The notes under the pieces were generated by a model. That model had not been told where the DNA came from and searched no databases. It was given only the letters and a program-made list of their open reading frames with translations. DNA of 64,000 nt from Mayamaea pseudoterrestris (taxonomy: Eukaryota > Bacillariophyta > Bacillariophyceae > Sellaphorales > Sellaphoraceae): the NCBI GenBank assembly GCA_027923505.1, contig BROI01000002.1, positions 248,001 to 312,000 on the forward strand, given 5' to 3'. Positions 1 through 64,000 of the stretch are shown piece after piece. Numbering within the stretch: position 1 is the stretch's first letter; every line of letters starts with the position of its first letter. Both the position numbers and the translations under genes were made by a program.

Positions 1-1
1 C

Positions 2-1981
2 GAACGTATACTTTCCGGAAATGGCGTCGACGCCAAGTTACTAGCCGCAATCATTGAAGGCAGTTGGCAGGAAGACTTGGAGCTGCTGGAAAGGGAGCAG
101 TACCATCAAGGCATTTTGGATATGACAGGAGCCGCGCATGTTGGTTACAGCAGCACGGCCTGGGCCAATGTTGACGAAAAGCAGTCGCAAGTGGCAAAGC
201 GACAGCGTGGCAAGCAGAGTCCATATCATGTGCCAGGGGGCTGGGGACGGGGAGGACAAGCAATATGGCCCGAGCCAGAGCCGTTCTACTTGTATGTACA
301 GAATCCGGCAGAGGCTCGACTTGTTTTGACTGTCATGGATGCGGCACGGGTTGGGGATGGGAGTGCCGTGGGTTCGACGCACAAAAAGCTGACGGATCTA
401 ATTCCGCACGCCAAGCTTCGACCGGAAGAGTTGATTGACTCTGCTAAAAAGGAGATTTTGAAGCAAATTGCGGAAGGCAAGATTGAAGCATTGGATGATA
501 CATCCAAGATATTAATGGGAGCGCATGCCTGGGAGGGAAGTCTGCCATTAACGTCGAAACCTAGAAAGAAGGACAAGAATAGTCAAATCATGGCGGGCGC
601 AGCTGCTGGAGCATTTGCCGCTGGTCCGGTTGGTGCTGCAGCGGGTGCGCTCATTGGAAGCTTTTACGAAGGTCAAGTGCAGGGTCGAGTGGAACTCAAG
701 CTGCGATACCTTCCCATTCCACCCGTCAAAGTACAACGGAAACGATACAGGGTCAAGGGAGGAATGCCTGGCATCAACTGGGGAGACCTCTCAGAACGAC
801 ATTGGAAGCGCAGCAATCAAGCAGCTGGTCACCCGCTCAATGACTTGGAGCACTGTTTCTTTATCAATCATGATTCAACCGGTTGTACTTGTGCCGTTTA
901 TCGTTCCGTTGAGACTAAACTAATTGTTGTTTCGTTTCGCGGAACTTGTCAGCCAATAGACTTGCTTACGGATGCTAGCGTCGTCCAAGATGCATGGGTG
1001 GAAGGAGATGACATTAATGAGCAAGACTTTCCCAAGGTTCATGCAGGCTTTCGCAATTCGTTAAATTCTGTGGCCCGACGACTTAAAGGTCTACTTCTGG
1101 CAACGGTTGATTCTGGCGAACATATTAGCGACTACGATATGCTAGTAACAGGCCATTCTCTTGGAGGAGCACTGGCGACTCTTTTCGTTGCCGACATCGC
1201 CGAGTACGGAATCGATGCTGGTCGTGGGCTGCCGCAACTTGAGCCAGCGGAACCTTGGTGGAAATTTATTGCTGATACTGTGGCAGGAAGGGAGGCACGG
1301 AAAGACGAGGCTTTAGAACCACCTAGACCTAAAACGCTTCGGCTTTATAGTTTCGGAAGCCCTCGTGTCGGAAACAAAGCTTTTGCCGAACTATTTGATG
1401 CACTATTGGCAGAAAAGTTTATAAATCAGGCGTATCGAGTGGTTAATGACGAAGATGTCGTTGCTCGTCTGCCACGATCGATTAATGCGCTAGTGTTTGG
1501 CTATATTAACTATGAGCACTGCGGGCCCACGGTGTTGATTAGTCAACCAAAAGACTCCGCCGACTCATCTGCACCGCTCGTCTGGGTCGAAGGAGAAAGC
1601 GATGATAGTCAGTGTCCAGTGCGTGATGGAGTGGCTCTAACTAGTCCGATGGCCGAAGGGTCGCTCCTTGGTGATCTATTTCGTGCCACCGAGGAGGAGC
1701 TAAAGAACGCTGCTGCCGACAAGCAAGAATCGCTTCTTGGACGACTTGCTTCGTTCTCTGACAAGCTTTCAAAACGACTTCCGACCCTGACACCTGGCGA
1801 TATTGCTAGTGTTTTCGGTATTGAGCGATCATTTTCTGATCGGGAGATGAAGCTTATTTCAAGCTTAGTGCAAGGTAGAGGATTAGCGCATCATCTCGAG
1901 GATCAATATTATGGAGGCCTTGGACGTGCCGGCAGTTACTTGTGCGTCGTCGGTGAAGACATTGTTGAGGTAGAGATATAG
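2..1981 (+). CDS. Class 3 lipase (Lipase_3), 5' part cut by window edge
   Basis: The reading frame is open from base 2, so the true start lies outside the window; about 659 residues are visible. An alpha/beta-hydrolase of the fungal-lipase/class 3 family, expected to cut acyl esters of glycerolipids. The nucleophile elbow GHSLGG lies near visible residue 384-389 (Ser 386); a likely acid Asp is in VVNDEDVV and a likely His in NYEHCG, the usual order. The N-terminal ~250 residues form a C2-like or family-specific region with a Gly/Ala-rich stretch (AAAGAFAAGPVGAAAGA) that could lie on or in a membrane. It converges on the sulfotransferase gene, with ~165 bases between stops. The family is secure; substrate and cell site are not visible. 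Confidence 0.85.
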   Translation, partial: ERILSGNGVDAKLLAAIIEGSWQEDLELLEREQYHQGILDMTGAAHVGYSSTAWANVDEKQSQVAKRQRGKQSPYHVPGGWGRGGQAIWPEPEPFYLYVQNPAEARLVLTVMDAARVGDGSAVGSTHKKLTDLIPHAKLRPEELIDSAKKEILKQIAEGKIEALDDTSKILMGAHAWEGSLPLTSKPRKKDKNSQIMAGAAAGAFAAGPVGAAAGALIGSFYEGQVQGRVELKLRYLPIPPVKVQRKRYRVKGGMPGINWGDLSERHWKRSNQAAGHPLNDLEHCFFINHDSTGCTCAVYRSVETKLIVVSFRGTCQPIDLLTDASVVQDAWVEGDDINEQDFPKVHAGFRNSLNSVARRLKGLLLATVDSGEHISDYDMLVTGHSLGGALATLFVADIAEYGIDAGRGLPQLEPAEPWWKFIADTVAGREARKDEALEPPRPKTLRLYSFGSPRVGNKAFAELFDALLAEKFINQAYRVVNDEDVVARLPRSINALVFGYINYEHCGPTVLISQPKDSADSSAPLVWVEGESDDSQCPVRDGVALTSPMAEGSLLGDLFRATEEELKNAAADKQESLLGRLASFSDKLSKRLPTLTPGDIASVFGIERSFSDREMKLISSLVQGRGLAHHLEDQYYGGLGRAGSYLCVVGEDIVEVEI

Positions 1982-2147
1982 GTAAAATGCTATAGATTAA
2001 GGTATTTTACATATGACTTGCAAATTCGGGTTGTCTGTAGATGTATCTACATGGCTACAGAGTGTGTTGCTAGCATGCATGGCGGAGTTGCTTGTAAATA
2101 TGCGAACCTAGATTTTCAATCATGGCGTACATTGATCTCATTGCCAA

Positions 2148-3539
2148 TTAATCCCAAACTCCACGCCAGTCTTCACCCAGCAAGTCAGCAAGCTCGGAGT
2201 TGTATGACTTGTAAAACGCTTTCAAATAAGTCGACGTACGGTCGCTCAGTCGATCCACCTCTTTCCCTGCCACAGATAATCCTCGCAAGCTTGGCACTGC
2301 GGGCACTGGGCTGTAAACTTTCGTGACCACAGACGTAGAAAACTCCACAACTGGCAAGCCCAGAAACTCTTGTACCTCAGTCAGTACATCAAGCAAGTGC
2401 GCTTGGCTTTTCGTCATGCGCTCTGACTGAATAACCATCAAATCAACGCCTAGCGTATAGTACTGAAGCCATTCAGAAAGCTGCGTTGCATACATGCCGG
2501 CGTAAATCGTGTTGTCCTTCATCTTTCGAAGTCGTCCTTTTTGAGGCGTCGTGGTATTTTGGACAATCTCGCGCCGTTGTGCAAAAGTCATGCTTCCGAC
2601 TGGTGCAAAGGAGTAACTGTCGTACTCATGGTTCAATAGTTGTTCGTCAAAGTCTTTCATCAACGGAGCTTTTGTTAAGCCAGCGGACCGCAGCGCTTCT
2701 ATTTCCTTGCGGATTAAAACATCAAATGACTCATCCATTGGAACACCACGCTCGTGCTCCATCTTGTAGCTCGAGTACGCCCGCTCGACTGGATTTCGCA
2801 GCACGGCAATCAGTTTAACGCTGCGCCCCAGCGTTTGGTAGACTCGATAGGCAGTTCCAACGTAGCGAATGTAGCTTGGCGTTTTCTCAAAAGCCATAAT
2901 GGGCCTCGATTTGGACAATCGCTGGTAGAGATTGAGGTTAAAGTACTCGCGCAAGTATCGCTGGCGCGTGCCGCACAAAAAAGCTGGATCCGAATACGGC
3001 TCGTCTTGTTTGGTAACGTAAAAGTCGAAAAAATGAGGTTCTTTTGGAGCCAATCTATTGGCCATGACGTTGGGATGGCGCTTCAAGATTTCCGTCAAGG
3101 CGGTCGTGCCTCCCTTTTGCGCTCCAATGACAATGAATCGAGGAAACTGAGAAGGAATTGAAACATTCTCTCCCTGCTGATTGATACAAGTGTGTACCGC
3201 AGATGAATTGAACCTATTTGTCATTGCTGCTGTAGATGGTACTGCGTACGTTGTTGTATGTAAACGACTCACTGGCTGGTGTGTTTCGTTCAGTAGCAAT
3301 GCTGTTTTTTGATCCATTGGGTACAAGCCGAGTAATGAAAGATTTCTAGTTGCGTAATTTGAACTCGTTGTAATAACTCGTAAACTGCAAAATGCTGCCG
3401 CTATAAGACAAACTCCAAAGCAAACGTTCATCAGCTGGAGATGACGGCTTGCAGCCATTATTGTCGAAGGTCGCAAACTATCAGATAACCCGTCAAAATT
3501 TTTTGCAAACAGCTCGAGTCTTTGAATCCTACCATGCAT
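2148..3539 (-). CDS. Type II membrane sulfotransferase (Sulfotransfer_1 family)
   Basis: About 463 residues. Transfers sulfate from PAPS to a carbohydrate or other acceptor, normally in the Golgi lumen. The 5'-phosphosulfate loop GAQKGGTT lies near residue 139-146 after a beta strand (PRFIVI), and the 3'-phosphate site LRNPVERAYSSY follows, as in heparan sulfate/NDST-type enzymes. A single hydrophobic segment (CFGVCLIAAAFCSL, ~residues 40-55) close to the N-terminus predicts a signal anchor. The start at 3539 gives a 35-residue cytosolic tail. The ATG at 3458 (MAASRHL) gives a shorter tail and is about as likely. Single exon. Acceptor unknown; sulfated wall or mucilage polysaccharides are an inference. 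Confidence 0.82.
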   Translation of the reverse strand: MHGRIQRLELFAKNFDGLSDSLRPSTIMAASRHLQLMNVCFGVCLIAAAFCSLRVITTSSNYATRNLSLLGLYPMDQKTALLLNETHQPVSRLHTTTYAVPSTAAMTNRFNSSAVHTCINQQGENVSIPSQFPRFIVIGAQKGGTTALTEILKRHPNVMANRLAPKEPHFFDFYVTKQDEPYSDPAFLCGTRQRYLREYFNLNLYQRLSKSRPIMAFEKTPSYIRYVGTAYRVYQTLGRSVKLIAVLRNPVERAYSSYKMEHERGVPMDESFDVLIRKEIEALRSAGLTKAPLMKDFDEQLLNHEYDSYSFAPVGSMTFAQRREIVQNTTTPQKGRLRKMKDNTIYAGMYATQLSEWLQYYTLGVDLMVIQSERMTKSQAHLLDVLTEVQEFLGLPVVEFSTSVVTKVYSPVPAVPSLRGLSVAGKEVDRLSDRTSTYLKAFYKSYNSELADLLGEDWRGVWD

Positions 3540-3782
3540 TCGTTCTTCTAGGACATTATTTCCTGCGCGATGCAAAGTCTCTTTTGTCCATGGTCGTCGA
3601 GATCGGCGGATGACGGAACGATTGAATTTGAGTACCGCTTGTTGTCGCAACGTCGATCACCAGTAGAGCCGATTATAACAAGTCGCATGCATCGCACCGC
3701 ACGAAGATGGCAACCACACCAGTAGTAGCTACATGCAATTAGATATAGATATTATCATAAAATGACAACGATGAACGATCTA

Positions 3783-5959
3783 CTACTGATTCGCCTGACG
3801 CTGAGCCTCCATCGCACGAGCCTGACGAATCATTTCTTCTGCATCCTTGTCACTGATATCTTGCCCTTGAGCCTTGGCCATGGTTGTCATTGCAGCAACT
3901 TCGGCTCGAGCGCGAAGATCTTGTGCACTGACATTCTTGAAATTGGTCTTTTTAGAAGCGGCGCCAATGGCATAAAACTCGCGACCCAAAACCTTGACCG
4001 CTTCGGCTCGTTGGATGCGCGATTCCAAATCCAGCGTCTCGGCATGGTCGCGAAAAAGCTTAAAACAGACCTTATTCAAAGTTTGAGTGATATCTTGAAT
4101 GTTAATTGCCCAAGCAAGCTCCAAAAACACTGGAAGGCTTTGTTCAAATTGTTGAGTCACCTTTTCAACCGTTGCTTCATCCATTCCACTCGAGTCTAAC
4201 GTCGCAGCTTTTGTATTGTTTAGCTCTAGCGAATCTTGACCCTTCAATTGCTTCTTCTGAACTTGTTCCAACTCATTATACGCCTTCGCCCCCGCTCTTG
4301 CTGCTCCAATGCCCGTTGACAAGATCTTAAACTGGTTGCCCCACGCTTGCGACTTCTTCTTCCACTTGGCGCCCTGAGACTCAAGTCCAAGAAAGCTTGT
4401 TTGCGATCCAATGTATTCCGCCGCCTCCACTTCGAGTGCAAATCCAATGGCAGTTGCGAATACATCGCCAAACGTACCCTTCGTGATAATTGCAGCTTCT
4501 TCCTGGCACGTGCAGATGAACTCAGCCTCATCAACGGCGCCGCTCGTGTATTGCTCGACGCGGTTTCTCAGATTCATAGCAATCTCAACAATGCGTCGCC
4601 GTTGTCGCGTCTCCTCCTGAGCCGTCCGCTTGACAGCTTGTGCGTAGTGCTGCGCCAAGTCAACCTCGTGCTGATGACTGTCAGAATCAGCATCGCCACC
4701 GTCCTTGTTAATTGTCGTTTTAAAGAATTCCTCCTTCATAATCATATCCGCTTTGTTTGCAATCCATAATTCTCCGATATACGGACTGTTTAAAAAAGCG
4801 AAGCGAGAAGAGTAGCGACTGGCGTGAGACGCAAAGCCGGCGGATAAGTTTAGTTTCAACGAGCTGTCAAAGGCACACGTACCGAACTGCTTCGCTCCCA
4901 AACATGACAGCAAAGAAAATCTTGGGATCCTGTGGAAAGAATGTGCATTTTTCATCCAGAAATAGTGAGTGCGCCGTTGAACAAACAAGACAAACAAATC
5001 ATATTTTAGCACACGAGTCGCACGTACAATTTCATGGAGCTTCATTTCCTGTGCCGCCTCATCGGTCAACAATCCATGCTTGTCATAGTAGGCTCGACTT
5101 TGTTCGTTGGACAAAATCTGATAGGCTTGTGAAAGTTCCTGAAACTGCTTGTTGCTAGCTTCCATTTCCGCCACCGGTTTGCCGGCGTTGCGATCCGGAT
5201 GAACGAGACGCGACTGCTTGTAGTAGGCCTTCTTGAGCTGTACATTGTTAGCATTCGTCGAAACTTGTAGCAAGTCGTAGTACGTTCGATCAGCCACTTG
5301 TCGCTCGTTTGCCATGGCGCCGCTAGTGGATGCCGTGCCTATACTCCCACTGCCTCCTTGCTGGTACTGCAATTCCTCCGCTTCAATTTGCTGCAGCTCC
5401 TGCTCCAGCGTATAAAACTCCCAAACTCGATTCTTTTCATTCCAAATCATGCCTTTGTTGGCACTTTGAATAGCCGTTCCACTATTCGCAATGCCTCGTG
5501 TCAACTGATAGGCTCCGACGCAAACTCCAGTCACTGGAAGCGCCACTGCCCCAGCGACTCCCATTGCCAATCCAGTGACAAATCCCTTGGCGCCCTCCTG
5601 CTGCGCGCCGACAATGGGAGCCGTCACTAGCGTCGCTACGCCTCCGGCCAGTCCCTTGGTGACAGACTTGAGTCCGCTGCTTAGCCCAGCCCAGCCGTCC
5701 TTGGGTGTGCGCGTGGAAAATAGTGAATCAAATACAACTCTTTCCTAAAAGTTAAAAATCGAATGAGCTGCTGGTCACTCGCGTCATTACTAATATATTT
5801 TTGACAAGTATCGCTCGTGTCACTTACAGCTTCCAGTTCCTCCTGTAGACCCTCGTTCTGCTCCGTCGCGGCAGCGAGGGAACCAGTGATGCTGCTACCG
5901 GCAGTAGATTCGTTCAATGATGCCTTTTCGTTATCCATGCTTTTTGTTTCAGTTGTCAT
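3783..5959 (-). CDS. DnaJ-domain protein with DnaJ-X C-terminal domain, four exons
   Basis: Exons (complement) 5828-5959, 5028-5744, 4883-4929 and 3783-4785 give 632 residues. Introns of 83, 98 and 97 bases all have GT-AG ends and restore a continuous DnaJ-X motif (DPKIFFAVMFGSE joined to PYIGELWIA). The J domain lies at ~198-265 with HPD at ~226; before it is a Gly/Ala/Val-rich stretch (~60-125). The X domain follows the J domain, as in yeast Caj1/Djp1, so a co-chaperone of Hsp70 in the cytosol or at an organelle surface is likely. The start at 5959 (MTTETKS) is the first ATG in frame; 5938 is an alternative. The last two introns total 195 bases, so keeping both still leaves an open frame. 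Confidence 0.85.
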
Positions 5960-7365
5960 GAATGCTCGATCGGAGCAGCAGTACATGTGTTGGTTACTAT
6001 GCAATACTTTGTTTGTCGTGGAAGGGGAAATGCGCAAGCGTTTTGTTGCAGCAACCACGGCATGCCTTTGCGTCTCCTTCCGCGTGGTGGCGCTGCGGCA
6101 CGTTCGACATGTCGCGCTGCGACAAGGACTGAAACACATTCGCGGGGCGGGGAGGTGGTACCGGTAGGATCAATGGTTTTACAAACCCTGCAATGGCTTT
6201 TGCGCGCTCCGCGCGCACAAACACTGCCAACAGTAGGCACAGTAAATTGACCCTGGCCCTCAAGAAATGCTTATTTGTAGGATGGGTGGATGCCAACAAT
6301 ACTTGTCTATATGGAACATAAGTAGAGGCTAGAGATAGCAGTAATTGAGTGATAATCAATGGCTGGATTGAGAGCCTACCTACAGATAAGCGGGATAGCT
6401 AACAGGGTCATTATGAGGGGTCATTGCATGCGCGCAAAGCTTGACGTCTTTGTCGCAGTGGCAGCTTGCCAATTAATGTCGTGAAGCATGTTCGGATATA
6501 TCCTACGTACCACAAAAAGGCTCGTCTGATGCATCATGCATCATTCCATGACTAGAAATCCTTTATTTCAAATGCACATTTAACAAACAACATCCCCTTC
6601 ATTGGACTCTATATTATCCGCAAATGACCACCATACCTGATGAGGCTATGAACGGACATCAGTAGCAATCGAATGTGCTACCGCAACGACGTCGTTCACT
6701 GTTCACTTCTTCCTTGTCATATAAACCAATCAAAGTCTGCATCATACTGAGTCTTTTTATAGCTGCCATTGTGACCCGCTGCGGCCCATGGCTCAATTGA
6801 ATGGGGACTACAATTTGCTGCTGGTTCAACGGCGAAGCAACGAATCACACTGACGGACCGCGCATGGGCGAGAAAAGATGAGGAGAAAAATAATTCAAGG
6901 GAGACTGCAGCAACAAGTAGTATATGAAGGGATGATGGACCTAACTGATGCACTGCATTTATTAACTCCTGCTGGAACATTGCCTAAAATTCCAGCTCAG
7001 GCAAGTTTGATTGGCATCAAGCTCCAGTTCGCAGCAAGTATCCCTTTCCAAACCTCATTTGTTGGCGAATGACACCATGATTGTCATTGTCTTGTCGGCT
7101 CGAAGCAACTTTGAGCGACGAGCCGTGGTGCGTGAAACAAGGGCATGGAACCATGCTGTTTACTTTATTGTAGGAGCGCCAGTGTGCCGGAAGATGTTAA
7201 CATACAATACCAACTACTCAAGGAACAGGAGCAATATAGTGACATAATTAACTCGCTGAAAAGCACTTAAACCCATGTTCGACAAGCTCTCAAAAACACT
7301 ACAGCCAATTTGACCAAAGGCAATCGCCAAATCTCATACAACGCTCCCAAGGAAGCAATGGAGGA
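5960..7365. other. Gene-poor upstream region, no supported gene
   Basis: About 1.4 kb between the DnaJ start and the first tandem repeat. Only short frames with non-ATG starts and no family resemblance occur here on either strand. The first ~200 bases are the promoter and 5' leader side of the DnaJ gene. I see no RNA gene, no clear terminal repeats and no conserved protein motif. Confidence 0.5.
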
Positions 7366-7505
7366 ACTGACTGCCAACAAGAGTGCACTCACAAAGAAAG
7401 CAACTACCAACAAGTGTGCACTCACAAAGGAAGCAACTGCCAACATGAATGCACTCACAGCGGAAGTGTATGCCAACAAGAGTGCATTCACAGAGTTGAC
7501 TTGCA
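7366..7505 (+). repeat. 33-bp coding-type tandem repeat, left part
   Basis: About four imperfect copies of a 33-base unit read as an 11-residue repeat close to TANKSALTKEA (variants TTNKCALTKEA, TANMNALTAEV, YANKSAFTEL). The unit length is a multiple of three and the frame stays open, which suggests these were once translated. The same unit resumes at ~8053 beyond a LINE fragment. Confidence 0.75.
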
Positions 7506-7516
7506 CCAGCGAAGGA

Positions 7517-8045
7517 GCCAGCCCCCGAGTGTCTGGAATGTTTAACCAAGCCGTGGTCCAATCAATACTCTCGTACAGCAGCAAATCGTGGAACATGAGT
7601 TCCCCTATGCTGAAGATGTTGCAAGGCTTCCATCACTGGGTTGCACGTTGGCTTTCGGGCCGCATGCCCCACTTCCTCCACAGGGAGGCCCGATGGGAGT
7701 ACCCACCAATTTTAGAGGCATTGGCGGTCGCCGGCCTGTTGCCGATTGAGAAGATTCTCCAATGTCATTGCAACGCAGCCGCTGACTACATCGCTACGCG
7801 GCCAATCTTTGAACTTTGCACACCAACAGGAAGGATGTCTGGCTCTTCCTGCACACAGCGGTGGTGGGAGCAGCCAGGTGTAGGCAAGGGAGATAAGTTT
7901 ACAGGGTGTGCATCGATGTTATCTCCCTTATGTGTAGGATAGTAACTAATACTTTGTAATACTACCTAGTGTCAGAGACTTGGAGGGGAGGAATTACTGT
8001 CGGGGATCGGTTATCCCAGCGACAACCCCTGCCCTCTGGAGGCCA
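7517..8045 (+). mobile_element. LINE-type (non-LTR) reverse transcriptase 3' fragment, copy 1
   Basis: A frame to 7942 encodes the C-terminal part of a non-LTR reverse transcriptase, with SPRVSGMFNQAVVQSILSY, then MLKMLQGFHHWVARWLSG, then EYPPILEALAVAGL, a pattern recalled from diatom LINE proteins. After its stop a ~80-base 3' untranslated tail ends near TCTGGAGGCCAGTTTCGAA. The same tail occurs in reverse orientation at ~11667-11765. The copy lacks the catalytic palm and all 5' parts, so it is a dead 5'-truncated insertion. It sits inside the 33-bp repeat array, in the same direction as that array's open frame. Confidence 0.7.
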
Positions 8046-8052
8046 GTTTCGA

Positions 8053-8140
8053 ACGAATGAACAAGAGCGCAATCACGGAGGAAGCGACTGCCAACAAGAA
8101 TGTGCTTATGGAAAAAGCAACTGATATGTTTATGACCAAG
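8053..8140 (+). repeat. 33-bp coding-type tandem repeat, right part
   Basis: Two to three more copies of the 11-residue unit (NKSAITEEATANKNVLMEKAT) directly after the LINE tail. They match the array at 7366-7505, so the LINE fell into a once continuous array. The frame ends shortly after, where the ~347-bp repeats start. Confidence 0.65.
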
Positions 8141-9095
8141 AGCATTAAATGGGGCTCATAGACTTATCCATTTGGGTGTGGAAGCCATCACTATGCTCTG
8201 AAACTCCGCACATTCAACAACTGGTTGAATGTGCCAGCATTTCTCCCTTTTTGACTGCAGGGATCATCATCATTGCCTGCTGAGCCCTCCAAAATTTTTC
8301 ACATTATATAAGTTGTCATGATGGGCCATAAGTTGGTCAGTTGCACTGCAGTATCCATCACCATGTATGTCATGGTGAGACTGAGCAGATCCAACAACTT
8401 GTTGGATCTGCCAGTGATGCACCTCAAGTGGCAAGTGAGACTTCCAAAATGACCACCAGACCCCATAATACAACAAACATGGACTCTTAAATTAAGTGGG
8501 GCTCATAGACTTGTCCATTTGGGTGTGGAAGTCATCACTATGCCCTGAAACTCCGCACATTCAACAACTGGTTGAATGTGCCAGCCCTGACCCTTTTTTG
8601 CTGCAGGGATCATCAGCATTGCCTGCTGAGCCCTCCAATATCTTTCACATCATTTAAGATGTCATGATGGGCCATAATTTGGTCAGTTGCAGCTCAGTAT
8701 CCATCACCACATATGCCATGGTGAGACTGAGCAGATCCAACAACTTGTTTGATCTGCCAGCGGTGCACCTCAAGTGGCAAGCGAAACTTCCAAAATGGCC
8801 ACCAGACCCCATAATACCACTAACATAGACTCTTTCATTGAATGGTTCATAGACTTATCCGTTTGGGTGTGGAAGCCATCACTATGCCCTGAAACTCTGC
8901 ACATTCAACAACTGGTTATATGTGCCAGCATTGCTCCCTTTATGGCTGCAGGGATCATCAGCATTGCCTGCTGAGCCCTCCAATATCTTTTACAGCTTGT
9001 TTGTTGTCATGATGGGCCATAAGTTGGTCAGTTGCACTGCTGTATCCATAACCATGAATGCCATGGTGAGATCCAACAAGGGTGCACCTCAGCAC
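8140..9095. repeat. Tandem repeat, ~347-bp unit, about 2.7 copies
   Basis: The landmark GCTCATAGACTT recurs at about 8153, 8500 and (as TTCATAGACTT) 8845, a spacing of 346-347 bases. Each unit also holds AACAACTGG, CATTGCCTGCTGAGCCCTCC, TGTCATGATGGGCCATAA and ACCTCAAGTGGCAA. The units differ by scattered substitutions. The third breaks off near 9095, where it runs into the ~170-bp repeat. No long reading frame is shared between copies. Confidence 0.85.
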
Positions 9096-10725
9096 CTCAA
9101 GTGGCATAACAAGCCATGCATACGCCCAAATCACATCAGAATAGTGCCAACATCGATATTCAGTCTGCGCTACAAGATGGTATGCCTGGTGGGTGGCTCA
9201 GTAGACTGCAATGTGATTGGTGACAGGTTGTCACCAGCTCCCAGCCCACAGATGCCTTGACAATCAAAGGCCCATACATCAAACCATGTATACACTCAAA
9301 TCATACCAGAATGGTGCCACCAGCATTATTCAGGCTGCGCTACAAGATGGTATGCCTGGCTGGTGTCTCAGTAGACTGCAATGTGATTGCTGACAACTTG
9401 TCACCAGTCTCAGCCCACACATGCCATAACAATCAAACGCTCCTACATCAATCCAAGTATACACTCATATCACACCAAATGGTGCCTATATCATTATTCA
9501 AGCTGCGCTACGACATGGTATGCCTTGCTGGTGTCTCAGGGGATGGCAATGTGACTGTGAGAGCTTGTCACCAGTTCCAGCCAGCAGATGCTTGATATTC
9601 AAATGCCTATATAACATGCCATGTCTACACCCAAATCACACCAGAATGATGCCAGCATCATTATCTACGCTGCGCTACAGGTTTGCCTGGCTGATGTCTC
9701 TGTAGACTGCAATGTGACTGGTGAAAACATCTCACCAGTCTCAGCCAGCAGCTGCCTTTACATTTCTGTATGCCAATATAGCACGCCATGTATACACCCA
9801 GATCATCGCTCAGGCTGCGCTACAAGATAACAAGAGGCATAATTCAATATGCGCTTCAAATTGGTAGCCTGTCGGGTGTTTTAGTAGACTGCAATTTGTT
9901 TGGTGACAAGTTGTCATCAGTCTCAGCCCGCAGATGCCTCGTCATTCCATTGCCCATATAACATGCCATGTATACACACAAATAACACCATAACGGGGCC
10001 AACATCATTATTTAGTCTGCGCTATAGTCTCAGCAAGCAGCAGCCATGCCTTTTAAATGTTCATCCCTTATGCCATATGAATGCCCATTTCAAACCATAA
10101 TGGTGCTAACATCGTTGTTTCAGGTTCGCTATAGGATAAAATGACTGGCTAGTGTCTCAGTAGACTACAAGGTGATTGATTGGTTATAACTTGTCATCAG
10201 TCTCAGGCAGCAGCTGCAAGCAATGCTTTTCATATGCCCATCCCTTGAGCCATGTGTATGCCCAAATCATGCCAGAATGGTGCTTACATCCTGATTTACG
10301 GTGCGCTTCAAAATAAGATGACTGGCTGGTGTCTCAGTAGACTGCAATGTGATTGGTGATACCTTGTCACCAGTCTCAGCCAGCAGCTGCAAGTCATGCC
10401 TTCCAGATGCCCATCCCTAGAGCCATATATTTGCCCAAATCAAGCTAGAATGGTGTGACATCCTTATTTCAGTTGCGCCAAAAGATAAATCGACTGGCTG
10501 GTACCTCCTCATACTGCAATGTGACCGGTGAAAAAAGTCACAAGTCTCAGCCAGCAGCTGCCGTGCCTTTCAAATGCAAATCCGTTGAGCCATGTGAACA
10601 TTCAAATTAAGCCAGAATTGTTTTAAGATCCTTCTTTTAGATGCGCTGCAAAAAACGTTGACTGGCTGGTGTCCCCGCGGACGAAAATGTGATTGATGAT
10701 ATCTAGTCAACAGTCTCAGCGATTT
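9096..10725. repeat. Satellite-like array, ~170-bp unit, about ten decaying copies
   Basis: The landmark CTGCGCTACAAGATGGTATG or its variants recurs at about 9164, 9334, 9502, 9670, 9814, 10016, 10127, 10296, 10471 and 10642; the spacing is mostly 168-175, with shorter and longer units in the middle. Other unit marks are CTCAGTAGACTGCAATGTGA, GTCACCAGTCTCAGCC and GCCATGTATACACCCAAATC. The left copies are the most alike and the right ones the most diverged. Short open frames here are accidental. Confidence 0.85.
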
Positions 10726-11240
10726 TCTCGTTTGTTCAAAAACATCAATTGACTCTTAGGTATTGAATGACTAAACTGAGATGTATAAAACATTGAGTCA
10801 TGAACGGTAGCGCGTGAATTTTGTTTCGTTTCATTTAAACGTGTTAAGGTAAATATCATGTCCTTGCATCAGAGAAGCTCCCGCATCTAGAAATATCCGT
10901 GCACAGGGGTCTCTAGTTATGCTGAACCGTAACCAACCATGCCCAGTCGTTCATTTGACGGATTTCTGTGTCATGCTGTGTCATATTGTTGATTTTGTTA
11001 CAAGTTTTTAAGCATGCACAATCTTATTCTGGCCCAGCTGAGTTTGGCCATGTCTGCTATTGGCTAGCTTTTCTTGCTGTGCTAAACCATACCTAGCTGT
11101 GGCAGCCTGCCTTTTCGAACAATGCTTGGCATTCATTAACTGAAGCTGGCATTGTCTGATAGTAAGGCATGGCATAAATTATCTGTAGCTGCGCCTATGG
11201 CCATGCTTTTTTTTGAATAACTTAAGATTGGTCGTTAGTC
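10726..11240. other. Low-similarity spacer between satellite arrays
   Basis: About 500 bases without a gene. The stretch 11030-11110 (GGCCATGTCTGCTATTGGC and neighbours) looks like a remote copy of the repeat that follows. Nothing else is recognisable. Confidence 0.4.
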
Positions 11241-11640
11241 ATGCCTTTTCATATAATGCTTTGCTGCCTGGCCATGCCTGCTGTGCCCAGTCATGTCTGG
11301 AAAGCCAAACCTTGATAACTTTGCCAGGTTTGGATGAGCCCGGCCATGTCTGGTTAGGACTGATTTAACCGTGCTGTGCCTGGCTACTTTTTCGGGCCAC
11401 GCCTTGTGGTCTTTGATCATGCCTTACAAAAACATACTGTGCTGCCTGGCCATGGCTACTGCGCCCAGTCTTGTCTGTCACATCAAACCTTGCCAAATCT
11501 GCTTTTGTCTTTCTCTGCCTTTTGGTATTTAGCTGTTTGGTCACAGGTAGTTGTGCCGGGCTGAGTTGGTTGTAGCTGGTATTGCCTGGCAATGTCTTAA
11601 CTATTTCTGTAGCTGCGCCGAGCTCTGCCCAGCCAAGACA
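11241..11640. repeat. Diverged tandem repeat, ~178-bp unit, two clear copies
   Basis: GCTGCCTGGCCATG is found at about 11263 and 11441, each preceded by a CATGCCTT stretch ~20 bases earlier and followed by GCCCAGTC(A/T)TGTCTG. A third, weaker copy may begin near 11580 (TGCCTGGCAATGTCT). This is a different sequence from the ~170-bp satellite to its left. Confidence 0.6.
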
Positions 11641-11661
11641 GTCCGTGCTCATTTATATATA

Positions 11662-12640
11662 CTGGTTCGTTATTTCGAAAGTGGCCTCCAGAGGATTGGG
11701 GTTGTCGCTGGGATACGTACCCCCGACAGTGGTTCCTCCCCTCCTAAGCAGTGACACTAGTTATGTTAAGCAAAAGTTACTTTTCTACACCTTGGCTGCT
11801 CCAACCACCGCTGTGCGAGGGAATCTGGCTGCGTTGCGACGACGTTGGAGAACCTCCGTATTCAGCATCAGGCCGGCATCTTCCAATGCCTCTGAAATTG
11901 CTGGGTATCTTATCGATCCTCCCTGTGGAGGAATGGGGCAGGCGGCCCGAAAGCCGGCATGCAATCCGGTGATGGAAGCCTTGCAACATCTTCAGCATAG
12001 GAAAATTCATGTTCCACGATTCACTGCCGCACAAAAGTACTGATTGAACCACTGCTTGGTAAAACATTTCAGACACTCGGGGGCTGGCTTGCACGCGGGA
12101 GATCATTGCCCAGCGCTGATCGCCTTTTGTACATTCTTGTAAATGGCCGGCCAACCATTATCGTAACACGAAGGGGATGCCGTTGGCTGTTAAGACCACT
12201 TCACTAGCCAATCGTGCATCCTCCTGAGCATTCCGCTGCAGTTTGCGGTCAGTCCAGTTGCGGCAATGAGCCGTTCGTTGGTGACCATCATGGAGCGCTT
12301 CACGTGTCACAAACATATCGCACAACGCACACCGCAGCAGTGCAGTGCCTTCTTCCAGGATCATGACTTGGTCTCTGACATGTCGGTGATGAAGTGACGA
12401 CGTAGATTATTTCTAGTGGTAGCTCTCCCGGCACATCCATCAACTGAGCAGTTGACAGAGGCCACGTAGCTTGGAAAGCTAATGCGGTAATAGCAGGGGG
12501 TGGGGTAACGGCATCATCCAGATTACTGGTGCAAACTAGCCCATGCTGTTTCCGCGTGAGCATGCGGAGTGACCCGGCGGCGAAATCCTGGTCGCAAATG
12601 GAACAGCGAACGCGGCGGCGCTGCCGCTCATTGGTAGTAT
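11662..12640 (-). mobile_element. LINE-type reverse transcriptase 3' fragment, copy 2, inverted
   Basis: Reading from 12640 down: a CSICDQ..HGLVC finger-like stretch, a second finger (CALCDMFVTREALHDGHQRT), then SPRVSEMFYQAVVQSVLLC and MLKMLQGFHHRIACRLSG, matching copy 1. The protein is spread over three frames, with a stop near 12157 and a frame change near 11900, so it is a decayed pseudogene. Its 3' tail (reverse of 11667-11765) matches the tail of copy 1 at ~7965-8045. It holds more 5' sequence than copy 1 and shows that zinc-finger-like parts lie just upstream of the thumb-end region in this LINE family. Confidence 0.65.
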
Positions 12641-13100
12641 ATCTAATCTAGCTGTGCCTTGCGACACTTGACATATCAACTAAGAATACTGAGTATATGT
12701 TAACCTGCTTGGATGCCTTTTGAACGATATGCACTGATGTATACCTCGCTATACATTGCGTAGATGTTGTCATAACTATTCCCTCTGACCGCACATTTTG
12801 CCTGTGCGCAGGGAAAGTTTGACAGGTCGCAGGCACGAGAACATGCGCTTATTATGTAACTCGATTCATTTGATGTCTCTTTTCGCAAGCGCCATGTCCG
12901 CTTTCGCCAAAGCGTCGCCTAGTCTAGTCCTCCTGTATACCCAGCGACTGGACTCAAAACTGCCATTAAAATAAGCACTATGTATCTGGTACCTTGCATA
13001 AGATAAACCTATCATTATTTACTCTTTCCGTCGTTCCATCGCCTGCATTACATTCCGTCGTCGTCATTTCCACTGTCAATCCCAGCCACCAGTCGCCATT
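12641..13100. other. Intergenic, 3' flank of the SERBP1-like gene
   Basis: Only short accidental frames. The right end is the presumed 3' untranslated region of the RGG protein gene. I see no RNA gene or repeat match. Confidence 0.4.
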
Positions 13101-14423
13101 CTACAGTGACGGAAACGCGCTAGCATCGTTCACATCAACCCTTCCACCACCACTTGCTCCGCCACGTCCAGATCCTCCTCGTCCACTAAAGTTTCCTCGT
13201 CCACCGCCGCCCTCACGACCAAATCCTCCACGGCCTCGTCCACCGCCATCCCGTTGGCCACCTCGTCCACCAAAGTCGCCACGTCCGCCCCGACCGCCAC
13301 CATCTCGTCCACGCCCGCGTCCTCCTCGACCACCACCGCGCTCACCGCCGCCACTATCCGAACTCGACGACTTGACGCGAATGTTAATATCCTTGGAAAT
13401 GTCAATGCGCCCTTCGTTTTGCTGCTTGGCCTTTGACTTCTTTTGCTTGCCACCGCCCATGACAAGAAAGTCTTCCTGGACGCTAGTCTTTGGTTGCAAG
13501 TTTTTAAACTCATTGGGAACATCCTTGCGCTCCTTGACGGGTGCTAGTAGCGAGGATGTTTGCTGCGTTGATTTTTTCTGCTCCAGGTACTCCTCGTAGG
13601 TGAGTGTTGCCACTGCTGGTTCCTGCGGCTCCTCGTCTTGCTCGAAATCAACGGCAGCTACCTCGTCGTCACCTGCATCGTTGGCAGTCGCTCCTTCCAC
13701 TTGCTCTCCATTGCTACTAGTCGCATTCACTTGGTCGCTATTGCTATTGTTTAAATGCTGCTTGGCTTCGTCCTGGTGACTGCCCCAATTGTGCGCGCCG
13801 CCTCCGTCCTTTTTGATTTCCCTTCCGCGACCGGTTCCCGACCGCCGGTCGTAGGCTCGCTTGCCGTCCCTCGTCGGCGCTCGACCGCCGCGACCAAACT
13901 TGGTGTTGCGGTCATTGTTGTTGTTCGGTTTGTTTCTGAGTTTAAAGTAAGAGGTGTAAAGTGGAAGGAAAAGAGAGAGTTGTGAGACAATATGCATTAT
14001 GCATATGCAAAGGCTCTTCTCCATTAAACTCTTTTTCCAGTGTAAATCATGTATCTCATTCTAACTCTTTTACAAATAGATGACCTCTCTTTCTCCCTCT
14101 GTATATACGTACTTGTCGTCAATCTTGGAAGGCTCAACGACAACCTTCTTGGCGTTGTTGTTGCTGGATGAAGGCTTCTTGACGTCAGTCATCGAGTCCT
14201 TCTTGGCAGCAGCAGCTTTAGGTGCCGGACCTTCGTCGCCCGAGTCGTCCAGGGCGGCGAAAAAGTTGGATGTCTGGTGGAAGGAGAATCGAAAGGTGAG
14301 TGAAGGAGTAAAGTCGCATGGCAAGCGAGAGGTGCAGCAGACGAAAGGATATCGCGTTTCGTTCACCCGCATCATCATCTACTCGCTTCTACTAAACTCC
14401 TTTCAATGATTCATACATACCAT
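13101..14423 (-). CDS. SERBP1/HABP4/Stm1-like RNA- and ribosome-binding protein, RGG-rich
   Basis: Exons (complement) 14421-14423, 14113-14273 and 13101-13935 give 332 residues. The first coding exon is only the start codon; its donor GTATGT follows at once, and the next exon opens with TSNFFAALDDSGDE. The second junction is phase 2 (DDK|NKPNNNND). The middle holds a HABP4_PAI-RBP1-type block (RAYDRRSGTGRGREIKKDGG, then AVATLTYEEYLEQK). The C-terminus is a long RGG/GGR box ending in a short VDVNDASAFPSL tail. Members bind mRNA and idle 80S ribosomes in the cytosol. Family call secure; the one-codon first exon rests on splice-site reading only. Confidence 0.85.
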
Positions 14424-14660
14424 GACTAGTCTTTCCTTCTCTAGTATCCCCTGTTAGTCGTCGTCTCTGGCGCAGCAACAACACGGATCCTTGTGTGAAA
14501 GTGACAAGCCTCGTTGATGGCATTCTGGTCGCAGCCGCACGATCCTGCCGCGCCGATGAGGCTCAGCACCCAATCTGGTTGCGATGCGACTTTATTGGAG
14601 AAATCCTCGTACCGGTACTGAGATGCATCGTAGCGGTAATTGACATTTCGTCAGCCGGCC

Positions 14661-15533
14661 ATGGAAGCAAGCGGCAGTCATGAAACACCAACCACCAGCA
14701 TGCCTTCATCCGCGACTCAAGAACCGCAGCAATCGTCTCACAATGTAGACACCAATAGACTGCCCATTGACTGGAACTCCGCCAAGGATTCTGTTTCTGG
14801 CCGTGAATATTTCGTCAATGCCAAGACGAAGGAAACGACCTGGACTCTTCCAACAGCTGCAAATGACGTCAAAGAAGCTGACATTGACCTTTCACAAGTT
14901 TCGCTCCACGATGATCGAAGGATGAACGATTCGACCATGCCTCCGCCGCCGTCTCGGAACACGACTGTAGCTGCCGCGCCTGCCAGTCATTCAGCACTCA
15001 CGTCATGCAGCAGCAACGTCGTCTCAGACAAGCCATCAACGTTAGCTCCTACAAGAAAAACAATAAATACTACCAAGACCAAGCCATCCACAAGTAACGT
15101 GACTGCTCCAGCTCCACCGCCTCGCAACAGGAGGCGCTTTGGCCTTGGCGATTGGACTTTGCTGTTGCAGTCGAGCAACGACTTGGCCATGCGAAAAGGC
15201 GCGCCCTTGCGGAAATTCAAGTGGAAGGAGATTCATCAACACTCCAGCAAGCATGATGGATGGGTCGTGATACGAAACAAGGTGTTCTTCATAAGTCCTT
15301 ACTTGGCATACCATCCGGGTGGGGAAGCCATTTTGTGTAAGTGCCTGGGCAAGGATGCAACAGCATTATATGACAAGTACCATCAGTGGGTCAATCTGGA
15401 GGCGCTCATTGGAAAGTTGCAGATTGGCTATTTGGATACGAGTAGTACTGATGACGATAGTGAAGATGATGGCGAACAAGAGGCTGGCTTGTCGCTGCCG
15501 GAACATTTGGCCTTGGCGAGAAGGATGTCGTAA
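14661..15533 (+). CDS. WW domain - cytochrome b5-like heme-binding protein
   Basis: 290 residues, single exon, start at the first ATG in frame. A WW domain lies at ~34-64 (LPIDWN...REYFVNAKTKETTW, both Trp present). A Ser/Thr/Pro-rich linker follows, then a cytochrome b5 fold at ~182-262 with the first heme ligand in HPGG (His 218) and the second probably in DKYHQWVN. The C-terminal tail is acidic with no membrane segment, so the protein should be soluble. The b5 part resembles the Ncb5or type. It converges on the tail-anchored flavodoxin gene, ~33 bases between stops. Likely an electron carrier placed by WW binding to Pro-rich partners; the partner is unknown. Confidence 0.85.
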   Translation: MEASGSHETPTTSMPSSATQEPQQSSHNVDTNRLPIDWNSAKDSVSGREYFVNAKTKETTWTLPTAANDVKEADIDLSQVSLHDDRRMNDSTMPPPPSRNTTVAAAPASHSALTSCSSNVVSDKPSTLAPTRKTINTTKTKPSTSNVTAPAPPPRNRRRFGLGDWTLLLQSSNDLAMRKGAPLRKFKWKEIHQHSSKHDGWVVIRNKVFFISPYLAYHPGGEAILCKCLGKDATALYDKYHQWVNLEALIGKLQIGYLDTSSTDDDSEDDGEQEAGLSLPEHLALARRMS

Positions 15534-15566
15534 CGCTCGCAAACAAGTCAACATTAATAACAAAGT

Positions 15567-16520
15567 CTACTTGCTACTTTGGTTTTGTACTTGTACATAA
15601 TAATGTATGACAGCAGCCAGCAAGGCGCCAGCAATTCCAATGATAATCAGCTTTAGACTCATTGGCGATGACGACGCCCCTTTCTTCGAAGCAGCCGATT
15701 CGCTGCGCAAAAAGTCTGGATCAATCTTGCGAATCGCTTGAACTGTATCCTGCTGCATCTTCTCTAGTCGTTCATTAGAAACTGGCTCTTGCTGCAGGAC
15801 TTGCTCCAGGTGCGTCCAAATGTTCCTCGACCATTCGTCAATCACTCGACTCTGAGCCGCTTGGCTCTTGCCACTGGCGTCAGCCTTGCCCAGTGGACCA
15901 ACGCGCTGGGCGCCAACACTTGTCAAGCCATGGTCAATAACTGTTGGGTCTGTGTTTGAAACAGATTGTAACGATTAGAAAGTAGTTCATTGTGAGAGCG
16001 TTGCCAGAGCAAATGGAATAGGATCGTCGCGCTTTCATCCACGAGCTGCAACCTGCTTGATTATTCCACTACGTCATTCCCAGTGATCGTCATTCCCAGT
16101 GATCGAATCATCATCAGACAGCTATCTCATTTACTTACTCTTGAAGAACGTTGTATACTTGGAGTCTCCAAGTCCGCAGAGCGCGTATTGGACGCCATCC
16201 AGCAGTTTTGTCTCTTGCTCATGCTTCTGCTCCAGCCAAGCGTCGCACAATTCGCGAAACCTCCAACTCCCAAGCGGCGCCTGCCCCACTCCATAGCTAC
16301 TCACGACTATAACAACTAGTCGCGTCCATTTACATTCCTGCAGTTCCAAAAAGTCATCGAGCTGCATGTGGATTGGTTCAATGCAGAACTTGCTCAGCTT
16401 TTCCACCGCATCATTGCACAAGTCCAAGGCAGCTTGCTCCGAGTTTCCAGTCTGGGAGCCATACAAAAAGTAGATGCGTTCAGAGCGTGGTGGAGTTGTT
16501 GTAGTAGAATTTGGTTTCAT
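15567..16520 (-). CDS. Tail-anchored flavodoxin-like protein
   Basis: Exons (complement) 16139-16520 and 15567-15949, 189-base intron, 254 residues. The FMN phosphate loop is FLYGSQTGNSEQAA near residues 18-31; later FMN-contact stretches are VSSYGVGQAP and LCGLGDSKYTTFF. The domain matches the FMN module of diflavin reductases (cytochrome P450 reductase, Tah18), but no FAD/NADPH module follows. The end is a single hydrophobic helix (LIIIGIAGALLAAVIHYY, ~225-245) with a short tail, the mark of a tail-anchored ER or mitochondrial outer-membrane protein. A soluble paralogue lies at 42720-43406. It may pass electrons to a b5 or P450; this is an inference. Confidence 0.85.
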
Positions 16521-17168
16521 GCTTGAACGGGACAGGTTGTTAATGGAGCGGCAGAAACCTCGGAATAATCGTCAACGAGCGGCCAAGGTTTTGGCTGGAG
16601 CTTGCATGCAGAGTCCATGGCGCGACAATGACGCACGTCATGAATGGAGTATTCATGAAGAAACAATTGCTTGCGTGGCAAGGCAATAATGGAAGAAATT
16701 CACTGATGTTTAAGTGATCATGAATCGGAACTATATTGGTAAGGAATACGAAGGTTATTAGCAAGATAACGAGAATGGGAGCGTCATTATCCATAATTAG
16801 CAATAATGAAAACTAACGAGAAAATCGGGCTTGCCGACCGCTGCGAGACCGACGCGTTTTGCGCGTCGCCTCCATCAAGCGGAGGCTTTCTCCCTTTCCA
16901 TCGACCTGCATAGAGTCGGAAGAAGCAATCAGAAGGTCGCTCATCGCAAACCAAATCGTAACCTCATTGATGGTCCATGGCAATGAAGCTACTTGCACGA
17001 CTTTTGGTTGTGAGAGGCATTGACGATCCGATCGCCCAAACCCAATACCCAAAACCTTGCTTGGCTTGCGGCTGGGCTCATGACTGCTTGGCATGTTTCG
17101 GTCAATTCGTTGGACATGATTAGTCAAGATAAGAACAATCTCGGATGCTTACAAATGATCTTGCTTGA
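16521..17168. other. Intergenic, with an unassigned open frame at 16813-17127 (minus)
   Basis: Between the flavodoxin start and the HSF stop. A ~100-codon frame on the minus strand (16813-17127) ends in a basic stretch (KTRRSRSGRQARF). It could be a further 3' exon of the heat shock factor gene, but I find no donor before the HSF stop that joins it in phase. A GTAAGC donor-like site lies just after that stop, so a 3'-UTR intron is also possible. Confidence 0.35.
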
Positions 17169-18551
17169 CTACGATTGTTTGCTTTCCTCCATATCATTAA
17201 TTGCACCACTAGCATCATTGGCTGATGCGGCAGCTTCCAGCTCGGAGATGCGCTGCATCTGATCGAGAAGATCTGGTCGGCCCTCGATAAACAATGGGTG
17301 CGAGTAACTTCCCTTGTTGCGTCCTGCAAGAGAAGGGTAAAGAAGAGTCAAGGTTGCTGTCAGTTGATTGGCGATGAGAACTGAGAACCCAAGGTTGATT
17401 CTTAAACGGCGAACCATTCATCATGACTACCCGACAATTTACAACGCACCAAATAACTTTCGCGTCCATCCGTACATGGACAATTGACGTTGAAAAGATG
17501 CGTAGTTGCTGTGTCTCTGTGATCGAATCGAACAGAGATGCTGTGAGTTTACAATACAAACTGATCAAGACTCACCACTTAACGCAAGCACCTGCAATGT
17601 ACTTACGAAGTACTTCGGAAACACTTGTTCTGTCAGTTCCCTTGGCGACGGCATGTTTATAGCAGTTCCGTCTTCAGTAAAGTGTATCAAGTGCTGCTGG
17701 CCGTCTAGTCTTGCCGTTTGAATCATGCGATACAACTTGCGTGGAAAGGTTTCGGTGCGGTAGCGACGTTTCTGGAATTGGGCACTGGACGAAGTGCTTG
17801 CTGCTGCTGATGCTGTCGGTGCTGCTGTCGGAGCTGCTGCGTTGACATTCATCGACATGGAATCTCGAGGACGTTTGTGTGCGGCTGGTGCAATGGGAAG
17901 GAAAGCCGTTGTACTGGCTGCTGCTCGACTGTCCAGCTTATTGTCGCTTATTGCTGGTGCCGAGTAATCTACCTGCAAATGATCGCCTGCTCTTTCTTGA
18001 TATTCATATCTCGAGCTGTTCATCTGTATGATTGGCCTGCTGCTATAGTCGCGTGCAGGACTGCGTGAATGTTGGCCAAATGACTCATTTACAAGCCGAA
18101 CGTTTTGCTGTTGCTCGAGCAACATTTGAGCGGCTAGTGACTGGCGCAACGAAAGAGGATGATATCCCTGCGATGAAGTGGCAAAGTCATTTTGCATTGA
18201 AGTGGCTTGCTGCCGGGCTGGAGGAGCTGCATAATTGAACGGCCGCTGATGCATTGGATAATTTCGCTGCACATCAATTGACGTTTGAGAGGCAGCTTTT
18301 GTATTCGCTAATCCACTATCGCTGCCCGCATACAAATGACTCGACTGGCGCAACATGTTGGAAAGATGTACTATTCGTTCATGTTTCTCTTGCTGAATCA
18401 ATTTTAATAATTCCGGCGAGTAATGAGGCGTTGCGTCAACCATTGCTTGCAGCTGCGCAAGCCGATTGGCAGCGGTGCCAGTTAGCTGCGGCGGCAAAAT
18501 GCCATTCCATTTGATGACTGTATAATCTCCCAAGGCATTGTTTTGCTCCAT
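17169..18551 (-). CDS. Heat shock factor-type transcription factor, C-terminal DNA-binding domain
   Basis: Exons (complement) 17607-18551, 17450-17516 and 17169-17323 give 388 residues. Splicing rebuilds an HSF winged helix at ~269-360: FPRKLYRMIQ, HFTEDGTAINMPS, EQVFPKYF | RHSNYASFQRQLSMYGW, then a wing and SHPLFIEGRPDLLDQM. The QRQL recognition-helix core is intact. Unlike most HSFs, the domain follows a 268-residue Gln/Ala/Ser-rich N-terminal region. Only ~28 residues remain after it, so no full HR-A/B trimerisation coiled coil is visible unless a further exon exists. The protein should bind nGAAn-type sites in the nucleus; many HSF paralogues are typical of diatoms. Confidence 0.85.
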
Positions 18552-19313
18552 GACTAGTCATGCGAAGAAGTAAATGAGTTGTAAAAGAGCCAGAAGAGTG
18601 TTTGTTGGAAGAGTATATCAAGCATCGCCCAGGTTCCAGGACTTGGATGTGCTTGCGAGGCCATGTTAGTTTTTCAAGCGAGTCACGGGCAATGTTGATA
18701 GGGCAATAACAATGATGATTCAACGTGGCGAGAAAAGTGAATGCTGTTCCGTGGCATAGTTTACTTATAGGAATGCCGGCTGCTCGTTCGTGCATCAAGC
18801 GTATCTTTGGGTAATTTTTTGTTGTGTGACGTATCAAAGAGAAGTCCGCCTTTCCGATTTGAAGTTCGACGTCGATCAAATTTGCTTGAAGTTCAAGCTG
18901 GACAGCTTGCGCGACTACGAGGGCAGCGTTTAACTACAGGTAATGCATGTTTGACGCACACCACGAGAGAAAAGATTGACGAAGATTGGGAAGATTGCAC
19001 ATGTTGAGACTATGTTTATACATACATAGATGCACATGATGGGAGTAGGCTCGCTAAGCGATTCGATGAGCCGCTGAACAGCGACCTACAAGCTCTTGTA
19101 GTTGGAAATGAGAGATGAAAGCCACATTCGCCTTTACCGGTACGCGTAGCATAATAAATCAATGAATTTATAACTGTTTGTATTATTGTATTTAATTGGC
19201 TGCTTCCACGAATTAGCACCTTGTCACAGTCAATACGTAACACCTTTTCGAGTCGCTGCGCGTTTCATCAGAGATTTTCACCAGTCACACAAAATCGTCG
19301 CTGAATCTGCAAT
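18552..19313. other. Intergenic between HSF and Rpt2
   Basis: The HSF promoter side lies at the left and the Rpt2 3' flank at the right. Only short accidental frames; no repeat, RNA gene or conserved protein motif seen. Confidence 0.4.
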
Positions 19314-21279
<1,966 letters not shown>

Positions 21280-21609
21280 GATTCTGTATGAATTAGTACT
21301 GTATGAGTTTGCTGCGCAGTTGTTAATGGATGCTGTCAACGATAGACTTGCGCAAGACGCAGCGCCATTGTGAACGATGCAGATCGACGCCCCTGGATAT
21401 CGCACTGGAGGTAGTTAGGGGTCGAGATAGGTATATGAGTACCGCTCCGATATATCATGATGTCGCATCATCGCCAACACTCGCCGACGAAACCATGCGG
21501 CGTCGCTCGTTTCTGCTGGTTTGGACGACAAGCGCCATGGCAAGCAGCATGCGTCAACACCAGCAATAGCAACAATACTTACAGCTATTGATCACGCTCA
21601 TTACACATA

Positions 21610-23436
21610 ATGGTTGCTGCTAGTCCGGAGTTGCGACGAACCTCCTACTCGAGGGAGGATCGCAACGTCAACCTTGGAGTCATTAACGTTCCAGTCAGAG
21701 CCAAGACGACCACCAGTAGCAGTCACAATAACAACAGCAACTCCAGACAACTATCCAGTTCGCAAACGAAACATGATAGAAGTCATGTTAACAGTAATAC
21801 TACAAGCAGCAACAAGAACAACAATCATCAAAGGTCGTCCTCCGTTTCACACGCACGATCGGGAGGCGAGGAATATCGAGATGGTCCGCCAACGTCCATA
21901 AATCGCAACAATAACGTTACAAAGACGAGTCACCATCCAAAACAGCCGCAGCATCACTCCAAATACGAACTCGACTGCGACTACGACAACAATCCAACCG
22001 TACTCTACGACTTGGTCGAGTCGTCCGCCTGGGACAAGGTGCGGCTCCGCTGCCGCACACATCCGGAGGAAGTACGCACCTGGATCATTCGGCGCAACCC
22101 CGACGGCACGCTGCGGTGGAGGTTGCTGCCGCTGCACGCGGCCATTATATTTCAGGCGCCCTCCACGGTGGTGTCGACATTGCTGGAGCGATATCCAGTG
22201 GCCGCCATGCGCAGGGATGACCATGGCATGCTGCCGCTGCATTTGGCGTTTCGACACAAGCAGGAGGATGAAGGCTTGTTGGAGCTGCTACTGTTGGAGC
22301 ATCCAAAGGCGGTGCATGAGGAGGATCGGCGTCACCGCATTCCACTGATGCATGGAAAAGAATCAATGTTTACGGCAAAGTTGATGAAGTTGTATGCCAA
22401 TGCGGCAATGTCAACGGTGAACAACAATAGTAGCAGTCCAAGCAAGCAACAACAACAAGATCATTACACGCAAGCCACGCCAACCACGGCTCCCAGCAGT
22501 CCCATGGCGAACGCCGGTAGCGTTTCACTGACGCATTTGCATCGCGTCGAAGCCGAGCACGAGGCGCAACTCGCCAAAGTCAAGGCGGATCATCACTACG
22601 AACTGGAGCAGCTCAAGAATTTGCATCAAGACGAATTGGCGAGCTTGAAGGAAGACATGAATCTGGCCGTGGGACAAGTCGAGCAGGATGCGACGAGGGA
22701 AAGAAGAATTATGCAGGAACGACATGCGGAAGAGGTAGATCGGTTGCGACTAGAGCTGGAGCAAGAGGTTGGTCAGCGTCAAGCCATGCAGGATGACTTG
22801 CAAAAGGAGATTCTACAGTTGCATGTTGCCGTAGAGGAAGCCAAGCACCAGGAGGAAAGTATGGCGGAAAAGTATGGCAAGCTTGTCACTGTCAATGTGC
22901 AAATGAAGGACTTTTTGCAGGACTTGGCCGACGAGCAAGTTGTCATGCAAGATCTAGCGCAGCGACAGCAAGACTACTTGGAGGCGGCTCGCATGATTCG
23001 AACCGAACTGGTGCAGACGTTGCTCAAGCAGGAGGATTCCGATGGAGCGAATGAAAGGTTAAAGGGAACGCAAATGATTGAGATTGGTGATCGGGTGCAG
23101 CGCAAAATCAAAGAGTTTGTCAAGCACAATGTAATTCACAATGATATTGGCGACGACTTGCGTGATGACCATATACATCAAGCCAGAACGGAGCGCAAGG
23201 GCCCTAGCCGGATTGAAATGGAACGAGAGGATCGCATCTACTCGACCCAGGAGGGAGCTACGGAAGTACAGGCGGCGACGCCACTCTTTGCCGACAGTCA
23301 AGAGCCTGACGAGAGCGTTCCGCGGAAAAATATACCTGGCGGCGGACCAGTGGATAGCTATTTTGAAGAGGAGGAGGGTGACTTGGAGATGCTTGCGGAC
23401 GAGGTTTCTGCTATAACAGAGAATTCTGGATATTAA
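21610..23436 (+). CDS. Ankyrin-like repeat and coiled-coil protein
   Basis: 608 residues, single exon. The N-terminal ~120 residues are rich in Asn, Ser and His. At ~150-245 come two ankyrin-like units (LRWRLLPLHAAIIFQAPSTV, then MLPLHLAFRHKQEDEGLLEL) with YP/HP ends, of a style common in diatom proteins. A long coiled coil at ~310-480 follows (EAEHEAQLAKVKADHHYELE onward) and an acidic C-terminus. No catalytic motif or membrane segment. Probably a scaffold protein; its cell site is unknown. Close families exist by recall in other diatoms, but I cannot name a function. Confidence 0.8.
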   Translation: MVAASPELRRTSYSREDRNVNLGVINVPVRAKTTTSSSHNNNSNSRQLSSSQTKHDRSHVNSNTTSSNKNNNHQRSSSVSHARSGGEEYRDGPPTSINRNNNVTKTSHHPKQPQHHSKYELDCDYDNNPTVLYDLVESSAWDKVRLRCRTHPEEVRTWIIRRNPDGTLRWRLLPLHAAIIFQAPSTVVSTLLERYPVAAMRRDDHGMLPLHLAFRHKQEDEGLLELLLLEHPKAVHEEDRRHRIPLMHGKESMFTAKLMKLYANAAMSTVNNNSSSPSKQQQQDHYTQATPTTAPSSPMANAGSVSLTHLHRVEAEHEAQLAKVKADHHYELEQLKNLHQDELASLKEDMNLAVGQVEQDATRERRIMQERHAEEVDRLRLELEQEVGQRQAMQDDLQKEILQLHVAVEEAKHQEESMAEKYGKLVTVNVQMKDFLQDLADEQVVMQDLAQRQQDYLEAARMIRTELVQTLLKQEDSDGANERLKGTQMIEIGDRVQRKIKEFVKHNVIHNDIGDDLRDDHIHQARTERKGPSRIEMEREDRIYSTQEGATEVQAATPLFADSQEPDESVPRKNIPGGGPVDSYFEEEEGDLEMLADEVSAITENSGY

Positions 23437-23542
23437 AGTAAATTTGGTCATTCGATGGTGTAATTGTTTGCATCGGCATTCCAGGCTGTCAACGTGGTTT
23501 ATGTAATGTAAAAGTAAATATAACAAGCCACTTACTCAATCT

Positions 23543-25229
23543 TCAGCGTTCTGGTATAACGTCGGGTCCATCAACGTCAATCTCGGCAAAGTCCATTTGG
23601 CCCGACCCGGCACTGACTTGACTCGATTCGTCGTCGTCCTCATAGCCACTGCCGTTCCTTCGCATCTCAGCCAATCGTTCCTCGTGCATCTTGGCCGTCT
23701 TTTCCAAAACCTCACGCTGGTGCTGCTTGTACTCTTGGGCCTTCTTCTTCAGTTCATTGTGAATTTCCAGTCGATAATCATGGATCCACCAAGTCAAGCC
23801 TGATCGGCGACGAAACAGCAACGCACAATGTTGAGTAAGTTGATGAGACGACAGCGTGCCCAGAACAGTCATAACACTCGCATATACCTTCAAACAAGAA
23901 TACTACTAGAAACCATGTAAAAAAGTAGGCATTTCCGCTGAGTGACGCTGCTCCACCCGGGGTCGTTGCCACAATGACCGTTGGTATCCACGCCACGCAC
24001 AGTGCCGCAAACACGATGCCTTCAATCAAGTTTTCCACCTTTGGCTTGAGCGAGCGTCCATCTGCCGTGACGTTTCGAAAGAGCTCCACCAGGCAAAAGG
24101 CGCAGGCTGGAAAGAAGGTAAAAATGGCAACCGTAATGAGCCACTCCCACTGACTCTTGGGAACGTTCTGAAATACAACTGTGACGAGAGGGCAATAAAT
24201 GAAGCGAACGAGTGAGTCGAGACGACATGCATGTGGGTGGCTGCTACTTTCTTTGACATGAACATAATACGTACGTTGGCTAGCGGGTGTGTCGGTCTGG
24301 TTGGCTTGTCCGGCATCGATAATGGGCGCTGGAGTGTGGTTCTGGAATCAAAAGCGAAATGATGAGACAATCTCAAAAAACCTTGCGAGAAAGCACTCAA
24401 TCACAAAAAACAACACTATACAAAACAACCAACATACCTTCCACAGATCCATGTACCATATAAATGTAAACAAGCTAAAGATGGAAATACAAATCCACGC
24501 CGGCGCCCGATAGGGCCACGACGCAATGAAGGACTGCAGACTACTCCAGCCCGCATCCATCAAATATTTTTCCAGTATCCAGTAGTAACTCACCAAGCAG
24601 CAGGCCCAAACACTATAGTAAATGGAGTACTGCTGCTTGCCGTCGCCGGCAATGCCTTGCACCGTCGTTTCCAAACCAACCGCCACGGACCACCACAGCA
24701 CCAAAAACACAATGAGTACTAACTCACATTTGCCGGGTGGTGTTCCAAAGAGCTTGCTCCAAACATGGCGCTGCATGAACGGCATTAGATCCAAATGACC
24801 ATACGTGACAATGGTCGAAAGTATCAAACTCAGCAGTGAGACTGCCATGCTGTAGCGGCGCTGGCGCGACGAGCAGGGAACGGCACCTCCGCCAATGGTT
24901 TGGTGGCACTTGCGGCCGGCGTTGTAGTGAATGGCCGAGGCGAGTGTCAGCGTCAAATAGCCCTTGAAGCGAGAGTTCTTGTAAAGCTTCATGCGACTGC
25001 GATTTGGAGTGGTTGTAGTAGTTTGAGCTAATCCGTCGGTTGCTGCTGCTGCATCGCCGACTCCTTCCGATGCAGCTGCTGCATCATTTTCTATCCTTTG
25101 GTTGTCGCCATTCGCTGTATCAGCTTGGCTCGTAGCTTGCGCCTCATTCGTCTTCGCCTCATCATCATTCTTGGTCCTTGCAGCAGCAGCGGGACCACTT
25201 GATGATACTGGCGATGCTACAGAAGGCAT
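23543..25229 (-). CDS. Polytopic membrane protein of unknown function, four exons
   Basis: Exons (complement) 24438-25229, 24275-24328, 23888-24167 and 23543-23799 give 460 residues. The second exon (54 bases) is best read from the acceptor at CTCCAG|CGCC, since the nearer upstream AG breaks the frame. About seven hydrophobic helices are seen, among them VSLLSLILSTIVTYG, ELVLIVFLVLWWSVAVGL, YSVWACCLVSYYWIL, WICISIFSLFTFIWYM and ITVAIFTFFPACAFCLVEL. A disordered Ala/Thr/Asp-rich N-terminus (~80 residues) precedes them and a charged coiled coil (LKKKAQEYKQHQREVLEKT) follows. The fold is not recognised; a transporter or membrane scaffold are both possible. Confidence 0.75.
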
Positions 25230-25487
25230 TAGTCACTCCGTTACTACTTTTTAGTTTATTGCTTTGGTAAATATTTTTGCGTATGATTTTCTATCGATGG
25301 ATTGTGAAGCGTCCTCCATGGTAGAATTCTTCCGTCACGCCGATTCTGGGTACCGCAGCGACTTGTCGTAGCGGTACCGACGCTTTCCGACCATCCATGG
25401 AAGCCAAACCATACTCGATCCGTTTGCTTGCACAATCGGCGTTACTCTTTACGTCGCTCCTTGTTGTTAACATCCATTCATTCACTC

Positions 25488-26642
25488 ATGTCTGTCTCGC
25501 ATCGATCCTTGCGCATTGCGGCGTTCAATCTGCAAAAATTGTTGACTAACGAACAGCAGCAATTTCGCGTCATTTGCTTGACGCATCGCCGTTTCGCCAG
25601 CAATACGAAAGCATCATCAGCCCCAAGCTCCATACTCGTAAAGGACTGGAACAAGAGTAGGAATGAGCAGCAAACGAGTTTCTATGTAAATGTACGGTAC
25701 TTCCAGTCGAACAGCAGCAGCAGCAAACGAAATGACGACGACGAGTCAAAGCCGAAGAGTGCATCAGCAAATGCCAAGCCCCATGCACAAAATGATACTG
25801 CATCACCTACTACTACTTTTGCACCACAGCATCTCCCCATGAGTGTGTTGCAGCAAGCCAGGACTCCCGCCAATGTCATTACACTGACGCGCATCGTTTG
25901 CACACCACTCTTGTCCTACTTGATCATTCACAGCTACTCGATCGAGGCACTGGCCGGTTGCCTACTGGCGGGTCTTTCGGACGTGTTGGACGGCTACCTG
26001 GCGCGGCACTACCAGCAGTCCACGACGCTGGGAACCTTTTTGGATCCATTGGCCGATAAAATACTCATCAACGTGTTGAGTTTGTCGCTGTGGTCGCAGC
26101 AAGTGCTTCCGACTATGCTCGTGTCGCTGTGGTTGGTGCGAGATGTTGGACTCTTGGTGGGGTCGGTGCTCATTGTGAGGAACGAGCAGCGCAAGGCGAA
26201 ATTACAAAGTGCAAAGAGTAGCAATGACGCGGCTACTGGTAGTCGTGCCGACGATGACGCGGCTACAGTTGACAGTGACTACGCCGCCGCCGCCGCCGCT
26301 CCCATGGACTGGTCCAATTTACGACAAACCACCATTCAGGTCAAGCCCACCAACATTTCCAAAGCCAATACGGCGCTGCAATTCTTGACGCTGGGTGCGG
26401 CCATTGCCAGTCCACTATACATGGGCGGTGATGGTACAGATGTTGTCGTGACAACGTATTCTTCGTGCTGGGAAAACAATGTCTTGCTGCAGTCGCTCTG
26501 CTGGGCGACGGGATTGACTACCGTTGCTTCGGGTTTAAGCTATCTGCAGCATGATGCCTTTCAACGTAGCAGCAGCAGCAGCAGCAGCAGCAGCATCAAT
26601 ATTAAAGGAACGGATGGAGACAACGAAGCAACGAAAAAGTGA
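25488..26642 (+). CDS. CDP-alcohol phosphatidyltransferase, cardiolipin synthase-type, mitochondrial
   Basis: 384 residues, single exon. Joins CDP-diacylglycerol to a phosphatidyl or glycerol-phosphate acceptor. The signature D-x2-DG-x2-AR-x8-G-x3-D-x3-D is complete (SDVLDGYLARHYQQSTTLGT then FLDPLADK), preceded by ARTPANVITLTRIVCTPLL, typical of CRLS1 and PgsA-type enzymes. A basic, Ser/Arg-rich N-terminus (MSVSHRSLRIAAF...THRRFASN) suggests mitochondrial import, which favours cardiolipin synthase over the plastid or ER enzymes. A low-complexity insertion (~245-285, Ala/Asp-rich) and a Ser run near the C-terminus are extra to the family. The start is the first ATG in frame. Confidence 0.82.
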   Translation: MSVSHRSLRIAAFNLQKLLTNEQQQFRVICLTHRRFASNTKASSAPSSILVKDWNKSRNEQQTSFYVNVRYFQSNSSSSKRNDDDESKPKSASANAKPHAQNDTASPTTTFAPQHLPMSVLQQARTPANVITLTRIVCTPLLSYLIIHSYSIEALAGCLLAGLSDVLDGYLARHYQQSTTLGTFLDPLADKILINVLSLSLWSQQVLPTMLVSLWLVRDVGLLVGSVLIVRNEQRKAKLQSAKSSNDAATGSRADDDAATVDSDYAAAAAAPMDWSNLRQTTIQVKPTNISKANTALQFLTLGAAIASPLYMGGDGTDVVVTTYSSCWENNVLLQSLCWATGLTTVASGLSYLQHDAFQRSSSSSSSSSINIKGTDGDNEATKK

Positions 26643-26984
26643 CGGGGAAAGCAACAAGGGCAAAGGTGGATCGAGCGCAAAAGTGAAAACAGTTTTTTCT
26701 TTAATGGTCACTTACATTGCTCGTGAGTTTTGGTACATACAGTTTTGTCATTGGATTTGGAGTCGAGGCGCCAAAGGTCGATCTCGGTGCCGTAAGAAGC
26801 AGCGCTCCGCGTGTACGCCGTCCCATCAAGCCACGATCGAAACGAATTGCAATCCACGATGCCAAACACGGGTTGATGCGCGCGATACACTGTTTCGCTG
26901 CGTGGAAACCGCGCTTGATTCTATTGCCACGGCTTGCATCATGCTCATTGATATCAAAAAGTAGTCGCCTTGTTGACGTTCATC
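26643..26984. other. Promoter region of first winged-helix-like paralogue
   Basis: About 340 bases between a stop and the next start in the same direction. A long open frame on the opposite strand (26826-27449) is the shadow of the Lys/Glu-rich coding repeat. No RNA gene or repeat seen. Confidence 0.35.
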
Positions 26985-27893
26985 ATGCCGCCCACGATGT
27001 TGCCAGCTCCAGCCACCGACAATGATGGTGTCGACGTTGAGTCCAAGGAGAGCAACGATGACAAGTCCAAGGAGAGCAACGATGACAAGTTTAAGGAGAG
27101 CAACGACGACCATCTCTTGCAAGATGACTTTGAGGAGGAGGAAGAAGATGATGATGAAGAAGAAGAGTTTGTTGATGACAACGACGACGACGATGACTAC
27201 GAGCCTGCCCCCAAGAAACGCAAGGCACCCAAGGCGCCATCGAAGGCCAGCGCGAAGAAGCCCAAGAAACGTGCTAGCGTCAAGGCGAAAAAGACTGCCA
27301 CGAAAAAGACCAAAGTAGCGGGCGGCTCCAAGAAGAAGCCTCGTAAAACTGGAGGAGGCAAGAGCATGTGCGGCAACCCGCAGGAGTGCATGCTCGTTGG
27401 ACTTGTCAAGATGGAAACGTATGGCATCAAGAGCGCTTCGCTTGATCACGTTGCCTTGTTTGCAAACTACACAAACAAGGATAGCCTTGGATCTAAAAAG
27501 GCAATCAAGGCATTGACGCAGGATGGAATGGTTGACGTGTCGGATGGAATGATGCGACTAACGGAGTGTGGACGGAACTCTGTCACGACTGTACCACCTG
27601 TTGTGAACCAGGCCGAGGCGCTGGAGCGCTTGCAGGAGATTGTCAAGTTGTTTTGTGGAAGCAAAGCGAATAAATCGGACTTTATTCTTGAGCAGCTTGG
27701 CAATGGGCAGAAATACGCCAAGAAGGCGCTCGGTTCTATCTGCGGCTATGCCAACGTTGACTCTCTCGGCTTTAAGAGCGTCTTGGCCATATTAAAGGAA
27801 CTTGGGCTTCTTGAAGACACGGAAGCAATTATGCTTAACGACAAGGCGTTTCCGTGTGGCCGCCCATCTGGAAGTGCCAGCGCTGAGAAGTAA
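26985..27893 (+). CDS. Acidic/basic nuclear-type protein with two winged-helix-like units, paralogue A
   Basis: 302 residues, single exon. The N-terminus holds three copies of SKESNDDK (24-base units), then a Glu/Asp run, then a Lys/Ala/Pro-rich stretch like a histone H1 tail (KKRKAPKAPSKASAKKPKKR). Two similar C-terminal units follow: ~133-195 (LVGLVKMETYGIKSASLDHV ... DSLGSKKAIKALTQDGMV) and ~225-295 (ILEQLGNGQKYAKKALGSIC ... DSLGFKSVLAILKELGLLED). Each has three predicted helices and a beta-wing ending in a conserved Leu-Thr/Leu-Asn. I read this as a helix-turn-helix DNA-binding type family known to me only from unnamed diatom proteins. Two relatives lie at 31172 and 32463. Confidence 0.78.
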   Translation: MPPTMLPAPATDNDGVDVESKESNDDKSKESNDDKFKESNDDHLLQDDFEEEEEDDDEEEEFVDDNDDDDDYEPAPKKRKAPKAPSKASAKKPKKRASVKAKKTATKKTKVAGGSKKKPRKTGGGKSMCGNPQECMLVGLVKMETYGIKSASLDHVALFANYTNKDSLGSKKAIKALTQDGMVDVSDGMMRLTECGRNSVTTVPPVVNQAEALERLQEIVKLFCGSKANKSDFILEQLGNGQKYAKKALGSICGYANVDSLGFKSVLAILKELGLLEDTEAIMLNDKAFPCGRPSGSASAEK

Positions 27894-28350
27894 AGGCGCG
27901 TTTTTGAGGCAAACTTGCTGGTCCGGCTGTCTATCGACGCTTATTGTCGCCCGATATGTGACGCTATAATACTCATTAAGAAGGATAACTGATATACGAT
28001 TGCAGGGTAGATATTTACCGTTAATGTAACAGAACATTCTCATCGCGTTTGCAAAGCCGAAAGGTGATTTATCCAGAGGGTGTATGGATGGATCTTTCGC
28101 GTATATCCAGAGCTGTGGCAAGTCATTCTGCAAACGCCCGTCATGAATGAACAAAATTAAATAGACTGGCAACGAGAGACCAACGTATGTGCAAGCTGTG
28201 CAGGCATTGTTGAACAAGTTGTTGAAACGGATATAACACTGTCTTGCTATAACAATTACTACAGTCAACGTTGTGTTGTCATGAAACTAAGTATTTCCAA
28301 ATGTCGCGTCGTTGCGGAGCAAAACGCAGCCATAGACTCACATCGCTAGT
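27894..28350. other. Convergent 3' intergenic region
   Basis: Between the stop of paralogue A and the stop of the coiled-coil gene on the other strand. Only 3'-UTR-like sequence with short accidental frames. Confidence 0.35.
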
Positions 28351-30060
28351 TTACTCGTTTCGACGAGCCTTCTTTCTTGATGCAACGCCGCCACCACCAG
28401 CAATGGCAGCTTCCTCCTCCAATGCCGGTCGCTTCTTGCCTTCCCATTCGCCTCCAATTTCATCTTCTTCATCCTTGCTACCTTCATCGTCTCCATCATT
28501 GACGCCATCATCATCCATTCCTAGGCCACTTGTTGTATCCACTCGATCTTCCGCAGCTGCCGCGGCACCATTACCTGGAACAGCATGCCCATTTTCACCA
28601 TGCTCGACTGCCAATCGCGCGGCTCGCTCACTCTCCTCCAAATACTTGCGCTCGGCTGCCGCTTGCGCCTCGTCGCTCTCCATGACAACGGCATGACGCA
28701 GCATGACGGCTTCCGTCTCCTGTCGCAGCAAGCAAATCATGGCAACCCACTCGTCATTCTTGATGCGCGTGTGGCAAATCTTGCGCCATAGCGACTCGTT
28801 TCCGACGTGCTCCTTAACAAGTTCAAACTGCAATAGTGCAGCCTCCTGCTGAAGCTTGGCGCGGCGAGCGACTGCCAGCGAATCCTTGCCAAGACCTTTT
28901 GCAGCAATGGCAGCATCCAGTTCCATCTTGTTTTCGTTATCGTCCGCAACATCCTCTTCTTCATCTTCACTTGGCAAATGACTCGGTAGCCACGTCAATG
29001 AATGCTTGTTGGCGCCAAAAGCTCCATTAGTCCCAAAGGCAATGGACTTTTCGGGAGCCGACTCGGAGTGCGCCAAGCTTGACACAAGCAGTGGAACGCC
29101 ATGCGGCGTGCTTGGTTCCGTCGTGCAAGTCCATGTTATGTTTTGCTTTTTGCTGCCACCAGTGGTTGTCTTGGCAGTCGCCTGCTTTAAACCTTCCTCC
29201 ACCTTGTTCCATGCCAAGTAGAGTGCATTGTCCGTAATTGCAGCTGCCTCATTGGCACTTGCAGCAGCAGCAGTTGCCGTATCAGTGTCCATTGCACTAC
29301 TATTACCAATACTACTAATTGCTTTCAATCGATGCGTCAACAACGCATGCACGTCACGCACCATTTGCAGTCGCGCCCGCATCAATCCCACGGCACGACT
29401 GCATTTTGTCAAGGTTTGCTGCAGCAACCCAACGCAGTCACTCCTTTGCTCCAGTTGAGTTTGCAGTACATGGCTAATGTGCACAAAGTGTGCCCGCAAC
29501 GAAATGTACTGCTGCTCCAAGTCCTCGCGCAAGCATTCGGCCCGGTGAATCTTGCGGCGGAGTGCGAGCAGTCGCTTTTCTTCCTCGGGATCAATGCGTA
29601 CGGGGAGCGAGTGAATGAGTGATGATGATGGCGATGCATGATGCTGCTGCAAGTTGTTGTTATTGTTTGGTGCTGTAGCTGAAGCTAATGATGATGACAC
29701 ATTGTTTGCTGCCGCTGAAGAGGATCCATACGCGTCGAGTGTGGATGGACCAAGCGATGATGCTGCTCCTCCTTGCAATCCGCCGTTATTATTGACTGCC
29801 AAATAGAATTGCTGCCGATACGAAATGACAGCGTTCCGATAGGCTCCAAAATGCAGCAAGTCCTTGTCAATTTCGTTCGCCTGGAGTGACGACAGTGGTT
29901 TGGCCGGCAGGTAGCGACTAATATAGCCACGAGCGAGTAGCATGGTTGGGTCATTGTTGTTGTTACTCAAAGTACTTGAATGAGTATTAGTGTGACTTGC
30001 AGAAACCTTTATGGCGGATCGCTTGGTGTTTGCCGTGGCAACGGAAGGACGGTCACGCAT
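28351..30060 (-). CDS. Coiled-coil protein with C-terminal nuclear localisation signal, function unknown
   Basis: 569 residues, single exon, ATG start. The N-terminus is basic with Asn runs and contains ARGYISRYLPAKPLSSLQ. A conserved-looking helical block at ~160-265 (LLALRRKIHRAECLREDLEQ, then SLRAHFVHISHVLQTQLEQR) is likely a coiled coil. The middle is Ala/Thr-rich. A second helical block (~400-490) precedes an acidic stretch and a basic C-terminus (SRKKARRNE) that fits a nuclear signal. Homopolymer tracts (Asn, Ala, Ser) break up the sequence. No enzyme motif recognised; a subunit of a chromatin or RNA complex is only a guess. Confidence 0.7.
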   Translation of the reverse strand: MRDRPSVATANTKRSAIKVSASHTNTHSSTLSNNNNDPTMLLARGYISRYLPAKPLSSLQANEIDKDLLHFGAYRNAVISYRQQFYLAVNNNGGLQGGAASSLGPSTLDAYGSSSAAANNVSSSLASATAPNNNNNLQQHHASPSSSLIHSLPVRIDPEEEKRLLALRRKIHRAECLREDLEQQYISLRAHFVHISHVLQTQLEQRSDCVGLLQQTLTKCSRAVGLMRARLQMVRDVHALLTHRLKAISSIGNSSAMDTDTATAAAASANEAAAITDNALYLAWNKVEEGLKQATAKTTTGGSKKQNITWTCTTEPSTPHGVPLLVSSLAHSESAPEKSIAFGTNGAFGANKHSLTWLPSHLPSEDEEEDVADDNENKMELDAAIAAKGLGKDSLAVARRAKLQQEAALLQFELVKEHVGNESLWRKICHTRIKNDEWVAMICLLRQETEAVMLRHAVVMESDEAQAAAERKYLEESERAARLAVEHGENGHAVPGNGAAAAAEDRVDTTSGLGMDDDGVNDGDDEGSKDEEDEIGGEWEGKKRPALEEEAAIAGGGGVASRKKARRNE

Positions 30061-31171
30061 ATTGGAAAAAAGCTTGCAAGTCTAGCAGCTGCACCAGAAA
30101 AGAGACAGTACAAATAGTGTGATGAGAATGAGATTTGGAACGAACAAATATATAAGTTGCACGACGGCCAAGACTCTATTAGGTGGAAACGTCAAGGATT
30201 AGAAAGCACCATCCAGTCATGACGATGACTTGACTTGGCAATGGAAAAGGACGTCATGGACAAGGCTCGTCTAACAATGATATACAAAAGAGTCTTGCTA
30301 CGCTCCTTGCAATGATTTTTTATTCGCAAAGAGTCTTAAAAAGGATAGCGCAAAGGAGGAGGAGAAGAGGAATCTCGTCATCACTCATGGAGCCGTTTGA
30401 TTCGCCGGTTTGACTCACCTCTTTTCTCAACGACAGATTCCTTACTCTGCTCTGTGCAATCACTGCAGCAGTAGCAGCGAGCCTTTCAATCGAATCAAGC
30501 CGCTCTTCCTCTTGTTACAGATGTATAGGGAGAGAGCCGAACAGTGCCTGCGGTCGAAGGAGGCGAGAGGGTTGGTTGACGTTTCGTGATATCGCGCGCG
30601 CGCAGGCCAAACGTGACTCGATTGCATCCGTGACAGCCAAGGAAGACATCCGGTACGACATATATCTTCCGCAGACCTATTCATCTATCTCTTCTTGTCA
30701 ACATAATATGCAATTCCCTATGTCGAGCCTTATCTTGGCCGGTGAAAACTTAGGTGAAAATTTTCATGTTAGCCGCAACAAATCGATCGAACGACTTGTC
30801 TCGCATGCAAGCCTCACGGATGAGCTTTTCTTCGTTTTTGTTTGCTATCATACAAAGGTTCCTCCGTTAAAGTTGAACTCGGAGCATGTGCTTGTTGTTA
30901 ATGGTTTAGCAAATAATTGAATATATATTGTTGAATCTTTAATTAAGATGTTCACCAACAATTTAGCTAACGACAATTTTTACGATTCAAGCTGAACGTG
31001 CACCTTGACTCGAAGCAGCCACGATCGAAGTGAACCACGATGTCCTGTGTCTACATAGGTGAACTTTTCGGTTCAGTTTTCCACGCTGCGTGGGTGTAAC
31101 TTAGATCCGCCGGCCAATGTCTGCATTATTTTCACAGATCGCTTTCGTAAAACGCTTTTGAAGTTCCCACC
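30061..31171. other. Divergent intergenic region, no supported gene
   Basis: About 1.1 kb between the divergent starts of the coiled-coil gene and paralogue B. It should hold both promoters. A plus-strand frame at 30576-30920 lacks an ATG near its start and resembles no family. No RNA gene or repeat seen. Confidence 0.4.
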
Positions 31172-32020
31172 ATGCCTGCCATGTCGAAACATCTTGCTTA
31201 TTCGAAAGTTGTGGACCACCATAACGAGAGCGGCGGCAATGCCTTTTACGACGAGGATACTGATAAGGAGTATGCACCGGGAGCGGAGACTAAGAAGCGC
31301 AAAGCTTCCAAGCTGTCAAAAAAGTCGGCCGCCAAGACCGTGGTCAAGAAAGCAGCTTCTGTGAAGGCCAAGACCGTAGTCAAGAAAGCAGCTTCTGTGA
31401 AGGCCAAGACCGTGGTCAAGAAAGCAGCATCTGTGAATGCCAAAGCCACTTTCGAGAAGAAAAAGGTCACTGACACCAAGACGGATGGCAAACTGACCAA
31501 AAGCGAGCGCCAGGCATCGATGATCACCGAACTCATTAAGCTTGAGGAATTTACTGTCAAGGAGGTTTCTTTCAAGGTAGCTGCCATGTTTGCCAGCTAC
31601 TCGAACCACGAAAGTGCTGGATTCAAAAGCATGCGCGAATCTTTGGCGGAGGAAGGATCGATTGATCTCTTGAAAGGGAAAAAATTGCGCTTGACCGAAC
31701 ATGGCAAAAATTTGTTTACTGTGCCGCCCTTAAAAGACGCGGCTGAGGCCTTGCAACGTTTCCAAGAGCTAGTTAAAATGGTAAACGAAAGTAGTGCTCC
31801 CCACTCAGACGCGATTATCGCGCGCCTCTATGACGGTCAGGTACATTCTAAAGAGGCACTCGCGGCGGCTTTCAATTACAAGAATGTGGGATCGCTTGGC
31901 TTTAAGAGCGTCTTCACCACATTGAAGAAATTCGGGTTTCTCGAGAAGGGCCAGGGGATCAAGCTCAAGCACAACGCTTTCCCCCTCGGACCTCTGATGG
32001 GTGACGGCAGCAGCGAGTAG
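31172..32020 (+). CDS. Basic protein with two winged-helix-like units, paralogue B
   Basis: 282 residues, single exon. The N-terminus is histone H1-like, with three near-identical 36-base units coding AKTVVKKAASVK (~54-89), then further Lys/Ala-rich sequence. The two C-terminal units match paralogue A: ~117-185 (MITELIKLEEFTVKEVSFKV ... LTEHGKNLFTVPP) and ~190-275 (ALQRFQELVKMVNES ... VGSLGFKSVFTTLKKFGFLE). The acidic run of paralogue A is absent. The basic tail suggests DNA binding in the nucleus. It lies ~440 bases before paralogue C on the same strand, consistent with local duplication. Confidence 0.78.
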   Translation: MPAMSKHLAYSKVVDHHNESGGNAFYDEDTDKEYAPGAETKKRKASKLSKKSAAKTVVKKAASVKAKTVVKKAASVKAKTVVKKAASVNAKATFEKKKVTDTKTDGKLTKSERQASMITELIKLEEFTVKEVSFKVAAMFASYSNHESAGFKSMRESLAEEGSIDLLKGKKLRLTEHGKNLFTVPPLKDAAEALQRFQELVKMVNESSAPHSDAIIARLYDGQVHSKEALAAAFNYKNVGSLGFKSVFTTLKKFGFLEKGQGIKLKHNAFPLGPLMGDGSSE

Positions 32021-32462
32021 ACGGATCGAAGAAATCCTCCGTTCTTTCTGTCGATGCGTGTTGTGGCTCGATATGTGAAGAACAATGGCTTATTCGGGTA
32101 AGATAGCCAAAATAACGACAATAAAGTTGAATTATTTAAAAAAAATCGCAATAACCTGTAGCAAAATAGTTAGTCCGTGCTGCCATGCGAAATCCACTTC
32201 TTTCGTTCGTCCATTGCTGGATCGTCGCCATGTTGGATCAGAGGAGCAGGACACAAAGCCACTTCCGGGCAAGACTATGCTGGCTCTCCGTGACAGTATT
32301 TCGCGGCGAAGACCACAATTTACACGTCGCGCCGGGAGTGGCTGCCGCGCTAAAACGCTGGTGACTGGGCGTTTTAATAGAGCATAAAGATTTAAAAAAC
32401 CGCTGCGTTCGCGCTCGTAGATCGTCGCTTCTCGTTATCTCAAGCAGCTAGACGCCAAAACT
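32021..32462. other. Intergenic between paralogues B and C
   Basis: Presumed 3' end of paralogue B and promoter of paralogue C. No other feature seen. Confidence 0.35.
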
Positions 32463-32975
32463 ATGAAAATCGGCCCAGCCGATCCCTCTAATGACCTCGA
32501 ACCCACGATTAGCTTGTGGGAGGAGCTAAGTCTTTTGTCGATCTCTCGGCGCCAAGCGATCCTCGTCCGGTATCGCTTTGCTGAGGTTATGCGCGAGCTT
32601 ACACACGTGGACAAGATGAAGTTTCCCACTCCAGACGCAGTTTGTCTCACTGATGAGGTAGAGCACGACTTTGCTCCGGTCGAACCGCCTGAAACTAACG
32701 CCGAGGCGTTGTCGCGTCTTCGAAGTGAAGTTTTTACCCTCGGTCGTTTCGTAAAAACGCGAGCCATTTTCAAATTCCTCAGTGACGGCCAGAAGCATTC
32801 GCAGGCTGCGATGGCCAAAGCATTCGGCTTAGAAGTTGATAACAAAAAGATATCGCGCCCTCTATTGATGATGGAAGACCTTGATATTCTCGTCCGCATT
32901 GACAATGACACGATAATGCTGGCTGACGTTGCCTTTCCCATGGGCCGACCTGATGGTGGCGCCGGCGGCGAGTAA
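32463..32975 (+). CDS. Short winged-helix-like protein, paralogue C
   Basis: 170 residues, single exon. It lacks the Lys-rich N-terminal tail of paralogues A and B. The first unit is diverged (SLLSISRRQAILVRYRFAEV ... AVCLTDEVEHDF) and the second is clear (IFKFLSDGQKHSQAAMAKAF ... LLMMEDLDILVRIDNDTIML). The end VAFPMGRPDG matches KAFPCGRPSG of paralogue A. The loss of the basic tail suggests a protein that competes with or partners the larger paralogues rather than coating DNA, but that is inference. Confidence 0.7.
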   Translation: MKIGPADPSNDLEPTISLWEELSLLSISRRQAILVRYRFAEVMRELTHVDKMKFPTPDAVCLTDEVEHDFAPVEPPETNAEALSRLRSEVFTLGRFVKTRAIFKFLSDGQKHSQAAMAKAFGLEVDNKKISRPLLMMEDLDILVRIDNDTIMLADVAFPMGRPDGGAGGE

Positions 32976-33140
32976 TTGCGCACAATGACCATGTGCCACT
33001 CTTTGAGACTTGCTCACTTATCTTCGCTGGCTGGCGCGATACTTGTATAATTGTAGAGCTTCTTTAAAACAAACTTGTGTAACTGAAACACTTTTATAAC
33101 AACGTCTTCATCTAAAAATTGTCGACGGCAAAAAACCCAA

Positions 33141-34718
33141 CTATGGAGCGCACACGGCGCTCGTGCCGCAAACCAATCCATCATTGCATTGGCAATCCTT
33201 GCTGCAAACCTCTCCAACGTTTACTCCAGTAATGTTGAGTGGAATAAAGGTAAAGTCATCAATTACCACTTGCGTCACTGTTGTATTGGACGGATACTCG
33301 GAATGCGCAATGGCTCCTTTAAAGTTCCAAAGGTTGATGCGAATCTCGACATTGGCCGGCAAGCATTGTATGCGATCCTCAGCACCGGCCGCGAGTGCTT
33401 TTTGCGTCGAGTACGAGTACTTGGTTCCGGCGCCCGCCGACGTGTACCAATCCATTTGCGTCGGCTGCCAGGTAAACTCGTACGTGTGATTGGCCTGGTC
33501 AAAGGTTGTTCCATCGCTGGCACCGGCACTATTGAATCGCGTGTAGTGCCCTCGCTCGGGCGGCTGCACAAGAAACTGAACGTCATATGTTTGGGCGCTT
33601 CCAAATCGTGACACTTCAATGTCCACTTCATGATTAAAGTTTTCATGAATGGTATAATTTTCAGTATCGTCCCAGGAAAACATGCCAAGGACCAAATCCT
33701 TGTCCAGGTAATTGGCGTAGATTTCGTTCGTTTCACTGTCGTAGGTGACAATCTCCTTGACATGCCACGAGTACGTTCCATACATGAAGGATTGCTTGTT
33801 GGGTAGCACGACGCGAACTTCACTTGCCATCCAGTTATTGTCAATGAGCTTGTACTCCAACGTCAATTCGCTGCCGCTATCATCCACGCTAACTGTCTGA
33901 TTGGTAAAGTAGTTGCCACCTGGATCGCAAACGTAGTCATTCTGCTTTACTTCCACCTGCATGTTTTGCGTCCAAACGTTTCTGTAAATAGTTCGGTGAT
34001 TGTATGGTGGATAGCAGTAGTGACTCGCCGCCAATAGTGCTGGATCGTATGTGGGAGCAGACGTTGGTGTAATGGTGGTTGCTAAAGCTGTTGGAGATGT
34101 TGTTGGAGTATTTGTAGACGATGCAGTTTCATCGTCGTTCATGGATCCTCCATCATCATTTGTTGCTACGCATGAATCTGCGTGACAGACGGAACAAACA
34201 GCATAGGTAGATGAAATGGACTTGCAGGCTTGCCGCCTCGAAACTCCATCAGACTCCATCAAGGCAAGAACGCTCGAGCCACAAGTCTCCGTCGTCGAGG
34301 AAGAAACGAGCGCATTCCAAACGGTTTGATCGCAGAGTGAGCAGCCGCAGTGGCCCTTTTCGCTGTTGTCGACTGGGCTTTCGCCGCCAATGAATTCCTG
34401 CGCCGTCAAGCCGGCTCGAGTCAGTGACTCTCGATTCTCTTGGACGGCTTGCGAAAGCGTGGCAAGTATTTGAGAAGTGCGATGGTGAAGTGGATATTGA
34501 ACTACATTATCATCCTTGTTGTTGCTTTGCATGCGTCGCTCATCTTGACTGTTTCTGTTGGTGTTGTCGTTATTCGAAGCAATTGGAAGAGTCGAGCTGC
34601 TTTTGTCGTCAGTGAATGATGATTGTTGCTGTTGGTGCTGATTGTCGAGTATCGGTGGACGAGCTGAAACAAGCAATTGCTTATGACATCCGAGTAGTAG
34701 CAGAAGTCTTATCCTCAT
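33141..34718 (-). CDS. Secreted GH16-like beta-glucanase with Cys-rich modules
   Basis: 525 residues, single exon. A signal peptide opens the chain (MRIRLLLLLGCHKQLLVSA). After a Gln/Ser/Asn-rich linker comes a Cys-rich module at ~130-200 (CGCSLCDQTVW ... ACKSISSTYAVCSVCHADSC), a Thr/Ser/Pro linker, then a GH16-type jelly roll at ~245-495 with the catalytic pattern E-x-D-x-E in NHEVDIEVSRFG. A short Cys-rich tail ends the chain (CSKDCQCNDGLVCG). GH16 enzymes cut beta-1,3/1,4-glucans, for example laminarin or chrysolaminarin. The start at 34718 was taken because it opens a signal peptide. It is divergent to the sugar-binding protein gene, 419 bases apart. Confidence 0.82.
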   Translation of the reverse strand: MRIRLLLLLGCHKQLLVSARPPILDNQHQQQQSSFTDDKSSSTLPIASNNDNTNRNSQDERRMQSNNKDDNVVQYPLHHRTSQILATLSQAVQENRESLTRAGLTAQEFIGGESPVDNSEKGHCGCSLCDQTVWNALVSSSTTETCGSSVLALMESDGVSRRQACKSISSTYAVCSVCHADSCVATNDDGGSMNDDETASSTNTPTTSPTALATTITPTSAPTYDPALLAASHYCYPPYNHRTIYRNVWTQNMQVEVKQNDYVCDPGGNYFTNQTVSVDDSGSELTLEYKLIDNNWMASEVRVVLPNKQSFMYGTYSWHVKEIVTYDSETNEIYANYLDKDLVLGMFSWDDTENYTIHENFNHEVDIEVSRFGSAQTYDVQFLVQPPERGHYTRFNSAGASDGTTFDQANHTYEFTWQPTQMDWYTSAGAGTKYSYSTQKALAAGAEDRIQCLPANVEIRINLWNFKGAIAHSEYPSNTTVTQVVIDDFTFIPLNITGVNVGEVCSKDCQCNDGLVCGTSAVCAP

Positions 34719-35137
34719 GGTGACTATAAGAAGCAAGCAAAAAGTAAATGAAGAAGATTCAAGACTTGTTCGGAAGAAAATGGTCGGTCGTCCATCTCGC
34801 GCTTGCCAATCACCGTTTCGGCGGGTATGCCGACGCGCGCGCCAGCCGGGTGCCGTTACCCCATCATGCACGATCACTCATATAGTTCCGATGCGGACAT
34901 ACTAGCAAACCAGCTGGTAACGTAAACTGACGCAATCTGGCGTGTTGAGTAAAGCCCCTTCATTTCGGAGTTACTATCAATGAACCACGACTAAATAACA
35001 TATTGCCCCTCCAAGCAGTCATTCTGCCATCGGGATGCGCATGACCGCGACGCGACGTCCAGTCGATGATTCGATGCAACCTGCAAACAGTCGATCCATA
35101 AATCCTTGTTGCCTGTCGACAACGAGTCACTTTGATC
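34719..35137. promoter_or_regulatory. Shared divergent promoter region (GH16 gene / sugar-binding gene)
   Basis: A 419-base region lying between two divergent starts, both of secreted carbohydrate-related proteins. A shared regulatory region is possible. I cannot name a specific element by eye. Confidence 0.35.
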
Positions 35138-37382
35138 ATGAGACTCTACACGCTATTACTACTAGCATGCATTGCGTCTACATGCAAAGCTCAACGCTTT
35201 GACTGCGACCCATGCATTATTCGCGAAAAGGTCAAGCTTCAGGCGATTGTGCACGGCACGTCGGTGTCAACCTTTTGGCAGCAAATGCAGGCATCCATGG
35301 TGCAAGCCGCCAAGGATATGCGCGTCGATTTAAATGTGCAGCTATACGACAAGTTTGATACAAGCGTCATGTCGTCTGATATACTGGAAGCGGCTAGTGC
35401 GGATCCAGCGCCGGATGGACTTATTGTGACAATGTGAGTAGAATGAGAAGGTTTTGAATTAGATCGGAGATAGGAGTGACTACGAGAGCACGGAACGCTG
35501 ATGATGAGAATAAAACTGCAGTACAAATCGTTCGTTCAATCTCTCACTCTACTCTCGTCTTGTTCTAACGCGCACTTGTTCACACAGCCCCGACTCGACT
35601 GTCCAGGAGCAAGTCGGCTCGGTGACTCGCGACACGGAGATTCCAGTCTTTGGATTGAACTCGGGAGGAGACGTTGCTCGCTTGCTGCAGGTGGACTCCT
35701 TCATTGGCATGGACGAGTATTTGGCTGGATCCGTGGCTGGACAGTATTTTTTGAGTCAAGGTGCTGGCACCAACGCGCAAGGCTTGTTCGTCAATTCCGA
35801 ACTAAACAACATTGCACTGCAGGAACGGTACTTGGGTCTTTCGGAAAATGTTGGTGACTTGACCTTCAACACAGTCATTGTCGACGGAACGAGCGAGGAC
35901 GACATGACCACCAACATGCAGCAGGCAATGTCTGGTTGCCCCTACACGCACATCTTGCTTTCCACCTCGCAGCCAGTGGCAAGCGCCATTCAAGCTATCA
36001 AAGATAATGGTTGCTCATTCGATGACATTGTCATTGGAACCTTTGACGTTAGTGAAGAAATTTACAAGGCGATTAGCGACGGTCAACTGGACTTTACCAT
36101 TTCGCAGCAGACACACTTGCAAGGGTCACTGCCAGTGGTGCTTGCAACTCTTTTTTCCACTACGGGTCGCACACTGGCCGAGTCGAGCGAAAGCCGCAAT
36201 GGCATCTACTTGTCGGGTCCCATGCTGCTCAACGCCACCAATTTACCAACGTCGGAGCAGCAAGTCTGTCAGTTTGAAGCCTTCCCCATTTGTCCGAATG
36301 AACAGAATCCAACAGGTGGTCAAGCGCAGTGCGCCTGCATTGATCGATCGCAAATCAAGTTGCGCGGCATTACGCACGGTGTCACGACCGACGCGTTTTG
36401 GGACCAAGTGTACGCGGGCTTTGACGCGGCAGCGGCCGACTTTGGAGTCGACATGGTGGCAGTTCGGCCTGAGCCGTCCAACTCGAGCGATGGAGTCTAC
36501 CTGTACATGGTCACGCAGATTGAAGACTTTTGCGACGCTGATATTGATGGACTCTTTGTATCCATACCAACTGACATTGTTGCGGAAGCGCTATCGGCCT
36601 GCTTGACTAAGGGCATTCCAGTAGTTTCCATTAATGCCGGAAGCACACAGGCCAAGGAGCTTGGTCTCATGAACCACGTTGGTCAAATTGAGTATAGTGC
36701 CGGCAAAAAGGCTGGCGAGCAAATGATTGAAATGGGCGTAACGACTGGTATCTGCCTTCGCCACGAGGTGAACAATACGGCGCTTCTCGACAGATGCAAC
36801 GGCATGGAGGAAGCCTTCAAGGAGTCGACGCAGTCCGTCACATACTTGGGCGGCATTGATGTTCCAGCAGATGATGTGGCTGAATATATTACGCTAGTGG
36901 AAGAATTGGTCGGAGATTCTGGCGACTGGGCTGGATATGGAATGCTGCTAGGTGGCGCGATTCAAGTTCCTTCTGGGCTTGAAGTCCAAAAGGCGCACGC
37001 AAGCGTCGTCATGGGCACGTTTGACACGGACGAGGTCATTTTCGGTGCGCTCGATGAAGGCAAACTGCTCTTTGGTATTGATCAAAACGCCTACCTGCAA
37101 GGTTACCTTCCCATTCCGCTGCTAGCCTGGAAGGCGTACGCTCAACAAGCACTGGCAACTCCATACGTGGAAACTGGTCCCCGCGTTGTCTTGGAGTCGC
37201 CTTCGACGGTGGAAGTCCAGTGCCAGGCCAGTGACTATGAAACATGCGCGCCGAAAAACTACACGGACGATGATACCACAACCACTGATGAACAAACCGC
37301 CGAAAGTGGATCGTCCTTGTCAATGATGAGTGGACTCTCACTCGCTTCAATGATGATTGCATCTATAATTGTTTACACATAA
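35138..37382 (+). CDS. Secreted double periplasmic-type sugar-binding protein, probable GPI anchor
   Basis: Exons 35138-35433 and 35588-37382 (154-base intron, phase 2) give 696 residues. A signal peptide (MRLYTLLLLACIASTCKAQ) precedes two tandem domains of the ribose/galactose-binding type (Peripla_BP_4). Domain 1 is ~28-350 (LQAIVHGTSVSTFWQQMQAS ... PVFGLNSGGDVARLL); domain 2 is ~390-650 (LRGITHGVTTDAFWDQVYAG ... PVVSINAGSTQAKELGL). Both start with the same pattern, so one arose by duplication. A Thr/Asp-rich linker and a C-terminal hydrophobic stretch (LSLASMMIASIIVYT) after SGS fit a GPI signal. In bacteria this fold feeds ABC importers; here an extracellular sensor or carrier is likely. 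Confidence 0.85.
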
Positions 37383-37694
37383 TTTTTTCTTTATTTAGTC
37401 AATGTGCTTTCTGCTTTTTCAACCGTCGCGAGCCGACTACTACCGTAGAATTAAACTACTATATTAGTGGCGAGTTCGAGGTGTTTGTGAATTTTCACTT
37501 GCATGATGCACTTCTAGCCTCCCCAATCCAAGACGACGAATCCTCGCTAGCTGATTGAGTACCGCTACGAGTTTGTGTGACATAACCAGTGCGACGCTGG
37601 TGCTTTCTTTCGACTTTCCATGGGATCCAGGATCCAACACCCTTCCGATTGGATGCATCCTCCATCAACAAGCATCACATCTCCATGATTCACC
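37383..37694. promoter_or_regulatory. Promoter and leader of GH1-GH18 gene, with upstream ATG
   Basis: An ATG at 37685, ten bases before the chosen start, opens a different frame running to 37849 and overlaps the main coding region. If it lies in the mRNA leader it could lower translation of the GH1-GH18 protein. Confidence 0.35.
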
Positions 37695-40514
37695 ATGACG
37701 GCGGCGGTAAAGGAAACATCGTCCTTGCTGACAGCCTCCGAGCCGCAAGGCAAACGGCGCGGTTTGCTTTGGAAGGTTTTGTTTGCGCTTTCGCTGCTCG
37801 CCGGAATTGGACTGTTCTTTGGATTGGCGAGCAAGACGAAGCAACATGACAAAAATCAGGAAATTCCATTGGAAGCAATGAGTATGACATCATCTTCGTC
37901 ATCTAGCAGCAAAAAGCCATGCGCCTTTCCTCGAGACTTTCTTTGGGGAGTTGCCACGAGCAGTTACCAGATTGAAGGCGCCGTTGACGAAGACGGACGA
38001 GGCAATACTATATGGGACGACTTTTGCAAGGAACCAGGCGCCATTTTGGATGACTCGTCGGGAGAAATTGCCTGCGATCATTATCATCGCTACAAGGAGG
38101 ACGTGCAGTTGATGAAGAGCTTAAATATTCAGTCGTATCGCTTTTCCATTGCCTGGTCGAGGATTTTGCCGAATGGAGACGACAAAGATGTTAATCAAGC
38201 CGGAATCGACTTTTACAATAATCTCATTGACGAGTTGCTAGCCAATGATATTGAGCCATGGGTGACGCTGTATCACTGGGACCTGCCGTCGAGTTTGGAG
38301 GAGCGATACAAGGGGTGGTTGGGTGACGAGCTGCCGGACAAGTTTGCCAATTATGCTCGCATTGTCTTTGAACACTTTGGGGATCGCGTCAAGCATTGGA
38401 TTACCATCAATGAGTAAGATGTACAAGGATATTGCAGATGACGAGGAAGAGGTATCTCATACTATCGTCTACTTTTTTGCAGAGCATGGTCGTCGGCCAT
38501 TGGCGGATACGCGTCGGGCTTGCACGCACCTGGTCACCAGTCGCCAACGGAGCCATACATTGTCGCGCATCACCTTTTGCTCGCGCACGCCAAGGCGGTT
38601 CACGTTTATCGCACCGAGTTTAACGTAACAACGACGCAAGGTGGAGCAATTTTGGGCATGGCGACGAGCGGCGACTATCGATATCCGCTCGACCCAGATT
38701 CGGAGAGCGATCGACTTGCGGCGGAGCGAGCCATGCTCTTTCAGTTGGGCTGGATGACGGATCCAGTATACTTTGGCGACTACCCAAAGGTTATGCGTGA
38801 ACGACTTGGAACGAGACTGCCGGAATTTACGGAAGACGAACGCAAGCTGTTGATTGGTTCGGTTGATTTTGTGGGTCTGAATTATTATTCATCCTTTCTC
38901 GCGAGTGAGCCCAAGGAAATCACGCCATGGCTGGGCTATTGGACTGATATACACGTGCACTTTCTGGATGATGAGAGTTGGGATCAGAATCACATGGGAT
39001 GGAATGGTGAGTGTATTTGCAAATTTCGAAGAACATGGAAGCTGACTCACAACTTGCACATGTTTGCAGTGGCGCCGGATGGTTTGAGATCGATGTTACT
39101 GTGGATCAAGGAAAGATATGATGATCCAGTTATTTACATAACGGAGAATGGCAGTGCAGAACGCGAAACGTCCCTGCAGGCAGCTTTGGTGGATGAGCAA
39201 AGACGCCAGTTCTATGAGGATCATTTGATGGCGTGTTCGCAGGCGATTCATGCCGGAGTGAATCTCAAGGGTTTTTTTGCGTGGAGTTTGATGGATAATT
39301 TCGAGTGGCAGTTTGGCTACCGACGTCGATTCGGCTTGTGTTACGTTGATTTCGCGACGGTGGAGAGGACGCCAAAGAGCTCAGCTCTTTGGTACAATGA
39401 TACGATTGTACAGAACGGACGCAACATTTACGACCATGACCAATCACGCCAGCTTGCCCAAAAGGCTTGCGCCAACCGTCAACTACCGGAGAAGGTACTG
39501 ATTGGCTACGGCAGTGATTTGGAAGCCGTCCGTAAAGCCGTGCATCATGGAGTGAACGTTGTCACGTGGGCTTTTATCGATTTTGTGCGCGTTGGCGACG
39601 TTACTGATGATGCGCGTCGCAAGATGCTGCTTAAGACGGAAGGCATTGGAATGAATACAAACCTTGATATTGCTGGTATTCGTTGTTTGCGCACGGAGCT
39701 TTGCAAACATGGCTACGGACGGGTCAAGCATTTGGTGAGTGTCGGTGGATGGAACGGTGCCCACTTGGACGAATCTGTGTCAGCGGCGGAGTGGTACAAT
39801 GCGTTTAAGCTCATCGTCGGCGATGTCTTTGACGGAATTGATTGGGACTTGGAGGGGCATGACCGCATGCATAGCCCGACAAACTACTTTACCGCCAACT
39901 GCCTGCACAAGATGGGTGCCATTAGCCGCATGGCCAAGCGAGACGGCTATCTGGTGAGCATGGCGCCGCCACAATCTTACCTGGATTTCCACGGCACGAA
40001 TCGTTTTAGTCGGTACATTAATCTTACGGACCCGACCAGAGACTGGCACGATGAGTTTAGGTATCTTGGAGCTAATGTTTACGCGTTTTTGTTGGCAAAA
40101 TACATGGATGCAATTGATTTGGTCTCGATTCAGTTTTACGAAAGCTACTCACGGGCCGCCATGATGATCAAAAAGTATGGTGTGTCACCTTCCGACTATC
40201 TCGTTGATTATGCGAAGCGCAATTTGACGCTGCCGGTCGCATTCTCAGACGATCCAAATGTTGATATGCCCGACCAAGTTGTCGAGTTGCCGCTTTCCAA
40301 GCTTGTTCTCGGCTTTGCGAACGGATGGACAGATGAGCACAACGACAAGACTCTTTTCGTGCCGACATGCGATATCCAGGATGCATGGAACAAGCTTGCA
40401 GTTCATGGAAGCCAGCCAAGGGGCTTTATGTTCTGGACGATTGACCTTGACGGCTCGAACGATCTTTTCTTTGCGCACGAGCTAAGTCGCGTTTTAAGCA
40501 ACTACACCGACTAG
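37695..40514 (+). CDS. Membrane-anchored GH1 beta-glucosidase fused to GH18 domain
   Basis: Exons 37695-38413, 38483-39006 and 39070-40514 (introns 69 and 63 bases) give 895 residues. A signal anchor at ~24-45 (LLWKVLFALSLLAGIGLFFG) after a short basic tail makes this a type II membrane protein. GH1 covers ~75-520: FPRDFLWGVATSSYQIEGA, acid/base Glu 240 in TINEAW (the family norm is NEP), nucleophile Glu ~440 in ITENG, and WSLMDNFEW. GH18 covers ~590-895: LVSVGGWNG, then DGIDWDLE with catalytic Glu 676, and FMFWTIDLDG. GH1 removes terminal glucosyl units; GH18 cuts chitin or N-glycans. Fusion in one chain is unusual. The 63-base second intron is in frame, but splicing restores the usual MGWN|VAPDGLR. 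Confidence 0.88.
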
Positions 40515-40572
40515 TGTGAGCGATAACGAGGTATCGGACAACTTCTTTCATTCTTTATACGAGAAACATGCT

Positions 40573-42289
40573 TTACACTTTCTTACAGATCTGCACGACG
40601 TCTTCATCGCACAATACATGATCTTTTCCACAGCGCTGCGGCACATGCTTGGCGCTTCTTCCCCATACCCACGCATGGCTAAACTGGCTCATAAGTCCTC
40701 GATGGATCTTGTTAACAAATTCTTCAATCGTTGGATTCTCGTTTTGCAAAATGACGGGCTGTTCATAGTCGGGCATTTGACCCTTGGGTTTGGTGTATAT
40801 TCGAATCATGTTGCCTGCCGACGCGATGATAAATGCATAATAGATGTATATACATAAGTAATGGCAATTGTTAGACATAAAATAGCGGAGTAGGCACCGC
40901 GACACAGATGCATGAGCACTCGTCCGTATGTACTTACACTTGTTCCAAATTTCTTCAAGCATCTCCTCAATATTCCAACCATGCTGCGACGAAATGGGCA
41001 CGTAGTTTGGCAGTTGATCTAAGATATCTGTACAATATAAACAGCGAGTGAGCATTTAGCTGTGAATTTCCGTGACATAATGCGACAACAAAACTGGACG
41101 TACCAAGCTCTTCAATGGTGATCGAGTCGATCTGTGTACGGGAATGAAGGGCATGGCATGAGCGCATGGTTACAACATGATGCAGCGAAACTTATTGATC
41201 ATTTGTCGTACCTTATTGAAAAGATAGAGAGCGGGAATGTAAGCCCGATTGCCTTCAATCACGTCAATGAGCTGATCAACCGTGATGTCCTCTCGCAAAA
41301 TGAATTCGGCGCAGCTAATCTTGTACTCGCGACAGACCAATCGAGCCACCTCAATGTTCACGCCCTTTGTTTGCTTGACCATTTCTTGAATGTTGATACC
41401 GCCACTCTCCTTCTTAATGTATTTGACATCTGGAGGGTCCTGGTTGATGCGAATTCCAAAATTGAAGAGCTCCTGCTCGATAATCTTTTTGTGCGTGAGC
41501 GGCTTGCCGGCGTCCAAAACAATGAGAATCAAGCTGCAGGTGCGTGCGGTGCTAATGACTTGTCTTCCGCGTCCCTTGCCATCCGCAGCACCTTCAATGA
41601 TACCTGGCAAATCTAATACCTGAATTCGAGCGCCTCGATAATGCATGGTCCCTGGAATGCAAGTGAGAGTGGTGAATTCAACTGCACTTGTGGCGCTAAC
41701 AGTGTTGGTCAATTTCGTGAGAAGTGTACTCTTTCCGACGGAAGGAAAGCCTATGGAAGCAGAGGGATGAGACAAGTAATTCCAAAGCATTCTAACAAGT
41801 TCTGTCACACATTCAATCCCATCGTACCTACCAGGCCCAGGCGGACCTCACCCACACTCTTGACGTCAAAGCCCCTGCCTGCATCCTTGGAGCCAGCGCT
41901 TTTTCCGCCCGGTCCGTTGATCAATTCGCTCTTGAGCTTGGCGAGTTTCGCCTTGAGTGTCCTGCGTGCGACGAAGCAAAACGTGAGACATGGACAAGCG
42001 GTCAATCAACCCAGCCGCTCATTACGCGCAGTTGTCTATTTGGTCAACAATAAAGCAGCATGCCATGATTGAAGATGAAATCCCAGCGAAACCCTAGTAG
42101 TCCCAACTGCAATTGCAATCGCGTCGGCACGCAGTAGCGTAACGAGGGTGAAGCGAAATGTACACCAAAGCAATCGCTCTGCCCAAGCAAATAAAATACG
42201 TACCCAAGATGGTAATTCGTGGCCTTGTTCTTTTGGGTGCGGGCCATTTCCGTTTCAATTTCGGCAATCTTTGCTTGAATGTCCGCCAT
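40573..42289 (-). CDS. DRG1: Developmentally regulated GTP-binding protein DRG1 (Rbg1), six exons
   Basis: Exons (complement) 42204-42289, 41828-41961, 41212-41750, 41104-41131, 40938-41027 and 40573-40814 give 372 residues, close to human DRG1. A ribosome-associated Obg/DRG-type GTPase that helps stalled translation. Visible: N-terminal AKIAEIETEMARTQKNKAT, G1 GFPSVGKST split by an intron, G3 DLPGIIEGAADGKGRGRQ, G4 NK|ID across a junction, and a C-terminal TGS domain (RIYTKPKGQMPDYEQPVIL ... KHVPQRCGKDH). The 28-base fourth exon (IDSITIEEL) is supported by exact match to the family. It ends 58 bases from the stop of the GH1-GH18 gene. Confidence 0.95.
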
Positions 42290-42719
42290 GATGATGATTA
42301 TGTATGCTGTAAATATAAGTTGTAAAATTAGGATCTTTCAACTTCTGTAGGATCTCTTGTTAGGTAATGAGTCAATAGGGTGGTGATTAGACGACTGTAA
42401 GCTTGCAAGGCTTTAAACACGTCTGTGAACAGTGAAATGATGTGACAGACGTCGGCATGAATGGCCATGGTCGATTTGGTCGTCTGCCTTTGATGTGTGC
42501 AACGTCATGTTTTCATCGCAGCGGTTATGATTCATTGAATGACTGTCGACCTTGGTGTACACATGAGAACGGACATACACGACTGATGGTTAGTTTCCGG
42601 CTTCGCGTATCGCGTTCCGGAACGGATGACCGCGATGATGCGATCCTCATCACTCGTCGTCGACATGATCAATGATCACACACTATACAGCATGCTGATT
42701 GACCAAGACCACGACTACA
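42290..42719. promoter_or_regulatory. Divergent promoter region DRG1 / flavodoxin, with short upstream frame
   Basis: About 430 bases between divergent starts. On the plus strand an ATG at 42692 (and one in the same frame at 42665) opens a short frame ending at 42727. It overlaps the flavodoxin start at 42720 and could reduce its translation if transcribed. Confidence 0.35.
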
Positions 42720-43406
42720 ATGCTTGACCTTGCTGCTCAAGCCAAGAATGTTGTTGACAGAGAGGAACAAGTTCTCGTATTGTATGGCTCGCAGCGAGGA
42801 TCCGCAGAAGCAGCTGCTGAACGAATCGCTGGAAAAATGTCGTTTCAAATAGCGAGTCGACTGCCATCAGACGTCAACACCAACAACACATCCAGATCCA
42901 GTATTACTCCCAAACTCATGGCTCTTGACGACTGGCTGGAAGCATCCGCGTCGGTTCCACTCACGCGACTCGTTGTCATTGTTTCGTCCAGTTTCGGAGT
43001 AGGAGGAGCCCCCCGGAACGGCAAACGCTTTCGAAGGCACTGCGAAAACATGTTGCGGCAACAATTATACACGAAAGAAAAACAGATGGAACATGACGAT
43101 GCGCCGTCGCTTCACATGCTCGGTAACATTCACTTTTGCTTGCTTGGACTGGGCGACTCGTCCTACAAGACGTACATGAGCAATCCACAGCGAATCCATG
43201 ACGCTTGGACGGCGGCGGGAGCAACGCTAATTGGAAGCATGGGCAAGGCGGATGGAAATGAAAGTATCGAGCGTCAGCAGTCTGCCATTGACGAGTGGAT
43301 GAATAGCATTTGGGGCCCCATGGCAAGCGTTTTGCGGGAAGCGGCTGCAGTGACGCGCGATCAACTGGTAGAAGCAACGAAGGACTTTGTTGGAGACGAC
43401 TTGTAG
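42720..43406 (+). CDS. Soluble flavodoxin-like protein, paralogue of the tail-anchored one
   Basis: 228 residues, single exon. The FMN loop LVLYGSQRGSAEAAAERIA lies at ~22-40, later contacts are VSSSFGVGGAPRNGKRF and LLGLGDSSYKTYM, and the C-terminal helix WMNSIWGPMASVLREA matches WSRNIWTHLEQVL of the gene at 15567-16520. No tail anchor and no FAD module. The chosen start is the first ATG in frame; it gives a 20-residue extension before the fold. Both paralogues are free FMN modules of the diflavin-reductase type. One sits at a membrane and one is soluble, so they may serve the same partner in different places. Confidence 0.83.
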   Translation: MLDLAAQAKNVVDREEQVLVLYGSQRGSAEAAAERIAGKMSFQIASRLPSDVNTNNTSRSSITPKLMALDDWLEASASVPLTRLVVIVSSSFGVGGAPRNGKRFRRHCENMLRQQLYTKEKQMEHDDAPSLHMLGNIHFCLLGLGDSSYKTYMSNPQRIHDAWTAAGATLIGSMGKADGNESIERQQSAIDEWMNSIWGPMASVLREAAAVTRDQLVEATKDFVGDDL

Positions 43407-43747
43407 TTTACTGTAAATCAAGAGCGTATGGCTGGTACTCTAATGGTACGTAGAATAAACTGCTCATTTGGTTGCATTATTTACTAGGCAGCCCCTGTAC
43501 AGTGAGCGAAACGTGAGTGTTTTAAGTGACGACCAAGTCCTTGAGAAGTCAGCGCCTACATGATGACACCTTATGATTTCGTTTCTTAGATATTATAAAT
43601 GAACCAAACCGTTATAGAGTATACGCTACGGATAATAATAATTCTCGACGTGATGTACGAGTAAAGACATGCACCCGCTTGAGTGTAACCATTGCTCAAG
43701 CCTTCCGCCATACCACCCCTGCCGCCTTATGTCAAATGCAATAAGCT
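43407..43747. other. Convergent 3' intergenic region
   Basis: About 340 bases between two stops facing each other. AT-rich with no gene or repeat seen. Confidence 0.35.
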
Positions 43748-46700
43748 TTACATAGCCGAATGAACAAGACAAGATTCAACAGGTTCGCTCATCGCCGAGT
43801 TTGTCTGGGATTGGATCACGTCGCTTTCAAACAAGGCCGAGCCAACAACGCGGGCAGCACGCGCCATGCCTTGGTTCATTGCAAAATGCTCCTCTTCAAC
43901 GACCCAGCTTCCTTGACTCAACTCCTCGTCATCACTTGTGCTTCCGCTCCACAAATCCTCCCCTTCGCTGGTCTTGGCATCCATTGCCACGCCGCGTTCA
44001 AACTCCTTGTTGAAATCGTCAATAGCGGCGGCAAACTTGTCAAGCGTTGCTCCGATATAACCAGCAGTTTCACCGTTTCCTTCCGCGTCATCCTTGAACG
44101 AAAGGTCACTGGTCGCAGACGGCGGCGAAGATGGTGGCGTTTGCTGTGACGTAAAAGTTTCCTCCATCAAGGCCGCCTTGCCAATCGACTTTGTGGCCAC
44201 AGTCGAGTCGTGCCATACTGCTTCCTTAAGCTTCTTCATCCCAAGAGATAATTCATCGCTGCCCGTTTGCGTAGATGAAGGAGGAGCCACAGTCGTCAAT
44301 GCTTTCACAACCATTTGCAAAGCTGGCTCGCCAATCGACTTTCTAGTCTTGAGCTTGCCCATCCCAACTGATGATTTATTGACGGGCCGAGATTTCGAAC
44401 CATTCTGAAAAGCAACCGTTAACTCGCGATTTACCGCGGCCTTGAGCTTGCTCATCCCATACGATGATTTGTCGTTGCGCTGATTGGAAGCAGCGAACAA
44501 CGGAGCTGCCTTTGCTGCCATCGACATCTCGACAGTTTTCTTCGCTCCTTCTTTACACTCCTTCTCCTTGACACCCCTGAGCATCTCATTAAAGTGTTTG
44601 ATGCTAGACTCTGCCTCCTCCGCATATAAACTGGCTGCACCGGGCCCCGTAGAAAATCCTTGACCCAAGCATCGATGACGCTGGCCCGAATGCTGGAATC
44701 GAGAGCGGCGAAAATGTTTGCGGCGCCCAAAATTAGCTCCAAGGCCACGGCCCTGATACCATTCTTCCTGGAAGGCTTGGTCGCGTTCTGCAATGTTGTC
44801 AGTGTGGAATATGAAGTCGAAGTAGCCGTCAAACCATTTACTCGCTCCGTACGTACCAAGTTCCGTAGGCTCAAACTCAAGATTGTTGTCTGTGTAACCA
44901 TCGTACACGTAGCACTCGCTGCAGAGGTCAAAGTCAAAGGCATTGAGTGCGTGGAAGCGCTGGCCAATAATGGGAGAAATCGAGCATCCGTCACAAGTGT
45001 GACGGCCATGAATAAAGGGTCGCAAATGGGTCCGCCAGTTAGTCGGAACTGATGTACCAACTGGAGCGGACAGGCCTGCAATAGCAGTCTCCACTGCTGG
45101 TACAGCCTGGACAGATACCGGATCTGGCGTCTCGTGTTTTTTATATTGAATCAAGCTTCGAGCCAAGAAATACATCGCCGCTAACAATTTGACAACAGGG
45201 GCGAATATCGCAGATAATGTCCGCCCGAGAAAAGAGCGTTCTTCGCGAGCCACGCCACCAGTAACCGAAACCTTTTCATCAAAAGGCGTCACATTGGCCA
45301 TAATTTTAATAAAACCCTTCCCATAGTGTGCCTGCAATGCGTCCACCAGCTCCTCCGCCGATCCAATCATTACATCGTCGCCAGTTGCGTCCAAATACAC
45401 CAAGTGGACGCAATATCCACTCGTAGACTGCGCAAGCGCATCTTCTCCAGTGAACGTCTGAACCGCGTAGAGCTTTAAAACATTGTACATGTTCTCATTC
45501 GCGCCCAAGTGATGCTTAAGATGGACGCGACGAAAAATTGCATCAACGCCTTTCACGCCTTTAATACAAAAGAAAAGAACGCGCATGTCAGAGCCCATTC
45601 AAATTAAACAAAACCTTTACAATATCTGCATGAGACGCACCAGTCTTCTTGACACCCAGCTTGATAAAAACATGCTGCGCAGCAGCCTTCTGCAAAACCG
45701 ACAATCCAAGCACACCCGCCGGGTTCGCAGTCACCTTGGTGGTCATATTCGGTAAGGCAACGTCCGGCACTCGAGCAGCAGCAAAACTTCGAAGTGGTTG
45801 ACGAAAAGACTCGCGTAATTGCTGACTGTTAGCTGGAGGCGCATGCACATGCATTGACGCCGCCCGTTCGTACGCTTTCATTGGTAGGCGCCGCCGCGGA
45901 CGCGTCTGCTCTTCTGGAGCCTCGGCAAGCGCGGCAAGATCCGCCGCCATTTGCTCCTCAGTAACCACGTGCTCCTTCATTTGTTCCGGCGACATGATCT
46001 CCTTGACAAGCGTCAAAAGCTTGGTGCTTGTAGTTTCAGCACTAGCCAAGTACTTTTCGGCGCGCTTCGTCTCCAACTCAACCTCATCCATCATTTTGTT
46101 GAGATAATCGAAAAGATGCATGTTTACGAGCCATTCCGATCGCTTCTTGGCAAAGTAAGCGCGCGTCGCTTCCAAAAGAGGCTCCTCAAGGACCGTCTGG
46201 TACAGTTGGAGCTTCGGCCCATCCATGGCTTGAATCATTTCCACAACTCTAGTCAAGAGTGCATAATCAACATTAATTTCGCCGTCTCGGCCCTTCTCAA
46301 CAAGCTCCAGCACGGCTTGCGTGGCTTGCGTTTGAATTGGTTCAAAGACGCATGTACGAAACGCATTGATTCCCGACTGCAGCAAACTTGGAAGAAACTT
46401 ATGCTTGGCAAAGTAGCGATCCAAATGTTTGAAGATTTTTTGGACCCACTTGTTGTAGTATTGATAATTCGTCCATTGCTTAACCAATTTTTCTAGTAGC
46501 TCATTGCAATCTCCGCCCGACGAGGTTACTTGCAGAATTGGCAGAACCTTGGTTTTCAGGTACTCTTTCACGGTTGCCTCGCGACGCTCCCAAAGCTCGC
46601 TTGCCCAATTGTAGGGACCGCTCTGCGTACTCATGTTGAAGCAGAGACTATGAGAAATGTTAATAATTAGAATACATTCGTGAGTGAATAGTGCAAGACG

Positions 46701-47020
46701 AGCAATCCATTGAATTCTCGCAGCTGCTGCAAAATACGCACGCGTATATGGCCGTGTATTCGGCCGGCGAAAACATTTTTTCGCCCTTTTCCAAGCCTCC
46801 CTTTTCCATGACTTGTTCGAGGCGATCAAGCTGACACGAAATAGAATGACATTATAGTGTTAGTGAGTGAATATGATGTAAAAGCTGCAGCAGGAATAGA
46901 CTTGCTCATCGCGCTACCGTGACACTCCGAGCGACTCACCTTGGTTTTCATTTCGCTCCATCCCTTCTCCAGCGGAATAAAAGGATTTACAAAGCTGCGC
47001 TTTGCATTCATGGTGGTCAT
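43748..47020 (-). CDS. Cullin N-terminal region fused to PB1 and ZZ domains, no cullin C-terminal half
   Basis: Exons (complement) 46940-47020, 46742-46830, 45641-46647 and 43748-45558 (introns 109, 94 and 82 bases) give 995 residues. Cullin-type repeats lie at ~12-310: LEKGWSEMKTK, MFSPAEYTAIYALCFNMSTQ, SGPYNWASELWERREATVKE, HLDRYFAKHKFLPSL, GEINVDYALLTRVVEMI, LEATRAYFAKKRSEWL. The cullin homology and RING-binding parts are absent. A PB1 domain at ~382-483 is completed only by the last splice (HVFIKLGVKKT|GVKGVDAIFRRV, acidic YLDATGDDVMIGSAEELVDA). A hydrophobic stretch follows (~502-530), then a ZZ finger (~578-620, CDGCSISPIIGQRFH ... DFDLCSEC) and three repeats around S-x-GM-x-KLK. Cullin N-termini bind Skp1/BTB adaptors; PB1-ZZ pairs mark p62/NBR1 receptors. 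The joint function is unknown. Confidence 0.8.
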
Positions 47021-47768
47021 AATAAATGCAGCTTTATTCACTGCTGCTGTTACCTACTACTACAGACACGAGAAAAGGATCAAGAGCTTCTTGATGCTGC
47101 AGCAATCAAAAGTGGCGAGGTTTGTGTGTGAGCGGCGTGTCAAGCGAGCGAAAGATCCAAACGTGGCTCGCATCGGTTCTCGAATTCTGTGGCGAAACTA
47201 CTTAGGGCTACAATTAAGTATTAAGTAGCTACCGTAGCTATCCAATGACTTACAGATAGACACAGAACAATCAACTGCGCAAGGAAAGACGCTCGCTACA
47301 TTCTAGCAGCATATATAGTTCTATTTTGATCTGGATTGGGGAATGATGCGAATCATGTATCTATTGGCACTTTATGATATCATCAAATAGCATTTGCACA
47401 GAAGGCGTTGCAGGCATGAGGTCAACGTTTCCACGCATGTAGCCAACGACCCATGCCGCAGCAGTATCAAATCATCATGTTTCACGTAAATATACTTGTA
47501 TAAGCATGTCGTGGCGATTCCTTAAATTTCCTAGCTACTATGAACTCGCGTCAAGAATCGACGCAGCGGAGGATTCAAACCATCACTATTATCCATGCAT
47601 GCTATAGCCTACTGCACTAACGTAGTTTATTTTGCCGCGCTGCAGCCAGCGAGGTGAAAATGGACTGAGTTATGTTGAATCGCCATCCTCTTATCTATTG
47701 TGCATGGACATGGCTCTGAGATGGGCTGTTAAAAGTGATGGCTGAGGCATCCACCATGCAACTTAAGC
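47021..47768. other. Intergenic between the cullin-PB1-ZZ gene and the HAT-repeat gene
   Basis: Holds the promoter of the cullin-PB1-ZZ gene (left) and the 3' flank of the HAT gene (right). A plus-strand frame at 46941-47228 overlaps the first exon of the minus-strand gene and is best read as its shadow. A GGTTTGAATCC stretch near 47571 resembles a tRNA B box but lacks an A box. Confidence 0.4.
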
Positions 47769-49391
47769 TTATTGATGGTAGTATTGCTGCTGCTGCTGCA
47801 GCTGTTGCGACGCTATCATAGAAGCCTGGCCATGTAGTTGCTGCGGATACGTACCGGACAATGGCTGATGCATTCCATTTTGCATTTGCATCATTTGCTG
47901 CGGCAACTGCTGATACTGCACTTGCTGCGGCTGCACCATGTATGAAGCTGGAGCATTGTAAACTCCGCCAGGCTGTCCTGGCACAGCAAAATCAGGCGTT
48001 GGACTTGGTTGTCCCATAGGACTCGCGGCTGCATGGACACCATGCTGTTGCACGTCGTCTCGCAGCCGACTTACTTGCTTACGCAGCATGCCGACATGGG
48101 GAACCTCACCAATGCGATTCCGTAGAAAGAAAGCGGAGTGAAGGTACGAACACACCTTGGCTTGCAGCTTCAGTGCCGACGTGTCCACCGTTGGTCCTCC
48201 TTCAAAGCCTGGAACCTCCAGTTTCGACAAGACTTGCTGCTGCAAACATAAAAGTTGCCTAAACTCCCATGCTATCCCCGTCATGACGTTTTGCCGCTGC
48301 TGCATGCACGTCGATTGGAATGCTTGCCGCTCCGACTCGTTCATTTGTTGGACGGCCGACGCTGCAACGCCAGCAACCGCCAAGCGGTCGTCGAGGGTTG
48401 CTTCCAGTCGGTCATGCTCTCGCGTCATTGTTTCGTCCAACGTGGCAATGGCCGTCTTGGCTTCCGTTTCCTTCAATGCCTGCAATGTCCATAAACCTTG
48501 GCAAACATTTAGCAGCACTGAACCTAATGGTCCAAGCAAAATCTCTACCAGTTTCAAGGCCAACATTGCACCAAGTATATCTTTAGCCGTCGGATCGGCC
48601 AATTTTGGAGGAGATGGCTGAAACAGCGACGGGTCAGGTCGGTGTGCGGGCCCGCTTCCGTCTCGAATCATCCAACCAGCGGCAACGTCTGGAGGCAGCG
48701 TTCCTTGCTGAATGACTTCCGCAAATGTATTCGATTCCTGTGCAACTGCTTCGGGCATGACAACATATGTCTTGCTGTCTTGCCATTGATGCTGCTCATG
48801 AGAGAATACACCAGGTACAGAGAAGGAGTCGGCTCGAAAACGTTTCGCTGGACGATGTGCATCCTGCTGCTCCACTTCATCGGAAGCAACAGTTTCGGGA
48901 CGCAGCGCACGTTCACTCTCCACCGCCGCCTTCAATTCGCGCAGCGTCAACTCTGCGTTCGACTTTTGCATCATTTCCAAAAACTCGTTCCACAACAACC
49001 CTTGATCCTGCTCATCAATGAGTTGTGAATCTTGTATCAAGACTCGTATGTAAACATTTTGCGCCGACTTTATCTTGGCTCGTTCTTCCAGGAATCGCGC
49101 ATACTCCAGCCAGACTCTGCCAACATGCTTCGCCACAGGATCCGACACGGCTTGCTCATAGATTTCGGTAGCCGTTTTAAACTGTTTGTGATTGGCGTAG
49201 AATTGTGCGTACGCGATCCACAGCGTGGCGATTGCCTCCGTGAGCGTTTCCGAGTGATGGCCTTCGCGCGCGTCATCGGACCATTCCAGTAGTGCACTCT
49301 GAAAGACCATGGAGCCACCGTCAATGTCAGCATCATTTGCTAGCTTTTGGTTGGCTGCTTGAATAATAGCGTTGGGATCGTACTTGTCCAT
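47769..49391 (-). CDS. HAT/TPR-type repeat protein with Gln-rich tail, possible RNA-processing factor
   Basis: 540 residues, single exon. At ~45-165 are several half-a-TPR (HAT) units: LTEAIATLWIAYAQFYANHK, FKTATEIYEQAVSDPVAKHV, GRVWLEYARFLEERAKIKSA and LLWNEFLEMMQKSNAELTLR. A basic patch (HRPAKRFRADSF) may be a nuclear signal. A helical region at ~290-430 (ILGAMLALKLVEILLGPLGS, long coiled stretch) follows, and then a Gln/Pro/Met-rich end. HAT arrays occur in pre-mRNA splicing, 3'-end and rRNA processing factors; no closer match is seen. The start at 49391 (MDKYDPN) is the first ATG in frame. The copia element begins ~42 bases upstream of it. Confidence 0.78.
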   Translation of the reverse strand: MDKYDPNAIIQAANQKLANDADIDGGSMVFQSALLEWSDDAREGHHSETLTEAIATLWIAYAQFYANHKQFKTATEIYEQAVSDPVAKHVGRVWLEYARFLEERAKIKSAQNVYIRVLIQDSQLIDEQDQGLLWNEFLEMMQKSNAELTLRELKAAVESERALRPETVASDEVEQQDAHRPAKRFRADSFSVPGVFSHEQHQWQDSKTYVVMPEAVAQESNTFAEVIQQGTLPPDVAAGWMIRDGSGPAHRPDPSLFQPSPPKLADPTAKDILGAMLALKLVEILLGPLGSVLLNVCQGLWTLQALKETEAKTAIATLDETMTREHDRLEATLDDRLAVAGVAASAVQQMNESERQAFQSTCMQQRQNVMTGIAWEFRQLLCLQQQVLSKLEVPGFEGGPTVDTSALKLQAKVCSYLHSAFFLRNRIGEVPHVGMLRKQVSRLRDDVQQHGVHAAASPMGQPSPTPDFAVPGQPGGVYNAPASYMVQPQQVQYQQLPQQMMQMQNGMHQPLSGTYPQQLHGQASMIASQQLQQQQQYYHQ

Positions 49392-49432
49392 TGCACTGTT
49401 TGTTTGATTGTTTAATTGTAATGGGACGCATG

Positions 49433-49612
49433 TGTTGAGCACGGATGAGAACCCAAACCGAAGCGGCAGCGGTGACGTCACGAAGACGGTCACGTTTAAG
49501 TAAGCGCGGTAAGCGGCAACCGAAGGAGTGGATCGAGGACGATCACTTCTTGGAGAAAATAAGTAAAGTGGTTTTATTGACTCTGTTCTGCTTAATCATT
49601 AGTGTCGCTTCA
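49433..49612 (+). repeat. 5' LTR of copia element
   Basis: 180 bases starting TGTTGAGC and ending CGCTTCA. It matches the copy at the other end base for base as far as read by eye. It holds a perfect TGACGTCA palindrome (49473-49480), the classical CRE/bZIP site, which could serve as its promoter element. Confidence 0.93.
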
Positions 49613-52600
49613 AGCGTACAACATCATGCAGCGTCGTGAGCACGCAGATGGCGAAGCCACGCTGCCAACGAACGAGGGCGTGGCGTTCCACACGACTGGT
49701 ACCGCGCGTGACCCTCCCAGGTGCTGGATCTGCCAACAGGTTGGCCATGTGCAGCGAGACTGTCCTACTAGAACGGAGTCTACGGAGAGTGCGCCGGCTG
49801 CAGAGGCTAGTGGAGCGCAGCACTTCACGCTGGGTAGCGAGGAAGATAGCGACGACGACGACGAGATCGGCTACATGTTCGCGCAGCCGCCGAAGTCGAA
49901 AGTGAACATTTCGAAGAAGGCCGTGCTTTTGGACAATCAGTCGACAGTGGATCTGTTCTGCAACGCCAAGATGCTGACGAACATTCGCCCGGTACCAACG
50001 TGGATGGTGATCAAGTGCAATGCTGGTACAGTGAGGACGAACATGATGGGCGACTTGGAGGGCTATGGTCCGGTGTGGTGGTACCAACGTGGATGGTGAT
50101 CAAGTGCAATGCTGGTACAGTGAGGACGAACATGATGGGCGACTTGGAGGGCTATGGTCCGGTGTGGTGGTATCCGCAGGGGCTGGCGAACATTTTGAGT
50201 TTGGCGCAAGTCCGGAAGAAGTTTACCGTGGAGTATCTCATGCACGGCATGGAGCGTCCAAGGTTCGTCGTGGAGAAGCCGGACGGTAAGCAGCGAGAGT
50301 TTGTCGAGACTGACTCTGGGCTGTATGTATGCGAGAGTTTTTCGAAGGGCAAGCGCGGCGATGTCAAGGATGGAGTGGCGATGTTGACTACGGTAGACGA
50401 TAACCGTACTAACTACACCAATGATGACTATTTACGCGCTGTTAGAGCTAGGGAATTGCAAATCAAAATTGGACGGCCAAGCCTCAAGGATTACCTGCGC
50501 ATCGTTACTAGCAATCAGTTGCCGAACTGCCCCGTGACAAAAGCCGACATCCTGGCGGCTGAGCACATCTTTGGACCCGATGTTGGCTCGTTAAAAGGAA
50601 AGACGACGCGTCGCGCGTCGCATCTGGTGAAGCCTGCGATTGTTGAGCAGCTTCCACCGGCTATCATGAGTCGCTATCGAGACGTTACTCTTTGTGCAGA
50701 CATCATGTATATCAACAAGGTCCCTATGTTGGTGACGTTCTCCCGCAGCATTCGTTTTGCTACGGTCGAGGTGATTCAAAACCGTACGCTTCCGGTTATG
50801 TTGAAGGCAATCGAGTCTGTGTTGAAGATTTACGCACGCGGTGGGTTCCGTGTCGTTGCGGCTCTGATGGATGGGGAGTTCGCTCCAATGCTTGGCGCAT
50901 TGGCTGATCTCGGAGTGGCGCTCAATGCGACGTCTGAGGATGAGCACGTTGGCGAAATCGAACGTTTTATCCGTGTCGTGAAGGAACGGGTGCGCGCGAC
51001 ATACAACACGTTGCCGTTTAAGCACGTGCCGGCACGATTGGTTATCGAAATGACGAAGTCTGCCGTGTTTTGGTTGAATGCGTTTCCGAACGAGCGTGGC
51101 ATTTCGAAGGATCTCAGTCCACGTACCATTGTGACTGGTCAGACAGTTGACTTTAATTGGCATTGCAAGTATGAATTCGGTCAGTATGTGCAAACGCATG
51201 AGTCGCACAGCAATGACATGCAGGCGCGCACGATTGGTGCGCTGGCTCTGCGCCCAACTGGTAATGTGCAGGGCGGGTTTTATTTCCTCAGTTTGTCCTC
51301 GGGCAAAATTCTGAATCGTGGCCACGCTACGCCTTTGCCCATGCCTGATGATGTCATTGAGCGCGTGCATCGTCTCGCTCGTCAACAGAAGGCCAATCCG
51401 GGCATCGTGTTCATGGACCGCCACCGTGTTGCGGAGGCTGCTGAGCCAGTCATGTGGCACGCTGATGACGACGAGGATGATGATGACTCTGATTACGATG
51501 ACGACGCTTCTCGCGGCGACGACGACTCTGCCGGTGGAAGCGAAGGAGTGAATGCGACCGATGACGACAACGACAGCGACGACGACGATAGTGCTGACGG
51601 CGCAATCGAAGGAGTGCCGGAAGATGAGGATGGTGAGGCCATTGAAGGCGAACTTGACGACGCGCCGGCCATGGATGATGGCGAAATTGAAGGAGTCGAT
51701 GAAGGCGAAATTGAAGGAGTGCCAGCTGCTGCAGATGAAGAGGATTTCGATGCGCGCTATGGCCCACGCACTGGTCGGTATGGCCTGCGTGCGCGCAAAC
51801 CTCGATCGTTCGCTCATTTGTTCACGCTCGACGCTGCAGAGGAAGTGTCGGAGCCACTCGTCACGGCGCAGATGAATATGCGGCAAGGTTTGAAGGCGTT
51901 TGGCGATGCTGGAGTGGAGGCAGTGCGCAAGGAAATGCAGCAGCTACACGATAGACACGTCATGAAGGCAGTCCCCCAGTGCACTTTGACTCCACAGCAG
52001 CGTAAGGATGCGCTGGCATATTTGATGTTTCTCAAGCGCAAGCGGTGCGGAACTGTGAAGGGACGCGGATGTGCAGATGGACGCAAGCAACGAGCGTACA
52101 CTGCGAAGGAAGACGCGGCATCTCCCACGATAGCGACTGAGGCCATTTTTCTGACGGCAATCATTGACGCTATGGAAGGACGCGAGGTTGCTGTGGTTGA
52201 TGTTCCGGGCGCGTTCATGCAAGCGGAAATGGACGAGTTGGTGCACGTTCGTTTCACTGGGAAGATGGTGGAGCTACTGTTGGAGATTGATCGCGAAATG
52301 TACGAGCCTTGCGTCACAATGGAGAACGGCGAGAAAGTCATGTACGTTGAATTACTCATGGCACTTTACGGCACACTGCGAGCAGCGCGACTGTTCTGGG
52401 AGAAGTTGTCTGCAAAATTGCTCGAGTGGGGCTTTGAGAAGAACCCGTATGATCCATGTGTGTGTAACAAGATGGTCAATGGAAAGCAAATCACCGTGGG
52501 ATGGCACGTGGATGATTTGAAGATTTCGCACGTTGAAGTGAGCGTCGTGGATGAGTTCATCGCGCAGATGGATGAGGAGTTCGGTAAGGAGACTCCAATG

Positions 52601-53504
52601 AACAAGTCACGTGGAAAAGTACACGACTACCTCGGCATGGTATTGGACTATACTAAGCCTGGAGAAGTAGCAATCAACATGATTGACTATGTGAAGAATG
52701 TGCTCCATCATGCGCCAGGCGACATGGATGGAACGGCAGCGACTCCGGCGGCCAGTCACTTGTTTCAGATTTCGGAAAATCCAGTCATGCTGAGCGAAGA
52801 AAAGAAGAGCATTTTTGTGACAATTGTGATGCAGTGTCTGTACCTGAGCCAGCGTGCGCGACCGGACATTCGCACAGCAATTTCTTTCTTGAGCACGAGG
52901 TTGCAACAGCCGGACGAAGACGACTATAAGAAGGCTGCAAGAGTGGTGAAGTATTTACGCGGGAGCGTGGACATGGTTTTGACGCTGAAGGCGGACCAGT
53001 CCGGAGTAGTCCAGTGGTGGGTCGACGCGTCGTACGCGGTACACCCAGACATGAAGGGTCACACTGGTGGAACAATGACACTTGGCCAAGGGTCAGTGTA
53101 CAGCACGTCGGCTAAACAGAAGTTGGTAACAAGAAGCTCGACGGAGAGTGAAGTCGTGGGAGTTCATGATGTGCTACCGCAGTTGCTGTGGACAGGATAT
53201 TTTCTGAAGGCGCAAGGTTTCGGGGTCAAGGACACGAAATTGTATCAAGACAATATGAGTTCAATGCTGTTGGAAAAGAATGGCAGAAGCTCAAGTACAA
53301 AGCGCACGCGACACATGAATGTTCGGTACTTCTTTGTGAAGGATCGCGTGGCTGCTGGTGAAGTCAACATTGAGCATTGTCCGACCGGAGACATGGTCGC
53401 GGATTTCTTTACGAAACCATTGCAGGGAGCCCAGTTTGGAAAGCTCCGCAACCTGGTTATGAATCTGGCCTCGAGCAGTAAGTACTACTCGGCCCAAAGG
53501 AGTG

Positions 53505-53684
53505 TGTTGAGCACGGATGAGAACCCAAACCGAAGCGGCAGCGGTGACGTCACGAAGACGGTCACGTTTAAGTAAGCGCGGTAAGCGGCAACCGAAGGAG
53601 TGGATCGAGGACGATCACTTCTTGGAGAAAATAAGTAAAGTGGTTTTATTGACTCTGTTCTGCTTAATCATTAGTGTCGCTTCA
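53505..53684 (+). repeat. 3' LTR of copia element
   Basis: Identical by eye to the 5' LTR, including the CRE-type palindrome (53545-53552). Its end borders unique sequence ~180 bases upstream of the PIN-like carrier gene, so it could also act on that gene. Confidence 0.93.
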
Positions 53685-53863
53685 AGGGCGCGCAAGATAT
53701 ATTCTAGATCCAACAGCATGGACGTTGACGAGGTAGGTTGATGGTGGGAGTGGTTCGTATTTAAAAACGTCATGATGTCGTACCATCAACTGTTTCTGGC
53801 GCCGGAGCAGGTCGAAACTAGTGCGACATGTGACTCGAAACGTCACTCGTCATCACCTCCACC

Positions 53864-55351
53864 ATGGCGCGCGCATCCACAAAATCCTTCACTTTTGACG
53901 CAACGACGCTCGACATTTTGCAGTCGCCAGTACATACTGCAAACATGCGTTCCAGTCGACTCTTGACACTCGTCCTGGCTGCTGCATGTGCGAGGCAGCG
54001 AGTCGATGGATTTTCGATGCCGTCGTTTTCATCTCGATCCTTGACGACGACAAAACATCCAACCATTGCATCGGATAGTACTTTTTCGAAAACATTTTTG
54101 AAGCATCCACTACCTCATTACTCTCGTACCAGAGAACAAGCATGTCGTTCGAGCACATTGTTACAAAACGCGGCTCTGTCGCTCATGGATCCCGTCGTAC
54201 TCAAGGCCGGCATGGGCGCCACCGCCAAGCTCCTGAGTTCCGTGGCACTCGGAGGCTTCGCCGCCACCAAGGGCGTCTTGGACGCATCGGCGGTCACGGC
54301 CCTGTCGCGGTTAACGTATAGTGTCTTTCAACCGGCCTTTTTACTGGCGAGTGTGAGCACCACCTTTGTCAATGCCAGCAAAAATGCTGCTGGTGGTGCA
54401 ACTGCAGTCAATGGATTGCCTGGAAGCCTATTGGCGCTCATGCCACTCGTGGCTGCATTACAAATTGCGCTGGGAGCCATTGGTGGCAAGTTGATTTGCA
54501 AGGTTGCAAAGATTGATCCGTCCGAGCAGGCGCAAGTCAAGCTATGCACAACGTTTGGTAACTCGGGGCCACTGCCGTTGATCTTTAGTGAGGCGCTCTT
54601 TCGCAACGCTGGCTTGTTTCGCGACGTCTCGGCCTGTATTTCGTTTTACCTCTTGTGTTGGAGTCCACTGTTTTGGAGCGCCGGACGCATGATTCTTGGA
54701 ACTTATGACAGTGATGCGACGTCGGCTACAGTGAACGGACAACAGGCGAGCTTCTTGTCCAAGTTTAAGAATGAACTCGCCAAATTTCTCAGTCCGCCCG
54801 TAATCGGATCCATTTTGGGAGTCGTAATTGGAACAGTTCCATGCATACGCTCAGCCTTTTTCGGAGGCTTTGCGACGCCGCTATTTGGAGCGATTGCGTC
54901 GCTAGGAACTGCCTACTTGCCAGCCGCGCTATTGGTCTTGGCAGGGAGTTTGGTGGGAACAAAAAAGACGGAACCTACTGTAGCTGTGGTCGATGGAGCC
55001 TCCACTCCAACACGCACAGCTCCATCCGTCAAGTCCATGCTTGCCATTTTCGTTTCGCGCTTTTTTGTCGCGCCGACGCTGAGCTACGCCGCCTTGACCG
55101 TCATGTCGCGCCTCGGGTGGCTGGGTGTGGCAGGCACGCGGGCGCGGGCCGTCGTGTCGTTTTGCATTCTGGCGGAAGGCTGCATGCCGCCGGCGCAAAA
55201 CTCGGTCATTATGCTGCAGCTGGCAGGGTTGAAGGAGCAAGCGACGAGCATGGCCAAGCTACTAACCATTATATATGCATTGGCAGTAGTGCCAGTGACA
55301 ATCTTGCTGAGTTTTTGCTTGTCGACGAGTGGCATTTTGGCGTTTCAATAA
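53864..55351 (+). CDS. PIN-like (auxin efflux carrier/PILS family) membrane transporter, possibly plastid-targeted
   Basis: 495 residues, single exon. The Mem_trans (PIN/PILS) fold is shown by ~10 hydrophobic helices and the family marks FGNSGPLPLIFSEALFR and ILAEGCMPPAQNSVIMLQLA. The N-terminus up to ~100 is not part of the fold: from the second ATG (53945) it reads as a signal peptide (MRSSRLLTLVLAAACARQ) followed by VDG|FSMPSF, close to the stramenopile plastid pre-sequence motif with Phe after the cut. That suggests import into a four-membrane plastid, perhaps its outer membranes. Substrate (auxin-like or organic acid) is unknown. Start at 53864 or 53945; the second fits the signal peptide better. 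Confidence 0.85.
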   Translation: MARASTKSFTFDATTLDILQSPVHTANMRSSRLLTLVLAAACARQRVDGFSMPSFSSRSLTTTKHPTIASDSTFSKTFLKHPLPHYSRTREQACRSSTLLQNAALSLMDPVVLKAGMGATAKLLSSVALGGFAATKGVLDASAVTALSRLTYSVFQPAFLLASVSTTFVNASKNAAGGATAVNGLPGSLLALMPLVAALQIALGAIGGKLICKVAKIDPSEQAQVKLCTTFGNSGPLPLIFSEALFRNAGLFRDVSACISFYLLCWSPLFWSAGRMILGTYDSDATSATVNGQQASFLSKFKNELAKFLSPPVIGSILGVVIGTVPCIRSAFFGGFATPLFGAIASLGTAYLPAALLVLAGSLVGTKKTEPTVAVVDGASTPTRTAPSVKSMLAIFVSRFFVAPTLSYAALTVMSRLGWLGVAGTRARAVVSFCILAEGCMPPAQNSVIMLQLAGLKEQATSMAKLLTIIYALAVVPVTILLSFCLSTSGILAFQ

Positions 55352-55410
55352 TAAAATAGAATGTAACGTTTAATGTAAATTATTGTTGTTTCTATAACTA
55401 CGAGTAAAGT

Positions 55411-58400
55411 TTAATCGCTATCCGAATCAGACTCCTCCGGTGCAGCTGGCTCCATGTCCTTTCGCTTTGCCCGAGGCTTGCTTTCCTCGACAGCTAAAGA
55501 CGCAGGCGAGATTCCGAGTCCTTGATCAAAGACTTTGTAGTCGACAACAATATCTCGCGTGTAATGCGTCATGGAACGAAGCAAATCCATCACGTTGACA
55601 GTCACAAGGGTATCATTCTTCCAATCCGAAAGGATCACTGGCCGTGCAAACTCCGAGGCCGCTGCCGCAAATGCATGAGGCGCCATGCGAGGACGCCGCC
55701 ACAGAATTGACAAGACTTCCGGACACAAGTCATTGTAAAAGACGAGCAAGTATGTACCCAAGTGCGCTCGCAGGGCACTCACAACTTGATCAACTGGATT
55801 AAACTCTAGCAACAGATTGTCGTTGCTGCGATTCTCAAGATTCCGATACGCCTTTCGTTGGAGACCTTTTGGACCTTTGACGCGAAGCTTCATGCTTCGC
55901 GTAAACCCGCTGGAGAGTAAACCATCCTTTTCAACTTCCACGTCAATATGGCTTCCAGTCGACGACGACACCGGGTCAATGCAAAAGTCTGCGTCAACTC
56001 GAAGAAGAGCACTGTAAGAACGAAAGGATGAAGTAGTCTCTTGAAAGGCTGCACACCAGCTGTTGGCTTCAAACTTGGTCAACGCGTTATGCAAAAAGTC
56101 GTAAGTCCGCCGAGCCAATGCAGTGGCGCGTAGTAATACCACCAACTCGGGCGCCGATCGGGTAAAGATAGGAAGCGCATCAGGGCGGCTGTTCAAGTCA
56201 GCCGCCTCGTCGACCGACGTATACGTCGGAGCGACAATGTACATTGGGGGTCCGTGCTTCCAGTCTGACCCTCGAACCTTTTCAAATTGATGCTGAATCT
56301 CGCTGGTGGCATCTTCGTCGAACTGGCCTTGCGGATCGACTATCATTGCTTGTTTCACCCAGTCAAAATCGCTTAGTAAATCAAGAAATCGCATAAAACC
56401 GGCCGTGACAGAGCCAGGAACTCCGTGGGGAAATGTCTTATCCGTATAAACATGAACAACGAGTAATTCAAGCGCCTCGAATGGTAAATGACCACTTAGC
56501 ATGTGGCTCGACACCCATCGTTTGGCAAGGCGACTGACAGCGCTCGACGAGGGGTGGCTCGTATAGACGGCATGCACCATGGAGTGATGCGTTGCCGCAA
56601 CAACATGGCGTTTAGTCAGTAGCTGAAGCAGCGACGCTGCTTCTGGACTGGGTTGTGACAAACTGCGCAACAGCTTGAGTTCAGGGTCCGCCCGCACGCG
56701 AATACGGAACACGAATCCCATGTAGCCGATGTCGGCGTAGCTTGTTGTAACCATCATCGGGCCGTCAAACCCTTTACCGGTACCGGTAAGCTTTAACTTC
56801 TCGATACCATCCACGAGGCTAACAAGCATTGCAGTTTTTGCAGCTCCAATCGCTTTTATATCGGTCGGCCATTTTGACGACGCTCCAAACCGAATTTGTA
56901 CGTCAATAGGATTAGAAACGATTGCGCCCGACAAGCGCTCGACCTTGGGTGCCAAAGAAGCGCCCAGATCAGGATGCGGCGTTGCCGGAAACAGTTCGGC
57001 GTAGCGAAGTGCAGGCGAAACTGGCTCGACTGCATCCACAGGTAATGGAACCCCAAGACGAGAAATCATGTCGTTTGAACCTTCGACTCGGATGGTCGGA
57101 GCGCTGTTGGTCCGTAAGAAACTTACAAGCGAATCAAACGCTTTGAGTAGCAATCGATGTGCTGACAGTTGGTTCAAATGCTGCGAATCATTCCCAGGCT
57201 TTTGTTGCAAAACGCCATCAATTGCCGACATCATGTTTCGCAAAGAAAATTGTAAATTTGACTTTTGTGCGCTTTCGTTTGATATAAAATGTTGTTTCAA
57301 AATATGGCGCATTATTCTCTCAATAATTCCACCTTGCTGCTTGTCGTCGTTATGGAAGCGAATATACGACGACTCTGATGTGTTCTCGTCGTCTTCGACC
57401 GTCGAATCCCACACCACGGCATGAACAATCGCGCCATCCTTAAACCGACGAAGTTGTGCCCGTTTCTTGCCCCAAAGCTGGAGAAATTTTGTGGTCGCTT
57501 GTACGTCGTCAGCTGGCGGTCCGCGATCAACAATTCGGTAACAAGTATCCGAATTTACAATTACTCCAATCACAATCTCGGCGCTACCATTTGGACAAGT
57601 TTCTTTTCTGCCAGCATGCTTCCCCATCTTACTTTCATCGCTCCTGTTTACCTCAAAGACAGGTAAATCGTCACTATCACGCACTGCATCTACCTGGTTC
57701 TTGACCAAACCATTGCCAGTCGAAAAAATGCGAATGGCATGCACACGGTCACCAAGCGCGCGAGTCAACACCTGCACCATCCCCCGCGCAATTGTTTCGT
57801 AGTGACCCAAGTCGGCTCGGTCGTGTCCCCACAACTCCGAAGCAAAGCTTATTTCCTTCAGTGGCAATCTCATGTAAACGTCATATCTAGACCAAAAACG
57901 TGCACGTCGCATGAACAGCGTATCAAATGCCATGCGCTCGTGTAGCCGATCCAAAGCTAACTGTGACTGTTGTTGCAAGTCGCGCATAAACGACGGCGAG
58001 ATCCGACCTAAGAAATTGTAACGCATGGTGGAATCAAGCAAGACCGGACCAAGCAAGTACATGGTCTCCCAAAGTTCAAGTAGCGTCGACGGGTCGTGAT
58101 CCGTCAGCGGCGACTCCTTGACTTGCTGAGCATAGGACTGGGCCATTTTGCATGTCGCTACCGTCTGATTCTCCGTTTTGTTTGGTCGTGGAACAACCAA
58201 GACGGTTCGTTTGACCGAGACAGTTGCTGCCTCACCCTGATAAGCTTCACTCGGCGCAACACGAATGAGGTTCGCCGACGCTTGCCGCTGCTCCAAATCC
58301 GTCAGTGTGGCTCCACTATGTTCGCCCAGCCAGTCAGTCGAAACCAACAGCTTCCAAAGCGCTGCCAAGACTTGCGTCGGTCCCATGCGTGCGTTGACCC

Positions 58401-59571
58401 GCTTGGTCCGAAACAAGTAAACAAGCAGTGCCAGCAATTGTTCAGAGTCGAATCCATCGTGCGCTCGGAACATCCCTCGCTGCAGACACCATGTTTTTGC
58501 CAAAAGAAAGGATGCTTGTAATACAGCCTGTATCTCGTCTATATCATCAATATCATGCTCATTAATATTCATTGGCCCAAAGAATGCATCCTCCATTAAC
58601 ACATGATTGTACATTTGACTGCTCGTAATGGCACCATTCGTCTCCCCAGTCGCCAAGTTGCATCGGTTCGGCAATAGACGCAAGGGCGGAATCCAATCCA
58701 AACTGTCCAAGCCAAAGCCAAACTCGAGCTGGACGCGAAATTTGAGCGTCTTGGTGCGAGGAAGAGTTGCCGTTTCGTCAACGTTACCTTGCACAGATGA
58801 TTGCTGCTTTCCCTTCTTCTGCTTCCTTTGCTTCTTGCTACTCTTCGTTGGCGCTTCAACTTGTGATTGCTGCGTCGGAGGAACCAAAAGCAGCTGAACT
58901 CGTCGAACGTCTCCCGTGACATAGTGCCAGTAAACCTGGCCAATCGACGTGAAATGTTTCTTTTGCAGTTGCAACGCCACGGCCCACACGATGCGGTTTC
59001 GTTTCTACAATAATAGAGTTGAAATTGCGTGAGGTAATTAGTTCATTGTGAATGCATGTGTAAATTGTCCATTCCATATTTACAGCTGCATACGTACATC
59101 AAAGTATCGATTCCGCAAGTAATCCTTTGGTTCCAAGATTGATTTCGAACACTTGACGTGCAGAGTAAATGTAGGAAGAACATTGGCATTGCCTTGCAGG
59201 GTCGATAAGCCAATGAACGGATGACTTGGTTGCGAAACTTGCAAATTGTCGACACTGACTGCCGTTGCTGCCGACTTGCGATCCGACAGTTTCGTCGAAA
59301 AGGGCGATGCTGGTAGATCCTGCATTTCATTGCTCTGGATCGTCATGCTACTCACTACTTCACCAACATGATCCATATATGCCTGCGCTACCTTGACCCA
59401 GCTCGCATCCTGCTTGATTCTGCATTCTTCGACTAGTTGCTCGGCTTGGATGCGCAGTAGATTGGATCGATGCAAGTCAATCACGGACGACGCTTGGTTG
59501 ACGTCAATTTCTTCCAGAAAATTGGCGTCGGCTGCAACACCTCCATGATGATTGTTGTTATGTGGAGGCAT
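55411..59571 (-). CDS. UTP22: Nrap/Utp22 (NOL6) U3 snoRNP protein
   Basis: Exons (complement) 59098-59571 and 55411-59004 (93-base intron, phase 0) give 1355 residues, somewhat longer than yeast Utp22. A subunit of the small-subunit processome, acting in the nucleolus on pre-18S rRNA. The junction joins EPKDYLRNRYFD to KRNRIVWAVALQLQ, the family's N-terminal block. Further marks are LVYLFRTKRVNARMGPTQVL, FDTLFMRRARFWSRYDVYMR, HGPPMYIVAPTYT and ALRAHLGTYLLVFYNDLCPE near the C-terminus. A Lys-rich stretch (SKKQRKQKKGKQQS) near 210 and an acidic/basic tail (KPRAKRKDMEP...ESDSDSD) fit a nucleolar protein. Confidence 0.92.
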
Positions 59572-60188
59572 GACTTATGATAGGCGAAACAGTTGTAGAG
59601 GACGAGTAACTACATACACATCTATGGCTCAACTCTCCCACGGAACAAAATCTCATGGCAACTTTTTTGGTGGTTGCGAGAGGAGTTGCAGTGCGACAAG
59701 TTTTCGCAAGCCGGGCGACCACAATTATCACACGCTACTGTTCATTTTTGTCTCCTCACTAGCTATGGGAAGAGTTAAAAGTGTCAAAGTATTCATGTTA
59801 TTGCATCGAATGCTTGCCCACAGTAAACAAGATGTGGGTTCGAATTTCGGAGAAGTTTCGTTCAACCATTCAGTGTTGCTCAACCTTGACGGTTGTGACC
59901 ACCAGCAGCTTGCCCCCTTGCAACTCTCACACTGCTTTCAGCAAGCCAGGTGCCGTAAGCTTTGACAGTTCCAAACCGGCAGAAGCACAACAGCTTTGCA
60001 TCCTGAGAATTTACTCGTGTGATAGCAGCTTAGTGAAGAAGCAGAGTGCATTAAGTAAATGGCTGGCAAGCTTGCTTCCAACCTAAAAAGCATACAAAGT
60101 AAGAGCGCCATGTCGCTTCAAACAGCGAGATACATAACCACAGCAATTTCATGTCATCATGACCGCGGCCGGCCGCTACTGTAAAGTA
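59572..60188. other. Intergenic, Nrap promoter side and PhyH 3' flank
   Basis: About 620 bases. Plus-strand frames here have no supported start and no family match. The stretch near 59826 (GTGGGTTCGAATTTC) resembles a tRNA B box, but no tRNA folds around it. Confidence 0.4.
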
Positions 60189-63089
60189 TCAGTCATCAGC
60201 GTCATCGTCATCTTCGTCAAAGTCATCATCTTCCTCATCTTCGAAATCATCCAGACGTACGATGGAATGTCCAAAAATGCGCGGAACAACTTCACCGTCT
60301 TCAAAGCGCACTCCATATGTGCCATCTTCGTTGACCTTTTCAATAATGCCAGGGTACAAGCCTGTATCATCGAATGGAGCCATGACATAGTCATCAAGTT
60401 CAAATATTTCTTCACTCAGATAAGCGACTCGTCGCATCGCCTTGGCTTCAAAACTCTTCTCTATAGTTGTGCTCATCTGAACATCGTACTTGTCGTGTGC
60501 ACGGACGGCAAGTACTCTGCATGCCTCAAAAAATGTTTCACCTTGCCGCCGACATTCAACATTATCCTCGTCCACTTCATAAGGAACAAGGACGCGAACG
60601 CAAGCTTGGCACAGTGATAATTCTTTCTCTCCGTCCCGGTAAACAACATCCCATGTCATGGTGTGAGCGTCGGCGCCGATTATTGTCGCTGCGTACCACT
60701 CAGTTTGCAGGGATGCGTACGCAGCCTCAACCTTTTCACCCACTTGGAAATTAGATTGTGGAGTAGAGGTGATTTTCGTTGTTGATAATTTATCCACCAA
60801 TGTATCTGCTCGTTTCGATAATTTGAGTGTTGGTGCGCCGCTGAGAAAGTTATGCATCTGCCTTATCGACTCAGAGCCTCGCAATCGTATCAACTTATTC
60901 AAAGGTTTCACAGACGGCATGGTTAAAACTCGATCCTGCAGATCGTGCAAATAGTATGGGATGAAACGCTGGTGCATTTGAGTTTCTCGTAGGTACCCAA
61001 ACTTTGTCTCCATGCGCAATGAGTCAAGCTGGTGTATAATCATGCGAAGATAAGGGTTTGCCATCTTCATCATCGCCTTGTGGCAGAATCGAAGCGCTAT
61101 AGCTTGCGTTGCGACTGCCCACTGGTTCTGCCGATTCTTCACTAGCATTCGACTGTTTTGGTGTCTTGACCACTCGACCAGTAGCGAACATTGCTCCGCT
61201 TGATCTTGAGATGCCAACGCGTCATATCCAGGCGTATAGTGCTGAATCAAGCTATACCATGCCTTGTTTCCGGGGTGCACGACGTCAAGAACTTCTGTGT
61301 AGGATGCCATGTATTCAGATTGCATGTCGTCTGCGATCAGAATATCGTTGTTGCTTGGAAGTGTTCCAGGTAGTTCAAGGGCGTAGTGCGGTGGAGATGG
61401 CGGCCACTGGAACAGCCGACCTGATCGCAAATTCTTGTCGTATGTTGACTTTTCAATTTTGTTAAACAAAAGTTCTCCAAAATAGTAAATTGCCAAGTGA
61501 TCTGTGACCAAGCGACTGAATAATGATAAAGTTTGGCGCAGTCTACGTGTCGAAAGGAAACTCACTATCAGCGCCAGCACCACATACGATGCGACGGTCG
61601 AAACATGGATCCATTCGAGTGCTTTTCGACATTTGTACAACGTCGAAGTATAAAAAGGAACCCATATGTCACGACTGTCATCCAAGGCATCGGGAACATT
61701 GCCATGCAGATGCTTTGGTACCCAGCTAAACTGGTTGTACTTGAGCATGTCGAGAAGCTCGTGGTAATGAAAGCCAACCTCGGAGTTGGAAATGCGCGCC
61801 GACGCAGTTGTCACGTAGTCCCATCCCCAATGTCTACCCCATGGTTTCCAGAAACCCATGGAACGGAGGAATCGCCAAGGCTTGCTCATGTGTTTCGATA
61901 CATTGACGAGATCGCGTAACGTGTGACCCCATTGCTGCCAGTGCAAACTATATGATCCGCCTTGCGCCAGCGATCTCGTCTCCAGCTGAAATTTTCCAAA
62001 CCTTGGCCGAGGCGCAAACGTGACAATGAACAAGACTCGAAGCGGTCCATTTGGATCGATATGAGCCTCCCCGCGATGCATCAATTGCTGATTGAGTAGC
62101 GCGCCACTTCCAAGCGCCCAGTGATCACTCGAGCCCGACACTTGAAAACCATGTTCCGGACAATAGTCAAACACACCATCCGCACACATGTGACTTCCAG
62201 GACATATTTCAGTCGCACCCATGGTTGATGTCACGTTTTGCAGCGGCACAAAGAGCGAGTAGGATGGCACAAAGGTGCGTGCCCACTTGGCGGCGTTTCC
62301 TTCGGGAACGACATCGGCGTGGTAGCGTTGCGCCTTGGCACCGTAGGCACTCGTAATGCCGGTGAATTCAATGACTGCTGGATTTGGTCCAACGATTTTT
62401 TCCAAACTGGCGACGAAAAAGTCGTTTGACAAGATTTCATGCAGTGCCTTTTGGATGCTTGGATCTTGGTCGACGCGCACGCCAAAGCTCCATCGATGCT
62501 CATTTTCAATGACGTAAATCATGTCTTGATTCTTTTCGTTTTGTTGTAGAATAAAGTCTCGAACCTCGCTTGCTGTTGCTTCCGAAAGCAAGTTTGGATA
62601 AATGGATGCTCCATGTTCCAGCATGTGATACATTGCATCACTGGGTGTCATGTTTTCGTAGTCGATTGTGAGTTGCGGAGTATCTGTTGCCGTCAAATCT
62701 TCGACAGTACAAGTTCGATGGAAATACGTCAATTCACGCGACTTTCGTTCCTCCGTCATGAGTTGAAGGTCCATTTGAGGAGCAAGGTAGTTAATGTAGT
62801 ATCGTTCCACGAGAAAGGTCGAGTAGTAGGCTGCGAATGTCAGCATGACAGGGCAATCGAGCAAGAGGAATTGCAGCAACATTGCTAAGATTGGCAAGAC
62901 TCTTCGTGGAAGCCAATGTAGAGTTGTTACGGAGAATGTCGTAGCTGCTTCGCCATCAGCTTCGCTAAGCGCCACGGCTGACGGCTTCGCATTGTATTCC
63001 TTGGCTTGAGTCGCTGCAATCACGCCGTCCTCCTGCTTTTCCTCTTGCTTTTTGAATCCATCTCTTGCTTTTGAGTTTGGTCGCGTCAT
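60189..63089 (-). CDS. Membrane phytanoyl-CoA dioxygenase-like protein with Tudor-like C-terminal repeats
   Basis: 966 residues, single exon. Two hydrophobic helices (~57-90) follow a polar N-terminus. A PhyH-type Fe(II)/2-oxoglutarate oxygenase lies at ~150-375: the HxD ligands are in RYHADVVPEG, the distal His in LMHRGEAHIDPNGPLRV with Arg for 2-oxoglutarate. A further hydrophobic helix is at ~505-525 (STVASYVVLALIVSFL). After ~230 residues of unknown type, two or three SH3/Tudor-like units follow: VGEKVEAAYASLQTEWYAAT, YVMAPFDDTGLYPGIIEKVN. The end is a long Glu/Asp run. Substrate unknown. The union of a membrane oxygenase with Tudor-like units is odd. Confidence 0.83.
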   Translation of the reverse strand: MTRPNSKARDGFKKQEEKQEDGVIAATQAKEYNAKPSAVALSEADGEAATTFSVTTLHWLPRRVLPILAMLLQFLLLDCPVMLTFAAYYSTFLVERYYINYLAPQMDLQLMTEERKSRELTYFHRTCTVEDLTATDTPQLTIDYENMTPSDAMYHMLEHGASIYPNLLSEATASEVRDFILQQNEKNQDMIYVIENEHRWSFGVRVDQDPSIQKALHEILSNDFFVASLEKIVGPNPAVIEFTGITSAYGAKAQRYHADVVPEGNAAKWARTFVPSYSLFVPLQNVTSTMGATEICPGSHMCADGVFDYCPEHGFQVSGSSDHWALGSGALLNQQLMHRGEAHIDPNGPLRVLFIVTFAPRPRFGKFQLETRSLAQGGSYSLHWQQWGHTLRDLVNVSKHMSKPWRFLRSMGFWKPWGRHWGWDYVTTASARISNSEVGFHYHELLDMLKYNQFSWVPKHLHGNVPDALDDSRDIWVPFYTSTLYKCRKALEWIHVSTVASYVVLALIVSFLSTRRLRQTLSLFSRLVTDHLAIYYFGELLFNKIEKSTYDKNLRSGRLFQWPPSPPHYALELPGTLPSNNDILIADDMQSEYMASYTEVLDVVHPGNKAWYSLIQHYTPGYDALASQDQAEQCSLLVEWSRHQNSRMLVKNRQNQWAVATQAIALRFCHKAMMKMANPYLRMIIHQLDSLRMETKFGYLRETQMHQRFIPYYLHDLQDRVLTMPSVKPLNKLIRLRGSESIRQMHNFLSGAPTLKLSKRADTLVDKLSTTKITSTPQSNFQVGEKVEAAYASLQTEWYAATIIGADAHTMTWDVVYRDGEKELSLCQACVRVLVPYEVDEDNVECRRQGETFFEACRVLAVRAHDKYDVQMSTTIEKSFEAKAMRRVAYLSEEIFELDDYVMAPFDDTGLYPGIIEKVNEDGTYGVRFEDGEVVPRIFGHSIVRLDDFEDEEDDDFDEDDDDADD

Positions 63090-63690
63090 TGGAATTTAAC
63101 AGCCAGGTTAAAGAGGACTAGTATGGCTGGAAATGCAAGGCCATTTCGCCAAGTTTTGCTTCGTCGCAAACGATCCAAATGTCGTACTGGTTATCAATGC
63201 AAGGCAACTTTCCCGCGACTACCGGTACTTGTATTTCTATGGAGCGCGCAGCCTTTTATTTCGTCTTATATATTGATGAGACGGCTGCGACGGCACACGA
63301 TGAATTGGACAATGATTAATTATATCATCAGATGAGCAAATGAGTTTTCACTTATTAGCGAGGGCAGGACGGAACGCGGAACGAACCTGCGCGCCGCTGC
63401 CCAAAACATCCGCGCATGCATTTATCAGCGCAAGAGATTTGAACTTGCTCGGCAGAGTTATATATAATCTGAATTGTTTTCTTCTTCTGATCGACTACCC
63501 ATTGGTCTGCCAGCGGAATCTATTTCATTTTTCCCGTGGTGAGTTTCAGCGTCCAAACGAACGGCAATGACGAATCATGGCCGAGCGGCAACTAGAGCCT
63601 GCTGGAATACGGGAACCATATCAATCAGCGTATGTTACAAATGTTATAATATAACAATATCTATTCTATGTAGGCATGCATAATTTACTG
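63090..63690. other. Intergenic, PhyH promoter side
   Basis: About 600 bases with only short frames. A TGGCCGAGCGGC stretch near 63579 is like the D-arm of a tRNA-Ser/Leu, but no matching T-arm or acceptor stem follows. Confidence 0.4.
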
Positions 63691-63999
63691 CTATTGCTCT
63701 ATCCTTGCTCGCGAGTGTGCTTCGGCGCCTTCGTCGTCAAAGGCTGAACTGTCGTCAACAATTGGATTATCATCAAGGTCAACCAGCTCAATGTGCACAC
63801 TCTCAGTGTCATAATGCCCCTTTAGTCGCGATCGTCGTTTACGCAAGCCTCCTTCCTTTCTCTTCTTATGCAAGGCAGTAACGTACTCTGGTCGAACGAC
63901 TTCCTCGCCAGCTAGCAAGGCCAACCCACCATGAAAGCTTCGATCCAAACCGACAATCTCTTCCATGGCTTCGCTTCGAAACCATCCCTTCCAATCAAG
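63691..63999 (-). CDS. C-terminal part of an unidentified gene, 5' part beyond window edge
   Basis: The minus-strand frame is open to the window edge. The ATG at 63966 has in-frame coding-like sequence before it (LDWKGWFRSEA), so it is probably internal. About 102 residues are visible: WKGWFRSEAMEEIVGLDRSF, a basic stretch KRKEGGLRKRRSRLK that could be a nuclear signal, then an acidic tail (DDNPIVDDSSAFDDEG). No family recognised. Confidence 0.55.
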   Translation of the reverse strand, partial: LDWKGWFRSEAMEEIVGLDRSFHGGLALLAGEEVVRPEYVTALHKKRKEGGLRKRRSRLKGHYDTESVHIELVDLDDNPIVDDSSAFDDEGAEAHSRARIEQ

Positions 64000-64000
64000 A

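What the first reader, a model, noticed from the sequence alone, without database searches (positions are those of the whole stretch)
43748..47020. Cullin N-terminus joined to PB1 and ZZ domains in one protein
Seen: four exons with GT-AG ends and matching phases join cullin repeats to PB1 and ZZ. The cullin part reaches back to the true family N-terminus (LEKGWSEMKTK, AEYTAIYALCFNMSTQ). The last intron (45559-45640) has a GTGCGT donor, a pyrimidine tract and TTAAAG, and its removal completes beta strand 1 of the PB1 with the expected Lys (HVFIKLGV). Known: cullin N-termini dock Skp1 or BTB adaptors; the C-terminal half recruits Rbx1 and is missing here. PB1 plus ZZ is the p62/NBR1 autophagy-receptor core. 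Inference: an adaptor that brings F-box- or BTB-bound cargo to a PB1-driven polymer, or a dominant-negative regulator of SCF ligases. I know of no described protein with this layout.
Basis: partly seen in the sequence, partly recalled or inferred. Interest (0 to 1): 0.88.

Follow-up and report, generated by a model that had tools for sequence, protein, structure and literature searches.

The report
Cullin-1 half fused to p62-like receptor
In the diatom Mayamaea pseudoterrestris the front half of a ubiquitin-ligase scaffold (cullin 1) is fused to a p62-like protein of the self-eating pathway that has lost its ubiquitin-binding parts, which hints at a direct link between two disposal systems but has not been tested at the bench.

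Summary
On the minus strand, 47020-43748, lies one intact gene identical to NCBI model MPSEU_000117900 of the diatom Mayamaea pseudoterrestris (972 aa). It has five exons, not four: a 69-nt intron (44856-44788) was missed. Residues 46-287 are cullin repeats (Pfam E 6e-37), about 383-486 fold as PB1, 576-610 match ZZ. Both parents survive in the genome: a full cullin assigned to CUL1 (41.8% identical) and a p62-like protein, MPSEU_000909300 (PB1, ZZ, and motifs resembling UIM and UBA; 42%). The four introns keep position and phase, two from each parent, so the fusion arose at DNA level inside exon 3. An assembly or gene-model accident is very unlikely; low dN/dS and an open frame argue against a pseudogene. 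The fusion lost the UIM and UBA and gained a cullin arm without an RBX1 half. None of 24 relatives shows a cullin; 7 of them are cut inside PB1 and cannot tell. Best reading: a ubiquitin-independent adaptor or decoy that brings SKP1-F-box modules into PB1 assemblies. SKP1 and Atg8 binding are inferred only: conserved cullin positions are about half kept, and the W-motif is not canonical. New variant of known kinds, one species so far.

The parts
46940..47020 (-). Exon 1, start codon at 47020, aa 1-27 (PLEKGWSEMKTK)
   Evidence: Matches NCBI model; intron 1 phase 0 at the CUL1 position
46831..46939 (-). Intron 1, 109 nt, GTGAGT...CAG
   Evidence: counterpart in the CUL1 gene
46742..46830 (-). 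Exon 2, aa 28-56 and 2 nt
46648..46741 (-). Intron 2, 94 nt, GTGCGT...TAG, phase 2
   Evidence: counterpart in the CUL1 gene, same phase
45641..46647 (-). Exon 3: cullin repeats, linker (about aa 288-378) and PB1 beta strand 1; holds the fusion junction
   Evidence: 423-aa stop-to-stop frame
45559..45640 (-). Intron 3, 82 nt, GTGCGT...AAAG, phase 1
   Evidence: counterpart in the p62-like paralog gene
44857..45558 (-). Exon 4: rest of PB1, linker with hydrophobic helix, ZZ
44788..44856 (-).
   Evidence: counterpart in the paralog gene
43748..44787 (-). Exon 5: tail and stop
45957..46776 (-). Cullin match, aa 46-287 (Pfam positions 15-250 of 620), span includes intron 2
   Evidence: E 5.9e-37; 41.8% identical to the CUL1 of this genome over aa 15-273
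45278..45671 (-). PB1 domain, about aa 383-486, span includes intron 3; K386, R402/R403, D449, D453, E461/E462
45146..45223 (-). Hydrophobic helix aa 505-530, best 19-residue Kyte-Doolittle mean 1.95 at 507-525
44906..45016 (-). ZZ, aa 574-610, one zinc-ligand set (C581, C584, C605, C608)
   Evidence: E 4.5e-10; alignment
44579..44620 (-). Eroded UIM-like stretch, aa 683-696 (EEAESSIKHFNEML)
   Evidence: Alignment, motif scan
43889..43909 (-). W-motif SWVVEEE, aa 920-926, at the place of the LIR-like motif of relatives

Best explanation
A lineage-specific chimeric gene. A copy of the 5' part of the CUL1 gene (exons 1-2 and part of exon 3) was joined in frame, inside one exon, to a copy of the diatom p62-like receptor gene. 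Shown from sequence: both parents, inherited introns, intact frame, loss of the UIM- and UBA-like parts and of the cullin half that binds RBX1, retention of PB1, ZZ and conserved tail helices. Inferred: the PB1 lets the protein co-assemble with the p62-like paralog; the cullin arm docks SKP1-F-box modules; F-box proteins and their clients are thus drawn into PB1 bodies, and through the paralog perhaps to autophagy, without ubiquitin being written or read by this protein. The same docking would lower the SKP1-F-box pool open to true SCF ligases. Architecture about 0.95; mechanism about 0.35-0.4.
For: Cullin and ZZ matches, PB1 fold; same gene model at NCBI; introns shared two and two with the parent genes; CUL1-type rather than CUL3-type (CUL3 and CUL4 identified); UIM- and UBA-like motifs in 21 and 22 of 24 relatives but not here; one SKP1 and one ATG8 match in the genome; the N-terminal 249 aa of human CUL1 handle SKP1 binding and a 1-452 CUL1 binds SKP1 but not RBX1 (PMC4737497, passages); open frame and low dN/dS.
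Against: Positions shared by diatom and human CUL1 are kept at 14 of 27 in repeat 1, 3 of 6 in the H2 stretch, 5 of 8 in H5. No canonical W-x-x-[LIV] in the tail; the paralog's motif is altered in the same way. Middle OPCA acid is T451. No transcript, binding or location data. The cullin part was modelled without alignment depth (block pLDDT 41-78).
Confidence: 0.4

Rival explanations
1. Natural dominant negative of SCF: the cullin arm titrates SKP1-F-box from CUL1, and PB1/ZZ only set dose, place or turnover; no cargo is delivered to autophagy.
For: Truncated CUL1 is a laboratory dominant negative (PMC4737497, passages); RBX1 half absent; no canonical LIR in the tail, UBA gone.
Against: Needs the same SKP1 docking, whose residues are only half kept; does not explain why the tail around the W-motif is the best kept part (63% identity to the paralog).
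Confidence: 0.25
2. Neofunctional scaffold: the cullin repeats no longer bind SKP1 and serve as a helical arm or for another partner of a PB1-ZZ protein.
For: About half of the CUL1 positions conserved to human are changed (36 of 67 kept); aligned human M43 is T53, and is V in the diatom CUL1.
Against: The tyrosines aligned with human Y42 and Y46 are kept (numbering recalled); identity to CUL1 is a little higher in repeat 1 (46 of 102) than in repeat 2 (48 of 132).
Confidence: 0.22
3. Two separate products (a short cullin-like protein that reads through intron 3 to a stop, and a PB1-ZZ protein from an inner start) or a gene-model error.
For: Retaining intron 3 gives a cullin product that stops soon after the donor; an inner Met lies at aa 358. 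No RNA seen.
Against: PB1 beta 1 lies in the same exon as the cullin repeats; intron 3 is at the same codon and phase in the paralog; NCBI model agrees.
Confidence: 0.06
4. Decaying chimeric pseudogene.
For: One species; UIM-like part eroded, UBA lost, no UBA remnant found downstream.
Against: dN/dS (NG86) 0.28, 0.16, 0.16 for cullin part, PB1-ZZ and tail, with saturated dS; 0 of 300 neutral runs free of stops at 0.1 substitutions per site.
Confidence: 0.05

Closest known systems
CUL1, scaffold of SCF ligases (copy in this genome at G000:C2:2065015-2066829)
   Same: Exon 1-3 layout, intron positions and phases, 41.8% identity over aa 15-273
   Different: Stops after about 285 residues of cullin; no cullin homology or RBX1/NEDD8 half beyond; called CUL1 by elimination
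Diatom p62-like family (MPSEU_000909300 = P0002 and P0003-P0025)
   Same: PB1, one-zinc-set ZZ, tail helices, both introns
   Different: Relatives have UIM-like (21 of 24) and UBA-like (22 of 24) parts and no cullin
p62/SQSTM1 and NBR1
   Same: PB1 then ZZ order; fold matches to NBR1 and p62 PB1 and p62 ZZ; Asp residues aligned with p62 D129, D147, D149
   Different: Cullin arm; no UBA, no canonical LIR, no FW domain; half of the ZZ zinc ligands missing
Laboratory dominant-negative CUL1 (residues 1-452; PMC4737497, passages)
   Same: Cullin N-terminus without RBX1 binding part
   Different: Here natural, shorter, and fused to PB1-ZZ

Membership tests
Cullin family | Cullin repeats at the N-terminus | tested here: met
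   PF00888 E 6.2e-37, positions 15-250 of 620
Cullin family | C-terminal half with cullin homology and NEDD8 site (binds RBX1) | tested here: not met
   No Pfam cullin match beyond position 250; the linker does not align to the CUL1 C-terminal half beyond chance
SCF (CUL1) scaffold | SKP1-docking surface | tested here: inconclusive
   Y52 and Y56 aligned with human Y42 and Y46, but 14 of 27 repeat-1 positions kept; binding not testable here
p62/NBR1-type receptor | PB1 domain | tested here: met
   Model and structure matches; 23 of 25 family members hit PF00564, this one does not
p62/NBR1-type receptor | ZZ domain | tested here: met
   PF00569 E 4.7e-10, positions 2-36 of 45; second zinc-ligand set missing across the family
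p62/NBR1-type receptor | UBA domain | tested here: not met
   Motif absent, present in 22 of 24 relatives; no remnant in 43301-43800. The UBA label of relatives is itself weak (DSK2 UBA E 0.07; three helices)
p62/NBR1-type receptor | Canonical LIR W-x-x-[LIV] | tested here: not met
   SWVVEEE here and SWVVDEE in the paralog; canonical in 22 of 24 relatives
NBR1 proper | FW domain (definition of PMC9582228) | tested here: not met
   No PF16158 match in this protein up to E 10; not among the 25 of 26 families shown for the 25 members. The whole-genome search found none but its controls were silent, so it does not count
p62/NBR1-type receptor | Atg8 binding and autophagic turnover | not testable with these tools
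   Bench assay needed

The most novel reading that the evidence does not exclude
A natural ubiquitin-independent selective-degradation adaptor: the receptor's ubiquitin-reading parts were exchanged for a CUL1 arm, so that F-box proteins rather than ubiquitin chains choose what enters a PB1-driven body. It would wire SCF substrate receptors straight into a p62-type polymer.
Probability: 0.25. Interest if true: 0.82.

Novelty: new variant of a known kind. Interest (0 to 1): 0.6.

Why it matters
Cullin-RING ligases and p62/NBR1-type receptors stand at the entry of the two main routes of selective protein disposal and are usually thought to communicate through ubiquitin. A natural fusion that drops ubiquitin reading and ubiquitin writing together, yet keeps the adaptor-docking half of one and the polymerising half of the other in an intact, constrained frame, suggests a shortcut that small constructs could test. 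The surrounding diatom family is of interest too: it has a p62-like layout and shows no FW domain, in a stramenopile, while the review read here confines p62 to animals and defines NBR1 by FW (PMC9582228, section 6).

Tried and rejected
Assembly or gene-model chimera: judged very unlikely, because the four introns match those of two separate parent genes and cullin repeats and PB1 beta 1 share one exon. Read-level support could not be checked.

CUL3/BTB origin: rejected by the position count; CUL3 and CUL4 are other loci. The PDB scores of the parent cullin alone do not decide (CUL3 363, CUL4A 359, CUL1 326 bits), so 'CUL1' rests on elimination.

UBA remnant after the stop: tblastn with the last 95 residues of relatives against 43301-43800 and a three-frame reading; best E 0.02, a short serine-rich stretch outside the UBA; none accepted.

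The same fusion elsewhere: three protein searches. The first scored only the 8000 candidates sharing most words. The cullin-region search (4313 candidates) returned only the protein itself and no ordinary cullin at all, so its silence says little. The PB1-ZZ search (3010 candidates, lengths about 535-1701 aa) gave 28 proteins: this one, 24 family members and P0026-P0028, which I dropped as other ZZ proteins. None of the 24 hits PF00888. 17 of 24 start with Met 4-29 residues before beta 1 and are informative; P0003, P0004, P0008, P0011, P0012, P0014 and P0019 lack all or part of beta 1 and cannot tell.

dN/dS: the second method (YN00) failed for two of three parts; for the tail it gave 0.29/1.16.

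Structure comparison: no cullin row appears; the cullin part had no alignment depth, and the listing is filled by PB1 and ZZ, so this is no evidence either way. No UBA row appears for the paralog model.

A possible trace of the old start codon (LSVLQK in the fusion facing MSVLAQK of the paralog) is seen by eye only; alignment A1 does not place it so.

In print: searches (listings) and passages of PMC7051960, where 'cullin' occurs 0 times, show no cullin-PB1 protein; the library is open-access only. The genome paper (Suzuki et al. 2022, reference named) is not held.

Full report
What is there. The finding lies on the minus strand of contig C2 of a 30.6-Mb genome. The protein is NCBI's MPSEU_000117900 of the diatom Mayamaea pseudoterrestris. 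I accept the fifth exon because the paralog has an intron at the same codon and phase and relative P0008 carries extra residues exactly there.

The parents. The genome has five places with cullin signal. Of the three other full-length ones, L025 is CUL3 (555 bits against 395 for the next) and L026 is CUL4 (340 against 208). The fifth place matches only positions 396-601. The remaining full cullin, L024, on the same contig about 1.77 Mb away, I call CUL1 by elimination; its PDB scores alone do not decide, and its exon model is mine. The fusion is 41.8% identical to it over residues 15-273 and sides with it rather than with CUL3 at 63 against 13 of 180 discriminating positions. The PB1-ZZ half is 42% identical to MPSEU_000909300 on contig C22, the only other copy of this family that the genome search returned.

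How it arose. Introns 1 (phase 0) and 2 (phase 2) sit at the CUL1 positions (intron 1 one residue off in the alignment); introns 3 and 4 (both phase 1) sit at the positions of the two introns of the p62-like gene. The junction is inside exon 3, in a linker of about 90 residues (288-378) for which I found no counterpart in either parent. This speaks for a fusion at DNA level and against retroposition or an assembly join.

What was kept and lost. In 24 relatives (P0002-P0025) a UIM-like motif occurs in 21, a UBA-like motif in 22 and a W-x-x-[LIV] motif in 22. The patterns and the labels UIM, UBA and LIR are mine, from recalled consensus; a PDB profile search gives p62 ZZ at E 7.8e-6, p62 PB1 at about 1e-3 and only a weak UBA hit (E 0.07), though the paralog model has three helices there. 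The fusion lacks the UIM- and UBA-like parts. Both Mayamaea copies read SWVV[ED]EE, one residue short of the relatives' motif. The tail from SFKDDAEG on is the best kept part (63% identical to the paralog). The ZZ of the family lacks the middle cysteine pair and the C-terminal histidines of canonical ZZ (recalled), but the three aspartates that I align with p62 D129, D147 and D149, needed for N-terminal Arg binding in p62 (PMC6197226, passages), are invariant in 25 of 25 (D582, D601, D603).

Is it functional. NG86 dN/dS is 0.28 (cullin part), 0.16 (PB1-ZZ) and 0.16 (tail), with dS of 1.6-2.9, that is, saturated, and averaged over both branches. In simulation without selection 22 of 300 frames stayed open at 0.02 substitutions per site, 1 of 300 at 0.05 and 0 of 300 at 0.1 (substitutions only). 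I take the gene as constrained. No expression data were seen.

How it may work. In human CUL1 the first 249 residues handle SKP1 binding, and a 1-452 fragment binds SKP1 but not RBX1 and acts as a dominant negative (PMC4737497, passages). The fusion carries the corresponding first part and keeps the tyrosines aligned with human Y42 and Y46 (numbering recalled). One SKP1 and one ATG8 match exist in the genome. Both PB1 faces are largely there (K386, R402/R403; D449, D453, E461/E462; the middle OPCA acid is T451; roles recalled from p62). So I prefer an adaptor or decoy that brings SKP1-F-box modules into PB1 bodies without ubiquitin. Against this, the fusion keeps only 14 of 27 conserved positions in repeat 1, 3 of 6 in the H2 stretch and 5 of 8 in H5 (stretch names recalled). 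The adaptor surface is not visibly protected, and a scaffold that has lost SKP1 binding remains a serious rival.

Novelty. The open-access library (listings) and passages of the PB1 survey PMC7051960 show no cullin-PB1 protein. PMC9582228 (sections 5 and 6) defines NBR1 by the FW domain and places p62 in animals only; PMC11449223 (passages) says that NBR1 is encoded in algal genomes but untested there. Among 24 relatives none shows a cullin, and 7 of these cannot tell. The fusion is a new variant built from known kinds, known so far from one species; NCBI lists it as a hypothetical protein with both Cullin and ZZ domains precomputed, so the pair was visible but, as far as I could search, not described.

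Noticed in passing
44162-44476 (-), aa 731-835: Three degenerate copies of a basic motif (GMSKLK, GMGKLK, GMKKLK) with KSIG following two of them; among the proteins fetched only the fusion has GM.KLK.
   Followed up: partly
45146-45223 (-), aa 505-530: Helix between PB1 and ZZ is hydrophobic enough for membrane contact in the fusion (Kyte-Doolittle 1.95), 1.31 in the paralog; low-confidence helix in the model.
   Followed up: partly
44906-45016 (-), and alignment A1: The ZZ of all 25 family members lacks the middle Cys pair; instead FIHGRHTCDGC before it is near invariant, which might supply other zinc ligands.
   Followed up: no
L023 (G000:C22:175000-181500): The diatom p62-like family has PB1-ZZ-UIM-LIR-UBA-like order without an FW domain, a p62-like layout outside animals.
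   Followed up: partly
P0003, P0004, P0005, P0007: Some relatives seem to carry two ZZ-like units in a row.
   Followed up: no
42699-43406 (+) and 47769-49595 (-): Neighbours: a flavodoxin-domain frame (E 6.6e-15) and a HAT/TPR-repeat protein with a glutamine-rich tail; neither resembles cullin or p62.
   Followed up: partly
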